A stretch of 64,000 nt of DNA from Butyrivibrio fibrisolvens 16/4 (lineage in GTDB: Bacteria > Bacillota > Clostridia > Lachnospirales > Lachnospiraceae), in the NCBI GenBank assembly GCA_000209815.1, contig FP929036.1, positions 551,885 through 615,884 of the forward strand. The letters are read 5' to 3'. A model generated the notes under the pieces. It saw nothing but the letters and a program-made list of their open reading frames with translations. It was not told the origin of the DNA and ran no database searches. Position 1 is the stretch's first letter; every line of letters starts with the position of its first letter. Shown here in pieces: positions 1 through 64,000 of this stretch. Both the position numbers and the translations under genes were made by a program.

Positions 1-35
1 GTTTTTTCTAATAATCCTCTCGATAACATCCCCTT

Positions 36-1126
36 CTAAACTCCTAATTGAATATATTCAATCAGATCATTTTTGTGTGTTTCATAAAAGCAAAGGTTCT
101 TATTATCGTTCCAGATTATATGTAATAATTCGCCATTAAACTTAATATTGTATGGACTGAATTTGTCATCATATTCCCATATAATCTTATTACTATTACT
201 AAAAAAAGTATTTTTTCATCTAGAATTCTTGTAAATGTATATCTTCGATGATTATCTATTTTATCACTCTCACTTCTATTTATTATTTGAAAGCTATTAT
301 CTATACAACTAAAAACATATAAACCATTATCTCTTTGTTGCCATAAAAGAATATTTCCATTTAATAACTGTCCTTCCAAAAGACATAAATTAGGATATGT
401 ACAGCTACAATTACTTAATTGTATTATTTCTTTATTCTCACTTTGCAAATCAATTGAAATCATTCTTGGCGTAAGCAAACATGAAAGAAACATTTTACAT
501 TTATATATATATATACCTGAAAAAGCATCTTTCCCTTCTATTTCAATATTTCTAATTGTTATTTCCAAATTTTTAAGATTAATAATTAATATTTTTGCAG
601 TAAGTGTAGACGCAACATATAACAAATTATCCTTAATGCTATTGCTTTTTCTAAAATAGCAAAAATTTGTATCTATTCCGTCTTTTTCAAGCTCCTCAAC
701 CCAATCATCTATTATTGACATCGTCCGAGTAGATAAATCTAATATTAATATCCCAGGATATTTTGCTGGAATAAAAACAACTTTATCCTCATATTTCTGA
801 GCATAAAAAAATTTTTCTCCGCCATTATAAAAGCGAGATGTCATCTTTTTCGGAGTTGGTACCTTTATATACTCAATTTCATTACTTTGTTTGTTTACCA
901 ATACAATATTCTCAGCCAATAATGGAACGCATAAGATTATTTCCCCCATATCTAACAAATAAGAAAATAACCTATAAGACGTTTTCTCAGCATCAAACTC
1001 AACCAATCTTTTGATACTCTTTCTTTCACTATCTAAAGCATATATACCTTTAAGACAACTTGATAGAAAAATATAATTCTCATTCATCTTTATCATATCT
1101 TCTATATAAAATAATTCTTTAAACAC
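36..1126 (-). CDS. Hypothetical beta-propeller-like protein, frame broken near its C-terminus
   Basis: No named family was recognised. The protein is rich in short beta-strand segments of the type 'IYALDSE', 'ILILDLSTRT' and 'LLYVAS', which suggests a kelch/WD-like propeller without a signal peptide. The start is GTG at 1126, chosen because AAAGGAGAT lies just upstream. The open frame stops at 116. Adding one base to the seven-A run at 201-207 (a T7 run on the coding strand) extends it to a TAG at 36-38, giving about 363 residues with a sensible Trp/Tyr-rich C-terminus (IIWEYDDKF, LLHIIWND). The break therefore looks like a missing base, either a sequencing error or a mutation. Function is unknown. 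Confidence 0.55.
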
Positions 1127-1223
1127 TTTTATCTCCTTTTTGCAACAATGCTCACGTCATATTAGCTTTTACTCTACTATTACTTATAGTTCATATGAAA
1201 ATTTTTCTACATCTATACTTCTA

Positions 1224-1250
1224 TTATCGGCGACTTTATGCTTTTTATTA
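1224..1250 (-). promoter_or_regulatory. Possible SigD-like promoter for the propeller-like gene
   Basis: On the minus strand GCCGATAA at 1231-1224 matches the Bacillus SigD -10 consensus exactly. A TAAT lies 15 bases upstream where TAAA would be expected. It sits about 100 bases before the GTG start at 1126. The weak -35 makes this tentative. Confidence 0.25.
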
Positions 1251-1262
1251 TTCTTGTTCGGG

Positions 1263-1318
1263 AACTTTGGGGGCCTCAGAATAGAACTTCTAATTTCATG
1301 TGCCTGACCCCATTACGA
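1263..1318. repeat. REP-like palindromic element, copy 1
   Basis: Read on the minus strand, a GTAATGGGGTCAGGCAC core is followed by an imperfect hairpin in which GGGGTCAG pairs with CTGA-GG-CCCC about 25 bases further on. A variant of the core, GTAATGGGTGCCAGGTAC, recurs at 3071-3104. Such GTAATGGG/CAGGCAC words resemble the REP-type palindromes mobilised by REP-associated tyrosine transposases, but no transposase is present in this window. Confidence 0.4.
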
Positions 1319-1323
1319 AATTA

Positions 1324-1974
1324 TTACAGAGTCAAATACCTTCGTATTCCCTCTTCCTTTTCAAGAAATCTATACATTTCCTCCGGCCTATAACCATAAC
1401 TCCCAGTCGGATGTGCAATGCCATATACAGTTAAATCGTTTTCCAGTTCCACAAAGCAATTCGCATGTAATACCTGTTTACTATATTTGTACTTGTTTAT
1501 CGTACGAATTCTCCGACCTTGCCACCCATTTATTCTTTCAGCCCCATAATCTATATCTCTCGCGTTTGCCCCAGGCAAATTCCAATAGACGCGTTTACTG
1601 AAGCAAAATAGCATTTTTATATTATTCGTATTTACGAATTCAAAAAGTCGATTATTATACATTACCTTTTCTTTAGCTATTAACTCATTAGCAGCTGCTC
1701 CATGTCTCTTCTCGCAGAAACGAGTTATGTAATTTCCGAAACACAAGTTATTATAGAAATCCAGCACTTCTTCACGTATAGAATAACCGAAACTAGCAGC
1801 AATTTTATCGAAAAATGGATACTCGTCCACCTGATTGAAATATCTATCCATTACTCCACACGTATAGCAATCCGGAACTTCCTTTCCAACATCACCCTCG
1901 TCGTTATAATGTGATTCTCCCAAAATTAGTATTCCATTACTTAATCCATTCTTGCCAATCCAAAATTTCAACAT
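1324..1974 (-). CDS. Uracil-DNA-glycosylase-like hypothetical protein
   Basis: A 216-residue soluble protein. Near the N-terminus 'ILGESHY' and near the C-terminus 'YGIAHPTGSYGY' sit where UDG-superfamily proteins carry their first catalytic loop and the HPS-type loop. The order and spacing suggest a divergent UDG-like fold rather than a housekeeping uracil glycosylase. The start has a good GGAGGTG site about eight bases upstream. It lies in the accessory island beside toxin-antitoxin genes and shows no frame damage. Substrate and activity cannot be inferred; the family call rests on two motifs only. Confidence 0.45.
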   Translation of the reverse strand: MLKFWIGKNGLSNGILILGESHYNDEGDVGKEVPDCYTCGVMDRYFNQVDEYPFFDKIAASFGYSIREEVLDFYNNLCFGNYITRFCEKRHGAAANELIAKEKVMYNNRLFEFVNTNNIKMLFCFSKRVYWNLPGANARDIDYGAERINGWQGRRIRTINKYKYSKQVLHANCFVELENDLTVYGIAHPTGSYGYRPEEMYRFLEKEEGIRRYLTL

Positions 1975-2071
1975 ATTTGCACCTCCATTTTCCTGTAGTT
2001 TTTACTCACTTCACTACGAGAATATAAACGTGCTTCTATATATAAAAACTCCGCATACCTATAAAAAACCA

Positions 2072-2105
2072 AACAAAAACGCTCCACACCATTACGATGT
2101 GAAGC
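2072..2105 (-). terminator. Terminator-like hairpin
   Basis: GCTCCACACC (2081-2090) and GATGTGAAGC (2096-2105) form a 10-pair stem with two mismatches. On the minus strand it is followed by GTTTTTGTTT. It lies beyond the RecG-like gene remnants and is nearly identical in design to the hairpin at 3107-3138. Confidence 0.5.
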
Positions 2106-2284
2106 GCACTTCATTCAATATTACCTTTTCGACTCCCCATCAACCATTTTATTCACGTAAACCCCTTTTTATCCACGGAAAGTGATAATTCCACGAATAT
2201 ATTTTATGTGTTTATTATAATTAAATGGTCGCTTATTATCAATAAATTAGGGCGTTGGACACGAAATTGTCACACATTTTGTCA

Positions 2285-2556
2285 CTATTCTTTTACAGCT
2301 ATATATCTCTGGTTTCTACTTTTAGGTTTGTCTGGTATTGTATATTTCACTTTACCCGCTTCTATCAATGGATTAACGTACTTTTGAAATAGGTTCTGCA
2401 AGTCCCGCCTGTTTAATAGCGTTCTTTATAGTAGGAATCCCTGAATATCTATTTTCAGTAACATTCAGCATTTCTTGTTGATTTACCAATACAGGATTTC
2501 TTGTATCTGGCTGAACCTTACCAAGCTGATCTCTGTTCCAGGAACTGAAATGGCAT
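2285..2556 (-). pseudogene. C-terminal remnant of a RecG-like/AlbA-type ATP-binding protein (fragment A)
   Basis: Reading the minus strand gives WNRDQLGKVQPDTRNPVL and then NRYSGIPTIKNAI, typical of the C-terminal half of COG2865-type 'ATP-binding/RecG-like' regulators. After a frame change near 2383 comes LIEAGKVKYTIPDKP, the winged-helix tail of the same group, ending at a TAG at 2285-2287. The AlbA/Schlafen-like N-terminal domain is absent and no start codon is evident. This is a decayed fragment. The frame change is not in a long homopolymer, so it looks like true decay. Confidence 0.55.
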
Positions 2557-2574
2557 GGATTGCTAACCTTGCAT

Positions 2575-3069
2575 TTAGCGATTTACATCATACCTTGTAG
2601 CTCTCCCCTGACCTTCAACTTGAATAAGCCCCTGATTCTTCAGTGTATTCAGTGTATCTATCGCCTTATTTCTCTCGATTCCCAATTCAGACACAACCTG
2701 CCCACTAGAAACTGGTCCATTTTCTTTTATATATTTGAGAATAATGGCTTCATTATCCGTTAAATTAACACTATCTATGGTTGACAAAACTACAGTAATA
2801 GAGCCTTCATTTACTATAAAATTGGGTTGAGCTACATAATCCGCATATAAAGATTTTATTCTTATTATTCCTGTACCAAATTTTTCAATAAGATTTAATC
2901 TTAAAAACACATCTGCCAATATAGGATTTCTTAGAAGAGAATACCTGCCATTAATGTAATCATCCATTGTTATGCCACTTGGCAAACCTCCTGGTGAAAC
3001 TATCTCTATTCGATTGTCAAACATTGAGATTTGCACGTTCGCGTTTACATTCCACTTCCTATGCACCAA
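2575..3069 (-). pseudogene. Truncated RecG-like/AlbA-type ATP-binding protein (fragment B)
   Basis: 164 open codons (TTG first) hold an HATPase_c_4-type region (VSPGGLPSG, RNPILADVF, IEKFGTGIIRI) followed by a winged helix (GPVSSGQVVSELG, LKNQGLIQ). Full-length relatives are 400-500 residues and begin with an AlbA_2 DNA-binding domain, which is missing here. The open frame begins abruptly at the REP-like element at 3071-3104, so that element appears to mark the truncation point. It sits directly upstream of fragment A of the same superfamily. It is probably non-functional, although a short wHTH protein could still be made. Confidence 0.6.
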
Positions 3070-3070
3070 A

Positions 3071-3104
3071 TATTAGTACCTGGCACCCATTACAAAAATG
3101 TTAC
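3071..3104. repeat. REP-like element, copy 2
   Basis: On the minus strand it reads TTTTTGTAATGGGTGCCAGG then TAC, a variant of the core at 1300-1320. It lies exactly at the broken 5' edge of the truncated ATP-binding gene and just after the terminator of the HEPN gene. Confidence 0.4.
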
Positions 3105-3106
3105 AA

Positions 3107-3138
3107 CAAAAAGCTCCACACCATCACTGATGTAGAGC
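3107..3138 (-). terminator. Intrinsic terminator of the MNT-HEPN pair
   Basis: GCTCCACACCA (3113-3123) pairs with TGATGTAGAGC (3128-3138) over 11 positions with two mismatches. On the minus strand the stem is followed by TTTTTGTTG. It lies ten bases after the restored HEPN stop. Confidence 0.65.
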
Positions 3139-3147
3139 ATACTTATC

Positions 3148-3538
3148 CTATGGTTTAATCCATCTTTCTTCTATATATGGTCTTATTGTATTGATTATTT
3201 TTCCGCTTTGGTAATCTGTTCTTCTGCTTGTTCTTATGATACCACATAGAAATCCTGATAATCAGCCTTTTCTCTAAGTCTATATGCTGTGTCAATAAGC
3301 TTAGAGATTTCCTTGTCAAATATACCTTCTTTAACATAAGTTTTGTTAAAAAAACAATTATTCCAGAATGCTTGCTAGAGTCAAAATCCTCCAAAGCAGT
3401 TACGGCTCTTAATGTGTGAAAAATAGCATAGTAAGAACGGTTAACCGATGCCTTATATTTCTGTGATTTCAACAGCTCTTTTGAAGTATCTAACTCATCA
3501 ACTGCTGTATCAAATCTATACTTTGAGAGATCAATCAT
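3148..3538 (-). pseudogene. HEPN-domain toxin-like protein, damaged reading frame
   Basis: The N-terminal half (LDTSKELLKSQKY, RSYYAIFHTLRAV, KHSGII) is typical of the HEPN proteins that pair with MNT nucleotidyltransferases. The ATG at 3538 overlaps the MNT stop codon in an ATGA, which decides the start. The open frame runs out of register at the seven-A run at 3348-3354. Restoring a base gives the usual FDKEISKLIDTAYRLREKADY segment. A TAA at 3234-3236 then interrupts it, and a second shift lies at the five-T run at 3198-3202. Restored length is about 130 residues ending at 3148. The in-frame stop, unlike the homopolymer shifts, suggests real inactivation. As assembled, the domain is cut before its C-terminal helices. 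Confidence 0.65.
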
Positions 3539-3861
3539 GCTGCCTTCCATAACACAATCCCCTCTTTTCTAACGTTCTGATAAAATGGAACAACATTTTC
3601 CCATTTTTTGATTGTCTCATCTTCGATGTCAATTACTGAAAAGACTTTATCATACTTGAGATTCATATCTACAACTACATCTGATAAAGCATCTTCTGTT
3701 TGAAAATCCAAAGCGCCATTTACTATTACTGCTATATCTATATCTGAGTCTTCACTAGCTGTTCCTCTTGCAGTAGAACCATATAAAATAATACTAACAG
3801 TTTTTATTCCTACTGCATTCAATATTCCCATTACTAGCTCGTTGTACATCTGTGTATTCAT
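3535..3861 (-). CDS. MNT-type nucleotidyltransferase antitoxin
   Basis: 108 residues carrying the minimal nucleotidyltransferase signature GSTARGTASEDSDIDIAV, with the G-S motif and paired Asp residues that bind metal and nucleotide, plus a third acidic strand region (VDMNLKYDK). In HEPN/MNT modules the MNT enzyme neutralises the HEPN partner, in studied cases by AMPylation. I place the start at the ATG at 3861 behind AAAGGAG rather than at the upstream ATG at 3897. The upstream ATG lies inside the predicted -10/spacer region and could not be on the transcript. The stop overlaps the HEPN start (ATGA), the usual translational coupling. The frame is intact although its partner is damaged. Confidence 0.8.
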   Translation of the reverse strand: MNTQMYNELVMGILNAVGIKTVSIILYGSTARGTASEDSDIDIAVIVNGALDFQTEDALSDVVVDMNLKYDKVFSVIDIEDETIKKWENVVPFYQNVRKEGIVLWKAA

Positions 3862-3888
3862 AGGAAACCAGCTCCTTTCTATATTCAT

Positions 3889-3917
3889 AATATACATTTT
3901 TGAAGACTACTGGTCAA
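3889..3917 (-). promoter_or_regulatory. Sigma-A-type promoter of the MNT-HEPN operon
   Basis: On the minus strand TTGACC (3917-3912) and TATATT (3894-3889) are separated by exactly 17 bases. The expected transcript begins just before the AAAGGAG that precedes the ATG at 3861. Confidence 0.6.
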
Positions 3918-3969
3918 ATGGTATGATAGGGGTCTCCAAAACCATTATTAGTTATTCATCTTTATTGCA

Positions 3970-4237
3970 TCAATCATACTCAAACATTCCCTGAACAGCA
4001 TCTGCCACATTCATTATGTCTGGTAATGCATTCTATCTCTTTTTGTAAAAGCTCTTTCACTAATATCAATTAGTTTTATTTGCTCACAAATGACCGTGCC
4101 AATAGTTCACTTCCTTTAGGCTCACCCCAATCCAAATTATAGACTGAAATCTCACCATTATATTCACTCATCCTTTCTTTAAAGGTTTTGTGTTGAAAAG
4201 CCTTCTTTAGAATGATTCTATATACATCTATTTTCAC
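3970..4237 (-). pseudogene. Small third gene of the HipA-like operon, frame broken
   Basis: A GTG at 4237 overlaps the upstream TGA in a GTGA and follows AGGGGGGAG, a strong translational-coupling signal. The first open stretch (KIDVYRIILKKAFQHKTF... WGEPKGSEL) stops after about 54 codons. Two single-base restorations, near 4118-4122 and near 4026, extend it through TVICEQIKLIDISERAF and MNVADAVQGMFEYD to a TGA at 3970-3972, about 89 residues. Neither break lies in a long homopolymer, so this may be true decay. No family was recognised. The coupling to the HTH/HipA-like genes suggests a third component. Confidence 0.4.
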
Positions 4238-5042
4238 TCCCCCCTAGTTATCTCCCCTTTCAAAAACACATTCTCCCTCCAGCCCTCTTTCAGTGGATGT
4301 AACACATCTGTCTTGATAAGATGAGCCAAATTCTGCCTAGAGCATCCCAGTATCGAGCAAGCTTCCGTTGTATTGACAACACAATGGCTAGCAAAATCCA
4401 TAAACGCCTGTGCATAAATAGGAATAATGACTCCGTACTTTTTGATGATTCTTTTTTCTATAGATATTGAATCATTTATAGAAAAACCATATCCTCCAGC
4501 ATCCACCTTCAATGTAGACAATAGACGCTCATTACCTAAAACTGTATAGAGCTTAGGCACTTCATCAATACATTTCTTTAAATCTAATTCCATTACAGTA
4601 TCGTCATCCATTAAGCATATCACACGATTGTCCATAATAGGAAAACACTCAAAAACATTATCTCTTTGTCTATCAGCAACCCACGATGGAAGTTCTTCTT
4701 TTTTATTTCTTCTAAGTAACATGAATCCTGGGATGAACGTCCTTTGCTCAGTGCTAAAAGCTTAGCCTCATTATATTTCATGAGTTTTGCATTTCTTAAA
4801 ATAATTCCAATGTTTTGTCTTCCGCTTGGAATCACTCTTTCCTCTACCCACAGCCTAGCTATATTCTTAGGAATAGTATATATTCCTTTTTTCACCAAGC
4901 CAGCAAATAACAATGGTGCATTCCATTCGTTCAGTGTTTCAATTAATTCTATTACATAGGAATCATCTCTTTCAAAATACAGGACGTACCCTATACCATT
5001 CACTTTATCTATTTCATCATCACGAATTGTAAAGACTCTCAT
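4234..5042 (-). CDS. Putative HTH-containing partner of the HipA-like kinase, split by a frameshift
   Basis: Restoring one base in the six-T run at 4699-4704 joins an N-terminal part (IGYVLYFERDD, LFAGLVKKGIYTIP, LWVEERVIPSGRQNIG) to a C-terminal part (LPSWVADRQRDNVFECFP ... TTEACSILGCSRQNLAHLIK), about 269 residues in all. The last 45 residues look like a MerR/excisionase-type helix-turn-helix. The body has no recognised fold. It could correspond to a HipA N-subdomain-like or antitoxin region, but that is inference. Its start overlaps the restored 3' end of the kinase-like gene by 23 bases, and its stop overlaps the next small gene, so the three genes form one operon. Confidence 0.55.
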
Positions 5043-5840
5043 AGTAATGCCACCTTTTAAAAATCATCATCCATATTTTTTCCAAATGTTCCCTTGAAAT
5101 AATATCTTCCAATCCATCCAATAGTACATCTCTGCTATTTTCATTTAGTCCACTGCTAAATATTGTATCCTTGTTTTTATCAGTGAAAGATTCTCCAAAG
5201 TGGACCTAGTGCCTATAAAATTCTGACAAGGTCTATCTTCGTCTATATCAAACTCCTCTATCTCCTTTTGATTAAAACAAGAGCATAAAAGGGACAAACC
5301 GTGATCAAACAAAGGAGCTATTCTCAATGTTTTATTTCTTGCGTTCCTAAGTACCTCTATATTTGCTCCATGCCTATCTCGATTTAAAATCAAATAATCG
5401 ACAGCAAGCATTGTGTCTATATAATTCACCCAACCATTCTCCTTGCAAAACTCGTAACGAGTTTTTCCTGAAACATTATTTATCTGATAATAGTTCTCCA
5501 GTGTGGCCTTAGTCTCTCCAGGTTGCTTAAAATCTTCCGATGCACACACCCACGTCTCATACTCTTTGCCATCAATTTCCACATCAGCATGTATGAGCTC
5601 ATAATGTAGATGCTCAATACCTAAAATTGTTAATAATCTATCTACCACAATTTCATTTATACACTCGTGACCAATTATCCCTTTTTCGCTGTCAAATCGA
5701 GATAGCTTATAATATATCTTCCTTCCATCTATCGTTTCCTGAGATTTAAGAAATGTTCCTGCTGTACCACTAGAATTTCTTGTATGGGACCAGTTCAAAT
5801 ATCTCATATCCTGCTTTTCTGAAATAATACGAGTTTCCAT
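5020..5840 (-). CDS. HipA-like Ser/Thr kinase (toxin-type), frame broken near C-terminus
   Basis: The ATG at 5840 follows TAGGAGG. Kinase features are visible in order: a Gly/Ser loop (SSGTAGTFLK), a lysine strand (IYYKLS), a Glu helix (HECINEIV), the HipA-type catalytic loop (ILNRDRHGANIE) and the metal-binding motif (APLFDHGLSL). Classical HipA is about 440 residues with an extra N-terminal subdomain. This protein is only about 273 residues even when restored, more like the short HipT-type kinases. The open frame ends at 5145. One base restored in the five-T run at 5174-5178 continues it (LNENSRDVLLDGLEDII, HLEKIWMMIF) to 5020. Likely role: toxin kinase of a type II-like module whose regulator is the downstream HTH protein. 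Confidence 0.7.
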
Positions 5841-5860
5841 GGATATTTCCTCCTACCGTA

Positions 5861-5890
5861 ATTATATATTCTAATTTGACGCACGTCAAA
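5861..5890 (-). promoter_or_regulatory. Promoter with overlapping palindromic operator of the HipA-like operon
   Basis: On the minus strand TTGACG (5889-5884), a 17-base spacer and TATAAT (5866-5861) form a near-consensus promoter. A perfect inverted repeat, TTTGACG-CA-CGTCAAA (5875-5890), overlaps the -35 and spacer, where a repressor would block polymerase. This fits autoregulation of a toxin-antitoxin operon. Confidence 0.7.
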
Positions 5891-5943
5891 TAGTCCCTCT
5901 ATTTCCATCTCATCCACCCCTTCACACCTATTTCATAAACCTA

Positions 5944-5952
5944 TGCTATATT
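5944..5952 (+). promoter_or_regulatory. Extended -10 promoter implying a leaderless mRNA
   Basis: TGCTATATT is an extended -10 (TGn plus TATATT). Transcription should start about seven bases on, at the ATG at 5959, and no Shine-Dalgarno sequence is present before that ATG. Confidence 0.4.
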
Positions 5953-5958
5953 ACAACC

Positions 5959-6588
5959 ATGAGCGAACTAATTAATAAGGTTGCAAACCTTCAATTCGAT
6001 AACTACATAATCGCAGCAATCCTATTTTTCATTTCTATGTTTGTATGTTTTCATGGATATTCTGTCTATCGCATTATTCTGGCTATTCTCGGGTTCTGGG
6101 TAGGTTTTTCCAATGTGCACAAATTAATAGAGTTTTTTGATCTAAAGGTAAACGATAATCAGATGCTCTTCCTGCAGATTCTGTTTGCCGCAGCTTTTAT
6201 GCTCATTGCCTGGTTTATCAGAAAGCTCGGCATCTTCATCGTCGTTTTCGATTTTGTTTACATATATCTTTCCTCAATAATTGTGGAATTTTTAGCAAAA
6301 AAATTGGATATATCCGAAGAGATATATCCATACTATTCCGTACTCAGCGCATTCCTTATTGCACTGATAGTTGCTTTGCTTACAATAAAATTTGAGTACT
6401 CCATCGCAGTAATCGTTATGGCTTGGGTTGGCGGTTTCGCTGCCATTCACTACCTGCAAATCTTTCTTACCACAGGCCCTATTCACATTGGATTCATATC
6501 TAAGATTCCATTCTGGGGTTGGTATTTCCTGCAGTCATTTACATCATTATTGGGCATGCTGCGCCAGGGCGTAGGCAATGACAATTAG
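5959..6588 (+). CDS. Multi-pass membrane protein, DUF4203/TMEM198-like
   Basis: 209 residues with about six hydrophobic helices (for example IIAAILFFISMFVCF, IILAILGFWVGFS, IALIVALLTI). The small helix-rich architecture, with Gly-containing 'GFWVGF' and 'VGGFAAIHYL' turns, resembles the DUF4203 group of uncharacterised membrane proteins. The start has no ribosome-binding site and lies where transcription is predicted to begin. It is the only rightward gene before 38.8 kb, and its stop overlaps the 3' end of the convergent dehydrogenase gene by four bases. Function unknown. Confidence 0.5.
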   Translation: MSELINKVANLQFDNYIIAAILFFISMFVCFHGYSVYRIILAILGFWVGFSNVHKLIEFFDLKVNDNQMLFLQILFAAAFMLIAWFIRKLGIFIVVFDFVYIYLSSIIVEFLAKKLDISEEIYPYYSVLSAFLIALIVALLTIKFEYSIAVIVMAWVGGFAAIHYLQIFLTTGPIHIGFISKIPFWGWYFLQSFTSLLGMLRQGVGNDN

Positions 6589-7631
6589 ATTATGCCCATC
6601 ACCTTCACATATTCTTCCCTTTTATCCCGCATAATTTCAAATCCTTTTACTATCTCATCCATGCCAAATTTGTGTGTGATAAATCTCTCAGGATGAATTG
6701 TTCCCCTCTGCAATCTTGAAATCACATAGTTCCAATCATCAGCTATGTCGTGCATAAATGAAGAATTCCAGGTACCTGTAACAGTCAGCTGATTTCTTAG
6801 TATCTTCCAATACTCATCTCTTGTCAGCTCCATATCTGATTGCGGATTTCCTACTGTACATATTTTTCCAGATGGCGCTGCTGCATTGATTCCCACCTTC
6901 AGTGATTCATTTTTTCCTATACATTCAAAAAAAGTATCTGTTCCCAGATAATTCGTATTTGCGATAATCCATTCAGCAGGATTATCTTTACTACCATCAA
7001 AATAATGTCCCTCTGGGATTCCCAAATCCATAACAAAATTCTTCTGCGATGCCTTGTTGCCAATGGTAAATACGTTATTAATACCCATATCCAGCAGCAT
7101 CATTGTGATTAAAAGACCTATGGTCCCAAGCCCCATTACTACCACAGAATCTTCAGCTGTAGGGCTAATTCTTCTGATTGCATGCACTGCCACTGCCATT
7201 GGCTCCAGCATTGCTGCCTGTTCAAAGCTCACAGATTCAGGCAACTCTATCAAATTCCACTCTGGCACTGTCACAAATTCTGCAAAGCCACCATTAGTTC
7301 TCGAGCCCAAATAAGAATAGTTCTTGCACATTTCGTATTTACGATTTTTACAGCAATCACATTCGCCGCAAGGGATCAGTGGAAATACACCTACTGGCTT
7401 TCCAGCCCATTTAGCATCTACTCCAGATCCCAGTTTTTCCACTATTCCTGCAAATTCATGTCCTATCACAAGTGGCATGTTATGGGCACCATCTTTGTAG
7501 GCTCTAGGAACATCCGAACCGCAAATCCCACATGCTTTTACAGCCACTAAAACCTCCCCCTCTAAAGGGGAAGGTTTCTTAATATCTTCTATCCCGATTT
7601 TTCCAATCTCATTTAAGACCAAAGCCTTCAT
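6585..7631 (-). CDS. Zinc-dependent MDR dehydrogenase, TarJ-like (ribulose-5-phosphate reductase)
   Basis: 348 residues of the medium-chain dehydrogenase family. The catalytic zinc site is CGICGSD plus GHEFAG. The structural zinc site is the four-Cys lobe CGECDCCKNRKYEMC. The Rossmann motif is VVMGLGTIGLL. Alone it would be called a polyol-phosphate or sorbitol dehydrogenase. Its position after a cytidylyltransferase and a pentulose-phosphate epimerase gene matches the TarI-TarJ arrangement, where TarJ reduces ribulose 5-phosphate to ribitol 5-phosphate with NADPH. Another pentitol phosphate (arabinitol, xylitol) is possible. It is the last gene of a four-gene leftward operon. Confidence 0.65.
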   Translation of the reverse strand: MKALVLNEIGKIGIEDIKKPSPLEGEVLVAVKACGICGSDVPRAYKDGAHNMPLVIGHEFAGIVEKLGSGVDAKWAGKPVGVFPLIPCGECDCCKNRKYEMCKNYSYLGSRTNGGFAEFVTVPEWNLIELPESVSFEQAAMLEPMAVAVHAIRRISPTAEDSVVVMGLGTIGLLITMMLLDMGINNVFTIGNKASQKNFVMDLGIPEGHYFDGSKDNPAEWIIANTNYLGTDTFFECIGKNESLKVGINAAAPSGKICTVGNPQSDMELTRDEYWKILRNQLTVTGTWNSSFMHDIADDWNYVISRLQRGTIHPERFITHKFGMDEIVKGFEIMRDKREEYVKVMGII

Positions 7632-7662
7632 ACTAATCCCTCAAAATACCTTCTAAATTCCG

Positions 7663-8364
7663 TTATCTATCGGGCTTTACAATCTCGTTAAATCTCTCCA
7701 AATCTGCCCTAGTAGTTATCTTAAAGTTTCTCTCATCTCCCGGAATCATATGCATTTTCATCCCAGCTATAACAGCCGGTTCCGTTGATCCATTTATTTC
7801 TTCTAGCCTTTCCGCGTCAAAAAGCTTCTTATTTGCCCTGCAATATTTTCCATACAAGAATGTCTCAGGAGCCTGCCCAGCAAAAATCTCACTTCGATTC
7901 AAAAGCGATGAAATACTCTTTCCATCCTTGCTTAAATAAACTGTGTCTTTCATTGGCAATACCGGAATCACTCCATCATATCCATTCATTTCTTCCACGC
8001 ATTTTTCAATCATTTCCTCAGACAAAAATGGTCTTGCTGCATCGCATACAAATACATAATCCTCATCCTCAGCCAAATCACATATATCCTGCAAAGCATT
8101 ATAAATAGACCCCTGGCGACTCTTTCCCGGCAAAGAAAATCCCAGCAGCTTGTCGCTCAATCCAAAATCCTCAAGCCATCCCTTAATCCTGTCCTGCCAG
8201 TCAGCTTCTGCCACGATTTGAATCTTATCTATATGTTCACTTTTATGGAGTGTCTCCAAGCAGTACAGTATCACCGGCTTCCCCGAAACCTCTATATATT
8301 GTTTCGGAATCTCGCCTCCCGCTCTACTGCCTGTTCCACCAGAAAGAACTATCGCCACAATCAT
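7663..8364 (-). CDS. Pentitol-5-phosphate cytidylyltransferase, TarI/IspD family
   Basis: 233 residues with the nucleotidyltransferase start VLSGGTGSR...PKQYIEV, the CTP-binding region FVCDAARPF and a late KITTRADLE motif. IspD makes CDP-methylerythritol and TarI makes CDP-ribitol; the two are hard to separate by sequence. The neighbours (TarJ-like dehydrogenase, epimerase, glycerophosphotransferase-like protein) favour the TarI role, supplying activated pentitol for a wall or capsule polymer. The ATG overlaps the epimerase stop in an ATGA (8361-8364), so the two are translationally coupled. Confidence 0.7.
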   Translation of the reverse strand: MIVAIVLSGGTGSRAGGEIPKQYIEVSGKPVILYCLETLHKSEHIDKIQIVAEADWQDRIKGWLEDFGLSDKLLGFSLPGKSRQGSIYNALQDICDLAEDEDYVFVCDAARPFLSEEMIEKCVEEMNGYDGVIPVLPMKDTVYLSKDGKSISSLLNRSEIFAGQAPETFLYGKYCRANKKLFDAERLEEINGSTEPAVIAGMKMHMIPGDERNFKITTRADLERFNEIVKPDR

Positions 8365-9023
8365 AGTCTTAGATTCCTAACATCTTCCAAAATATCTTTA
8401 TAGGTTCTTCCTCTTCCAAACAACAATGTTGTACCAAGGATAAATCCGTCCACACCTTTTGGTGCATACTCTAAAATCTTATTTCCAGAGCATGCTCCGT
8501 CCCAGTATATCTTGAAGCCATATCTCTCTTTCAGTTTCAACAATTTCTCGATCTTTTCGCCTACATAAGGCAGATACATCTGGCCCGCATTTCCCGGATT
8601 TACCGACATTACCAATACCTTATCTACAATCTTTAACATCTCTTTTACCGTTTCGATGCTAGTTCCCGGATTGATTGCAATCCCCGGAATCATTCCTGCA
8701 TCTATTACCTTCTGCAGTGTTGTAGATGGATGATACTCTGCCTCCGGATGAATATAAACAGTATCGCCTTTACGAAGATTACTAAGAAAAAGTTCTATTG
8801 TGTTGCTGGGATGCTCCACCATCAAATGCACATCCAGTGGCTTAAATGTCACCGATGCAATATATCGCATATCATTTAATGACATGGCAAAATTAGGAAC
8901 GAATCGACCATCCATAATATCTATATGGAAAGAATCGATTCCTCCCTCTTCTAGTTCATTTACTTCCCTTGATAAATGACCATAGTCGGCACACATCATA
9001 GATGCATTTAATTCAAACTCCAT
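8361..9023 (-). CDS. Ribulose-phosphate 3-epimerase family protein (divergent Rpe)
   Basis: 220 residues forming a TIM barrel with the Rpe landmarks FHIDIMDGRFVPN, DVHLMVEHP and MSVNPGNAGQMYLPY. The last phosphate-binding part reads IYWDGACSGNK and FILGTTLLF, whereas canonical Rpe has a V-D-G-G-V type strand. This is therefore a specialised paralogue, not the housekeeping enzyme. Presumed reaction: interconversion of xylulose and ribulose 5-phosphate (or a related pentulose phosphate), feeding the dehydrogenase and cytidylyltransferase encoded just downstream. Confidence 0.7.
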   Translation of the reverse strand: MEFELNASMMCADYGHLSREVNELEEGGIDSFHIDIMDGRFVPNFAMSLNDMRYIASVTFKPLDVHLMVEHPSNTIELFLSNLRKGDTVYIHPEAEYHPSTTLQKVIDAGMIPGIAINPGTSIETVKEMLKIVDKVLVMSVNPGNAGQMYLPYVGEKIEKLLKLKERYGFKIYWDGACSGNKILEYAPKGVDGFILGTTLLFGRGRTYKDILEDVRNLRL

Positions 9024-9052
9024 AACCCCTCTCCTATCAAGCCTCCCCAGGC

Positions 9053-10414
9053 TTACTCAGCACATATTACATCAGGATTCTGAATCATAATCGGCTTTTC
9101 TAGTTTCTCGTATAGTTGCACGATACTGCTGCCATCCCCATAGTAAGCATCACTTATTATTATTGCTCTGTCCATATCAGGGGTATCATCATATATCCCC
9201 CACCCCTCTTCCTTATAGTTTTTAACAATCTGTCTATAATCTTCCAAAACCTCAGGAACCATGCTCTCTAGTGACGCTTCAATAAGTGGATGTGGTCGCC
9301 AAAGTAATGCCACATCATCTGCATTTTCCTTAAACACCTGCAGGACATCCCGTATTTTGTCAATCATTTGAGCGCCCTTATTAATCATTGCCACAACACT
9401 TGTATTGTAAAAGACTATTTTCTTTTTACTTCCGTCTGGCTTGGTAATTATCTTTTTCCATTCCTCTGGAATCTCTTGCTCTTCATCCTTCATTCTTAGA
9501 ATCTTGTCAAATTTTGGAGATCCTGTTCCTTTAATTTTTCTCTCCCAGTATTCTCGTGTATCCTCCCCGAATCGGCCAACTAATGTCATCACATAGGCCT
9601 TCTTCATATTTTCCGACTGAACTATTACCTCATCTGCATTTATAACTCCTTTTGTAAGAGCATAAGGCAAAACATTTGCGCTCAAATTCACGTCATCAAG
9701 ATTTGGCTCAGCCAAGACAAAATAAGGTATATAAATCAATTTATCTGTGAATTTCTTCAAATTCTCCGAATAGAAAAATGGATGAACACTGGTGACATAG
9801 TTTGAATCATCATATGGATTATGTATGTATATTTCATCAGGACTCGCACCTTCAAAATCAAACTTCTGAAAATCTACCACTGGTACATAATCGGGATAAT
9901 CCTGTCCCTCGTAATGATATTCCTTCACGCTTCCATCTGGATTTTTCTCATAATATGGAATAGGTATTACATATGCTTCACAATCCTCATCATCCCTTGC
10001 CTTCATCCATACCGATTCCAGTGAATCCCACATGGATGCTTTGTATGGCAGAAAGACTACCACCTTTGTCAGCTTTATATCTTCCTTTGCACTCTTTTCG
10101 ATTACATTTATACAGTGGTCTAGTCTTCCTTTTGCCGAAGACGCAGAAAGTCCTCTCTCAGATTGAATTTCTTCATGTATCTGAAAGAGAACTTCACAAT
10201 ATTCTTCCAGATGAGATACCGTTTTATGCCCCTCACCTTCAGTTTCTTCTATTAAATTTCCTAAATCTATGGCCTTCTGCTGGGCCATTTCCAGGTATTG
10301 GCAGGCCTTATCAATACCAGGCTCCTTGTTATTTAGCTCTTGGTATACACCTTCACATATCTTCCGGAACAACGCTATGTAGTTTTCTACCTGCTTGAAC
10401 CTGTTCTTCCTCAT
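9053..10414 (-). CDS. Putative CDP-glycerol/CDP-polyol phosphotransferase-like protein
   Basis: 453 residues without membrane segments. The N-terminal third is helical and probably coiled coil (EEYCEVLFQIHEEIQSE). The C-terminal part looks like a GT-B half: KKIVFYNTSVVAMI, ALLWRPHPLIEASL and the segment ISDAYYGDGSSIVQLYE followed by KPIMIQN. The last parallels the T-D-Y-S-S...K-P-I-I motif of TagB/TagF-type glycerophosphotransferases. First gene of the pentitol cassette, it would transfer the CDP-activated unit made by the downstream enzymes. The family assignment rests on these C-terminal motifs only; the acceptor is unknown. Confidence 0.5.
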   Translation of the reverse strand: MRKNRFKQVENYIALFRKICEGVYQELNNKEPGIDKACQYLEMAQQKAIDLGNLIEETEGEGHKTVSHLEEYCEVLFQIHEEIQSERGLSASSAKGRLDHCINVIEKSAKEDIKLTKVVVFLPYKASMWDSLESVWMKARDDEDCEAYVIPIPYYEKNPDGSVKEYHYEGQDYPDYVPVVDFQKFDFEGASPDEIYIHNPYDDSNYVTSVHPFFYSENLKKFTDKLIYIPYFVLAEPNLDDVNLSANVLPYALTKGVINADEVIVQSENMKKAYVMTLVGRFGEDTREYWERKIKGTGSPKFDKILRMKDEEQEIPEEWKKIITKPDGSKKKIVFYNTSVVAMINKGAQMIDKIRDVLQVFKENADDVALLWRPHPLIEASLESMVPEVLEDYRQIVKNYKEEGWGIYDDTPDMDRAIIISDAYYGDGSSIVQLYEKLEKPIMIQNPDVICAE

Positions 10415-10521
10415 AACTCCCCACCAAATAAGCTTTTCCTATATCAGGATAATTTCTGTTTCACTCCGAAAACAAAATATTAGCCTTTTATGTATAAATA
10501 CACAAATTATATTATATGAAT

Positions 10522-10550
10522 ATTATAGGTTTAACTTTCTTCATATTCAA
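10522..10550 (-). promoter_or_regulatory. Sigma-A promoter of the pentitol cassette
   Basis: On the minus strand TTGAAT (10550-10545) and TATAAT (10527-10522) are exactly 17 bases apart. The untranslated leader to the ATG at 10414 is about 100 bases. Confidence 0.65.
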
Positions 10551-10557
10551 CGATTTG

Positions 10558-10571
10558 CCGTGATTACACGG
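10558..10571. promoter_or_regulatory. Inverted repeat just upstream of the cassette promoter
   Basis: CCGTG-ATTA-CACGG is a perfect 5-4-5 palindrome lying seven bases upstream of the -35 box. It could be an activator or repressor site; no regulator gene is adjacent. Confidence 0.3.
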
Positions 10572-10625
10572 AATTATCACAATTAAAGGCACTCGGTTCA
10601 TTCTTATTAAACTTTTATCACCACA

Positions 10626-10658
10626 ACAAAAAAGGACCCTTGCACTAGCAAGGGTCCT
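10626..10658 (-). terminator. Intrinsic terminator of coaBC
   Basis: A perfect 11-pair stem, AGGACCCTTGC/GCAAGGGTCCT with an ACTA loop (10633-10658), is followed on the minus strand by TTTTTTGTTG. Confidence 0.9.
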
Positions 10659-10665
10659 AAATCAA

Positions 10666-11853
10666 TTATTTAACTATTTCATCCAGGATAGCCTGAGCCA
10701 CATCGTCCTTAGACATTATCGGAAGCTCCCTGGCGTTCTCGGCTGTGATAAGTGTAACCACATTTGTGTCTGTGCCAAACCCCGCACCCGCTGTACGCAA
10801 ATTATTGGCTACAATCATATCTACATTCTTCTTTTTAAGCTTAGCCTTTGAATTCTCTAGCATGTTTTCCGTCTCCATAGAGAATCCACAGATAAACTGT
10901 CCAGGCTTTTTATTTGCCCCAAGAAAAGACAGTATGTCCTCTGTACGCTCCAGCTCAATAGCTGCTGCCTCGCCATCCTTTTTCTTAATCTTTTCAGCCG
11001 CCACATTCGCTGGACGATAGTCCGCTACTGCAGCGCTTTTTATTATTATGTCCATCTCCCCGGCTTTTGATTTCACCACATCAGCCATTTCTGCAGCGCT
11101 CTTTATATTTACTACATCTACAAACATTGGTGGTTCGATTGCCACTGGACCGCTTACAAGTGTAACCTCAGCTCCCCTAAGCATTGCCGCTCTGGCGATA
11201 GCATAGCCCATCTTTCCTGTGCTGTGATTGCTAATGTATCTAACTGGGTCTATTGCCTCCTGAGTAGGCCCTGCTGTTATCATAACCTTCTTCCCATTAA
11301 GGTCGTGCTCGAAAGCGATTTCTTTCAATATGTATTGTAATAAAACTTCTGGCTCAGGCATTTTTCCTGCTCCAGTGTCGCCACAAGCCAAATATCCGCT
11401 GGCTGGCTGAATAATCTCAAAGCCATATTTCTTTAATGTCTCTAAATTATCCTGAACTATAGGATTAGTGAACATATTTGTATTCATAGCTGGGCTCACC
11501 AGCTTCTTGCACTTTGCAGCAAGAATAGTGGTAGTGAGCATATCGTCAGCGATTCCATGTGCCATCTTACCTATTACATTAGCGCTGGCTGGTGCCACCA
11601 TAAAAATATCAGCTCGCTTTGCAAGAGCTACATGCTCCACGTTAAACTGAAAATCCCTGTCAAATGTGTCCACGAGACATTTATTACTTGTTAAAGTTTC
11701 AAAGGTAATTGGATTGATAAAATTTGTGGCATTCTTAGTCATTATGACATTAACATCCGCTCCCAATTTCACTAGAGCTGATGCAAGATTTGCAATCTTA
11801 TATGCTGCAATGGAACCTGTTACTCCAAGTACCACACATTTACCTTTTAACAT
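10666..11853 (-). CDS. coaBC: Bifunctional phosphopantothenoylcysteine decarboxylase/synthetase
   Basis: 395 residues. The N-terminal flavoprotein decarboxylase domain (CoaC) shows VTGSIAAYKIANL, the catalytic-His region NVEHVALAKRAD, the PASANVIGKMAHG motif and PAMNTNMF. The C-terminal synthetase domain (CoaB) shows ITAGPTQEAIDPVRYI, SNHSTGKMGYAIA and AAVADYRP. Together they make 4'-phosphopantetheine from phosphopantothenate, cysteine and CTP. The neighbouring ECF S component, transcribed in the same direction just upstream, is a likely pantothenate transporter, so the two genes form a coenzyme A supply unit. Full length, undamaged. Confidence 0.95.
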   Translation of the reverse strand: MLKGKCVVLGVTGSIAAYKIANLASALVKLGADVNVIMTKNATNFINPITFETLTSNKCLVDTFDRDFQFNVEHVALAKRADIFMVAPASANVIGKMAHGIADDMLTTTILAAKCKKLVSPAMNTNMFTNPIVQDNLETLKKYGFEIIQPASGYLACGDTGAGKMPEPEVLLQYILKEIAFEHDLNGKKVMITAGPTQEAIDPVRYISNHSTGKMGYAIARAAMLRGAEVTLVSGPVAIEPPMFVDVVNIKSAAEMADVVKSKAGEMDIIIKSAAVADYRPANVAAEKIKKKDGEAAAIELERTEDILSFLGANKKPGQFICGFSMETENMLENSKAKLKKKNVDMIVANNLRTAGAGFGTDTNVVTLITAENARELPIMSKDDVAQAILDEIVK

Positions 11854-11918
11854 AATTACCTCCGGACTATCTTATTGCTGTTTTAATATCTTAGCTTACT
11901 TTTAGGTGATGAGACGTC

Positions 11919-12836
11919 CTATGCCATCTGCTTTACAGCATCAGCATCTGATACAGCCTTCACCTTTCCATTCTTCTTTCCTGAATATACACCTGCTGGC
12001 TTAATCTTATCAAGTACGATACCAACAAGATATACGATAACTGCGCCAACGATTGCTTCGATTACACCGTTGAAGCTGATGATACCGCCAATTACTCCCA
12101 TAAGAGCGCTTGGTTCAATCTGAAGAACTTCTGAGTATGGGATTCTATAGAATGCATAAATGCTACCCATAACAAGAAGTGTATTTGTCATTGCACCAGA
12201 AATTCCTGCTGTGATAAATCCAAGTGCCTTTGCATCTTTATTCATAAATAAATACTCGATAGCTGCAAAAACTACGATTCCAATAACTGCTCCGATAACC
12301 TGAGCAACTGTAACTGAAAATCCAACCTTGCCTTCAGAAATCATCTTGTTGAAGAAAGCGAATACACCAAAGCCCATAATGAATGAAATGATTACGTTGA
12401 TAATTGATCCGTAAACAAGTTTCTTCTCTGAGCTGATTGCCTTCTTGATTCCTACATAAACAAAATAAGGAACTACACCAATAAGAATTCTAGGAACAAT
12501 AGCGATGAATGTGCTCTTGAATACAAGGGCGATAGCCTGTCCTATAGTATCGTGTGGAAGCATAGTAAGTGCTGCCACTGGTGAGAAAGCGAATGCTGAT
12601 GGAGTTGGTGTAAGTGAGCTTTTTACAAAGCTTGTGATACCAAATACTCCGCCAAGGCACGCTCCCTTCTTTGGTCCTAAGAATAATGAACCAATGATAA
12701 CTGGAATATGAAGTGTTGTTGCATTAATAACTACGAGTGGAATGTATCCGAGTGGTGTTGAAGCCATAACTACAATAATGGCTACGAATAACGCTGTGAG
12801 CACGAGCTCATAGGTCTTAGAATTGTTGCTTTGCAT
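11919..12836 (-). CDS. ECF transporter S component, probably pantothenate (PanT-like)
   Basis: 305 residues with about six hydrophobic helices. The opening segment (YELVLTALFVAIIVVMA followed by a Pro/Gly loop) and the IPVIIGSLFLGPKKGACLGG region are typical of substrate-binding S components of energy-coupling factor transporters. The Lys/Ala-rich tail is cytoplasmic. Substrate is inferred from the adjacent coaBC. The shared A, A' and T modules are not in the window. The start at 12836 has AGAAGGAGG upstream, inside a small hairpin (CTTCT-ACC-AGAAG) that could mask it. A structured leader precedes the gene at 12954-13010. Confidence 0.7.
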   Translation of the reverse strand: MQSNNSKTYELVLTALFVAIIVVMASTPLGYIPLVVINATTLHIPVIIGSLFLGPKKGACLGGVFGITSFVKSSLTPTPSAFAFSPVAALTMLPHDTIGQAIALVFKSTFIAIVPRILIGVVPYFVYVGIKKAISSEKKLVYGSIINVIISFIMGFGVFAFFNKMISEGKVGFSVTVAQVIGAVIGIVVFAAIEYLFMNKDAKALGFITAGISGAMTNTLLVMGSIYAFYRIPYSEVLQIEPSALMGVIGGIISFNGVIEAIVGAVIVYLVGIVLDKIKPAGVYSGKKNGKVKAVSDADAVKQMA

Positions 12837-12953
12837 ATGTTTCCTCCTTCTGGTAGAAGCCTTTTATAGGTCTCCTCCTGTTAAAACAGTAATTTGCAAG
12901 CTAATTAAATTGATAAAATTTTAACAGCACACAGATTCTATCATATAGATTCT

Positions 12954-13010
12954 TATGTGTCAAAAGCCCGGTACAAGTCCATTGGATCTTGTCTGGACTT
13001 CTGACACATA
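12954..13010 (-). ncRNA. Structured leader RNA candidate upstream of the ECF S component
   Basis: An outer 9-pair stem, TATGTGTCA/TGACACATA (12954-12962 with 13002-13010), encloses two mutually exclusive inner pairings. One is AGTCCA with TGGACT (12976-12981, 12994-12999). The other is ACAAGTCC with GGA-T-CTTGT (12973-12992). No U-tract follows on the minus strand, so it is not a simple terminator of the protease gene ending at 13030. Its place before a vitamin-type transporter gene suggests a riboswitch or attenuator. It matches no riboswitch consensus that I recognise. Confidence 0.4.
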
Positions 13011-13029
13011 TCATAAATAGAATCATCAG

Positions 13030-15443
13030 CTACTCTGATAGTCCCTCAGTGTAGTAGCTGTTACCATATATATCGGTAAAAACATAGGAAATCAATATAT
13101 CCTTATCCTCTATAACAAGATTTGATATCTTCAGCTCGTCCATTGATTTAGTCACAGTCAGACCATCCTCCAGCAGATGACTATCATAATACTCCCCATT
13201 GTAGCTATAGTAATCACAGATAAATTCAAGAGTGTCCCCAGGCTGAAGCTCAGTCAGATTCTTTGCAATAACCTCAGTCTCCCCATCCTTATAATCATAG
13301 GTAGCTCCAGCTACATAGCCATCCTCGTGCTCACTATCAAACACAAGAATAAGGTCTGCTCTCTCGCCATTAAGAAGCACTGGCACACGGCCGGTGATTG
13401 TGTAGTTAGAGGCATCTCCAGTTGTATCAATGTGATGATAAGCTACTATCTTCCCCTCTATTCCAATCCAGCTTCTGTCGGTATTTGCAATTAGATTATT
13501 ATCCTCGTCCCATTCGAATGTGGTATCTAGGCCTAAATCTATATATCCGCTTCCATCATCCACAAATGTAGAAAACTCGATTTGCTGAACATTCTCCCAC
13601 TGAGCCTCTGATAGGGCGATTACATTATCCCCATTAGCATTCATCTGCCACTTTAAATCAGAAGCATCAAATTTATTTTCTGCAATGTATTCAGCCGCTT
13701 CTTCCAAGGATGGACCCTTATTTAAGAAGGCATCGGTAGTAGATTTCTGGGTCATTACTGCATTTAAAATCTGCATAATAGTCTGAGCACTGTCCATACT
13801 GCCTGATGAGGCATTTCCACTTCCTAACAAAATGCTTGCTGGATTTGTATTTCCTGTGCTCTGACCAGCCGCCTGGCCGTAATATGCCATTGATGCAAAC
13901 TTCTGAATACAATTGCTATAACTTTCATCCATTCCTATTTCGTCATAGGTGCTGACCATATTGTCCACCTTGTTGGTCTGACGATATGGGAAATAGATTG
14001 ATAGACCATAGGCATTTGTCATATTGCTTGAAGTCTGATTGTATTTAACAGCCCCCTTCAATGACTTTGATAGCTCTGTACCTGCTTCATTATCCATCTT
14101 GATTGCAAAATCGATTAAATCAATCTGGTCAATCCTTGATGATGTGGCAAACTCTCTTGTTGCAGATCTGGCATTTGATACTACCTTGTATTCTTTTTAT
14201 CTATAAGATTCGCTGTTGTGTCTGCAAATCCCTTCAAATCCTCTGGCACAGTAGCAGTAAGCTCTGCCAAATCAACCACTGATAGTGTAGTCTTCTGTCC
14301 CGCACACTGTTTTCCACATTGAGCCACAAAATCATCTACTATGATTTTTCCTGTAGCTAGTGCTGTCATAGAAGGATTTTTGCTAAGCTCTGTAAGCCAG
14401 TTTGTATAATACCAGCCTATACCAGGCTCTGTTTCTTCTGATGCAATCATATAATCGCTATGAGCATCCAGCATCAGGCCAGTCTCTACTGTTGCCATAA
14501 GGCAAGCATCAAATCCTACAAAATCATATTTCAAGCCACCATCTGTTAACGCCTTGTTGATTCCTGCAAGATTCATTGAACCGGCCTCTCTATGCTTCTC
14601 GTCATAGCCATAGCCTGTTACAGAACCTCCGCCGTGATCCCAGAATATCAAATCATACCTGTCTGCAGGATAGTTCTGTCCACTCCACTTAATAAAACTT
14701 GATAATGTAGTAGGGTCGGTCATAGGAAGGTCCCCGATATTATCCTTAAGCAGATTGACATTACCATTCTTTATCTGATAAATCTGGTTTGTTCTGTTGC
14801 TGACAAAATTATTCTTCCATCCGGCGCAGCCACCTGTGTATACAAGCAAGTTGATGTTATCTGCTACAGTGGCATCAAGCATTTCCTGCATATCCTTCGA
14901 GGCCATAGCACCTCTTGATTCCAGGTCAGTACCACACATATATACCATGATGGTGGTAGTGTCCTTGCCATCTCCTTTAAGCACCGTATATTTTTCTCTG
15001 GCCCCCTCAGCCACAGTTTCATCCAGTACTCCTGTATTTGCCTTACTGCTCCAGCTGGCATTGCCGCTTTGGGCAGTACTTGTGTAGCCACCGCTACCAA
15101 GCAGAAGTGACGCAAGCGAACCTACAGTATTTATTGTACTAGTGGTGCTATTACCTGAAATAGAGCCTGTACCCGTACTTCCAGAGCCACCTCCTAGGAA
15201 TGCACCCAGGCCACCACCTCCGCCTAACAACACAATAAGGGCAATAATAATCAGCTTTCCAAGACCGCCTCCGCCGCCTCCAAAGCCACCATCACGATTA
15301 CCGCCAAACCCACCAGGGCCGCCTCCTGGAATATGCCCTCCATTGCCGCCGCCCACAGGGCCTGTTCCTAGTCCACTGCCTTTTCTGTTAACAGAAGCCG
15401 AACCTGTTACATTCTTTTTTCTGGATACTGGTCTGTCTGCCAT
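13030..15443 (-). CDS. Clostripain-family (C11) cysteine peptidase, membrane-anchored; frame split
   Basis: Two adjacent open frames (stops at 14181 and 13030) join when one base is restored in the five-T run at 14194-14198, giving about 804 residues. The N-terminus is Arg/Lys-rich, then strongly Gly-rich, and contains one membrane helix (KLIIIALIVLL) flanked by Gly tracts. The C11 catalytic pair is visible as His in LIFWDHGGGS and Cys in VGFDACLMATVE. The C-terminal half holds beta-rich segments (WIGIEGKIVAYH, EFICDYYSYNG), probably a substrate- or wall-facing domain. I start at the ATG at 15443, eight bases after GGAGG, rather than the upstream ATG at 15464. Likely a surface protease with Arg-type specificity, by family analogy. 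Confidence 0.8.
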
Positions 15444-15465
15444 ACATATTTCCTCCATAAACAAA

Positions 15466-15489
15466 GAGGTGTAGCATACGCTACACCTC
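15466..15489 (-). terminator. Perfect hairpin between the chemoreceptor and protease genes
   Basis: GAGGTGTAGC and GCTACACCTC form a 10-pair stem with a four-base loop. On the minus strand TTTGTTT follows, so it can terminate the chemoreceptor transcript. It ends very close to the protease ribosome-binding site and could also act as an attenuator. Confidence 0.6.
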
Positions 15490-15517
15490 CGCTACTATTT
15501 CCCATTATACACTTTTT

Positions 15518-17007
15518 TTACTTCAGTGCCATCTCTTCCATCTCTCTGGCAATTCTATTTATCACCTCAAGTGTCTCATTCATATTTCTCAGTGCATCCA
15601 TAGAATCATCACTTACTGCACCTACAGTATCTGCAGCTGCTGCAACCTCTTCAGATGTTGCCGAAAGATTTGTGATGTTATCCATAATCTGTGTGTTAGC
15701 GCTAAGTACTTCTTTTACAGAACCCTTAACCTGAACAACGCCACCTCTAAGTTCATCAGAACCTTCCTTGATTGCATCCAGCTTTGTTCCTGTTTCAGCA
15801 ATAAGATCATTCTGCTTCTGTGCATACTCAGCAGATTTTGACATTGCTGCTGATGCTGAACGAGCATCGCTTGTAAGTCTCTCAATAATCTTAGAAATTT
15901 CTTCTGTAGCTTCTCTTGTACTCTCTGAAAGAGCTCTGATTTCATCAGCTACTACTGCGAAGCCCTTACCAGCTTCACCTGCTCTGGCTGCCTCGATAGA
16001 TGCATTAAGAGCAAGAAGATTTGTCTGACTTGAAATACCAAGGATTGTCTCGGTAATTGCCTGAACATCTTGAATACTTGTATTTAATGCCTGAGTAGTA
16101 GATGCTGTCTCAAGATTAATCTTTGCAACTTCTTCAGCCTGATTCTTAAGCTGATTAATAAGATCTACACCTTCATTAACCGAATTTTCAACTCTGCCAG
16201 ACACATCATCAATCATTGAAGCTTCCTGCTCAACCGCCTGGATGCTTTCCTGTATTACAGCTGTCTTATTTGTCTGATTTTCAATTGCCTCTGCTGTATT
16301 TTTGTTCCTTCAACGATTTCATTAACAGATGAATGCGTTGCATCCATTGACTCATTAAGTCTGTCAGAAACCTCATTGGCTTCCTCAAACTTTTTATTCA
16401 GCTCTTCAGCCAAATTAACGATTGTCTCCGATGTCTCTTTAATATCCTCAGCGTGCTCCTTGATTGTATCAAGTGTCTCTGTTGTCTGACGACGCTGTTG
16501 TTTACATACTACAACGGAAATAGTACATGCAATGATGGAGAAAACTAATTCTGTAACCAATTCTCGTCCTGTAATATTTCCCTTTTTCAATTCTAGGTAA
16601 CCTGATGTAATCAGACAGAAGTTAGCAATAAAACAACCTATTCTAACTGTTCCTGCCTCGCCATAAATCATTACAATCAGGATGATTGTATACATGAAAA
16701 TGTACATGTTTTTATCGGTTGGTGCATAAATATTTAAAATAAACTGCACTACCATCGAAAGAGTTATTACATACTTATATCTATACTCTTCACCATATGC
16801 TTTGTACAAAATCTGGAATAGTATGATATCAAGAACTGCAACAAACAGTCGTATACCATCTAATACATTCGGTCCGTCCAACCATATAGAACGAACAGTA
16901 CAGAAAATCAAAGCGATACATGTGATTGTGCCACAGTATCTTGCCAAACGGTTCTTCTCAAGCATTTGCTTGGTTTTCATATCCATAGTATCTTCTCTCT
17001 CTGGCAT
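15518..17007 (-). CDS. Methyl-accepting chemotaxis protein, frame split
   Basis: Restoring one base in the five-T run at 16299-16303 joins two open frames into about 496 residues. The N-terminal half has about six membrane helices (for example IMLFCTVRS-type and [14 protein letters not shown] segments) with no large extracytoplasmic ligand domain, so it may sense membrane or internal signals. A cytoplasmic coiled coil follows, with the highly conserved MCP tip ([35 protein letters not shown]) that contacts CheA/CheW. AGGAGG lies eight bases before the ATG at 17007. No other chemotaxis gene is adjacent. Confidence 0.85.
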
Positions 17008-17141
17008 ATCTTGTGCCTCCTACTCAAAAAATATAAATAAAAAACCTGCTATACTCTCACCTTAGTAGATTAAGTATAACAAGTTTTTCTGAATTTTTAT
17101 AAATTTTGGCAGAATTTTCACAAAACTTTCATTACATTTGC

Positions 17142-17363
17142 TTATTCTCCTGGAGCGCTGTTTATAACCTTTCCAGTGTTCCAAAGCATTGCTGATTTCT
17201 CTGCTGCCTCTAAACGACCTTCTTCTGTTTTGAAGCTTACTGTACCTGTGTAACTGCCACAATCCAGACAAGCCACGTAGTATCCGTGATCTTCCTCTTC
17301 TAAAAGGCCTGCCCCTCCGCAGATTGGGCAATCATGAATTTCAATGTTTTCTGTAATATCCAT
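17142..17363 (-). CDS. Small Lar-like zinc-ribbon protein
   Basis: 73 residues. Two Cys pairs (CPICGG and CLDCGS) and the later Ala-rich helix ending in MLWNTGK match the layout of Lar-family restriction-alleviation-like proteins. These are common in phages and mobile elements. Here it sits one base after murA in the same direction, in a chromosomal setting. Function in this host is unknown; the zinc-ribbon call is secure, the Lar call moderate. Confidence 0.55.
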   Translation of the reverse strand: MDITENIEIHDCPICGGAGLLEEEDHGYYVACLDCGSYTGTVSFKTEEGRLEAAEKSAMLWNTGKVINSAPGE

Positions 17364-17364
17364 T

Positions 17365-18660
17365 TTAACTTACCTTTAACTTAAATTTCTGCAAATCTCT
17401 TTCGGAATCAATCTCTTCCATAACAGCACCAAGCTTATTAAACTTTTCAACGATGCTCTCGTAACCACGCTGAATATATTTAATATCATCGATTACTGTG
17501 ATTCCATCTGCTGCAAGTCCTGCAATGATAAGTGCTGCACCTGCACGAAGGTCTGGTGCGCAAACCTGAGCACCTGTATATCTTTCAACACCAGTTACAA
17601 TAGCAACTGTGCTTTCAACCTTGATGTTAGCGCCCATTCTTGCAAGTTCATCTACATACTTGAATCTGTTCTCGAAGATAGACTCTGTAACTGTGCTAGT
17701 GCCCTCAGCAATACCAAGTACTGCTGTAATCTCAGGCTGCATATCTGTAGGGAAGCCAGGGTAAGGAAGTGTGGTAACGTGAGTGCTTGTAAGCTTACGT
17801 CCCTTTGCGATAACACGAACTGCGTCATCATATTCCTCAATGATACATCCTGCCTCAATAAGCTTTGCAGAAGTAGCCTCTAAATGCTTTGGAATAACGT
17901 TCTTAACAAGAACATCACCGTGTGTGGCTGCTGCTGCACACATATATGTACCAGCCTCAATCTGATCTGGAATAACTGCGTATGTAGTACCGTGAAGTGC
18001 TGGAACACCGACGATACGAATAACATCTGTACCTGCTCCACGAATATTAGCACCCATAGAGTTAAGGAAAGAAGCAACGTCTACAACGTGTGGCTCCTTA
18101 GCTGCATTCTCGATTGTTGTTTTGCCCTCTGCAAGAACTGCAGCAAGCATAATATTGATAGTGGCACCAACAGATACCTTATCAAGGTAAATATGGTTAC
18201 CAACCAGTCTGTCTGCTCTAGCTGACCAAAGTCCATAGGAAACATCCACATTTGCACCAAGAGCCTTAAGACCCTTAACATGTAAATCAATAGGACGAGC
18301 ACCGATAAGGCATCCTCCTGGGAGTGCAACCTCAGCGTTCTTATACTTTCCTAAAAGTGCACCCATTAAATAATATGATGCACGAATCTTCTTAATATAC
18401 TCGTAATCTACTGACAGTCTTGATATGCTTGAACCATTAATCTTAACTGTGTGATCATCTACGCGGTTAATTGAAGCTCCGATATCCTCAAGAGCACCAA
18501 TAAGTACATTTATATCTTTGACATTTGGCAGATTTTCAATTGTAACAGTTTCGTCTGTCATTATGGCACCTGCAAGTATACCCAGTGCCGCATTCTTAGC
18601 GCCACTGATTTCCACTTCACCGGATAGTGGTGTGCCGCCTTTAATTACATACTGTTCCAT
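17365..18660 (-). CDS. murA: UDP-N-acetylglucosamine 1-carboxyvinyltransferase
   Basis: First committed step of peptidoglycan synthesis: transfer of enolpyruvate from PEP to UDP-GlcNAc. 431 residues with the N-terminal ISGAKNAALGIL motif, the active-site loop LPGGCLIGARPIDLH (the Cys that fosfomycin modifies) and the LPYPGFPTDMQP motif. I start at the ATG at 18660, six bases after AGGAG, instead of an upstream in-frame codon at 18693. It follows the ABC exporter pair and precedes the zinc-ribbon gene. Confidence 0.95.
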   Translation of the reverse strand: MEQYVIKGGTPLSGEVEISGAKNAALGILAGAIMTDETVTIENLPNVKDINVLIGALEDIGASINRVDDHTVKINGSSISRLSVDYEYIKKIRASYYLMGALLGKYKNAEVALPGGCLIGARPIDLHVKGLKALGANVDVSYGLWSARADRLVGNHIYLDKVSVGATINIMLAAVLAEGKTTIENAAKEPHVVDVASFLNSMGANIRGAGTDVIRIVGVPALHGTTYAVIPDQIEAGTYMCAAAATHGDVLVKNVIPKHLEATSAKLIEAGCIIEEYDDAVRVIAKGRKLTSTHVTTLPYPGFPTDMQPEITAVLGIAEGTSTVTESIFENRFKYVDELARMGANIKVESTVAIVTGVERYTGAQVCAPDLRAGAALIIAGLAADGITVIDDIKYIQRGYESIVEKFNKLGAVMEEIDSERDLQKFKLKVS

Positions 18661-18719
18661 ATTGTCTCCTACAATTTCATTTCTCTCATCCAATTAGCCA
18701 AAAAAGGGCATAGTTATCC

Positions 18720-20456
18720 CTAAGCGATTTGGCTCCGATATAATTTAGCATAAAAGCCGTCTTTCTGCAACAATTCTGAGTGATTACCTTGCTCAACAAT
18801 TTGTCCGTCTTTGACGAACAAAATTACGTCAGCCTCTCGAATTGTTGACAGTCTGTGGGCTACAACAAATGTAGTTCTGCCTTCCATCATTTTATTAAAT
18901 GCCGATTGTATCTTTTGCTCTGTACGAGTATCAATTGATGAAGTGGCTTCATCCAAAATCAGCATAGGTGGAATATTAAGCATTACCCTGGTGATACATA
19001 ATAGCTGCATCTGCCCCTGAGACAGCGATCCATTGTCTGTAGATAAAATCGTATCATAGCCATAAGGCATTCTTTTTATAAAGCTATGGGCGTGGGTAGC
19101 CTTTGCTGCAGCTATTATTTCCTCGTCGGTGGCATCTGGATTTGCCATCTTTAGATTTTCTTTAATAGTGGCATTTTTTAGCCAGGTCTCTTGAAGCACC
19201 ATACCAAAATTGCTTCGAAGATTATTTATATCAATATCTCTAATATCAACACCATCTATTAAAATTTCCCCGGCATCAATATCATAAAATCTCATTAATA
19301 GATTAATGATTGTACTTTTTCCTGCTCCGGTTGGTCCTACAATTGCAACCCTCTTACCAGGCTCCACTGTAAGGTTCAGGTGCTCAATAAGCTTTTTATC
19401 TTTATCATATGAAAAGCTTACATCCTTAAATTCTATCTTTCCCTTTGCACCATCTATACTCTTATCCCCTTCATTCAGCTCTTCCTTTGCATCAATCATC
19501 TCAAATAGACGAGCTGCACAGGCTAATGAATTCTGAAACTCCGTAACCACGCCTGAGATTTCATTAAATGGCTTACCATAACTGCTGGCGTAAGAAAGAA
19601 ATGATGTAAGACCTCCTACTGTAATGCCTCCAGAAATAGCCATCATTGCACCAAATACACCAACTGCCGCATAAATAAGATTATTAACAAGACGTGTACT
19701 AGGGTTAACAGTAGATGAATAGAATGTTGCCTTCATAGATGCATCTGCCAGCTGATCATTCATTATTTCAAATTGCTCTAATGCATCATCCTCATAATCA
19801 TTATTTCTAACGATATTTTTGTTTACGATGATTTCTTCTATATAGGAAGTTTCTGCACCCCTTAGCTTTGCCTGCTCTCCGAAAAACTTATAGGTTCTTT
19901 CAGATATAAATTTTGCTAACAATAATGAAAATGGTGTAGCGATAATGACTATCAGCGCTATCTTCCAGGAAATTCTCATCATAAAATAGATTGTTCCAAA
20001 TATAGTAAGAACACCTGTAAACAGCTGAGTAAATCCCATTAACAAACCATCAGAAAATGTATCAGCATCAGAAACTATTCTGCTGACAAAATCTCCGTGA
20101 GGATGACTGTCAATAACAGAAAGCCTAATATGCTGAAGCTTACTAAAGGCTCTATCCCTCAGACTCTTAGTAATATTATAGGTAATACGATTGTTTACCC
20201 TATTCATAATCCACTGGGTAAAGAATGTTGCCACAACAGTAATAGAAATCTCCCTTAAAACGGAAATTAATCTATCATAATCGATAACACCTTTGCCCAC
20301 TATGCAGTCAACAGCCTGACCTGTAAGGATTGGAATCCTAAGAGTTAATATAACTGTAGCTAAAGCACATAAAATTGAGATGATAATATCAAAATAGTAC
20401 GCTTTTAACTCTATTAAAACACGTTTTAATATTTTTGATTGAGGCTTATTTTTCAT
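18720..20456 (-). CDS. ABC exporter half-transporter (permease-ATPase), subunit 2
   Basis: 578 residues: an N-terminal six-helix exporter domain (FDIIISILCALATVIL, FFTQWIMNRV, IALIVIIATPFSLLLA) and a C-terminal ATPase with Walker A VGPTGAGKSTII, Q-loop LQETWL, signature LSQGQMQ and Walker B MLILDEATSS. The signature reads LSQGQ rather than LSGGQ, typical of one half of heterodimeric exporters. The ATG overlaps the stop of the preceding half-transporter gene by one base (TAATG), which supports a heterodimer. Substrate unknown; drug, lipid or peptide export are all possible. Confidence 0.85.
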   Translation of the reverse strand: MKNKPQSKILKRVLIELKAYYFDIIISILCALATVILTLRIPILTGQAVDCIVGKGVIDYDRLISVLREISITVVATFFTQWIMNRVNNRITYNITKSLRDRAFSKLQHIRLSVIDSHPHGDFVSRIVSDADTFSDGLLMGFTQLFTGVLTIFGTIYFMMRISWKIALIVIIATPFSLLLAKFISERTYKFFGEQAKLRGAETSYIEEIIVNKNIVRNNDYEDDALEQFEIMNDQLADASMKATFYSSTVNPSTRLVNNLIYAAVGVFGAMMAISGGITVGGLTSFLSYASSYGKPFNEISGVVTEFQNSLACAARLFEMIDAKEELNEGDKSIDGAKGKIEFKDVSFSYDKDKKLIEHLNLTVEPGKRVAIVGPTGAGKSTIINLLMRFYDIDAGEILIDGVDIRDIDINNLRSNFGMVLQETWLKNATIKENLKMANPDATDEEIIAAAKATHAHSFIKRMPYGYDTILSTDNGSLSQGQMQLLCITRVMLNIPPMLILDEATSSIDTRTEQKIQSAFNKMMEGRTTFVVAHRLSTIREADVILFVKDGQIVEQGNHSELLQKDGFYAKLYRSQIA

Positions 20457-22200
20457 TATTTAGCCTCCTCTCTAGGAAATTGGCAATAATAGATTTCCTG
20501 GTATGTTTCACAAGTCTCGATAAGCTCTTCATGGGTTCCAAGTCCCACACATTTGCCGTCATCCAGTACTAGAATCTGGTCTGCGTCCTTAACAGAGGAT
20601 GCTCTCTGGGATACGATGATTTTAGTTGGGTTCCAACTCAACTCTGATAAGGCCCTACGTAACTTGGCTTCTGTGCCAAGATCAAGAGCTGATGCTGAGT
20701 CGTCTAATACAAGTATCTCAGGCTTTCCCATTAGTCCTCTGGCTATAGTCAGTCTCTGTCGCTGACCACCAGAGAAATTGCTTCCTCTACCCATGACCTC
20801 ACAATCTATACCGCCCTCCTTTGCTTCCACAAAATCAAGCGCCTGAGCAGTCTTTAATGCTGATTTAATTTCATCATCAGATGCCTCATTTTGCTTCATT
20901 GTAAGGTTGCTTCTTACTGTGCCATGAAACAGTGAGGCGTGCTGAGGAACTATACCAAACTTCCATGCCAAATGGTCATCCTTCAGCTTTCTAACATCCT
21001 GTCCATCCAGTTCTATTATTCCCTTTGTAGCATCATAGGTATGATTTAGAAGCTTTACCAAAGTACTCTTTCCGGAACCTGTTCCTCCAATTATTCCAAG
21101 TGTTGAGCCTGCTGGAATCTCAACACTTATATCCTCAAGGTCATATTCGTTTCCGCCGTTGTAGCTAAAGGAAACATTCTTTACAGATATACTTCCAAGC
21201 TGATGAGAACCACCAATAATCACATCTCCATCTGGTATCTTTTCCTTACATCTTTCATCTGATTTCATCTCCATAATTTCCTGCACTCGCATTGCAGATG
21301 GATATGCCTTCATCAAAAGAACAATAAGATTAGCCAGCTTAATTAATTCAATAAGGATCTGGCCCATATAATTTACAAGTGCTACTACATCACCCTGTAA
21401 AATAAACCCAGAATCTACCCTTCTCATAGCAATGTAAATAAGACCAACTATTCCTATATTAACAATTACATAGGTTACTGGATTAAGGAGAGCAGATATT
21501 CTACCAGTTCCTATCTGCATTCTTGTCAGTTCATTTGTTTTTCATTAAAGCCGGTCTTTTCGCTTTCCACCTGACAAAAGGCTCTTAGCACTCTGGCACC
21601 ATCCAGGTTTTCTGAAGTGGCGTGAAGTATTTTCTCAAGCTTTGCAGCTATTGATTTATACCTTGGAAGAGTGTATTTCATAATAAAATACACTGCAGTT
21701 GAAAGTAGAATCACCACCAAAATAAAAATTAATGCAGATTTAATATCTACAATAAACGCCATAATAGTGGCGCCTTCAACAATAAACGGAGATCTTAGAA
21801 ATAGGCGTAGCACCATATTGATTCCGTTTTGAACCTGGTTTATATCATTTGTTATTCTGGTGGTTAGAACCTCTTCGCCTACCTTTTCCTTTGCTCCCTG
21901 TGACAGAGAAAGAATTTTTCTAAATAAATCTCTTCTGATTCTAGCGGCTGTATATACTGCCACATAGGCGCTAAAATACTGAGCGGTAATGGAAAATGCC
22001 AATCCTACTACAGCAAGGAAAACTAAAACCCCACTCATCTCAATGATGTAGTGGGTATTTGAACTTCCGATTCCCTTGTTAATTATGGAAGCCATAACAA
22101 GGGGAACCAAAAGCTCAAATATCGCCTCTAGCATTTTGAATAGTGGGGCTAAAATCGCTCTAATTTTATATTTTTTTAAATAGTTAATTATAAAGCTCAT
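20456..22200 (-). CDS. ABC exporter half-transporter, subunit 1; frame split
   Basis: Two open frames (22200-21526 and 21520-20456) join to about 581 residues when one base is restored in the five-T run at 21538-21542. The N-terminal half is an exporter transmembrane domain (LVPLVMASIINKG, LVFLAVVGLAFSI). The ATPase has Walker A IGGTGSGKSTLV, signature NFSGGQRQR and a Walker B ILVLDDSASALD in which Asp replaces the usual catalytic Glu. In heterodimeric exporters one site is often degenerate in just this way, and the partner (LDEATSS) keeps Glu. The two subunits should therefore work as an asymmetric pair. Confidence 0.85.
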
Positions 22201-22203
22201 AGA

Positions 22204-23334
22204 TTAATTTGCATCTGAATCATCGCCTGATTCTGCACTAGTATCCTCTGTTTCTTCAGCTGGTTCTTCAGTTGTCTCCTCAGTCTTTTCCTCTGTGCCT
22301 TCCTCAGTAGATTCCTTTGTATCTTCTTTTTCTACAGCCTTAAAAAGTGTATCAAACTTTACTTTTTCCCAAACCTTTTCATCAACTGTCCACTCAATCT
22401 CCTCTTTCCAAGAAGAAACAAGCTCGTTGAATTTTTCAGTCTGTAATGAAGTTCTCTTGTTATCTGATGCCTCTGTATCGTGATCCTTATCAAGACGGAT
22501 TACATAGTAGCCTGCATCTGTTACTTCGATAACTGATGAAACCTCACCTTCCTTAAGAGCCTCGGCAGCCTCAATAATGGAAATATCCATTGTGCTGTCT
22601 TCTGTCTCACCCTTAAGGTATGAGTATGTAGAAGTAGTAAGTCCCTGAGCTTCAACCTCAGCATCAAAATCCTCAGCTACACTAAGAGCCTTTGCATTTG
22701 CCTTAAGGTCTGTGATTTCCTCATCTGTAAGCTCTACTGTTTTACCATCCTCATCAGTGTTGCCTGTTGTCTTAAATAATACGTATGTGAATGAGCGCAT
22801 CCAGCAATCATCTTCTGTGATATCCTTGTCTGCTTCCTTCTTTGCTGCATCACCTACGAGATTGTAATATGTTCTATACTCAAGGTATTCCTTAACTGTA
22901 TCCTTTGTAGCTCCCATAATCTTGAGAGACTCTTCATCGTTATCAGCAAGGAACTTATCTACTGCATCATCAATAGCTTTTTCCTGCTCATCTGAAAGGC
23001 TGACATTGTAATCACTAGCGTGCTTCTTTGCTACGTACTGATCCTCAAGGTCTGTTAAAACACCGTCCTTAGTCTCTTCCTGAAGTGTAGAGCCTGAACC
23101 AGTCATATCAGAATTCCACATTCCCTCTCCATAATATGAAAGGAGGAACTGGTCATACATTGACTGCTGATATCTAGCTGCAAAGTTTGCAAGGCCAAGA
23201 GAAATAGTTTCAGTCTTGTCTCCATTCTTTATAGTTACAAGTGTTTCATTTGGATTAATTTTACCGCAGCCTGCCAGTAATACTGTTGCTGAAAGAGCTG
23301 CAATACAAGCTGTCTTTACCTGTCTTTTAATCAT
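22204..23334 (-). CDS. PrsA/SurA-like peptidyl-prolyl isomerase lipoprotein
   Basis: 376 residues. The signal peptide ends in a lipobox LLAGC, so the mature protein is an outer-face membrane lipoprotein. The N-terminal helical chaperone part is followed by a parvulin-like segment (EALKEGEVSSVIEVTDAGYYVIRLD) and a long Glu/Thr-rich acidic tail. It should assist folding of secreted proteins such as the many surface proteins encoded nearby. It follows mfd, an arrangement seen in many Firmicutes. The parvulin region is divergent, so isomerase activity is uncertain. Confidence 0.8.
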   Translation of the reverse strand: MIKRQVKTACIAALSATVLLAGCGKINPNETLVTIKNGDKTETISLGLANFAARYQQSMYDQFLLSYYGEGMWNSDMTGSGSTLQEETKDGVLTDLEDQYVAKKHASDYNVSLSDEQEKAIDDAVDKFLADNDEESLKIMGATKDTVKEYLEYRTYYNLVGDAAKKEADKDITEDDCWMRSFTYVLFKTTGNTDEDGKTVELTDEEITDLKANAKALSVAEDFDAEVEAQGLTTSTYSYLKGETEDSTMDISIIEAAEALKEGEVSSVIEVTDAGYYVIRLDKDHDTEASDNKRTSLQTEKFNELVSSWKEEIEWTVDEKVWEKVKFDTLFKAVEKEDTKESTEEGTEEKTEETTEEPAEETEDTSAESGDDSDAN

Positions 23335-23403
23335 TATTTCCTTCTTCCTGGGTAAACCCTACCCATTATTTTTTCTAACGTTTCGATTATAGTTAATATT
23401 TGC

Positions 23404-26400
23404 CTAATTATCAACTTTTATAGACTTTAAGTCAGATAGAAAGTCCTGTAAATAATCGTATATTTCGTTAGGCTTTATTCTGGTATTCGCCTTTGTATTA
23501 AATATAAATGCCGGAGCCTTCGGATCTGCAGCAAAGGTAATATGTGGATTATTCCGTTCTAACAGGGCAGGAATCTGCGCCACATCAATCTTTGCCTTTT
23601 CATACATTACTATCTTTATGATATCGCCCTTTTGCTCTATTGCAGTAACATAGGAATCATGAGCCTTTACACGCAGCATAGCAACCCACAACAGATTCTG
23701 TACGCATCTCTTTGGTTCACCAAATCTATCCACAAGCTCATCAAGCATATCATCTCTGGCCTCTTCAGAATCAATGGCTGCGATACGCTTGTAAATATCA
23801 ATTCGCTGCTCCTCATTTGATACGTAAGTATCAGGAAGGTATGCCTCTATATTAATATCCACAGTAGTATTAAAGCTGTCTTCCTTAACCTCGCCCTTTT
23901 CCCTCTTAACGGCTTCGTTAAGCATCTTGCAGTACAAATCGTAACCTACAGCCGTCATATTTCCGTGCTGCTCTATACCAAGAAGATTTCCTGCTCCTCT
24001 GATTTCCAAATCTCTCATGGCAATCTTGAAACCAGAACCAAGGTCCGTAAATTCCTTTATAGCCGCAAGTCTCTTTTCAGCCACTTCCTTCAGCATCTTG
24101 TCTCTCTTGTACATAAGGAAAGCGTATGCAGTACGATTGCTTCGACCTACACGTCCTCTAAGCTGGTACAGCTGAGAGAGTCCCATATTGTCAGCATCGT
24201 GTATGATGATTGTATTTACATTTGAAATATCAAGACCAATTTCTATGATGGTGGTGGCCACAAGAACATCGATTTCATGGTTGATAAACTGCATCATTAC
24301 ATCCTCAACCTTTACCTCTGTCATCTGGCCATGAATGTAGCCAACTGTTGATTCAGGAACCAACCGCTCAATTTCAGCCGCCATGTCCTGTATGCCACGG
24401 ACGCGGTTAAAGACATAATAAACCTGTCCATCTCGTGCCATTTCGCGCACAATTGCCTCTCTAACCATCTCCTCGTTGTATTCAAATACAAAAGTCTGGA
24501 TTGGGGTTCTTTCCATAGGTGCTTCATCCAAAACACTCATATCTCGGATACCTACTAAGGACATGTGAAGGGTACGAGGAATAGGTGTAGCAGACAGGGA
24601 TAATACATCCACCGTCTTCTTCATTTGCTTTATCTGCTCCTTGTGATTTACACCAAATCTTTGCTCTTCATCTATGATTAATAGACCCAAATCTTTAAAC
24701 TGGACATCCTTTGACAGTAGCCTATGAGTGCCGATAACTATATCGACCATGCCACTTCTTAAATCTTGAATTGTTTTTTCTGCTCGGCTGCAGATCTAAA
24801 TCTACATAGCAAGCCAACGTTAACTGGATAGCCACCCATACGTTGTACAAAATTATTGTAGTGCTGCTGTGCAAGGATAGTAGTAGGCACCAGATATGCC
24901 ACCTGCTTTCCTTCCTGAACAGCTTTGAAGGCAGCTCGCATAGCTACCTCTGTCTTGCCAAAGCCTACATCCCCGCAAATCAGTCTATCCATTATTTTTG
25001 AGGACTCCATGTCTGATTTTACGGCATCTATTGCAGAAAGCTGCCCCTCAGTCTCCTCATAAGGGAAACTTTCCTCAAATTCCTTCTGCCACACAGTATC
25101 CGGTCCATAAATAAACCCATCAGTGTTCTGTCTTAAGGCATATAAATCTACTAATTCCTTTGCAACCACTCCAACAGCTGACTGAACTTTCTGTTTTGTT
25201 CGCGTCCATTCCTGGGTTCCTGCGCCCAAAGAGTTTAGTTTAGGCTTCTTTCCATCAGGACCTGAATATTTTTGTATCTGGTCTAGTTGATTCGTGAGTA
25301 CATATAAATTGCTGCCTTTTGCGTACTCTATTTTGATGTAATCACGTATTACACGGTCCAGCTCCATCTGCTCGGTACCCTTATAGACACCCAGACCGTA
25401 ATTCTCATGTACTACGTAATCACCTACATGGAGATCTGAGAAGGACGATATACTCTCTCCTTCGTACTTCTTTACCCTCTTTTTCTTCTTTCTGACATGA
25501 CCGAAGATATCTCCATCTGACAGCATTACAAAGGCTGAATCAGGATAATCAAATCCTCTTTTAATATTTCCGACGCATATCATTGTCTCCCCAGGATTAA
25601 TCCTGTGATCCAAATCGCTAGTATAATACGCGTTCAATCCTTCGTCTAAAAGATCCTCTGCCAGTCGCTGTCCCTTGGTTGCCGAGCTGGTTACCAAAAG
25701 TACCTTATATTTGCGCTTCTTGTACTGTAGCAACTCTTTTGTAAGCAGCTCAAAACTGCCATTATATGCATTTACTCCCTGCACAGTTATGCTATAGTGA
25801 TTTGCTGATTTCAGAAGCTTATTCTTGGCATCAAGCACCGACATTAGGGTGATAGGATACTTTTCTAGCTTTCCAAACACCTCCGACATACCATACAACA
25901 TATCCATTTGGCCTTTTAGCATATATCCGGCCTCTACACGGCGTGTCATTGCATCAGCAAATTCAGTCTCTGTAACCTCTGCTTTATTGATTACCTTCTG
26001 TATCTCATCAATAAATACATAGGTGCCCTTTGGCATAAAGTCTGCAAATGAGCCCAGCTTATCGCAAAAATATGTCAGATGTGTCTCAAGCTCCTGGCTA
26101 AGTCCCCATTCTCTGGTCTCTTCTATAACTCTGTCTGCATAGGTTTTTAGATGAAAAGCTTCTTCCGTTTTCATCTCCTTACGATAGGCTTCGTACCTTT
26201 CGTCTCGTTCTTTTTCAATCTTTGACAAACCTGCAGCAACTTCCTCAGCGCTTAATATAAGCTCAACCGCAGGAAAAATTAAAACAGCATTTATATTTTC
26301 GATAGACTTTTGATTACTAGGATCATAGGTACGAATACTATCTACTTCATCACCCCACAGCTCAATACGAACTGGTAACTCCGCTGTCAATGGATAAACA

Positions 26401-26930
26401 TCGATGATACCACCTCGCACTGCAAATTCTCCAGGATGCTCACAGGTTCCTACATTTTCGTAGCCCATAGCTACAAGCTTGCGACGAAGTGCCTCAAGCT
26501 CTACTGTATCAGTATCAGAAACAGCTACAATACCTTCCTCAAAATATGAAAGTGCTGGTAGCTTATTCATCAAAGCATCAATAGTTGTAATAACTGTACA
26601 GCTATTGTTGCTAATAACAGCCTCTATGGCCTTCATACGCTCTCTAGTGAGGGCATTACCCCTGATATCCGACTGATAGAATAAGAAGTCCTTAGCTGGG
26701 AAGTACACCACATCATTATCAAAGAATCTGTATTCCTCATATAATTCTCTGGCTTTCAGCTCGTCACTGGTAATAATCAGCTTATATTTTACGTCATAGC
26801 CTATACCATAAATAAGGTGCGCCTTATCAGCGCACCCAGTAATATCATATATCTTTCCATGCTTAAGTAGAGCCTCCCTAAGAGACTCTACTGCTGTTAA
26901 TGATTCAAATGGCTCCAAAAATGCTTTCAT
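23404..26930 (-). CDS. mfd: Transcription-repair coupling factor Mfd, frame split
   Basis: Restoring one base in the six-T run at 24774-24779 joins 26930-24759 with 24750-23404, giving about 1175 residues, the normal Mfd length. Domains in order: UvrB-like N-terminal region (GIIDVYPLTAELPVRIELWGDE), RNA polymerase-interacting domain with VHENYGLGVYKG, the RecG-like translocase with Walker A CGDVGFGKTEVAMRAAF, the DEEQRFGV box (split point nearby) and helicase motifs (LRGRVGRSNRTAY), then the C-terminal regulatory domain. Mfd dislodges stalled RNA polymerase and recruits UvrA. Damage at a homopolymer in this conserved gene points to a sequence error. Confidence 0.93.
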
Positions 26931-26962
26931 ATAGTTAAACCTGTATTTAATAATCTAGTAAA

Positions 26963-28612
26963 TTACTTTAACCACAGAAGTGCTTCCGCTCTTTCGATAG
27001 CGGCGTCGATATTTGGCTGGAAGTTATCCTCACCTACAATCTTAATGAAATCTGCCTTTTCCATCATATGGCGAGGCTGCTCATTAACATGTGAGAATAC
27101 AACCGTTACGCCCTTCTTTTCTGCTCTTTCAACTAAATCTCTAAGTGCTCTAAGGGCTGTTACATCAATTGCTGGAACAGAACGCATTCTAATGATAAGG
27201 ACCTTTGTGAAATCCTTTACATTGATGCTTTCTGCAAGCATATCTGAAACACCAAAGAAAAGTGGTCCTGTAATCTCGAATACACGAATCTCCTTAGCTA
27301 CTGGACGAAGATCATCTACAAACTCTTCCTCATCACCTAAATATGTCCAGCCACTAACGTGTGTCTCCTCGCTCATTCTCTTGATAAAGAGGATACAAGC
27401 TACAATCATACCCCACTCAATTGCAACAACAAGGTCGAATACAACTGTAAGGACGAATGTAAGTACAAGAACGATAATATCTGATTTTGGTGCATACTTT
27501 ACAAGTCTTGTGAAAGGTCTCCACTGGCACATATTGTATGCTACCTGGAAAAGAATAGCGGCGATACATGGCATTGGAATAAACTTTGCATAAGGCATAA
27601 GTACTACAAGGATAATAAGCAATGTAACTGAGTGAACCATACCAGCGATAGGTGTACGTCCACCATTTTTTATATTAGCAGCTGTACGAGCGATAGCGCC
27701 TGTAGCAGGAATACCACCAAAAAGTACTGAACCAATATTACCGATACCCTGTCCAATAAGCTCCTGATTACTTCTGTGCTTGCTATTTACCATACCATCA
27801 GCAACTACTGCAGAAAGAAGTGATTCGATAGCTGCAAGAATGGCGATTGTAAACGCATTTGGCATTTCCTTTCTCATTACAGAAAGTGAGAAATGAGGAA
27901 CTGTTATAGATGGAAGTCCAGCCTTTAAATCTGGGTAAAGAGTTCCGATTGTGTTTACCTTTAATCCAAGTCCCTGTACCATAAGAATTCCTGCAAATAC
28001 AGCAATGATAGATGCTGGAATCTTTGAGAAAAACTTAGGCCAGATAATAAGAATCGCAAGACATACAACGCCAACTAAAACTGCCTGCCAGTTGATTGTA
28101 TCAATATTTACAAAGAAAAGCTTAAGCTTGTCCATTGTCTCAATTGGCTTCTCTCCGTGGAAATCCATTCCAAAGAAATCCTTGAACTGGCCGATAAGGA
28201 TTGTTACAGCGATACCTGCTGTAAATCCTGTGGTGATAGTGTAAGGGATGAATTTAATAAGTGCTCCAGCCTTTACAACACCAAGAATAATAAGAATAAT
28301 ACCTGCCATAATGGTAGCAATGATAAGACCATCCATACCATCTGTAGCGATAATTCCAGCGACGATAGTAGCAAAGGCTGCTGTAGGACCAGCAATCTGT
28401 ACTGTACTACCACCGAAGAATGAAATAAGGAAACCTGCAACAATGGCAGTGTACAGACCTGGCTCTGGGCCAACACCTGAAGCAAGTGCCAAGGCAATAG
28501 AAAGTGGCAATGCGATGATTGCCACGATGATTCCCGAAATTACATCTTTTACGAGCTGTTCCTTACTGTAATCTTTCATACAGGTGAACAGCATAGGTTT
28601 AAAATGTTCCAT
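26963..28612 (-). CDS. SulP-family anion transporter with STAS domain
   Basis: 549 residues with about 10-12 membrane helices, the SulP signature region (GISGIIVAIIALPLSIALALASG, GPTAAFATIV) and a C-terminal STAS domain (VLIIRMRSVPAIDVTALRAL). Family members carry sulfate, bicarbonate, or dicarboxylates by proton or sodium symport; the substrate cannot be read from sequence. It lies between mfd and the pilus-like genes with gaps of 32 and 7 bases, in the same direction, so it is probably cotranscribed. Confidence 0.88.
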   Translation of the reverse strand: MEHFKPMLFTCMKDYSKEQLVKDVISGIIVAIIALPLSIALALASGVGPEPGLYTAIVAGFLISFFGGSTVQIAGPTAAFATIVAGIIATDGMDGLIIATIMAGIILIILGVVKAGALIKFIPYTITTGFTAGIAVTILIGQFKDFFGMDFHGEKPIETMDKLKLFFVNIDTINWQAVLVGVVCLAILIIWPKFFSKIPASIIAVFAGILMVQGLGLKVNTIGTLYPDLKAGLPSITVPHFSLSVMRKEMPNAFTIAILAAIESLLSAVVADGMVNSKHRSNQELIGQGIGNIGSVLFGGIPATGAIARTAANIKNGGRTPIAGMVHSVTLLIILVVLMPYAKFIPMPCIAAILFQVAYNMCQWRPFTRLVKYAPKSDIIVLVLTFVLTVVFDLVVAIEWGMIVACILFIKRMSEETHVSGWTYLGDEEEFVDDLRPVAKEIRVFEITGPLFFGVSDMLAESINVKDFTKVLIIRMRSVPAIDVTALRALRDLVERAEKKGVTVVFSHVNEQPRHMMEKADFIKIVGEDNFQPNIDAAIERAEALLWLK

Positions 28613-28619
28613 AATTTAA

Positions 28620-29726
28620 TTACACTCCTAATCTTCTTCCTAGCATTTCTGCATTTACTGCATATTCTAACGCAGTATCCTTAGAAATTCTACCATCCTT
28701 TACCAACTTGTAAAGACTTGAGTCCATAGAAACCATATCTTCTGTGTCACTAGAATAAATTACTCCCTCAATCTGAGGAACTTTATTCTCTCTTATCATA
28801 TTTCTAATGGCTGGTGTCACTGTCATTACCTCAAATGCAGGAACCAAAGTTCCATCTAATGCAGGCACAAGTTGTTGTGATACCACAGCCTTAATGACCA
28901 TAGAAAGCTGAAGAGCAATCTGATGCTGTTGCTCCGACGGAAATACATCTATTATTCTGTCGATTGTATTTGCTGCACCTATGGTATGAAGAGTAGATAG
29001 GATAAGATGTCCTGTCTCAGCCGCTGTCATTGCTACAGATATAGTTTCAGCATCACGCATTTCTCCTAGCAAAATTACATCAGGGCTCTGTCTAAGTGAT
29101 GCGCGAAGAGCTGTGACATAGTTTTCTGTATCAAGATGTATTTCTCTTTGTGACACAATGGATTTTCCGTGCTTGTGCAGATATTCCACAGGATCTTCCA
29201 GTGTAATAATGTGCTTATTATAATTCTTATTTATCTTATCAACTATGCAGGATAATGTAGTAGATTTTCCGCTTCCTGCAGGTCCTGTAACAAGTACTAA
29301 CCCCTTAGATTCATTAGAAAGATTAATTACTGTTTCTGGTATTCCCAGCTGCTTATAATCTGGCAGAGAAAATGTAATTACACGTACTACTGCCGCATAG
29401 CTTCCCCTTTGTTTAAAAGCATTTACTCTGAATCTTGATACATTCTTTATAGCAAATGAAAAATCATCATCACCATTTTTCTTGTAAGGCTCTATATCCC
29501 TTTTAGCAAGGGCATATATCTGACTTACCAGTTCTTCTGCTTTGTCAGGCATAATAGGCCCGTCATCAGCCTCAGATTTTTCTACAGCACTTTCTTCCAG
29601 CTCAGACCTGGTCATCACCTGATCATTTACTCTAAAGGATACCTCTCGGCCTGTAATAATGAACACGTCCGAAGCTTTATATTTATTAACTGCATCAGTT
29701 AAATAACTTACGATATCTACAGCCAT
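28620..29726 (-). CDS. pilT: PilT-like type IV pilus ATPase
   Basis: 368 residues. N-terminal PAS-like region, then the secretion ATPase core: Walker A VTGPAGSGKSTTL, Asp box (ITLEDPVEYLH), Walker B VILLGEMRDAETI and His box HLILSTLHTIGA. It is closer to PilT (retraction) than to PilB/GspE, which are longer and carry a zinc motif. No extension ATPase, prepilin peptidase or secretin gene is seen in the window, so this ATPase may power the pilus-like apparatus encoded upstream alone or with distant partners. Confidence 0.85.
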   Translation of the reverse strand: MAVDIVSYLTDAVNKYKASDVFIITGREVSFRVNDQVMTRSELEESAVEKSEADDGPIMPDKAEELVSQIYALAKRDIEPYKKNGDDDFSFAIKNVSRFRVNAFKQRGSYAAVVRVITFSLPDYKQLGIPETVINLSNESKGLVLVTGPAGSGKSTTLSCIVDKINKNYNKHIITLEDPVEYLHKHGKSIVSQREIHLDTENYVTALRASLRQSPDVILLGEMRDAETISVAMTAAETGHLILSTLHTIGAANTIDRIIDVFPSEQQHQIALQLSMVIKAVVSQQLVPALDGTLVPAFEVMTVTPAIRNMIRENKVPQIEGVIYSSDTEDMVSMDSSLYKLVKDGRISKDTALEYAVNAEMLGRRLGV

Positions 29727-29735
29727 ATGTCCTCC

Positions 29736-30104
29736 TTAGTTACCCTCATCCAAAGTTATTACTGGCTGAGTACTTTCTGCCTCCCAACTGCCGCTATTTA
29801 CAATCTTCCATCGAACTATTTCTCCATCTGACACCTTTACACTCAAATCCTGCGAATCGTTTATGCTAACAGTAAATTCCTGGTCCGCCCAATCTGTGGA
29901 TGCAATCCTTTCCTGTGCTTCATTGCTAGCGGCATAATATTCATTGGTATGTTCCAGCTGCTTCTGACTTAGACTATAGTTATTGTGGCTAGAAGATATA
30001 GTCAGCGCCGCAATTACAGCAAAAGAAAGGCCAATGAGAATAACTACCATTAGCGATGTTCCAATATTTATAATTGATCGGGTTTGTTTCTTCTGTGCTT
30101 CCAT
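29736..30104 (-). CDS. Pilin-like membrane protein
   Basis: About 122 residues: short basic N-terminus, one long hydrophobic helix (LMVVILIGLSFAVIAALTI), and a secreted C-terminal region with beta strands (EFTVSINDSQDLSVKVSDGEIVRWKI). This resembles a minor pilin-like subunit, although no clear Gly/Glu prepilin cleavage motif is seen. I use the ATG at 30104; an in-frame TTG at 30116 is possible but lies too close to GGGGAA. It is the last structural gene before pilT. Confidence 0.5.
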   Translation of the reverse strand: MEAQKKQTRSIINIGTSLMVVILIGLSFAVIAALTISSSHNNYSLSQKQLEHTNEYYAASNEAQERIASTDWADQEFTVSINDSQDLSVKVSDGEIVRWKIVNSGSWEAESTQPVITLDEGN

Positions 30105-30124
30105 AATAATCCACAATTCCCCAT

Positions 30125-30504
30125 TTACTTCAATGCTTTTTCCACAATCAAAGAATAGATTTCCTGGTCATCCTCTGTAGCCACCACTATGCGTAAGGAT
30201 TGACAGTTCTTACTATTTTTAGGCTCTGTAATTACCGCCGTAGCTTTATATACTCCATTTTCAGGCACCTGCTGCCAGCTATCATCAAAATACTGGGTAT
30301 AACCCTCAAAATAAGGATTAGATAAGTATTCCTCTGCAGCATTTGCTGCCACATTTACCGCTCCAGTCATTTCCTTTGCATCCTTGCTTCTGGCAAATGC
30401 AGTTGCAAAACACTGTACACACACAGCTGATACGATGATAAAAACAAAATTGAAAACATCAGCTCAGTCATAAATATTCTTGAGCCATTATTTCTAGTCT
30501 TCAT
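30125..30504 (-). CDS. Pilin-like protein, frame split near the N-terminus
   Basis: Restoring one base in the five-A run at 30440-30444 joins the ATG at 30504 (KTRNNGSRIFMTELMFSIL FFIIVSAV) to the long frame ending at 30125, about 126 residues. The result is a classical short-basic-then-hydrophobic pilin N-terminus with a Glu five residues into the helix (IFMTEL), followed by a soluble domain (YFDDSWQQVPENGVYKATAV). The start overlaps the previous gene by 11 bases. Probably a minor pilin or pseudopilin. Confidence 0.6.
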
Positions 30505-31042
30505 CTGTCTTCACCTCCTCTTCTAAATTATCCCCAGAATTAGAGGTTTGTTCTGCGTTATTTAATGTTGATTTAATAGATATATCTACTTTTTGATTTA
30601 CTCCATTTGTTTCTTCTATTGCCACTTCTATTAGTTGACTATTCTTCCAACTAAACGACATATCTTTTACAGCTAAAAGCTTATTTCCAAAATCTGCCGT
30701 TACTCCAGCCTCATCCTTTGCTTCTAGTTCTGTTAAATATCCATCTAGATAATAAATATAAAGGTAATATCCATCCTCTTCCTTCATCCTTATGGCATCT
30801 ATTCCATCAATTGAAGAAAGCTCTATACTTCCTGCCTCGTCATACTGGCGTACCTTCTCTCTAATATAGGCTGTGGCAGCTCTGGTACTTGCGTTGCTTT
30901 CATTAGCTACCACAACAGCTTTATAGGAATTTACAGCCATCAAAAGAACACTCACCGCAGAAAAGGTGAATATTATGAATAGAATCATAAGAAACATGAT
31001 ATCGATATTATGTTTTCTAACGCGATTCTTCTTCATTGCCAA
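30494..31042 (-). CDS. DUF4860-like pilin-associated membrane protein
   Basis: 182 residues with a basic N-terminus, one membrane helix (IMFLMILFIIFTFSAVSVLL) and an extracytoplasmic domain that opens with a conserved helix (ASTRAATAYIREKVRQYDE) and contains a hairpin-rich part (YYLYIYYLDGYL). It resembles the DUF4860 group found in clostridial type IV pilus-like loci. It sits three bases after the preceding pilin-like gene. Confidence 0.55.
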   Translation of the reverse strand: MAMKKNRVRKHNIDIMFLMILFIIFTFSAVSVLLMAVNSYKAVVVANESNASTRAATAYIREKVRQYDEAGSIELSSIDGIDAIRMKEEDGYYLYIYYLDGYLTELEAKDEAGVTADFGNKLLAVKDMSFSWKNSQLIEVAIEETNGVNQKVDISIKSTLNNAEQTSNSGDNLEEEVKTDED

Positions 31043-31045
31043 AGC

Positions 31046-31402
31046 TTAATTTCCTCCAATATTTATGATTGTTACATCTGGTTTCATATTGGTTCCATAT
31101 ATTACGTAATCTACCCTGAAAAGCTCATCATCATAAATGATTCCATAGTTTTTCTGTAGATAATCAAAGCTCTGAGGGTATCTTCCCTCTGTGACATAGC
31201 ATTGCATAATAGCCCTGTCTACGGCTCCTTCCAGGTTCTTTCTTTGCTCATCAACTGACCCCTTAGAGGCCTTTGATACAGCAAACAAAAATCCTATGAA
31301 TATGAGAATAAACAGCCCAGCTGATATAAGAGTAGTGCTGGCCACATTCTTTTTCCTGATTTGATGAATGCCATCAAGGCTTCCAAATCTTGTTTTAGCC
31401 AT
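31046..31402 (-). CDS. Pilin-like protein
   Basis: 118 residues: basic N-terminus, hydrophobic helix (TLISAGLFILIFIGFLFAV), then a soluble region with the pseudopilin-like segment AIMQCYVTEGRYPQSFDYLQKNYGI. The 'GRYP...L...YG' pattern is common among clostridial pilin-like proteins. One base separates it from the pilC-like gene. Confidence 0.55.
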   Translation of the reverse strand: MAKTRFGSLDGIHQIRKKNVASTTLISAGLFILIFIGFLFAVSKASKGSVDEQRKNLEGAVDRAIMQCYVTEGRYPQSFDYLQKNYGIIYDDELFRVDYVIYGTNMKPDVTIINIGGN

Positions 31403-31403
31403 A

Positions 31404-32456
31404 CTAAATCATCCCTGACATAATGTTTAACAGTGGTAACATAACTGAAAGCAGAATAATTCCAACGATTACTGATAGAATAATAACCAGTGTTGGCTCT
31501 ACAACTGCTATAAGGTCGTTTATTTCCTCGTCTGCCTCCTCCTGATAGGTACTTGCTACCTTCTCAAGAACTGTCTCCATATTTCCGGTTTTAGCGCCTA
31601 AAATGGCCATTCTGCCATATAATCCACCAAAGATTCCGGAATTAGAAAAGGCCTTTCCGATATCCATAGTCTCTGCAAAGGAATCCTTACATTTTTCCAC
31701 CTTATTTTCAAAATCAGGAGCCTCTACGATTCTTCCACTTACATCTAAGGATTGCATTACATCCATACCGCTAGATAAAGTCATTGCCATAGCTGATGCA
31801 AAGCGACTTGTAGCAATCTTTGAATGAATAGACTTGAATCTACGACTCTTGTAAAGGATTCCGTTTCGGTGCTCCTTGCCCCATGAAGTTTTATTTATAA
31901 CAATGAGGTAAACAACAATGGCAATTAAAAGAATCAAAAATATCACGCCATTGCTCTTTAAGAATTTTCCAATAGTAAGAAAGCCTGCTGAAAGGCCGTC
32001 CATAGTACCGCCCAGCTGCTTAAAGACCCTGTCAAAAACAGGCATAATTTCTGTTACTAATACAATAATAATAACAAGCATCATAGCTACCATCATCAGA
32101 GGATAGGTAACTGCGCTTCTAATGGCACTGCTAATTGCCATTTCTCTTGAATAATGAGCAGCAAGATTTACAAGAACAGAATCCATCTTACCGGTCTGCT
32201 CACCCATCTTTGCCATCTCTACAAAATAATCAGGGAATACTTCTGCGTCCTCAATAGCCTTGGAAAGGGAACCTGTTTGTCCCACAACCTTTTCCATCTC
32301 TACAAGAAGCTCTTTTTCTTCCCCGCCTTCGGACTCATCTATCATCATAGCAAGTCCCTGTATTGCTGAAACACCACTGGAAATCATCATTCCCATTTCA
32401 TCTGAAAATGCATATAACTCTTCTGACGTTAGTTTCTTTCTAGATTTCTCGCTCAT
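31404..32456 (-). CDS. Type II secretion/type IV pilus inner-membrane platform protein (GspF/PilC)
   Basis: 350 residues with two T2SSF domains. Each has helices followed by a membrane segment: the first around GMMISSGVSAIQGLAMMID to TYPLMMVAMMLVIIIVLV, the second around SSGMDVMQSLD to EPTLVIILSVIVGIILLSVMLP. It anchors the ATPase to the pilus base. Conserved E-X-G-K/M-G-E region is visible as KMGEQTGKMDSVL. It is the first core apparatus gene after the lipoprotein. Confidence 0.85.
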   Translation of the reverse strand: MSEKSRKKLTSEELYAFSDEMGMMISSGVSAIQGLAMMIDESEGGEEKELLVEMEKVVGQTGSLSKAIEDAEVFPDYFVEMAKMGEQTGKMDSVLVNLAAHYSREMAISSAIRSAVTYPLMMVAMMLVIIIVLVTEIMPVFDRVFKQLGGTMDGLSAGFLTIGKFLKSNGVIFLILLIAIVVYLIVINKTSWGKEHRNGILYKSRRFKSIHSKIATSRFASAMAMTLSSGMDVMQSLDVSGRIVEAPDFENKVEKCKDSFAETMDIGKAFSNSGIFGGLYGRMAILGAKTGNMETVLEKVASTYQEEADEEINDLIAVVEPTLVIILSVIVGIILLSVMLPLLNIMSGMI

Positions 32457-32467
32457 AGCCCCACCTT

Positions 32468-33448
32468 TTAATATTTAAACTTTAATTGGTAATAGGTATC
32501 GTCTTCCCGATATCTTTTAACTATACTTGAGCTTGCATAGGATCCGAGAGTCGGGTCCATCAATGTCCATTTCTTACCGTCAAACTGTATCACTTTGTCA
32601 ATCCAGCCCACATCCTTTATGTATACCGAAATCCATGCGTGATACTCCGTGCCTGCATAGCCAATCTCAAGTCTTGTTGGTATACCCTGTGATCTAAGCA
32701 TAGCCCCCATTAAAGAGGCATAGTCAAAGCATATTCCCGTACAGGTAGATAATGTGCTATCTACATTTGGGATATAGCCCGACTGAACCGTAGCAGCCTT
32801 ATCATAATCATAAGAAACGTTCTTTATTATGTAGTGGTAAACATTTTGAACCACTTCAAGGTCGCTGTTAGCTCCTGCTGCAAGCTCCTGCCCCTTCTTT
32901 ACCGCATTGGAATTCGCATTGAAATCCACATAGGCATTAGGATACAAGAACATGCTAAATTCATCTTTCAGGGTTACATTCACTGACTGAGTAAATGCTG
33001 CTGCATACTTGTCGTCGTGTAAATTCTCGTAGACACCGATTTTATATGTCCCGCTACCCTCAGACAATGGATAAACATCATACTGCCCATCCAAAGCCAT
33101 CAGATAATTGTATGTATTCCCTTTAGGCGTCTCTATTAGCATTCTCACCTTTGAAGCATTTCCCGTATACTTGACCATTACATAGCCTTCAGAGGCATTG
33201 CTGGCATCAATAGCAGCATCCGCATTGGAGAATTCGTAAACGCCTGATGCAACAGGCTCCAATACTCTAATACTGTTATCTCTTACCCCTTTTGATCCCT
33301 TAGCCTGAGTTCCTCCTGGTAAGGAAGTAGCTGTCTCGCCCTCTGAGGATGTATTGGCAGGTATAGTTACGGTACCCTTAAGGGTACCGCAAGCCACAAA
33401 GCTGATACTCAGAACAATCAGTGAAAGCAAATACTTAGCTTTTCTCAC
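32468..33448 (-). CDS. Transglutaminase-like lipoprotein
   Basis: 326 residues. A signal peptide ends in a lipobox-like FVACG, then Ser/Thr/Gly-rich linker. The C-terminal transglutaminase-like fold shows the catalytic Cys in STCTGICFDYASLM, the His in TEYHAWISVY and the Asp in TLMDPTLGS. Such domains act as cysteine proteases or cross-linkers in cell envelopes. It is inserted between the SARP-type regulator unit and the pilus genes, which suggests a role in assembling or cross-linking the surface structure; this is inference. Confidence 0.75.
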   Translation of the reverse strand: MRKAKYLLSLIVLSISFVACGTLKGTVTIPANTSSEGETATSLPGGTQAKGSKGVRDNSIRVLEPVASGVYEFSNADAAIDASNASEGYVMVKYTGNASKVRMLIETPKGNTYNYLMALDGQYDVYPLSEGSGTYKIGVYENLHDDKYAAAFTQSVNVTLKDEFSMFLYPNAYVDFNANSNAVKKGQELAAGANSDLEVVQNVYHYIIKNVSYDYDKAATVQSGYIPNVDSTLSTCTGICFDYASLMGAMLRSQGIPTRLEIGYAGTEYHAWISVYIKDVGWIDKVIQFDGKKWTLMDPTLGSYASSSIVKRYREDDTYYQLKFKY

Positions 33449-33470
33449 TTGCTTCCTCCACTTGCTCCAT

Positions 33471-33893
33471 TTATTTCAGCAATCTTATAAGTTCTACCTC
33501 GCTGTTGAAGTTGTATTCAACATCTTTCTTTTTGTCATATAGCTTTCCCTGCCAGGTGACGTTATCTCGGCTTGTAACCATAATTACAAAGCCTGCATCC
33601 TCATCTGCAGGAATGAGTTCCTCTGTCTCTAAAACCTTATTTTCAACGTCAATTGGCTTTGGCTGAAAATCTGATTTGGTCTTTTTGAAAGATCTGTGCT
33701 TGGTTTTAATAGCAGGAAAGCTCAATGCATCCATAACACTATCAATTATATAAAATAATTCTGTAATATCCGTGAATGTTTGCGGTTCTTTTGAAAAACA
33801 ATTAAAAATTCTACCGCTAAAGCCGGATTTAGCCTCATCAACGCATACTCCCACGCAATTTGGGGTTCTTTTCATTCTTCCTGAAATTGCCAT
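33471..33893 (-). CDS. Hypothetical protein between the regulator and pilus genes
   Basis: 140 residues, soluble, no signal peptide. Recognisable pieces are an N-terminal segment (GFSGRIFNCFSKEPQTF) and a C-terminal beta hairpin (NVTWQGKLYDKKKDVEYNF) ending in ELIRLL. It starts immediately after the regulator stop, so the two are translationally linked and it may modulate the regulator. No family recognised. Confidence 0.55.
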   Translation of the reverse strand: MAISGRMKRTPNCVGVCVDEAKSGFSGRIFNCFSKEPQTFTDITELFYIIDSVMDALSFPAIKTKHRSFKKTKSDFQPKPIDVENKVLETEELIPADEDAGFVIMVTSRDNVTWQGKLYDKKKDVEYNFNSEVELIRLLK

Positions 33894-35141
33894 TTACTCA
33901 TCTCCCCTTACAATATCCTGAAGCTCGTCTGTATCATTGTCAGTACCTGCACTTGCAAGATTAACTGGAGCAAGATGATACTTGATATATCTCTTTCTAG
34001 ATTCTTTACTAAGATTCTCGTTAATTCTGGCTTGTACAAGCACACAATCCTCCTGAGTAATATCAAGAAGAAGTACCACATACTGATTATTGCTGTATCT
34101 TGCGTACATATCTCCGCCACGGGCTGATGTTCTTATAGCCTCAGAAAGCTCGTCTGAAAGAAGACTAAGTCTGTCTGAATCATTAAGGGCAAATCCCTTA
34201 CCGTCTGTGATAGTGCAAAGCATAAGCCATGCTGACTGTCCAGAACGACGGATAACTCGCTTAATATATCTGTAGCTTTCTACAAAAATTGGATATGTAC
34301 AATAGAAGGCACCTTCAATGTCTTCCTTTGATGTATCAAGGTTTTTCTTAACCTCACTGATAACATCGGTATTGTTCTTAACCTGCTCTCCCAGCTTATC
34401 AAGCTGCTCAGTCATTGCTGATGATACTGATACACCTAATTCCTGGAACATAAGAGCTTCTGTATCTTCATAGAGCTTTAATGCTTCCTTTGCCTTACCA
34501 AGTTCGATAAGAGCCTGCATCTCATATGTCTGCCAATTATCATAAGGATATAATGCATCAGCCTTGTGACTTACCTTATAGAGCTTGTCATACTTCTCCT
34601 GAAGTACATACATCTCCATAAGCTGCTTTAAACATCTGTCAAAAAGCTTCTTCAGCTTAACCTGAACTGATACAACCCACTCTACACCGCTAAGGCCTGG
34701 CAAAAAGTCTCCATTATATACAGCGACAGCCTTCTCTAAAAGCTTCTGCTGCTCCTTAATATCCTCTGCAGCCAAAGCCTGCTTTGCGAGATTTTCAAAC
34801 TCGATAGCATCGCATTCAACTGTCACATTTGGACTGATTCGATATGTTCCTCTCTTTACATGAACATAATCTTCATCAGGTAGACCCACCTTTGGAAGAG
34901 CCTTTCTAAGTCTGAACACTAACGCTCTCAAGCTGTTTGACTCATCTGCAATATCCTCGTTATGAAACAGATTGTACATAACCTGCTCACGAGCCAATCC
35001 GTTAGTGTAGTACAAAAGCATCTGGAAAAGCTGATTTACCTTAGTGGTATTGTTTCGCTCGATTGTGAAAGGTTTACCTTCATATGAAACCTCCACATTT
35101 CCTAACATTCTTGCTTTGATAATAATTGTTTGATTCACCAT
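33894..35141 (-). CDS. SARP/BTAD-type transcriptional regulator with degenerate GGDEF-like C-terminus
   Basis: 415 residues. An N-terminal winged helix (VNQLFQMLLYYTNGLAREQ, LRALVFRLRKALP) is followed by a TPR-like BTAD domain (NGDFLPGLSGVEWV, YPYDNWQTYEMQALIELGKA). The C-terminal 150 residues resemble a GGDEF domain (AIRTSARGGDMYARYSNNQYVVLLLD), but the GG(D/E)EF signature is replaced by SNNQY, so it cannot be catalytic and may only bind a nucleotide or protein. As first gene of the pilus-like string it probably controls that operon. Start at 35141. Confidence 0.75.
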   Translation of the reverse strand: MVNQTIIIKARMLGNVEVSYEGKPFTIERNNTTKVNQLFQMLLYYTNGLAREQVMYNLFHNEDIADESNSLRALVFRLRKALPKVGLPDEDYVHVKRGTYRISPNVTVECDAIEFENLAKQALAAEDIKEQQKLLEKAVAVYNGDFLPGLSGVEWVVSVQVKLKKLFDRCLKQLMEMYVLQEKYDKLYKVSHKADALYPYDNWQTYEMQALIELGKAKEALKLYEDTEALMFQELGVSVSSAMTEQLDKLGEQVKNNTDVISEVKKNLDTSKEDIEGAFYCTYPIFVESYRYIKRVIRRSGQSAWLMLCTITDGKGFALNDSDRLSLLSDELSEAIRTSARGGDMYARYSNNQYVVLLLDITQEDCVLVQARINENLSKESRKRYIKYHLAPVNLASAGTDNDTDELQDIVRGDE

Positions 35142-35189
35142 TACACTTCCCTTTTCTATTACAGATAATACTTTGTTGTTACAGTTTTT

Positions 35190-35217
35190 AGTATAATTTT
35201 TTAATTCTCATTGTAAA
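35190..35217 (-). promoter_or_regulatory. Sigma-A promoter of the SARP/pilus operon
   Basis: On the minus strand TTTACA (35217-35212) and TATACT (35195-35190) are 16 bases apart, about 50 bases before the regulator start. Confidence 0.6.
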
Positions 35218-35229
35218 TAATTATGTTAC

Positions 35230-35257
35230 AAAAATGGGCACACTTTAAAGTGTGCCC
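35230..35257 (-). terminator. Intrinsic terminator after pth
   Basis: GGGCACACTTTAAAGTGTGCCC (35236-35257) is a perfect palindrome. On the minus strand ATTTTTG follows. It ends the glgC-glgD-spoVG-pth string. Confidence 0.88.
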
Positions 35258-35269
35258 GTAAGTTCTACC

Positions 35270-35839
35270 CTATTTCTCTTTAACATTATACTTATTCATT
35301 GCAGAATCTAAGTCCCCATCTAAAAACAGTTCCACTGCCCCGATTACCTTCTCCATGGATGCATCAACTCTCTCCCTGTCTTCCTTGTCATAGCGACCAA
35401 GAACATGGCTGACCATATCGCCATTTTCACACTCGCCTACCCCAACACGAATTCGAGGGAATTCGTTGCTACCTATAAGCGCGATGATGTTTTTCAAACC
35501 ATTGTGGCCACCTGCACTTCCCTTCTTTCTAACACGAATATTTCCTGTTGAAAGTAATACATCATCTGAAATAACCACCATCTCTGTTGATGGGTCGATT
35601 TCATAATAATCTGTAAGGGGAAGAACACATTCTCCACTAAGGTTCATATAGGTTTGTGGCTTTGCTAGAATCACCTTTTTCCCATTGATGATTCCCTTTC
35701 CCACAAGTCCCTTGTGTTCCTTGTGGTTTACCTCGATTCCAAACTTCTTTGAGATGGCATCAATAGCCTCAAATCCTACATTATGTCTGGTTCCATCGTA
35801 CTTTCTTTCTGGATTACCTAGACCTACAATTAAATACAT
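35270..35839 (-). CDS. pth: Peptidyl-tRNA hydrolase
   Basis: 189 residues. The conserved start (LIVGLGNPERKY), the catalytic His in TRHNVGFEAID, the Asn in KPQTYMNLSGE, the second Asn/Asp region (VISDDVLL) and GSAGGHNGLKNII are all present. It releases peptides from prematurely dropped peptidyl-tRNA. It lies five bases after spoVG. Confidence 0.96.
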   Translation of the reverse strand: MYLIVGLGNPERKYDGTRHNVGFEAIDAISKKFGIEVNHKEHKGLVGKGIINGKKVILAKPQTYMNLSGECVLPLTDYYEIDPSTEMVVISDDVLLSTGNIRVRKKGSAGGHNGLKNIIALIGSNEFPRIRVGVGECENGDMVSHVLGRYDKEDRERVDASMEKVIGAVELFLDGDLDSAMNKYNVKEK

Positions 35840-35844
35840 AAATC

Positions 35845-36105
35845 TTACTCTGGGAACTCTTCCTTGTACTTATTAAGAATCATTGTCTGCATCTGCTCTC
35901 TTGTAGAAGATTTGATTGGATGAGCAATGTCTTTATAGCCACCTTCAGAACCACGTCTTGATGGCATTGCAATAAACAGTCCCTTATCTCCTTCAATAAT
36001 CTTGATGTCGTGGATTACAAACTCCTCATCGATTGTTACTGAAACAACAGCCTTCATCTTACCTTCTTTTTCGATTTTACGAATTCTGATGTCTGTGATT
36101 TGCAT
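35845..36105 (-). CDS. spoVG: SpoVG-family RNA/DNA-binding regulator
   Basis: 86 residues beginning [18 protein letters not shown], with the family's [11 protein letters not shown] and FIAMPSRR segments. SpoVG proteins bind nucleic acid and modulate sporulation, capsule or stress genes. I start at the ATG at 36105, nine bases after GGAGG; an upstream in-frame extension lacks family similarity. It lies between glgD and pth, close to the ancestral spoVG-prs-pth-mfd group. Confidence 0.93.
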
Positions 36106-36146
36106 TGTGTTATACCTCCCCAACTGGCATATCATATCTGTTCTTG

Positions 36147-37244
36147 TTACCGGTAACGATGCGGATTCCATTTTTCCCCAATATATGTGGATCCGCTGAG
36201 CAACGTCTCATGGCTTTCTACAATGCAATTCTCCACATGCACGTTGTCTCCTATATATGCTCCGTTTAAAATGACGCAGTTCTTAACAACTGAATTGTTG
36301 CCCACAAACGCCTTTTTAAACAGTACAGAATTCTCTACAGTACTGTTAATGATACATCCTCCTGCAATCAGCGAATTCTTTACCTTCGAACCTGTATTGT
36401 ATTTAGCAGGTGGAAGGTCGTGAGTCTTAGAGAAGACTCCCGGTTCACTGTGGAAGAAATTATCTCTAACATCCTTGCGCAAGAAGTCCATGTTTGCCTT
36501 GAAGTAGCTTTCTACATCTGCGATGTTTGACCAGTAGCCCTCCATCTTGTAGCCATAGATTTTCTTCATGCTCTTGTATCTTATGAGAATGTCTGTAACA
36601 AAGTTGTAACGGCCCTCTCGATTGCACTCCTCCAATAAATCGATAAGAGCTCTTCTTCTAATGATATAGACGCCAGCAGAAACCAAATCGGAAGTTGCCA
36701 CCATAGGCTTCTCTTCAAACTCAGTGATTCTGCCATCTCTATCCATTGAAACCACACCGTATCTATTGATGTCATCGCCCTCTGGAAGCTTAGCGCAAAC
36801 CACTGTGATATCAGCCTGCTTCTCAATATGATAATCGAGAACCTTGTTGAAGTCCAGTTTATATACGCCGTCGCCACTGGCAATGATTACGTATGGCTCG
36901 TGTCTTTTCTTTAAAAAATCGATGTTCTGCCAAATAGCATCAGCTGTTCCTCTATACCACCAGCTATTGTTTGTAGTAACTGTTGGTGTGAACAGGAACA
37001 ATCCGCCTTGCTTTCTACCAAAGTTCCACCACTTTGATGAGTTAAGATGCTCATTCAAAGAACGTGCATTGTACTGTGAAAGTACTGCTACAGTCTGGAT
37101 GTGAGAATTTGTCATATTTGAAAGAACAAAATCAATACATCTGTAGCTACCGCCTATTGGCATTGCAGCAATGGCTCGCTTGTCCGTAAGCTGTTGCATT
37201 CTGCTTGAGTTTCCACCTGCTAGTATAATTCCTAATGCTTTCAT
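36147..37244 (-). CDS. glgD: GlgD, non-canonical glucose-1-phosphate adenylyltransferase subunit
   Basis: 365 residues: nucleotidyltransferase domain ([18 protein letters not shown]) and C-terminal left-handed helix ([19 protein letters not shown]). Where GlgC has SGDHIYKMD, this protein has SGDGVYKLD, and its N-terminal loop is shorter, as usual for GlgD regulatory partners. In Firmicutes GlgC-GlgD form a mixed enzyme making ADP-glucose for glycogen. It overlaps glgC by four bases (ATGA). Confidence 0.9.
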
Positions 37245-38515
37245 AATCGATCACCTGCCTTGATAATGTAGCCGCCACTAGCTAACTGTCCGTCAGGATA
37301 ATCACCTTCGCTAGTCTCGCCCTTGATAGCTGTATTCTTTCCAATAGTTACATTTGCTGGGATAGTAGAATTCTCACCGATTACCGCTAATCCAAATGCA
37401 TATACGCTGGCATTCAGCTTGCTTTCTGCTTCCTCTCCCTGCCCAATCTTGGCACCCTCACCAATGACTGTGTTCTCGGCAACAATCGATTTGTCTATAA
37501 TACAGTTCTTTCCGATTTTGACTCCTTCCATAATGATGGAATCTCGGATAACTGTTCCTTCCTCAATAATTACGCCTGCACCCAATACGGAATTGTAAAC
37601 CTCTCCGTATATCTGGGCTCCCGCACCAACAATCGCCTTTTCCACAACCGCTGTGCTTGCAACAAACTGAGGCTCAATAATATTCTGGTTTGTATATATC
37701 TTCCAGAACTCCTCGTAAAGATTAAACTCTGGGATTAAATCTATAAGTTCCATATTGGCTTCCCAATATGAACCAAGTGTTCCAACGTCCTTCCAATAGC
37801 TGTTAAACTCGTATGCATACATTGGAGAACCCTTCTCGTGAAGGTATGGCAACACGTGCTTACCAAAATCGCAATTGCTTTGATCCTTAAGTGCTAACAA
37901 AGACTCCTTTAATGCTTTCCAAGTAAAAATATAAATACCCATAGAAGCAAGGTTACTTCTAGGCTGAGGTGGCTTTTCCTCAAATTCTCTGATTCTCTTA
38001 TCATCATCAGCAATAACAACGCCAAATCGCGATGCTTCTTCCCAAGGAACAGGTATTACAGCGATTGTAACATCTGCACCCTTTGCCTTATGAAAATCTA
38101 ACATGGCTTCATAATCCATTTTGTAAATGTGATCTCCTGAAAGGATAAGCACATACTCAGGATTATAGTTCTCCATGTACTTAAGGTTTTGGAAAATTGC
38201 GTTAGCAGTACCAGAATACCACTCACTTGTATCGCTCTTCTCGTATGGAGGAAGAACTGTTACGCCACCATTGTTTCGATCCAAATCCCATGGAATACCA
38301 ATTCCAATGTGTGAATTCAAAACAAGTGGCTGATACTGAGTTAGTACGCCAACGGTATCAATTCCTGAATTGATACAATTTGATAGAGGAAAGTCGATAA
38401 TACGATACTTACCCCCAAAAGAGACAGCTGGCTTTGCCACGTCAGACGTTAGCACGCCTAAGCGGCTTCCTTGCCCACCAGCCAAAAGCATTGCGATCAT
38501 TTCTTTTCTAATCAT
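37241..38515 (-). CDS. glgC: Glucose-1-phosphate adenylyltransferase, catalytic subunit
   Basis: 424 residues with the signature [13 protein letters not shown], the [14 protein letters not shown] motif, the catalytic-region [14 protein letters not shown], the glucose-1-phosphate site [10 protein letters not shown] and the C-terminal beta helix ([19 protein letters not shown]). It makes ADP-glucose from ATP and glucose 1-phosphate. It is the first gene of the leftward glgC-glgD-spoVG-pth string. Confidence 0.95.
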
Positions 38516-38815
38516 CCCTTTTCATCTGCCTTTCTCATGGTGTCAGTCAAGGATGTGCCTAAAAAATATACCCATAGCACTCCCCTTTAATAAGTTGTAA
38601 AATCTAACGAAATTCACAATCTTATGCATTTAGTATAACAAAGTGCAAATTTTCACGCAATATTATTCTAATTTTTACTATTATCTTGTTAATTTTTTGA
38701 CAACTCACTGTCATTTTCACGAAAATATGTCACAATATTCACAAACTTGCCCCTTGAAACTCACGTCAATTGGGGGTATCTTTATCATTATGTAGTAAGA
38801 AAGGAATACTTATTA
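38516..38815. promoter_or_regulatory. Divergent intergenic region between glgC and murC
   Basis: No gene is seen here. On the minus strand TGTTATACT (38640-38632) is an extended -10 for glgC, giving a leader of about 110 bases. On the plus strand TTGACA at 38697-38702 is a consensus -35 for murC, but no good -10 lies at the right distance. AAAGGA precedes the murC ATG at 38816. The rest is A/T-rich. Confidence 0.5.
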
Positions 38816-40194
38816 ATGTATAAAATAGATTTCAACAATAAATGTCACGTCCACTTCATCGGCATCGGTGGCATCAGCATGAGCGGTCTTGCTGAAATAC
38901 TTTTAGGTGCCGGATTTACCATTTCCGGTTCAGACAGAGATTGCTCTGATCTTACAAAACACTTAGAGGCACTTGGTGCTAAGGTTAATTACCCTCAGGC
39001 TGCTTCTAATATTACAGATGATATTGATTTGATTGTTTATACTGCTGCAATCTCTGATGACAACCCAGAGCTTATGGCTGCAAAGGCATCTGGTAAGCCT
39101 ATGCTTACCCGCGCAGAGCTTCTCGGTGAGATTATGGAAAACTATGCAAACTCAATCACTGTAGCTGGTACTCACGGAAAGACTACCACTACTTCAATGG
39201 TTAGCCAGATTCTTCTTGAGACTTCAAAGGAGCCTACCATTACTGTTGGCGCTATCCTTGATGCTATCCACAGCAATGTTCACGTTGGAGACAGCGATAT
39301 TTTTGTTGCAGAAGCTTGCGAGTACACAAACAGCTTCCATAGCTTCTTCCCAAAGTACAATATTATTCTTAATGTAGAGGCAGACCATCTTGATTTCTTT
39401 AAGAATCTTGATAATGTTCGTGCTTCCTTCAGAAAATTTGCAGAGAATACTTCAGATGATGGTGCTCTCATTATCAATAATGAAATTGACAATGTTTCAT
39501 ACTTTACAGAAGGTCTTAAGTGCAAGGTAATCACTTATGCTCTTCATGGCGATGCAGATATTGTTCCTACAGAAATCTCATATAATGAAAAGGGCTTTGC
39601 AAGCTTTGTTCCTGTTTACAAGGGACAGGCTCTTGAAAGAATCACTCTTAATGTTCCTGGTGACCACAATATCAGTAACGCTCTTTCAGCTATCGTTCTT
39701 TGCCTTGAAATGGGCGTTGATTACAGCTGTATCAAGACAGGCCTTTCAAAATTCGGCGGTGCACATCGTCGCTTCGAGCTAAAGGGAATCTACAAGGGTG
39801 CCACTGTTATTGATGATTATGCTCATCACCCAACAGAGATTCGTGCCAGCCTTGCAGCTGCAGCAAACTATCCTCACAATCGTATTATAGTTTGCTTCCA
39901 GTCACACACATACACACGTACACTTAGCTTATTAGATGATTTTGCTGAGGCACTTAGTGCTGCTGATATAGTTATACTTCCAGATATCTATGCAGCCCGT
40001 GAACCAGACATTTATGGTGTCAGCTCAAAGGACATCGCAGACCGTCTTGAAAAGCTTGGAACAGAGGCCCATTATTTAGGCACATTTGAAGCTTGTGAAA
40101 AATTTTTGAAAAAAATGTTTTAAACAATGACCTGTTGATAACTATGGGTGCCGGAAATGTTTATTTAGTAGGCGAAAATCTACTTAGCAAATAG
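38816..40194 (+). CDS. murC: UDP-N-acetylmuramate-L-alanine ligase, frame broken near its end
   Basis: Adds L-Ala to UDP-MurNAc. The Rossmann start (HFIGIGGISMSGLAEIL), the ATP loop (VAGTHGKTTTTSM), the EACEYTNSFHSF motif and DDYAHHPTEIRASL are all present. I start at the ATG at 38816 after AAAGGA. The open frame stops at 40123. Restoring one base in the A7 run at 40109-40115 continues it into the conserved tail (LLITMGAGNVYLVGENLL) to a TAG at 40192-40194, 459 residues. MurC is essential, so the break must be a sequence error or be tolerated only by losing the tail. Confidence 0.95.
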
Positions 40195-40300
40195 TTATCC
40201 ACATTATCCACATTTTTTAGAGGGTGTATCCCCAATAAAAAATGTGGATTTTTTTCGCCCTTTTTTGCTATATCTGTGACACTTTTCCACATTATCCACA
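40195..40300 (+). other. DnaA-box cluster upstream of dnaD-like and dnaC
   Basis: Three exact consensus DnaA boxes TTATCCACA lie at 40195-40203, 40204-40212 (head to tail, no spacer) and 40292-40300. Near-matches occur at 40284-40292 (TTTTCCACA) and, inverted, at 40243-40251 (TGTGGATTT). Box 2 overlaps the arm of the murC terminator. The location before two replication-initiation genes suggests DnaA control of their expression or a secondary DnaA-binding locus. dnaA is not in the window. Confidence 0.65.
40208..40255 (+). terminator. Intrinsic terminator of murC
   Basis: CCACATTTTTTA (40208-40219) and TAAAAAATGTGG (40236-40247) form a 12-pair stem with a small inner GGG/CCC hairpin, followed by ATTTTTTT. 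It is embedded in the DnaA-box cluster. Confidence 0.75.
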
Positions 40301-40366
40301 ATGCCCACAAACCCTTTATTTACAAGGGTTGCGGGACTTCATGCCCTTTTCTTTTTGGATTTACTT

Positions 40367-40375
40367 TGCTATAAT
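40367..40375 (+). promoter_or_regulatory. Extended -10 promoter of the dnaD-dnaC-prs genes
   Basis: TGCTATAAT is a perfect extended -10 (TGn plus TATAAT). AAGGGAG precedes the ATG at 40409. Confidence 0.6.
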
Positions 40376-40408
40376 TTGCCACATAGTTAAAAGGGAGATG
40401 AATAATTT

Positions 40409-41509
40409 ATGGCAGACATCATGTTGCACACAACAACTAACACAGGATTCACCTGTGTTCCTAATACTTTTATAGATGATTTCATGAAAGAAGCCAATGG
40501 AGAATATGTTAAGGTTTACCTTTATCTGCTACGTAGTCTTAATAGAGATGGATACGAATTTTCCATCTCGCAGTTGGCGGACTGTTTAGACCACACAGAA
40601 AAAGACGTAATGCGAGCTTTTACTTATTGGGAGAAAGTTGGTTTGCTTCGCCTTGAGTACTCTCCAGATAATGAACTTTCTGGAATCTACCTGGTAGATG
40701 TGAATGGGAATGGATATGACAAGACCGAGAGTCCTGTCATATCCAACATTACATCTATGCACAGAGCTACCAAGCCTGTTACTACACAAACAGCTTCACA
40801 GAAGCCTACCTATACTCCAGACGAGTTAAAGGCATTCAGTGAAGACTCACAGGTTGAGGATCTTATCTTCGCTACTCAGACCTATCTCAAGAAGACACTT
40901 TCAGTCAGCGAGACTACTACCCTTCTTTATTGGTACGACAGCCTCCACTTCTCAGTGGACCTTATCCAGTACCTTGTAGAGACTTGCATCGGTAGCGGTC
41001 ACAGCAGCTTCCACTATATGGATGCTGTTGCCAGAAACTGGGCTGAGGATGGTATCACTACAGTAGACGAAGCTATCAGCACATCTAGTGCCCGCAATAA
41101 CATGGTTTACTCAATCATGAAGGCTTTTGGTATTTCAGGACGTGTTTTAGTTGAGGCCGAGCTCAACTACGTAAATAAATGGTCATCAATCTACGGTATG
41201 GATTTAGAGATAATCTGCGAGGCTTGCAAAAGAACAATCCTCCAGACAAACAATGTATCTTTCCCATACGCAGATTCAATCATAAACAGCTGGCATAAGG
41301 CTGGCGTCAAGACAATGGATGACATAGAAAGACTTGACCAGGAACATAATTTAGCCAATGTAGCAAAGATTTCTTCTGCTAGTCGCACAAGAAATTCTGC
41401 AGCTAATTCAAATGCAGCTGCAAAGACAAAGGCTACAAGCAAGTTCCACAACTTCTCACAGAGAGATTATAATTTCGATGAATTAGAGAAAAAGATTCTT
41501 GGCAATTAA
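40409..41509 (+). CDS. DnaD-domain replication initiation protein
   Basis: 366 residues: an N-terminal winged helix (EYVKVYLYLLRSLNRDGYEFS, SQLADCLDHTEKDVMRAF) and two DnaD-type helical repeats (LLYWYDSLHFSVDLIQYLVETC with FHYMDAVARNWAEDGI; EAELNYVNKWSSIYGMDLEII with YADSIINSWHKAGVKT). The W-x-x-x-G-I/V ending of each repeat is the known DnaD signature. With the loader encoded next, it forms the Gram-positive primosome that places the replicative helicase at the origin or stalled forks. It could be called DnaB or DnaD; the order favours a DnaB/DnaD hybrid. Confidence 0.88.
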   Translation: MADIMLHTTTNTGFTCVPNTFIDDFMKEANGEYVKVYLYLLRSLNRDGYEFSISQLADCLDHTEKDVMRAFTYWEKVGLLRLEYSPDNELSGIYLVDVNGNGYDKTESPVISNITSMHRATKPVTTQTASQKPTYTPDELKAFSEDSQVEDLIFATQTYLKKTLSVSETTTLLYWYDSLHFSVDLIQYLVETCIGSGHSSFHYMDAVARNWAEDGITTVDEAISTSSARNNMVYSIMKAFGISGRVLVEAELNYVNKWSSIYGMDLEIICEACKRTILQTNNVSFPYADSIINSWHKAGVKTMDDIERLDQEHNLANVAKISSASRTRNSAANSNAAAKTKATSKFHNFSQRDYNFDELEKKILGN

Positions 41510-41521
41510 GGGGGAATTCTT

Positions 41522-42514
41522 ATGGCATTAACCAACGAACAATACGATGCACTTATGCGAATTTACAACAACAAGCAGGCACGTAATAATCAGATCGTTG
41601 CTTATCGTACAGAGGAAGTTTACTCTGCTATTCCTACCCTCTCTCAGTTAGATGAAGAGGTTTCTAGAGTTTCTGTATCTTCTATCACAGCCATATTCAA
41701 TGGCAGCGATATTAATGAGGCTGCAGCCCAGTCCAAGCGCAAGCTTTCTGAGCTTAAGGATCGCCGTATAAAGCTTATGGAGTCTGCTGGTTTCCCAGCA
41801 GATTATCTTGAGCCACCTTACGACTGTCCAGATTGCAAGGATACTGGCTATATTAATGGCAAACGCTGCCACTGTTTCAAGCAGGCAGCCATTAATCTTG
41901 TTTACAAGCAGTCTAATATCAGCAATATTCTTTCAAAAGAAAATTTCGACTATTTTGATCTAAATGTATACGACGAAAATTACTACGAGGGTAATTCTGA
42001 GGTAAACGCTCGTGCCACTGCACAAATAGCCCTAGAAAGAGCGCAAAACTTTGTGCAGAATTTTAAAACAAAAGGTGGTAATTTAATGTTGCTTGGACAG
42101 ACTGGTTGTGGTAAAACCTTTCTTTCCAATTGCATAGCCAAGGCGCTTTTAGACGAAGGCATATCTGTAATTTACTTCACAGCATCAGAGCTATTCAAAG
42201 TATTTGAGGATCAGACATTCAAAAGAAACGTTAATGTTGAGGATTTACACGATCAGATTTTTGACTGTGATTTGCTTATCATTGACGATTTAGGCACTGA
42301 ATTCCCTAATAACTTCACTATTACTAAGCTTTTCCAGTGTTTAAATGAAAGATTGCTCAGAAACAAATCAACTGTTATTTCCACAAATCTGTCTCTTGAA
42401 GAGATGAGAGACACCTATAGCGAACGTATTACTTCGCGAGTATTCTCGTATTATGATGCCATTAGGCTCATTGGCGATGATATTCGTATTAAGAAAGTAA
42501 TGTTGAATAAATAA
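41522..42514 (+). CDS. dnaC: Replicative helicase loader DnaC/DnaI-type ATPase
   Basis: 330 residues. A zinc-binding segment (CPDCKDTGYINGKRCHC) links to an AAA+ domain with Walker A MLLGQTGCGKTFLS, Walker B LLIIDDLGTEF and sensor I STNLSLEEM. It loads the DnaB/DnaC-type helicase on DNA with the DnaD-like protein encoded 12 bases upstream. GGGGG before the ATG serves as ribosome-binding site. Confidence 0.9.
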   Translation: MALTNEQYDALMRIYNNKQARNNQIVAYRTEEVYSAIPTLSQLDEEVSRVSVSSITAIFNGSDINEAAAQSKRKLSELKDRRIKLMESAGFPADYLEPPYDCPDCKDTGYINGKRCHCFKQAAINLVYKQSNISNILSKENFDYFDLNVYDENYYEGNSEVNARATAQIALERAQNFVQNFKTKGGNLMLLGQTGCGKTFLSNCIAKALLDEGISVIYFTASELFKVFEDQTFKRNVNVEDLHDQIFDCDLLIIDDLGTEFPNNFTITKLFQCLNERLLRNKSTVISTNLSLEEMRDTYSERITSRVFSYYDAIRLIGDDIRIKKVMLNK

Positions 42515-42536
42515 ATATTTTTTCAAGGAGCTAACA

Positions 42537-43715
42537 ATGCCAAATAATGAAATCGTGTTGGAAAACACACCACCTATGGCTGAGCTTGGGTTAATCCCAC
42601 ACAAGAGCTGTACAGCCATCGCGGAGCGAGTTAATGACTACCTTCTTCAGTGGAGACAAGAGCGTAAAAGCGATCAGTCTATCATCACTCTAGCAGGTTA
42701 CCGTAGTGATTCCTACATTGTTGATGCCGATTGCCCACGTTTCGGTTCTGGCGAAGCAAAGGGTATTATTAAGCAGTCTGTACGTGGACTTGATTTATAC
42801 ATCCTTGTTGATGTTACAAATTACAGCCTTACTTACACTGTTTGTGGTCACGAGAATCACATGAGTCCAGATGACATTTATTGCGACCTTAAGCGTATCA
42901 TTGCTGCTGCAATGGGCAAAGCTAAGCGCATCACTGTTATCATTCCATTCCTTTACGAAGGACGTCAGCACCGCAGAAGTGCTCGTGAGTCACTTGATTG
43001 TGCTATGGCTCTTCAGGAGCTTGTACACATGGGTGTAGATAACATCATCACATTTGATGCTCACGATCCTCGTGTTCAGAATGCGATTCCACTTCACAGC
43101 TTTGAGACTGTATCACCTACATACCAGTTCCTTAAGGGTATCTTTAAGAACTGCAAAGACTTAAAGCTTGATAATGACAATCTTATGATTATTTCACCTG
43201 ATGAAGGTGGTACAAAGCGTGCCGTATATATGGCATCAGTTTTAGGCGTTAATGTTGGTATGTTCTACAAGCGTCGTGATTACAGCCGCATCGTTGATGG
43301 ACGTAATCCTATCGTCGCTCACGAATTCCTTGGAAATGACGTAGCCGGCAAGGACGTTATCATCGTAGATGATATGATTTCTTCAGGCGAGTCTATGATA
43401 GACGTAGCTACAGAGCTTAAAAAGCGTAACGCTAAGCGTATCTTTGTTGTTGCTACATTTGGTCTTTTCACAAATGGTATGGCAAAGTTTGATGAGGCTG
43501 TTGAAAAGGGCATCATCTACAGAGTTGTTACAACAAACCTTACATATCTTCCAGAAGAGGTTCAGAACAAGGACTACTTCATCAAGTGTGATATGTCAAA
43601 ATACATCGCTTACATCATCGATACACTTAATCACGAGTGCTCTATCTCAGAGCTTCTCAATCCATACGGACGTATCGAAAAGCTTATCAACCGCTACAAA
43701 AATGGCGAATACTAA
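42537..43715 (+). CDS. prs: Ribose-phosphate pyrophosphokinase (PRPP synthetase), long form
   Basis: 392 residues, about 75 longer than the usual bacterial enzyme because of extra N-terminal sequence typical of clostridial long forms. The divalent-cation and ribose-phosphate loops are seen in FDAHDPRVQNAIP, the flexible-loop region at PFLYEGRQHRRSARES and the PRPP motif at VIIVDDMISSGESMIDV. It makes PRPP for nucleotides, His and Trp. It follows dnaC by 22 bases and ends the rightward group. Confidence 0.9.
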   Translation: MPNNEIVLENTPPMAELGLIPHKSCTAIAERVNDYLLQWRQERKSDQSIITLAGYRSDSYIVDADCPRFGSGEAKGIIKQSVRGLDLYILVDVTNYSLTYTVCGHENHMSPDDIYCDLKRIIAAAMGKAKRITVIIPFLYEGRQHRRSARESLDCAMALQELVHMGVDNIITFDAHDPRVQNAIPLHSFETVSPTYQFLKGIFKNCKDLKLDNDNLMIISPDEGGTKRAVYMASVLGVNVGMFYKRRDYSRIVDGRNPIVAHEFLGNDVAGKDVIIVDDMISSGESMIDVATELKKRNAKRIFVVATFGLFTNGMAKFDEAVEKGIIYRVVTTNLTYLPEEVQNKDYFIKCDMSKYIAYIIDTLNHECSISELLNPYGRIEKLINRYKNGEY

Positions 43716-43728
43716 GATTTATAAAGGG

Positions 43729-43755
43729 CTCCACATTATGTGGAGTTCTTTTTTG
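43729..43755 (+). terminator. Intrinsic terminator of prs
   Basis: CTCCACA-TTA-TGTGGAG (43729-43745) is followed by TTCTTTTTTG on the plus strand. Confidence 0.85.
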
Positions 43756-43769
43756 TCTTAATATATGCA

Positions 43770-43800
43770 TAAAACTAGGCTCCTGATTTCTCAGGAGCCT
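43770..43800 (-). terminator. Intrinsic terminator of the LtaS-family gene
   Basis: AGGCTCCTGA-TTTC-TCAGGAGCCT (43777-43800) is a perfect stem-loop; AGTTTTATG follows on the minus strand. Back to back with the prs terminator. Confidence 0.85.
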
Positions 43801-43805
43801 TTAGT

Positions 43806-45992
43806 TTAATCAGCTGAATCTGTATCAGCCTCACCGTCTTCTATTGATTCTTCTTCTGTTTCCTCAACGTAATGTGGATCGTAAACCACATATTCATTTG
43901 ATTCTCTGAAGATTGTATTTGAACTACCTACCTGGCAAACCTTTATCTTGTCGCCATTTTTTACATCACTGGCATTTACTGTAAGTACCTGTCCAGATTC
44001 GTATTTGGTTGATACCTGTTCATCATTTATGAATACCTTAGACCACTTAGTAAATTCATCACCGTAAATATGAAGCTTTCCATTAAAGAAGTATGCCCTG
44101 TCAATATTTACGTCCTTTACGCCCATAACTATGTCAGAAGGCTTGTATTCCTTGCCATCCTTATATGTATAGCGGTCTCCATACATAATGTCGTATTGGA
44201 GCATTTTCAGGTCGCTCATGTAGTCGCTGGTACCATATTTCTTTCCAGCAGCCATTGCTGTCTGGTGATATCCGTTAATGTTTCCATTATGGATGTTAAG
44301 TCTGTTTAAATATTCGGAAACAAGCTGATAAGATGTAAGGTCTGCATCCTGCTTTTCCATTCCAAAGTTGTTCCAGGTGAAGTACTTTGTCTTGTATAAA
44401 TCACCAGTAGCTACTTCGTCACTTGTAAGACCCATTGTAGGAAGATGGTCTCCAAACATAATTACCAGTGTATCCTCGCCACGTTCATCAAATGCCTGAA
44501 TATAATTTTTGATGAAATCGTCTACGTTGTGAATACGGTTTACGTAGTACTCCCAGGCGTAATTCTGTCCTTCAGTCTTTCCGTTAGCTTTTACCTTGAT
44601 TTCTGGGTCCTTTTCAACCTCATATTCAGGGTAAGAACCATGTCCTTCAACTGTGATTGTGTAAATAAAATCACTACCCTCTGTAGAATCCATAGCATCC
44701 ATAGTAGCTGGTAAAAGAATGTCATCTGTAGGCCAGTTACCAAGAGGAGTGTACTCTGTTATATCAAGCATTTCCTTTGATGTGAATGTATCAAATCCCA
44801 TCTGTGAGAATGCATTCTTTCTAGAGTAGAAATTACCACCATTGTTGTGAACTACGTGAGATGTATAACCAATCTCATTAAGAACATCTGCATAGCTTTC
44901 TACATCCACTTCCTTAAGGATAGTCTTCTGTGGATACTCTCCCGGTCCAAAGAAATTACAGCTAAGGCCTGTAAGGACCTCGAACTCTGAGTTACAAGTA
45001 CCAGCACCTACAACAGGCACTATACAGTGTCCTGTGGAGTAATTCTGCTCCAGAGAGTGGATAAATGGTATTGGGTCCTCGCTTGTCTCAAGGAACTTGC
45101 ACTCTGATACATCATAGAATGACTCCAAAAGGATTACTACTATATTAGGTCTTGTGCCATCTGCTGTCTGAAGTGTCTGAATGTAAGCATCGTCATTTTC
45201 CAGAATAGTATCGATTTTGGCCTCTGAATAACCAAATGGTCTATTCATACCTCTATCTAATACAGAAGTGGAAAAACCGTATAAATAACCGTAATCAAGA
45301 TATCCCTGAGCAAGATTTCCGAAGTATGATGTCATAATTCCGGAATTTCTAAGAAGGACAGTTGATGGATATAAAGATAAAAACAGTGCAAACACAAGAA
45401 CTATTCTCTGCCATAAAGGCTTAGCATCTTCTTTTTTAGGACCTTTATGAGCGTAAACACTCATTATAATAATGTAAATAATAAGCGCTGCTACCGATAA
45501 CATAGCCTGCTGGGCTGAGAAGTAATTGGAATCCTGCATAGTAAGCAGATCTCCAATCATATAAAGGTCTGTATAACCAAAAGGTGATACTCGATTTAAA
45601 AGGATGACGCAGTTTATAATACCCAGAATGATAAAAATCATACTGATGAATGTACGCCACCAGCCACGTCTTTTGCTAAGAAATACAATTGATAATGTTA
45701 CAAATACACAATATGAATTGAATAAATATGGACCAGTGTGGTCTACCACAAATGTCCAGGCTGCTGTAAATGAATGACGTGACATCCACTCCATAATAAA
45801 GATAATGATCATTGACAGTGGAATCTGCATCCAAAATGCATATTTATCCCAGAGCATCATCCAACCTTTATGAACCTTACTATTTAAAAATCCCTGGACA
45901 GGCTTTGAATTGGCAAGGGCTGTAAATGGAACCTTGATAGCCTTTCCAATCCAACATAGCCCGGATTTTATTTTACTAAGTACTTTCTTCAT
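43806..45992 (-). CDS. LtaS-family membrane sulfatase-fold polyol-phosphate synthase
   Basis: 728 residues: five or so N-terminal membrane helices (IPLSMIIIFIMEWM, YCVFVTLSIVFL, FISMIFIILGIINCVILL, QAMLSVAALIIYIIIM, IVLVFALFLSLYP), then a large extracellular sulfatase-fold domain. Metal and nucleophile residues are visible: Glu in VVILLESFYDV, Thr in VVGAGTCNSEF, His in SHVVHNNGG and the DH pair in VIMFGDHLPTMG. LtaS polymerises glycerol phosphate from phosphatidylglycerol. The long C-terminal tail (DVNIDRAYFFNGKLHIYGDEF) is an extra beta domain. Whether it makes lipoteichoic acid here or another phosphopolyol polymer is open. Confidence 0.85.
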   Translation of the reverse strand: MKKVLSKIKSGLCWIGKAIKVPFTALANSKPVQGFLNSKVHKGWMMLWDKYAFWMQIPLSMIIIFIMEWMSRHSFTAAWTFVVDHTGPYLFNSYCVFVTLSIVFLSKRRGWWRTFISMIFIILGIINCVILLNRVSPFGYTDLYMIGDLLTMQDSNYFSAQQAMLSVAALIIYIIIMSVYAHKGPKKEDAKPLWQRIVLVFALFLSLYPSTVLLRNSGIMTSYFGNLAQGYLDYGYLYGFSTSVLDRGMNRPFGYSEAKIDTILENDDAYIQTLQTADGTRPNIVVILLESFYDVSECKFLETSEDPIPFIHSLEQNYSTGHCIVPVVGAGTCNSEFEVLTGLSCNFFGPGEYPQKTILKEVDVESYADVLNEIGYTSHVVHNNGGNFYSRKNAFSQMGFDTFTSKEMLDITEYTPLGNWPTDDILLPATMDAMDSTEGSDFIYTITVEGHGSYPEYEVEKDPEIKVKANGKTEGQNYAWEYYVNRIHNVDDFIKNYIQAFDERGEDTLVIMFGDHLPTMGLTSDEVATGDLYKTKYFTWNNFGMEKQDADLTSYQLVSEYLNRLNIHNGNINGYHQTAMAAGKKYGTSDYMSDLKMLQYDIMYGDRYTYKDGKEYKPSDIVMGVKDVNIDRAYFFNGKLHIYGDEFTKWSKVFINDEQVSTKYESGQVLTVNASDVKNGDKIKVCQVGSSNTIFRESNEYVVYDPHYVEETEEESIEDGEADTDSAD

Positions 45993-46128
45993 GAATCCTC
46001 CGATATTAAAAATCTCTTCTATCTTAATTTAGCAAGACAGTACTAAAAAAGAATGCTATTATATTTACGTGTTTTAATCTCACGGATTATATCACTTTAT
46101 TTTTATTAAGCAAGAAAGCGAGTTCTTA

Positions 46129-48681
46129 ATGAAATTACAATTTTATAAAAAGGGAATACCCACCAAAATTCTTAAAAGAATAGCAGTTTTATCCGTCGTA
46201 TTTATTATATCCCTTATCTTTTTTGAAATTATCACAAATGTTTCTGAGGTATTGGAGATATCTAGTCAATCATCCCCAACACTTCCTATTGTAAAGGTTG
46301 ATTATTTAAGCGACGCCTCTACAGAACTTCACGGATATGTTTCAGAAATGGATCCAGCCTATATGCGAGATGCCATCATCCCTCTCGATTCCGAAAGAAA
46401 CATTTCCTTATCTATAGACACAAAGGATTATCAGATTGACGGCCTTTCCTACGAGATTCGCTCTTTGGATACACAGCGTAATATTTCAAAGAACGAACTA
46501 AAATATAAGAAGAAAGACGGTATCCTTACCACTAGCTTCCAGGCTGAGAACCTTATCGATGCCAACGAGGAATACCTGCTGGTTATTACGCTTACCAGCC
46601 AGTCTAATAAAATCTATTATTACACACGTATTATGCAGCCAGAAGGCTGTAATGAGGAAGAGATTCTCGACTTTGCCCAGTACTTCCATAATACTGCCCT
46701 TTCAGAGGATGCCACTGATTTGGCCACCTACATCGAGCCAAAATCATCTATGAATAATACTGATTTGAGCCATGTTACCATCAATTCAAATCTTTCACAG
46801 ATTTCCTATGGCACTTTCAAGGGCACACAGGTCGGTGATACTAATGTTGCCCTTACCGACATCAGCAACAATTATATCAGCCTTACATTAGGCTACACAC
46901 TTAGCCTTGATAATAAGGGGAAGACCGAGTACTACACCTGTTCCGAGGACTATCGTATTCGATATACCTCAGACAGAATATATCTTTTAGCCTACGACCG
47001 TACAATGGAGCAGATTTTGGATGAGAACTCCATCTCTATCACCGATAATCTTGTGGATATCGGTATTACAGATGCTGATGTTCAGTATCTTTCAAACGAG
47101 ACAGGTACTATTGTTTCCTTTGTACAAAACGGAAGCCTTTATCAGTACAATCAGACAGACCGACAGGCCAAGGAAATCTTTAGCTTCGTAGATGACCCTA
47201 CAGACTCTCGCTCTACCTATGGACAGCATCAGGTGCTTATCCTTAATATTGATGAGTCCGGAACTATGGACTACGTTGTTTACGGCTATATGAACTCAGG
47301 TAGTCACGAGGGCTTGTGTGGCATCAATCTTTACCATTACGATGCCATCAGCAATATCTCTTCCGAGCAGGTATTCATACCATCTACCAGCTCCTTCCAG
47401 ATATTGAATGCCAACTTCTCTGATTTATTGTACGAGACTGCAGATAACGAGTTCTACATTATGGTTAACGGAACTCTTCTATATATGAACCTAAACGATT
47501 TATCCACAAAGGAGCTCCTTACAGGATTAGACGAAAGACAGTATGCCTCATCTGGTTCCCGTCGTTATCTTGCCTGGATGGATAGCGCCACAGTATCTGA
47601 AACCATCCACATTATGGATTTGGAGCGCGGACAGTCCTTTGATATCGAAGCAGGTTCAGGACAGCTTTTACGTCCTCTGGCATTTATGGACGAGGATTTA
47701 ATCTACGGTACCATCCACCAAAAGGATATTACTACGGACGGAGCCGGCACCAAGATTTATCCTATGTATTCACTTACTATCGCTGATATTACCAGCGGTT
47801 CAGAACGCCAGCTTATGAATTATAAAAAGAGCGGCTACTATATCTCTGATGTAAGCCTTCAGTCATACACCATCTATCTGGATCGTATTCAGATTGATGC
47901 AGATGGAAATATACTTGCTGCCGACCAGGATACAATCAAAAACAGTGCTGGTGAGCAAAACAAAGCGGTTCCTATCACCACAGCAGAGGATGATGTTAAA
48001 CAGCAGGTTGTTATACTAAATATGACTCCACTAGCCGAGGATGAAAAGCTTGGCAAAATCAAATACGAAGTTACAAACCTTGTTTTAGCTGACGAAAGCC
48101 ACAGTATTTCTGTAGCATCAGCTACAAGCTCTACACAGTACTTTGTATATGTAGGTAGCAAGGTCAAGCTTGCCACTGATAATCTAATCGATGCCATATC
48201 CTTGGCAGATGAGGAAATGGGTATCGTACTTGATAACGAACCAAAATACATATGGAAGCGCGGACGCAAGGCATACCAGACTTCCATCAGTCCTATAACG
48301 GTGGGCTCAAGTGATTTCGAGGCCAGCGGCTCTGCAAGAGCACTTTCAGCTATGCTTGTCCACGAAGGTGAAAATGTACAGGTTCACACGTTATTAGAAA
48401 GCGGTGAGACCCCTATCTCCATCCTTACCAAAACCCTTAAGGGCTACAGCATCCTAGATTTAACAGGTGCAAATCTTTCCGAGGCCCTTTACTACGTAAG
48501 CAACGGAACTCCTGTATACGCCTATACTGGTGACGATACAGCAGTACTTATCATAGGCTATGATGCTACATCTATTATCTATTTTGATCCTATAAAGGGT
48601 ACAAACGCAAAAATGTCTATGACCGAAGCCACAGACTATTTTGCATCCTATGGAAATGTATTTGTAAGCTACATAAAATAA
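46129..48681 (+). CDS. Large membrane-anchored surface protein with C39-like C-terminal fold
   Basis: 850 residues. A basic N-terminus and one helix (IAVLSVVFIISLIFFEII) anchor it with the body outside. The centre is beta-rich with repeated propeller-like blades (YLAWMDSATVSETIHIMDLERG, YGTIHQKDITTDGAG). The last 110 residues match the peptidase C39-like fold: SARALSAMLVHEG where active enzymes have the Cys-Gly motif, then NGTPVYAYTGDDTAVLIIGYD and IIYFDPIKGT. The nucleophile Cys is absent, and Asp replaces the His partner, so it should be an inactive binding domain. Divergent from the LtaS-like gene. No frame breaks. Confidence 0.6.
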   Translation: MKLQFYKKGIPTKILKRIAVLSVVFIISLIFFEIITNVSEVLEISSQSSPTLPIVKVDYLSDASTELHGYVSEMDPAYMRDAIIPLDSERNISLSIDTKDYQIDGLSYEIRSLDTQRNISKNELKYKKKDGILTTSFQAENLIDANEEYLLVITLTSQSNKIYYYTRIMQPEGCNEEEILDFAQYFHNTALSEDATDLATYIEPKSSMNNTDLSHVTINSNLSQISYGTFKGTQVGDTNVALTDISNNYISLTLGYTLSLDNKGKTEYYTCSEDYRIRYTSDRIYLLAYDRTMEQILDENSISITDNLVDIGITDADVQYLSNETGTIVSFVQNGSLYQYNQTDRQAKEIFSFVDDPTDSRSTYGQHQVLILNIDESGTMDYVVYGYMNSGSHEGLCGINLYHYDAISNISSEQVFIPSTSSFQILNANFSDLLYETADNEFYIMVNGTLLYMNLNDLSTKELLTGLDERQYASSGSRRYLAWMDSATVSETIHIMDLERGQSFDIEAGSGQLLRPLAFMDEDLIYGTIHQKDITTDGAGTKIYPMYSLTIADITSGSERQLMNYKKSGYYISDVSLQSYTIYLDRIQIDADGNILAADQDTIKNSAGEQNKAVPITTAEDDVKQQVVILNMTPLAEDEKLGKIKYEVTNLVLADESHSISVASATSSTQYFVYVGSKVKLATDNLIDAISLADEEMGIVLDNEPKYIWKRGRKAYQTSISPITVGSSDFEASGSARALSAMLVHEGENVQVHTLLESGETPISILTKTLKGYSILDLTGANLSEALYYVSNGTPVYAYTGDDTAVLIIGYDATSIIYFDPIKGTNAKMSMTEATDYFASYGNVFVSYIK

Positions 48682-48687
48682 TCACAT

Positions 48688-48781
48688 GCTCCTAGTTACA
48701 CTCTCAATCCTAACTATCACTACACACGGCTATAGAATGCCTCGCTTAAGTAATAGTTAGAGATTGATAGTTACTAGGAGC
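48688..48781. terminator. Long imperfect hairpin between convergent genes
   Basis: Arms of about 30 bases beginning GCTCCTAGT (48688) and ending ACTAGGAGC (48781) pair with a few mismatches around a loop of roughly 35 bases. CTTTTATATT follows on the plus strand. It probably stops the plus-strand transcript and possibly the convergent one, but it is longer than a usual terminator. Confidence 0.55.
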
Positions 48782-48791
48782 TTTTATATTC

Positions 48792-49439
48792 TTATAAACT
48801 ATAAATAAATAATAATATTGCTACATAGTATGTAGCCAGATTTACGTAGTGGACCATCCGCTTGGTATTCTTATCTGTAAAATGATAGAAGTACAAAAAC
48901 AGAATGGTAAAGTCACTAAGCCAGAAAAGTATGCCTGCTGCTGCAAGCTCTGGCATATTGCTCAGTCCACATTCAATGGCTTTTAAAGTCATAGTGGTTA
49001 CGAAGTAGCAATAAATCAGGCATGGTACAAATAAACTACCCATATGAAGATGCCACATTTTCTTAATCAATACCATAAATACACATACCACTACAGGTAA
49101 CATATACACCAGGCTGCTGGTATCATCGGTAATTCTACACATATAGTTTAATAGTCCCAAATGGCCTAGCATAAAGGCTATTATTCCAAGGACCATAAAC
49201 CGCTTTCGCATATATATATTGTAAAGCCCCATCAGCAAATCACCCACAAAGCAGGCAAGTAACGCCCAAAACATCATCCAGAGCTTATCTGAATAAAACT
49301 GTTCTATCCAAAGAATCACTAAAAAGGAGGCACTACATACCACCTTTAAAGGGACATAGTACCTCCTTGATAAACTATTATCACATACTCTAAACAATGC
49401 AATTAAGAGTGCTAAATAAACAATAGTTTCAACAATCAT
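48792..49439 (-). CDS. YhhN/TMEM86-family membrane protein (lysoplasmalogenase-like)
   Basis: 215 residues with about eight membrane helices. The two conserved acidic helices of the family are visible (LLACFVGDLLMGLY and GILFWLSDFTILFLYF), followed by the final YYVAILLF helix. Members hydrolyse lysoplasmalogens; many anaerobic clostridia contain plasmalogens, so the activity is plausible. It starts 11 bases after the surface-protein stop and may be cotranscribed with it. Confidence 0.7.
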   Translation of the reverse strand: MIVETIVYLALLIALFRVCDNSLSRRYYVPLKVVCSASFLVILWIEQFYSDKLWMMFWALLACFVGDLLMGLYNIYMRKRFMVLGIIAFMLGHLGLLNYMCRITDDTSSLVYMLPVVVCVFMVLIKKMWHLHMGSLFVPCLIYCYFVTTMTLKAIECGLSNMPELAAAGILFWLSDFTILFLYFYHFTDKNTKRMVHYVNLATYYVAILLFIYSL

Positions 49440-49450
49440 TTTTCTCCACC

Positions 49451-51171
49451 TTAATAGTCTTCTTGCTGTTCTGCAAGCAGAGCCTCAAAGCCTCTGTTTC
49501 TTCCCATAAGGAATGCTCCTGCTCCCAGTAGGAATATAGCCATACATAACAGGTATCTTGCATCAAATCCATCTGCAGTCTTTGGAGTGGTATCCTTAGT
49601 ATGTCCTGCAGAAATAGAACCATCTGCGCTAACCTTATATGTAACTATAGTTGTAGTCTTAGAACCTGTAACCTTAAGACCTGTAATAGCATATCCGTCA
49701 GTGTACTGGAACTGTATTGCATGGTCTGCTATTGGAAGGCTTGCTACGTATTCTTTCTTAAGATTAAGAATAGTAGAACCAGATTCAATTGTATAATTTG
49801 AAGCAGCTAGTACCTGACCATCCACCATAATGTATGCCAGCTTTTCTACTGGACCATCACAAGTGATTTTTACAGGACCATCATTCTGTCCTACTATCTG
49901 TCCAGCGCCCTGGATAATCTTATACTTTGCAGTATTCTTTGCTATATCAGTAACATTTGCACCAGCTGCTGTTGTAGGTGTAGATGCGCCAGATGAGCCA
50001 GATGAAGAACCACCTGATGAGTTTCCTCCTGATGAAGAACCTCCTCCACCAGATGATCCGCCTCCGCCGGAGTCGTCGCCACCTGAACCAGATGATGTAT
50101 ATACATATGTTAATGTTGCATCACTTAAAACCGGTGTAATTGTAGGACTGGTCTTTAATGTGTATGTCTTGCCACCTTCTTCTTTATATATTTCAGGTGC
50201 ATCATAGCTTGGAGTTGTACCTGCTGTTACTCTTAAGGTGGTAATTGTAACGTCTTTATTGTCTAATTTATAAACGATAGTAACATTTACTGGTGTCTCG
50301 TCGGCGCTGCTACTTTGGAATGTATAGGTATACTCTGCATCCTGAGTCACTCTATAAAGAACCGGATCAAGACTAGCCACTCTACTATAGCTAACATTAT
50401 TTATGCTATATAAATATGTGGTGTCACTTCTTCCAGTTGGCATATTACCAGTAGCAATATCCTCTTCTCCAACAGTTAATGTAACTACTTCTGCCCCTGT
50501 AGAGTCGATTAATTTATATAGATATGTAATGGTATACTGGCCAACACTATCTGTTCCAAAATGAATCTCTACGTTAATATGCTGCTCTGCATAGCTCTTA
50601 AAATGCTCTACAACAACAGGTGCTTCCGATTCCTCATCATTAGGACAAGAAACAACCAAACCATTAGGTGGCCAGTTAGACCCCTGACTTCCTATCTCTG
50701 TAATCTTGCTGGCTTTTGCAAAAATAAGATTTGTTACGTTACTTGTAGCAAATGCACCTGTAGCAATCTTTGTTACGTTTGCAGGCACTTCAAAGGTAGA
50801 AATACCAGCTGGGACCTTTGTTAATGTCTTTCCATCATCAGAGTATTCTGGCTCTGTCTCGCTGGATGTGGATCTAAGTACAGGCATAGTTGCTGCTTTT
50901 AAAAGAGGCACTGTAGCAGGGACCTCTTCTACTATCTCATTTACAGGCTCTTCTTCCTCAGGCTGTTCCCCTATTTCTTCAGTAGGCTCCAGCCCTTCTT
51001 CAATATTTAAATCATCTGGCTCTGTCTCTAAAGCCGGATTTTCCTCCGTAATTGCCGGTACATCGCCATCTGCTTCTGAGGTGGTGCTTCCAAAGAACGT
51101 GAAGCCCGCAAGAATAATAGATAAGCTAATTAGAATACATCCTGTCTTTTTAAAAATCCTTTTTTCACCAT
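49451..51171 (-). CDS. Sortase-anchored surface protein with LPXTG-like signal; start affected by a frame break
   Basis: The open frame extends to a TTG at 51211 directly after the sortase stop. A better start is ATG at 51171 behind GGGTGGGG if one base is restored in the six-T run at 51160-51165, giving a signal peptide starting VKKRIFKKTGCILISLSI and about 573 residues. Acidic Glu/Pro linker, a BspA-type leucine-rich piece (VPAGISTFEVPANVTKIATGAF), two MucBP-like beta units (YTITYLYKLID), a Gly/Ser-rich hinge and a carboxyl-terminal sorting signal TPKTADG, hydrophobic helix, RNRG follow. TPKTA differs from LPXTG. Its neighbour sortase is the obvious processing enzyme. Confidence 0.7.
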
Positions 51172-51211
51172 AGCATCCCCACCCTAACTCGAGGTCAATT
51201 TTAAGTGTCAA

Positions 51212-52390
51212 CTACTTGACTCTCTTTGCTACGATGAACATTCTACCGTCTTCCTTATAAGTATTACACGTGCTGAGAGTCAATATTTTATCAGTACTTG
51301 AAATATCGATAGTCTCATCAAATGCAGATAAACGCTGGATGTTATCTAAAAACTCCTGAAGCTCGGCGCCTGTTACAGCGTGAATGAAATTATAGTATTT
51401 GTAGCTATCATCATCGTCATAACCAACTTCTGATAAACCTACTCCTACAACCTCATATTCCTGCTCCTCGTAAAGAGTTTTAAATATTATCTTCTTGTGT
51501 GCCTGATAATAATCGTGATTCAGGTACCTTTTTAATCCACCAAACATGGTTCCTGAACGCATATTGTGTCCATAGATAATGGTATTGGTGGTTGGATTTA
51601 CTATGTCGCATCGATAGTCCACAAATAAAGTACCCGCCGTGCTATCTTTGCCATAGAAATCTCTGCGAAGATAATATTCTGGGTCATTTGGTGTCTGAAC
51701 AACCGGATAGTTGATATCAGTATCTACTACCTCTAAAACACCTACTAAATCAGGATTTGTCGAATATAGTTCTGTAAGCTCTGGAAGGATTTCCCTGTCA
51801 TCTGCACTATAATCAGTGTCCCAAGGACTGACAATTAAGTCGTCCTCTATCACTTTGGCAGGTGTGTTATTATCCTCACCTTGACCCGCATTTGAATCCT
51901 CTACAGTACCTATATCGTCAATTTCATTATTAATATTAACTTTATTTTGTGAATTATTAGTGTTCGTTGCTTTTTGGACACTTTCCTGTAACTTAGCTAT
52001 TTTTCTGGTCTCAGCAATCTCCTTGATTTCGATTCCAGCAAAGATAACCACAAGCACTGCTGCAATAGACACAAAAATAAGGCCAAAGAGCCTAGAACTC
52101 TTAGCCTTTCCTGCTGCTTCCTCTATGATTTCCCTGTCGTCAAGCATACCTGCAGACTTGTTTGCCACAATATCAGCTATGTGATCTGCATACTGCTTTC
52201 CTATAGGGCTGTTAAATGTGATAATGCCATCCCTAATGTCATTATAAAGGCGCAAAGCAACCTCTGGATCTTGTATATCAAGCTCCTCATTGATGCACTC
52301 TATTTTCTTTACATCTTCCTGCGCTGCTCTGTACTCATAGTAGGTTTCAAACTCGTAGCCACCTATGATGAACCTTCTGTTTTCCGCCAT
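51212..52390 (-). CDS. Class B-like sortase with cytoplasmic N-terminal extension
   Basis: 392 residues, longer than typical sortases (about 220). An N-terminal 115-residue cytoplasmic helical part (EFETYYEYRAAQEDVKKIECI) precedes one membrane helix (LFGLIFVSIAAVLVVIFAGIEI) and an Asn/Asp-rich linker. The catalytic domain shows the His in NTIIYGHNMRSGTMF, Cys in ILTLSTCNTY and Arg in DGRMFIVAKRVK. It joins a sorted protein to the cell wall or pilin-like chains. The adjacent genes (TPKTA protein and the giant repeat protein) are likely clients; the second shows no sorting signal. Confidence 0.85.
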   Translation of the reverse strand: MAENRRFIIGGYEFETYYEYRAAQEDVKKIECINEELDIQDPEVALRLYNDIRDGIITFNSPIGKQYADHIADIVANKSAGMLDDREIIEEAAGKAKSSRLFGLIFVSIAAVLVVIFAGIEIKEIAETRKIAKLQESVQKATNTNNSQNKVNINNEIDDIGTVEDSNAGQGEDNNTPAKVIEDDLIVSPWDTDYSADDREILPELTELYSTNPDLVGVLEVVDTDINYPVVQTPNDPEYYLRRDFYGKDSTAGTLFVDYRCDIVNPTTNTIIYGHNMRSGTMFGGLKRYLNHDYYQAHKKIIFKTLYEEQEYEVVGVGLSEVGYDDDDSYKYYNFIHAVTGAELQEFLDNIQRLSAFDETIDISSTDKILTLSTCNTYKEDGRMFIVAKRVK

Positions 52391-52480
52391 ACAAACCCCA
52401 TTACATTACGTGCCTTATATTATGTTATATGTTTAGTCTATCACTCATAAAAGCTTTTTTCACTATAAAAATTGGCGCAG

Positions 52481-52512
52481 AAAAACCAGGGGCTATACTC
52501 TCACGCCCCTGG
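52481..52512 (-). terminator. Intrinsic terminator of the giant surface gene
   Basis: CCAGGGGC (52486-52493) pairs with GCCCCTGG (52505-52512); on the minus strand TTTTTC follows. It separates the giant gene from the sortase gene. Confidence 0.85.
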
Positions 52513-52531
52513 CATTTAATATTATCTTGTA

Positions 52532-55500
52532 TTACTTGATAGTAACTGGTACGTGCTCTGATGAATTAACTGGGTCCTTACTTAATACTCCGTCAATCAG
52601 TGCATATCCATCAATATGATAGTAATATGTAGTACCACTGGTCAGCTTAGAATTTGTGTAAGAGCCTGAGCTAGCAGGAATAATAGCTACTACCTTACCT
52701 TCGCTTACTGGGTCATCAGCTCTATATACATAGTAGAGTACTATGTCTCCTGAAGGTACCCAGGATACCTTAGCCTTACCAGCCTTAGTGCTCTCTACCT
52801 TGATATCGTTAGATGCCACCTCTGTTACCACATCTATGTACTTATCATCGCTATAGATTGTAGTTCCATCTGCAAGCTTAGCATATGCTGTTGCCACTAC
52901 TCTATAGTTTGTACTACTCTTTAGGTTCTCGAATAAATATGCTCCTCTTGATCCAGCAATTCTTGTTGTAATATAGGTCTTATATGTACCGTTATTTGCT
53001 GTCTGTAGCTTCAGGTCTGTTCCATTAGAATATACGTCACTTACCCATTCGGCCCTCATAGACTCGCCTATATTATCCTTAACTTCCAGATTTGCAGGAC
53101 TCTGAAGCTTAATACCATACTCATATCCCTTTGTAGAGCTGCGGGTAATCTCATCACTGTTACCAGTTAATACAAACATACCCTTACCGGCTCTGCTCAA
53201 GGTCATATCTTCACCCTTGTAGTTGATAGTCTGGCTTTCTGCATAATCATTGCAGATATAATTACCGTAATTAACATTGTAATCAGTTTCTTCAACTACA
53301 TATGGTTCGTTAGGTTTTTCTGTCTGCAAATCTGTAGATTCAATAACTACAGTAAATGCTGGCTTAACAGCTCTTCCTGTGTATCTCTGCTCTGCTGCAT
53401 AGATAACAGTACACTCAGAAATAGGTCTAGGAACAATCTGGTAAATGGCAGTAACCTCACCAGGATATTCTCCTACCTTATATGGGATTGTAGCTCTGAT
53501 GTAACCTAAGCTCTTGAAATCTGTTGTTTCATTATTTTCAGTTACATTTCCATTACTATCTAATGCTACTCTCTCATATAAGATGTTATCCCTATCAATC
53601 TTTGCTGTAGAGATATTTACATTAAACTTAGGCTTAATGTCTCTACCAGTGTACTTATAGGTTCCTTCATTGTTGGTAACCCTTACACTGGATTCATCAT
53701 ATTCAATGTCATATATTACTGTCTTCGAACCTGTCCAGCAGCTGCTAGGTATAGCTCTATAGTATACCTCTCCAGACCTTACATAGCTGTCTTCTGAGTA
53801 ATGATCTGAAGGGCTAGGTGCAGAATAATCTGTTCCATATTCCAGTTTAATATCTTCGTGATTATTGTTAGCCTCCAGTACTAGGTAAATCTCTGGTTCA
53901 CCTTTATAAATCCAGGTTCCGCTATATAGCTGTGTAGGACCATAAGGATCTGGACACTTTGTAAAGACATTATCCTCATTGTAGTAATAAATAGATGTCT
54001 TATCTAAATCACAGGTAATTGTAAATGAAAGGGTCTGTTCTCCGCGGTATTTATCAATACCCTTTACAGTTACTGTAGCTGGCTTTCTGTAGCTTGGTGC
54101 AAAATTATTATCATATACCAATTCATAATCTACACCTTCTTCCAGAACCTGTAAGCCCTTCTTTACCTCTACTGGTGCAGGGATTGCTTTGCCTTCATTA
54201 TATGGCACATTATTATTATCAAATCCGTTAACGAAGCTTACTGTAAAGTCATCCGTAATATCATGTCTAAGGATAAAGTAGTTGATACTATATTTTACAG
54301 AAGTCTCACCTACGTAGTAATTGCCACCTGCGCTAAAGTCTCCAGCACCATCTTCCTTCTTATTAGCAAATCCTATTACTACCTGGCTGGTTGTATAGTT
54401 CAATGTGCTTCCAGAATACTCAAATGTAGATACCGTATCTGCCTTAGGATAAGAATCGGTAGAATTCTTATCTACATCTAAGTCTGTGCTACTAATAACA
54501 CCCTTTCTGTTCCTCTCTGGTCCTAATGTATTATCTCTTACTGTTACATCAGGCTTTACTGGTTCGCCATCATAGATTGCATAATAGTATCCTACAAATT
54601 TCTTAGCATCCTCTTCTGTAACGCCTTCTGGTACCAGATATTTAATGGCTGTAGCCTCATCTGTAAATCTGTAGAGACCTGTTCCACTAAGGTTAAATGT
54701 AAGCTCGCCCTGTGTAGTCTCCATAGGATTTTCGTTTGTAAATGCCTTATTATCCTGTGTTACTGCAGTAATCTTCTTTTTGTTAATACCATAAGTCTGA
54801 GATTTTGTACCGCAGTAATCACCTATACCTGTGATAACTACATTCTTCCAGCCGGCATTAATAGAATCATCACGATTTCCATTTATATCTGTATAAGATA
54901 CCTCGTAATTCGTACGTTCTCTAAGCGTTGTCTTAGTACCATCTGCATTGATTAATCTAACTGTTACAGTAGGTGTCTGTGGGTATCCATTATATTCGTA
55001 TCTTTCCCAGCTTCCTATTCCTGTTTCAAGAGTAGTAGCAGTTGGATTATCCCATATTGGGTTATAAGGCTTATTTACTCCGTTAACCTTATAGGTAATC
55101 TCCAGGTTGAGATTCTTAATATTCTTACCAATGTTAAATGGCAAGGTTATGCTGTCGTCCTTGTAACGGTCACCTTTACCTGTAATTTTTACTGCAGGAG
55201 ATGTTGAAGCTACTGGTGCATGGAAAGGATCCGTTGGTGGTATTTCTCTAGCCCAGGCTGCAGTACCTGCTTCACTGGCGTTAGTTACTGAAATAGTAAA
55301 ATCATCCGTGCTTAATTCTGTTGCATTACCATTAGAATCCTTTACGCCATAATCCCAAATATGAACCTTAGGCTTGTTCTCTCCGCCCTTTGATACAGAA
55401 GTAACATCTTCAATCCAAATTAAGAGTGAATCTGCCGCTCCAGTCTCTGGATTAATACCTCTGGTTACAAATCCTGGCACCTCTACGTGTCCTTCTTCGT

Positions 55501-58500
55501 TTTCGTAAAGATTAGGCTTATACTCCCAGATTGTATACTTGAAACCTTCTCCTGTCTTGTAATAATAGTGATAATTATCTGCAAGAGAGCGCTTATTAAC
55601 TGTAAAGTCTCTACTAACCTCACCTGTACAATTGAGCTGGCCTGTTATTACAAGCTTGTATGTACCCATTTCTTTGATGTTAGAAACTTCATTACCTGCA
55701 GAGTCTCTTACACTGATTGTGTAATCACCAATAAACTTGCCTGGGTCATCTGTCTTTTCTCTATATTTCTCTAGTGTAGATGTAGTATCCCCGTATGGTA
55801 CCTTCACCTTGATAATTTCATATGGATCAAGTATTTCACCGGTGTATTCTGTAGAATCCGGTGTAATTTGTACCAGGTTAGAGTTTGAAATATCAAGCTT
55901 TTCAATGATAAATTGCTCATTTCTGCTTCCAGTGAAATTTCTGGATGTAGACTTGGTCTTTATCATAATCTTTGGTTTTGCTGTAGTTATAAGCTCTGTT
56001 GCAATTGAAGAATTATTCTCATATCCTTCACCATCAAGCTCAAAATCTTTTCCCTCTACCAAGGTAATGTTGCCGTATTTTACAGTAAATCCTGGCTTAA
56101 GATAGATTGTGTTGCCATTATCGTCCTTAGAGCCTACATAATGGCAATCCTCTGTCTCTATTGTTATCTTGCTATAGCCTTCATATCCTGACTTATATTC
56201 ACCATTAGAATCTAAAATATCAGAATCGTCCAGTTTCTTCTTTGCAATATTAAAGGTCTTTTCAACTGTACCAGAGTAGTTGTTCTTTCCGGTAACGATT
56301 ATTTTTGCTGTACCAGCCTCGGCATTATCCTCATATTTTACTGTATAATCGATATTTACCTTTAGGGTCTGTCCTGCAGATTTAACCTCTACTGCTGGCG
56401 TATATTCAGTACCTGTGTATATCAAATTGCTGACATCATCTTTTATTGTTACATCAGAATCCTTTAAAGCTACACCCGTAACCTTAAATGGTTTAGTAAG
56501 TCCAACTCCATTATTATCTACAACAAGTTCATTATTTGATGTTGCAACGATATTATATGTACCCATTCCAGGTACTGTAGTACGGTTTACCTTTATATAC
56601 TTTTCTCTTGTAGTATCAGGTGTATCACTCCAATTATATAGAGTTACTGCTCCATCTTTGGTTTTAATAATAGGCTTAACTTCAACAGCTGTGCCTTCGT
56701 ATCCTACTGTGGCTCCACCATCAAATGTAAAGTCTACATATGTATCCTCAAGGTAATACTTGATGTAGAAGGCGTACTTTTCCCTTGCTGCATCAGTATC
56801 GCTGCTACTTGGATATTTGAAATATCTGCTATCCTGCTGAGCCTTTATTATTGCATACCATTTTCCTGCAGTTGTATGGTCTCCCTGAACATTCTCAGCA
56901 GCGTTTGCTGTTTTCTTGTAGATGATAGTATAATCTCCGTCGGTGTAATTATTTATATTCTCTTCGTAAACAGCCTTATCTGCCTCTATTGTGATTCCAT
57001 CATCGATTCCAGTAAAGTTTACATTCACTGGATTTCCTGTATATGGATAAATAGTTCCACCAGAGATAGATATACCTTTATAAGTTCCAAGGCTTACAAG
57101 GAATGCAGGGTATTCACTATCATTTTCCTTCTTTATACCAGTAGCTGTTCCAGTACATGTGCCCTTACCTACTACCTTAATAGTTCTATCAGGGCCTGGA
57201 AGGCCTTCTCTACCTCTTGTAAGAGTATAGTTTGAATCCTTGGTATAATCCGCATCTGTCTCCTGATCTAAAACAGTAGTAATATTGCCCTGTCCAATGG
57301 CTCTATACTTGATAATTGCCTTGAGACCATCAGTACCGTCCACTACTGTTGGGTTTTCTCCATTTTCATCAAGGTTGTATCTAGATGCGTTTGTATATAC
57401 TCGTGCAATATTGTCATCGCTGATATTTAATAATATCTTTACAGGAACCTTCTTATAGCCACTATAGGCATTTATACCCTTAATCCATATATAGTTGACA
57501 GTATCATCAACTGATGGCGAGTTGTTAGTACCTGTGTAGTTTGAAGTTATCTGATTTTGCGTCTTCCAGGTAATAAAGTCCGCTTCCTCGCTTGTTAGAA
57601 TTACATAATCGCCGTTGGCATCATCTTCGGTTGCAGCATAATTAAGCACCTGATTTCCGCGCTTAACTACAAGGAATTCACTATCTCCTCTTATCTTGTC
57701 CTTAACCTTGGCAGGGTTTAATGTGGTCTGAGCATCGTAGATGAAATCCTTCATTACTGCTGTGTAACCATCATTTTCCTCACCAATATCATTTGTTGAA
57801 ATAGTGTAGGTTACAGTAACAGTTCTAGGCTTATAATTTCCGCCATCTTTTACTGTTAATACTGCTGTTGCCTTTACTCCATTTTTACTTGGAACATCAT
57901 AATTTGTATATACTGGACCTTCACACTCATCAGCAGTAAGTGTGTTAGTTCCACTTGCATCCTTCAGATACAGATTAGGCTTAAATTCCTGGCCCTTCTG
58001 ATAGAAGTAGCTTTCCTGATCTGTTATTTCAAAGGTCTGATTATCACTAGTAGAGTCTGGTTTTACTAGTGGTGTAAGCGCTATAGGGTTTCCACCTGCC
58101 TTTGGCTGCAGCCACAGTGTTACATCGCCTTTAGAAATTTCAAATACGACAGTTGTTTCACCTCTGAAATTTCCATGTCCTAGTATCTTTCTTTGAATTG
58201 TACTTTCTGTAGATGCAGGGCCAATTGTATCAATATTTAATTTGAAATCAGCTGTAGTAGCAACTTCCTGGCCGCCCTCAATCTTTGTATTAAGCTTATA
58301 TGTGTTGGCAGAATCTGTTCCATACTTGTACTGTAACTTTACTATAGGTGTAATAAGCGCACCTGTATAAGGATATTCACGAATAGTGCCTGCTCTGGTA
58401 ATAATGTCACCAGACGCACCAATATCCATAGGCTGAATTTCATATGTAATTGTTCTTGTTCCATAAAATTGTGTGTTTGCTTTTGGGGTTACCGTTACAG

Positions 58501-61500
58501 TAATGGTATTGTATGTGTTTGCTTCATTTCCAGCTGGTCTGGAATCATACTTATTAGGAAGTGTTGTCATACTTTGGGCGTCTGCAAAATCTACCTCACT
58601 TCCAGATTTTGTCTCATTTGCAGAGCCGTTAAACCACTCCTCTACGGCCTCATTTTTTCGTTTTTCCATACCAAATGAACTATAGGTGAATAGCCATTTA
58701 TCCATCTTACCCTATAGCCTGTTCCTGTTGTTTCATAGAAGCCTTCCTCAGTTCCTGCTGCTGTATAGAAAGGATTTGTAAATGATATCTGAGTCTGGGC
58801 ATCATCAATATTTATACCTACTGTATAATCCAGTGGATATCCGTCTGTATTATCAGAATCCTTGTAGGCATAACTGCCAGTAAACCTAATCTTGGCAGTC
58901 TTTTTACCTGCAGATGACTTATCATCTGGATACTCGATAGTATAATCCTCTGGAGTAGTCAAAGGATTTCCTTTGTAGGTTATGGTTCTAATAGTAAGTT
59001 CTACATCTCTTCCGTTGTCGTAATCGTATTTCTTAGTCCATTCCACATTCAAATCAGGGTCGTTTTCTGCGATTACAACTGGAGAAATGTTATAGAGGAC
59101 TATAGCATTAGTTCCAGCATAATTTCCACGGCCTGCAATCTTAATATATGGAGATGCAGTAGGATTACTTGTGCTGTAGTTACGTACACTAGGGTCTGGA
59201 GAGTAGCTTACATAGTAATTTGCGCTATCTATCTTTCCATCTGCTGTATATACAGCTGGGTTTCCCTTATATACATTTCCTGTATATGAAACATTCAAAC
59301 CGTCGCATGTCCAGATTTGCGGATTTGCTTCACTGTTAACACATGTTGCTGATATACCATTATCTCCACCTATCTTAATACCTGTTATCTGGGCATTTCG
59401 TGGACTTATTGTAAATTCTTTTACTATACTCTTTTCAAGGTTCTTGCCATCATTTCCATTTGTTCCTGCAGTAATAGTTACTGTTGCACGATTTGTGCTT
59501 GTTGAGGCATTTACATTGTTGCTATAGCTGACAGTATAGTTTCTAATAGTCTTTGCTTCATCAGCAAACTCGCCTATAGTATTACCATCAATCTTTACTG
59601 TCATTACAGGTTCTTTTGCTGTTCCATCATATGTGTAATATGTGTCTGGTATATCACTAGGCCACTCAATAGTCACATTAGAATCCTGTAGGGATGCTTT
59701 TCCTATAGTAAATTGGTAGGCAGGGCCACTTACTGTACCTGTAAAGTTACCTTTACCCGTTATAGTAAGCTTAGCTGTTCCAGCATTTATATTTGTATCG
59801 TTATAAGTAACATCATAGTCCTCTGGACCAAGGGTGTATCCCTTAGCTGTATAGTAAAGCTCCAGGTTGGCAGACTCGTCATGGCTAGATGCACGTGTAA
59901 TTACTATAGGTTTACCAGTATATTTCTTGCCAGTTGGCTTAGTAAAGTTCTTACTAATTGCACTGTTAGCAATAGTTCTAGGACTAATATCAAACGAAGC
60001 AATTACTTCACCAGAATCTGTTATTCCAAACTCTGTCTTAATATCTGCGCTAGGTGTAATCTTTACTATCTTTTTGTTTTAACATCTGCTGTTAATGTTG
60101 TACTACCTTCATCGTAAACCTGTATTGTGTAATCTGTGCCTTGTGTTAATGTACTTCCTGCTGCTCTATTTCCAGGTACCTGCACACTAAATAAACTGTA
60201 AACATTGTTCAGGTTTGCAGTAGTTTCCCCATTAAATGTAGGGTCATAATATCTTGTATATCCAGCTGTTGTAAAGTTAAAATCATTGGCCTCTGTTGCT
60301 CGGTATTCTGTTCCATCATTGATAATGACTACTACATCATTGGCAAAGTTTGCAACTATATTAAAGGTATCTGTTTTTTCACCAGTAAAGTTGCCATTAC
60401 CTGTTAATATAACCCTGGCATTAGAGGTTATTGCTGTATTATTGCTGTAGCTAACAGTAAAGTTTCTTATTGTCTTATCATCATCAGCAAATTCATGTAC
60501 TACGTTTCCACCAAACTTAACTACAAAGTCAATATCTGGTTGTGGCTGTACTTCTGCATCCCCCACTTTATGTTTAAAGTTTCTTGATGTGTCTGTCCAT
60601 TCTATTGTGGCAGCTGATATGTTGGCTGGATAAATTCTAAAGTTCACACTAAGGTCGCCTTCATAACCACTATTTTGCTTCATTGTAAATGTTATTTTCT
60701 TTAGTCCAGCTGATGCTGCATCACTGGCACCTGTTGTAAGATCAGTTATGGTGACATCTGCGGTCTCTTTAGTTACTATTTCATCTACAGCGACTTCATC
60801 GTTGCCCACAAATTCTACTTCGTTCCATCCTAGTAATGTGGTACTGTCATATCTGTCTGTAAGGGCAAAATCATTTCCTGTGTAAGTTTTTCCGCTTAGT
60901 CCAGTTCCTCTTGCCTGAGCCTTTAATATAGAGCTAATTTTAGTTAAACCTGTTCCATTTGTTAATGTAACCTCAAAATCTCCTGTAAAATTGCCAATAC
61001 CAGAAATTGCGATAGTATATTTCAGTCCTCCTGAACTTGGGACTGTGTTTGTGATAATTGCAGAGAAATCCTGATTATTCTGATTATAAACAAGACTTAC
61101 CTGTGTAGCATTTGGTTTACCTGTATTGGCTGCGATTGTTCCCATACCAGTCATAGACTGTATCTCGCCTGCAGCTACTGTAAATTCTACATTTCTATCG
61201 TTCTTACCATCACTGTTTGTATCTATGTAAAATACATCTGAAGTGATTTCAAGAGGTGTTATCTTAAATGATTTTGTCCAGGTCTTCTTATATGAAGAAT
61301 CTCCTGGTGAGGTATAAGTAAGATATACCTTTGCATCATCATTTACATTACTATACAGTTCATTATCGTCATCATAGGTTACTGCCAGATTGCTTTCTGC
61401 TGCACCGGTAATATATCCCTTTACATCAGGATGAATTACAGTACCTGTGTACTGTACTGAATAATCCTCAAAGCTGTCCGTTCCAACCTTAAATTCCAAT

Positions 61501-63344
61501 ACATTAATGTTAATGGTCTTGGTGCTGCTTCCGTAGGATGCAGTAATTTTTGCACTACCAGCTCCCACCGCCTTGATAGATGCCGTGGTTGAAGTAGTAG
61601 ATACGATTTGAACTACGTTGGAGCTTGTTGTGGTTCCATAGCCCCAGGTTATTGTTCTATCTACATTTGCCTCATTAAATGTAGCTGTAAATGTATCTGT
61701 ATCGTTCTTTCCATAGTAATAAATGTAGCTTTCGTTTTTCTCTAATAGGTCCTTTCCATCCTGATCCTTTATATGATCTATTGTGAGGCTACTATCTGTA
61801 GGTGCTGTATTGTTGCTTACAATATGGAATATTCCTTCGTAATTGCTATTATCTACCCATTCATCACTAGTGGTATAGATGTATGACTTGATTTGTTCTT
61901 GTCCAACTACTACGTTGCAGGTTTCATCTGCAGATACAACTACAGAATAATATTTATTTGCTGTAATATAGGAGCTTGCTGTATGTGTAAAATTAGCTCC
62001 TACCTTTTTATACTCGCCTTTGGCACCAGTTACAGTCACTGTTTCACTTGCATACAGCTGAGTTCCTCTTGTAGGATTAGTTGCTGACGTTAAGTTCTTA
62101 TAGGTATCTATTGTAAAGCTAATTGTACCTGCTGTAGGGAAGTATACATAGAAATATGCCTCCTCAAGGGTTGTATACTCGTTACTTCCCGTAGACCCTA
62201 TCATGGCAAAATGCTCGTAAGACTCTAACATTTGTGTTGATGGATTTGAAAGACCAGTTGCAGCCGCTGCATAGATAGTAAAGTGATCTGCCTTAAATGA
62301 AACGTTCTCACCATCAAGCTGACAGTCAATCTTTGTTACTGTGTCGTTATCTTCTATTCTATATACACTAACTTCCTCAGGAGCCAGCTCTTCTACCTCG
62401 TCTACTCCTGCAAAACGTACATTAACAGAACCGCCATCCTCCTGTGGTTGATACTTCTCTCCACCACGACGGTATATATTAATATCAAATGCTACCAGGG
62501 CAGTAACATTCTTTTCTTCTGTATTCTCATTGATTATATCTTCTACTGGTTTTGTTCCAGCATAGTAAATCTCTACATAAGAGCCTCTAGGCATCTTACC
62601 TGATACAGTTACAACTGTTCCAAATATCTTCTTAGTGGTGCTCTGGTAAACCAGGCGCTCATCCTCATATCCGCAAAGATGACATACACCATTATCATCA
62701 AGGAGACAATCCTCCTCTACTTCCTCATCACAAAGCTTGCACTTCTTAATATGTGTGCCATTGTTATTTGATGTGTAAGACCATTCGTGCTCACACTCTT
62801 CTTCCTCGTCCTCCTCTAGCTCCTCTTCTTCTGCCAGTTCTTCATCTGTTAATTCATCTTCGTCTAATTCGTCTTCAGGGGTTGTCTCTATATCTGTTTC
62901 ATCTGTAGGGGTTTCATCAGAATTCTCAGGCTTATCAATTTCAGTTTCAGCCGCAGTATCTCCTGTGGCTCCGCCTTCTGGCTCCTCTGCTGCAGGTTCT
63001 GGATTTGCTACCTCTGGATTAGTAGCTTCTGGATTTTGTACTTCACCTTCTGCTTCTGTTTCAGGCGCAGCTTCATCCACAGCTGCCGTTTCCTCTGCTG
63101 GTTCTGATGCAGGTTCTTCGTGAACGTGTGCCTGCACTACCTGTCCGCAGTGGTCACAGTAGCCATCTCCTTCTCCCACTGGCTGAAGTACGTTAGCCGC
63201 ATAGGTTTGCTCATCTACATACTCACTGCAGTGATTTTCTTCTGTGGCGATTACGAATACGTCATTCCATACAGTTGTTGCAAATAAGAACACTGTAAGG
63301 AAGAACGCCACTAATCTTTTGATTGCATTCAAGTTCTCTCTCAT
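52532..63344 (-). CDS. Giant repeat-rich secreted surface protein, about 3604 residues, split by two frame breaks
   Basis: Three open frames (63344-60066, then 59676-58642, then 58705-52532) fuse when one base is restored in the five-T run at 60071-60075 and one near 58653-58665. The sequence between the first two is also open. N-terminal signal (LVAFFLTVFLFATTVW), zinc-ribbon-like Cys pairs (CDHCGQ, KKCKLCD, CHLCGY), and a 100-residue Glu/Asp/Pro/Thr low-complexity linker. Then come some twenty 90-150-residue beta repeats of the type YTG...P...V...DY.V.Y.....AGTA...ITGKGNYSG..., and two fibronectin type III domains at the end (ANLEVKDNIGESMRAEW; KAKVSWVPSGDIVLYYVYR). No sorting motif or C-terminal helix. 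Likely adhesion or substrate contact. Confidence 0.85.
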
Positions 63345-63379
63345 AAGTCTTTACCCCTTTTCTGATAACCCTATTTTGC

Positions 63380-63401
63380 TTATTTTTGCACGCAAAAATA
63401 A
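63380..63401. promoter_or_regulatory. Perfect hairpin in the leader of the giant surface gene
   Basis: TTATTTTTGC and GCAAAAATAA form a 10-pair stem with an AC loop, about 20 bases downstream of the predicted transcription start and 36 bases before the ATG. It may stabilise or control the mRNA leader. Confidence 0.4.
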
Positions 63402-63426
63402 ACGCAGATATAGTACTACAATTTCA

Positions 63427-63454
63427 ATATCGGCTTAAAATGTTATTAATTTTA
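63427..63454 (-). promoter_or_regulatory. SigD/sigma-28-type promoter of the giant surface gene
   Basis: On the minus strand TAAA (63454-63451), a 16-base spacer and GCCGATAT (63434-63427) match the motility-sigma consensus TAAA-N15-GCCGATAA/T closely. The predicted transcript starts near 63420, 75 bases before the ATG at 63344. Confidence 0.55.
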
Positions 63455-63535
63455 TAACGGGAAGTGGCCAGAACTATGAAATTACTGTGAATTAATTATT
63501 ATGGATTCTCAGGCTAAGACGTATATTTCAATTTG

Positions 63536-63551
63536 TGTTATAATGTATAAC
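63536..63551 (+). promoter_or_regulatory. Extended -10 promoter with overlapping palindrome, VbhA-Fic operon
   Basis: TGTTATAAT (63536-63544) is an extended -10. GTTATA-ATG-TATAAC (63537-63551) is a perfect 6-3-6 palindrome covering it. A dimeric repressor, possibly the antitoxin complex, could bind here. Confidence 0.5.
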
Positions 63552-63630
63552 ATCAAGGTGGTTTTTACATTGTAATCGGGGAGCAGAGTTCAGAATTATG
63601 ATATTTTCGACGATAACTAAGGAGAGACTA

Positions 63631-63795
63631 ATGTCTACAGACGAGAAGATAGCTAGTGTTCAGGCATCATTTGCCATGGAAGACATGATTCTCACTGCCG
63701 AAGAACTTGAGCGTGGGAGAATGATAATTGAAAATAAAATCGATGTAGAAGATGTAGTTCGAGAGATTACATCCAGATATGTTTCTGTAGGATAA
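63631..63795 (+). CDS. VbhA-like antitoxin of a Fic module
   Basis: About 54 residues from the ATG at 63631, chosen because AAGGAGAGA precedes it; an upstream in-frame ATG at 63598 has no such site. The segment ASFAMEDMIL holds S-x-x-x-E, the inhibitory motif [S/T]xxxE[G/N] of class I Fic antitoxins, here with Asp after Glu. The following ELERGRMIIENKID helix also matches the VbhA layout. It should bind the Fic active site and block AMPylation. The gene just downstream is a Fic protein, which supports the call. Confidence 0.65.
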   Translation: MSTDEKIASVQASFAMEDMILTAEELERGRMIIENKIDVEDVVREITSRYVSVG

Positions 63796-63799
63796 GCCT

Positions 63800-64000
63800 A
63801 TGATGGATGAATATTACCGTTATGAGTACGAGGATAACGGCCAGTACTGTTATCCACATACCCATATTCTCAAGAACAAACTTGATATTCACGACAAGGA
63901 CGAGCTCTTCAAGGTGGAGCAGGAGCTTAGCTCTGCCAGATATTTTGAACTGGTCAAACGTCCTATCCCAGGAGATTTTTCTTTAGACCATCTTTGTGCA
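63800..64000 (+). CDS. Fic-family protein, 5' part only
   Basis: The first 67 codons are present; the window ends before the catalytic HPFx(D/E)GNGR motif could be seen. The opening (YCYPHTHILKNKLDIHDKDELF then VEQELSSARYFELVKRPIPG) matches the N-terminal region of Fic/VbhT-type toxins, which transfer AMP to target proteins. The ATG at 63800 lies four bases after the antitoxin stop; a second ATG follows at once at 63803. Whether the toxin is intact cannot be judged. Confidence 0.75.
   Translation, partial: MMDEYYRYEYEDNGQYCYPHTHILKNKLDIHDKDELFKVEQELSSARYFELVKRPIPGDFSLDHLCA

What the first reader, a model, noticed from the sequence alone, without database searches (positions are those of the whole stretch)
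3970..5890. Three-gene HipA-like kinase module with a large HTH partner and a palindromic operator
A short kinase (about 273 residues, complete catalytic motifs, no HipA N-subdomain) comes first. A 269-residue HTH-ended protein of unknown body follows, then an overlapping small gene. A perfect 7-2-7 palindrome overlaps a near-consensus promoter. HipA systems are usually hipB-hipA, and HipBST has three small parts in another order. This order and the unfamiliar middle protein could be an undescribed variant.
Basis: partly seen in the sequence, partly recalled or inferred. Interest (0 to 1): 0.7.

Follow-up and report, generated by a model that had tools for sequence, protein, structure and literature searches.

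The report
Decayed copy of new Hip-kinase toxin–antitoxin variant
The window holds a broken copy of a two-gene bacterial self-poisoning module, a small HipA-type kinase plus a three-part protein that probably both blocks the kinase and switches the pair's own promoter off; intact copies occur in many gut Clostridia, and their layout does not match the Hip modules we found described.

The parts
5145..5840 (-). Short HipA/HipT-type Ser/Thr kinase gene (putative toxin), 231-codon open part; catalytic motifs present, C-terminus out of frame
   Evidence: ORF; motifs; PADLOC PDC-M03A E 5.9e-10; profile of relatives E 8.9e-120; fold CtkA/HipT/HipA (on the intact relative L036)
5026..5175 (-). C-terminal ~50 residues of the kinase, in another frame (frameshifted relic)
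   Evidence: profile positions 223-272, E 3.9e-9 (L167)
4620..5042 (-). First piece of the composite antitoxin gene: HipS-like (HipA N-subdomain-1) domain
4234..4722 (-). Second piece of the composite antitoxin gene, other frame: DUF2442 domain and C-terminal MerR/excisionase-type HTH
   Evidence: ORF; profile positions 108-267; 66% identical to G153 and 75% to P. xylanivorans; DUF2442/NE0471 and HTH folds
5874..5891 (-). Palindromic operator ATTTGACG-TG-CGTCAAAT (8-2-8), conserved family-wide
   Evidence: 66 of 75 distinct operons of relatives carry TTG[AT]C-N4-G[AT]CAA upstream, 0 of 3013 control stretches
5861..5889 (-). Sigma-70-type promoter TTGACG-17-TATAAT; its -35 box is the left arm of the operator
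   Evidence: in relatives a -10 with at most 1 mismatch lies 16-18 nt from the 5' operator in 44 of 66 loci against 6.6% at random positions
4076..4237 (-).
   Evidence: relative in L230 is PF04014 MazE, E 4.6e-11

Best explanation
A Hip-type toxin-antitoxin module of two genes. The first gene is a ~270-residue HipT/CtkA-class kinase that, when free, would stop growth by phosphorylating an unknown target. The second overlaps it and encodes one composite antitoxin. Its N-terminal HipS-like domain takes the place of the missing HipA N-subdomain-1 and holds the kinase inactive; its DUF2442 domain links or dimerises (or senses); its C-terminal MerR/excisionase-type HTH binds the palindrome that overlaps the -35 box, often with a second copy ~43 bp downstream beyond the -10, so that the kinase-antitoxin complex represses its own promoter. 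It works like HipBST with HipS and HipB fused in one chain behind the kinase. Shown by computation: gene pairing, domain folds, operator conservation, broken frames of the window copy. Inferred: toxicity, neutralisation, DNA binding, autorepression, target. The window's own copy is a relic and probably inactive.
Confidence: 0.75

Rival explanations
1. A phage-defence (abortive-infection) module first and foremost: phage infection releases the kinase from the composite antitoxin, as proposed for hipIN; for HipAD defence has been shown.
For: Kinase and the HipS-like part match PADLOC's candidate defence pair PDC-M03A/B; one of two viral contigs found (L200) has terminase-like genes downstream of the antitoxin gene (my reading of the ORFs, no family search); the window copy sits among other broken TA genes. 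HipAD, a HipA-like kinase with a second protein predicted to bind DNA, defends against phage and needs the kinase residue (PMC13092281, passages read).
Against: No defence test. The antitoxin L036 has no match in 50,697 phage records at E 1e-5. The flanks of 80 loci show no widely recurrent neighbour (only recurrence was tested, neighbours were not annotated). PDC-M03 is itself only a candidate. Does not exclude the TA reading.
Confidence: 0.35
2. A regulatory kinase with its own transcription factor (a signalling pair), not a toxin and antitoxin: the HTH protein is the kinase's substrate and regulates the operon.
For: Kinase first, HTH partner second with a conserved operator; toxicity never tested.
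Against: The partner's first domain has the fold of HipS, the part that inhibits HipT (PMC10627512 and PMC9325769, passages read). With up to 1 mismatch the window's palindrome is found only at the module's own promoter in the own genome, and the pattern is absent from 3013 control stretches, so no wider regulon is seen. Four sister kinases have a HipS-like partner without any HTH (by motif and length).
Confidence: 0.12
3. The first reader's three-gene kinase module with a small third gene.
For: The small frame overlaps the end of the partner in the window.
Against: The small protein has no match among the ORFs of the relatives compared; it has matches in 15 of 28 other same-genus genomes, the best looked at being part of a MazE protein; no third family recurs beside the pair.
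Confidence: 0.01

Closest known systems
hipIN (HipI kinase + HipN; Gerdes et al. 2021, PMC8262856, parts 1-4 of 7 read) = PADLOC candidate PDC-M03
   Same: Short kinase gene first, composite antitoxin second, antitoxin begins with a HipS-like domain. That PDC-M03B is HipN is my inference from L170: E 1.4e-74 to PDC-M03B plus HIRAN E 1.1e-11, kinase upstream.
   Different: HipN ends in a HIRAN domain; here the rest is DUF2442 + HTH, with a conserved operator.
hipJS (HipJ + HipS; PMC8262856, parts 1-4 of 7 read)
   Same: Short kinase first, HipS-like protein second; sister loci L224, L226, L227, L228 have this layout with a similar R-x-[IV]-P-x-x-RQN motif (by eye).
   Different: The hipJS antitoxin is the HipS domain alone, with no DNA-binding part.
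HipBST (E. coli O127, L. pneumophila; PMC10627512 and PMC9325769, passages read)
   Same: Short kinase without N-subdomain-1; separate HipS-fold neutraliser; HTH protein.
   Different: Three genes in the order B-S-T; E. coli HipS wedges a Trp (Trp65). Hand alignment with same-genus HipS (IPEGW, L117) puts an invariant Arg (IP-x-x-RQN, 71 of 71) there (inference). Cro-like HTH in HipB, MerR/excisionase-like here.
HipAD / DS-6 (DefensePredictor, PMC13092281, passages read)
   Same: HipA-related kinase plus one partner predicted to bind both kinase and DNA.
   Different: Partner carries DUF3037 and DUF1829; no direct sequence comparison made here.
DUF4160-DUF2442 type II TA (dhiTA, PMC8198452, one table passage read)
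   Same: The DUF2442 domain; NE0471 (2AUW) shares DUF2442 followed by an HTH. A DUF4160-DUF2442 gene pair matching the antitoxin's DUF2442 part lies on a Sarcina plasmid.
   Different: Partner there is DUF4160, not a kinase; no HipS domain.
CtkA kinase (PDB 3AKJ/3AKK)
   Different: Called a proinflammatory kinase in the PDB titles; whether it has a HipS-like partner was not examined.

Membership tests
HipA/HipT-type kinase superfamily | HipA-like kinase fold with Gly-rich loop, catalytic Asp in DRH..N and Mg-binding Asp | tested here: met
hipBA | Kinase carries N-subdomain-1; small HipB gene upstream | tested here: not met
   Kinase ~270 aa, most HipA rows aligned from HipA residue ~121 on; no small ORF family recurs in more than 3 loci upstream.
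hipBST | Three genes B-S-T, HipS a separate ~100-aa protein | tested here: not met
   Two genes, kinase first, HipS-like domain fused to DUF2442-HTH. Genuine hipBST-like operons exist in same-genus genomes (L117, L118, L120).
hipBST | Short kinase lacking N-subdomain-1, neutralised by a HipS-fold protein | tested here: inconclusive
   Both folds present; neutralisation needs the bench.
hipIN / PDC-M03 | Kinase first, antitoxin second with a HipS-like N-terminal domain | tested here: met
   Order; fold; weak PDC-M03B matches.
hipIN / PDC-M03 | HIRAN domain at the antitoxin's C-terminus | tested here: not met
   Residues 123-203 and about 210-265 are assigned to DUF2442 and HTH by sequence and fold; PDC-M03B matches only about residues 65-113 in the members shown, while HipN-type L170 and L169 give HIRAN E 1.1e-11 and 3.1e-11.
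hipJS | Antitoxin is a stand-alone HipS domain | tested here: not met
   Antitoxin about 262-280 aa with two more domains; four sister loci do have stand-alone HipS-like partners.
HipAD | Partner with DUF3037 and DUF1829 | tested here: inconclusive
   Neither is among the 25 of 40 Pfam families shown for 71 members.
Type II toxin-antitoxin | Toxic product neutralised by its partner protein | not testable with these tools
   -
Type II toxin-antitoxin | Antitoxin binds an operator in its own promoter | tested here: inconclusive
   Operator conserved, overlaps -35, absent in 4 of 4 sister loci whose partner lacks the HTH; binding not measured.

The most novel reading that the evidence does not exclude
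An undescribed Hip family in which one protein unites kinase lock (HipS-like, with an invariant RQN motif where E. coli HipS has its Trp wedge), a DUF2442 domain known from another toxin-antitoxin line, and a phage-excisionase-type HTH. DUF2442 would be the trigger-sensing part, so that one chain is neutraliser, repressor and sensor; exchange of the part behind HipS (none, HIRAN, DUF2442-HTH) would give kinase modules with different triggers, some against phages.
Probability: 0.3. Interest if true: 0.68.

Novelty: new variant of a known kind. Interest (0 to 1): 0.5.

Why it matters
It names the unknown body of a protein family with 183 relatives in one public genome scan, which in the 80 loci examined stands next to a HipA-type kinase or its remains in nearly every case. 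It suggests that the HipS neutraliser is a movable lock: alone, fused to HIRAN, fused behind an HTH, fused in front of the kinase, or, here, fused to DUF2442-HTH. Because the operator is so conserved, autoregulation can be tested directly with a known site, and the HipS-like motif (RQN in place of Trp) makes a sharp test of how HipS-type locks work.

Tried and rejected
Profile-profile alignment (hhalign) of the antitoxins with same-genus HipS/HipA N-domains and with two HipN-type proteins gave nothing; even HipN against HipS failed, so the test was too weak to count against the fold result. Pfam and NCBIfam gave no name to the N-terminal domain in the members shown. No match of the antitoxin in phage records. 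Literature searches: 'PDC-M03' 0 papers; CtkA+HipA+antitoxin 0; HipA+DUF2442 one paper, where DUF2442 stands in a table of TA pairs with DUF4160 and not with HipA; 'HipS-like' only PMC8262856; HipAD one relevant paper of three; HipA/HIRAN/phage defense, first 20 of 169 listed, of which PMC11706625 passages describe HipA-HIRAN gene pairs. No supplements and no bioRxiv holdings were available, so 'not described' is limited to these searches.

Considered and rejected: sequencing errors as the cause of the frameshifts. The breaks cluster in 2.5-5.8 kb, and the other ORFs from 5.9 to 64 kb are long and tidy; a same-genus genome (G153) at a place beside a similar dehydrogenase gene has no kinase and an antitoxin copy with a stop inside and no start part. 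Raw reads were not available, so this is likely, not certain.

In one search the upstream test for L161, L149, L150 and L002 looked upstream of the kinase, not necessarily of the operon, and is not counted. The 22 weaker kinase places (E 1e-20 to 1e-50) were not examined, except L161. In one search, L114 had been counted as an intact pair through a second, divergent kinase and L060 missed because its frame is long; one search recounted by adjacency and again gives 66. One search clustered only ORFs of 90 aa or more; one search tested smaller ones beside the pair.

Full report
WHAT IS IN THE WINDOW. The window lies in a 3.16-Mb single-contig genome. It is close to Pseudobutyrivibrio xylanivorans: plasmid pNP95 of that species carries both genes at 83% (kinase piece) and 75% (second partner piece) protein identity. 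On the - strand, 5145-5840 encodes 231 residues of a kinase with all catalytic motifs, but its last ~50 residues lie in another frame. The HTH-ended partner is split over two frames, 4620-5042 and 4234-4722. The palindrome ATTTGACG-TG-CGTCAAAT (5874-5891) overlaps the -35 of a TTGACG-17-TATAAT promoter. The pattern TTTGACG-N2-CGTCAAA occurs at one place in the genome with up to one mismatch.

A DECAYED COPY IN A TOXIN-ANTITOXIN GRAVEYARD. The third 'small gene' matches the tail of a MazE antitoxin of a same-genus genome (MazE E 4.6e-11). Directly after it comes a piece resembling the end of the protein encoded behind that MazE; it is MazF-like by my eye only, since Pfam does not name it. Then follow a nucleotidyltransferase (MNT) gene and a HEPN gene whose tail continues in another frame with stops (for the families, frames read by eye). 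The other ORFs from 5.9 to 64 kb are long and orderly. A same-genus genome (G153, L006) has, beside a similar dehydrogenase-like gene, no kinase and an antitoxin copy covering profile positions 24-266 with one stop inside; another (G314, L237) has an intact pair next to such a gene. So the window copy is most likely a true relic and not an assembly fault, though reads were not available.

INTACT RELATIVES: A TWO-GENE MODULE. In 299 family genomes (own included), 32 matched the partner's second piece. 30 of the 32 matches became loci. Of the 29 loci other than the own one, 24 hold a full-length partner (262-320 aa ORF) and all 24 follow an intact kinase, in 23 of 24 with overlapping ORFs. The remaining five are the relic L006, a 205-aa ORF (L032), two short proteins matching only the DUF2442 region (L033, L034) and one region without a recognised ORF (L030). 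The genome-contig scan confirmed 183 relatives and kept 80; by record title most are Lachnospiraceae, with some Oscillospiraceae, Erysipelotrichaceae and unnamed Clostridia. This set overlaps the first. Of the 80, 78 have an intact antitoxin. Three of these have the kinase side cut by a contig end, leaving 75: 66 with an intact kinase directly upstream and 9 with a broken or missing one (L061, L070, L089, L090, L097, L104, L108, L111, L114). The other two of the 80 are L074 (intact kinase, antitoxin frameshifted in the HTH) and L113 (both short). Clustering 731 flanking ORFs of 90 aa or more finds the two genes in 79 and 73 loci; the next most frequent family is in 9. Smaller ORFs beside the pair recur in at most 2 loci downstream (of 68) and 3 upstream (of 69). 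Starting from the kinase instead, 29 of 29 close relatives outside the own genome have a HipS-like gene next to them: 24, L225 with a full-length partner, and 4 with a 112-125-aa HipS-like protein recognised by its motif.

THE OPERATOR. From 86 loci with an intact kinase, 75 distinct ones were kept. 36 have TTGACG-N2-CGTCAA and 66 have TTG[AT]C-N4-G[AT]CAA in the 200 bases upstream of the conserved kinase start; 3013 control stretches of the same loci have none, and shuffled upstream regions give 0.06 loci on average. 31 have two sites, 23 of them 41-47 bp apart. In 44 of 66 the 5' site's TTGAC sits 16-18 nt from a TATAAT with at most one mismatch, against 6.6% at random positions, so the site seems to double as the -35 box; at that spacing the second site lies beyond the -10. 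Seven of the nine exceptions show related or degenerate palindromes (L047, L085, L092-L094, L096, L112; read by eye). Four close kinases whose partner lacks the HTH lack the site; L225, with a full-length partner, has it. Of eight same-genus loci fetched, seven show the site and L237 does not. This ties the operator to the HTH domain. The window copy has one site.

HOW IT PROBABLY WORKS. In HipBST, HipS inhibits HipT by wedging Trp65 at the Gly-rich loop (PMC10627512, passages) or by reshaping that loop so that ATP cannot bind (PMC9325769, passages). Here the HipS-like part would do the same from the N-terminus of a larger protein. At the Trp position a hand alignment with same-genus HipS (IPEGW) puts an invariant Arg of IP-x-x-R-Q-N (71 of 71); this is inference. 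The HTH would bring the complex to the operator and block the -35. The lopsided loss (nine antitoxins without a working kinase, one kinase without a working antitoxin) fits a toxin and its antitoxin, with the caveat that loci were collected by the antitoxin. The trigger, the kinase target and the job of DUF2442 are unknown.

RELATION TO WHAT IS KNOWN. Gerdes et al. 2021 (PMC8262856, parts 1-4 of 7 read) list ten Hip organisations. hipIN (HipS-HIRAN) and hipJS (HipS alone) share the order kinase-antitoxin; none that I read of has HipS-DUF2442-HTH, and DUF2442 is not mentioned in its main text. HipAD is an analogous two-protein system with other domains (PMC13092281, passages). The HipS-like lock also seems to occur as an HTH-HipS gene before a kinase (L161, genome G207, which also has the main module) and fused in front of a kinase in one protein (L002, own genome) (by motif, read by eye). 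Verdict: a new variant of the Hip kind, seen in this window only as a relic.

Noticed in passing
window 2575-4237 (-): Cluster of broken toxin-antitoxin genes: MazE remnant, MNT nucleotidyltransferase (3535-3897, frame open), HEPN with a broken frame (3155-3550), RecG-C/HATPase fragment (2575-3069); with the Hip relic it makes three TA systems in decay within 2.7 kb.
   Followed up: partly
L002:1012-2193 (own genome, G000:C1 near 1,266,180): 393-aa protein that looks like a HipS-like domain fused in front of a kinase of the same class, i.e. HipA order, behind a small 135-aa gene.
   Followed up: partly
L161 (G207), L149 (G440), L114:8152-9550: Reverse-order variant: HTH + HipS-like (L161, 179 aa), or a 133- or 201-aa HipS-like gene, placed before a short kinase.
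   Followed up: partly
L224, L226, L227, L228: Same kinase class with a stand-alone 112-125-aa HipS-like partner and no operator found; in L224 HicA/HicB-like genes follow (by eye).
   Followed up: partly
L117, L118, L120: Canonical hipBST-like operons (HTH 71 aa, HipS 105-106 aa with IPEGW, HipT 314-315 aa) in genomes of the window's own genus.
   Followed up: partly
L200: Viral contig with the antitoxin gene followed by terminase-like genes (by eye): the module can sit in a prophage.
   Followed up: no
L070, L108, L114: Kinases with large internal deletions beside intact antitoxins, as if the toxin had been lost while the antitoxin stayed.
   Followed up: partly
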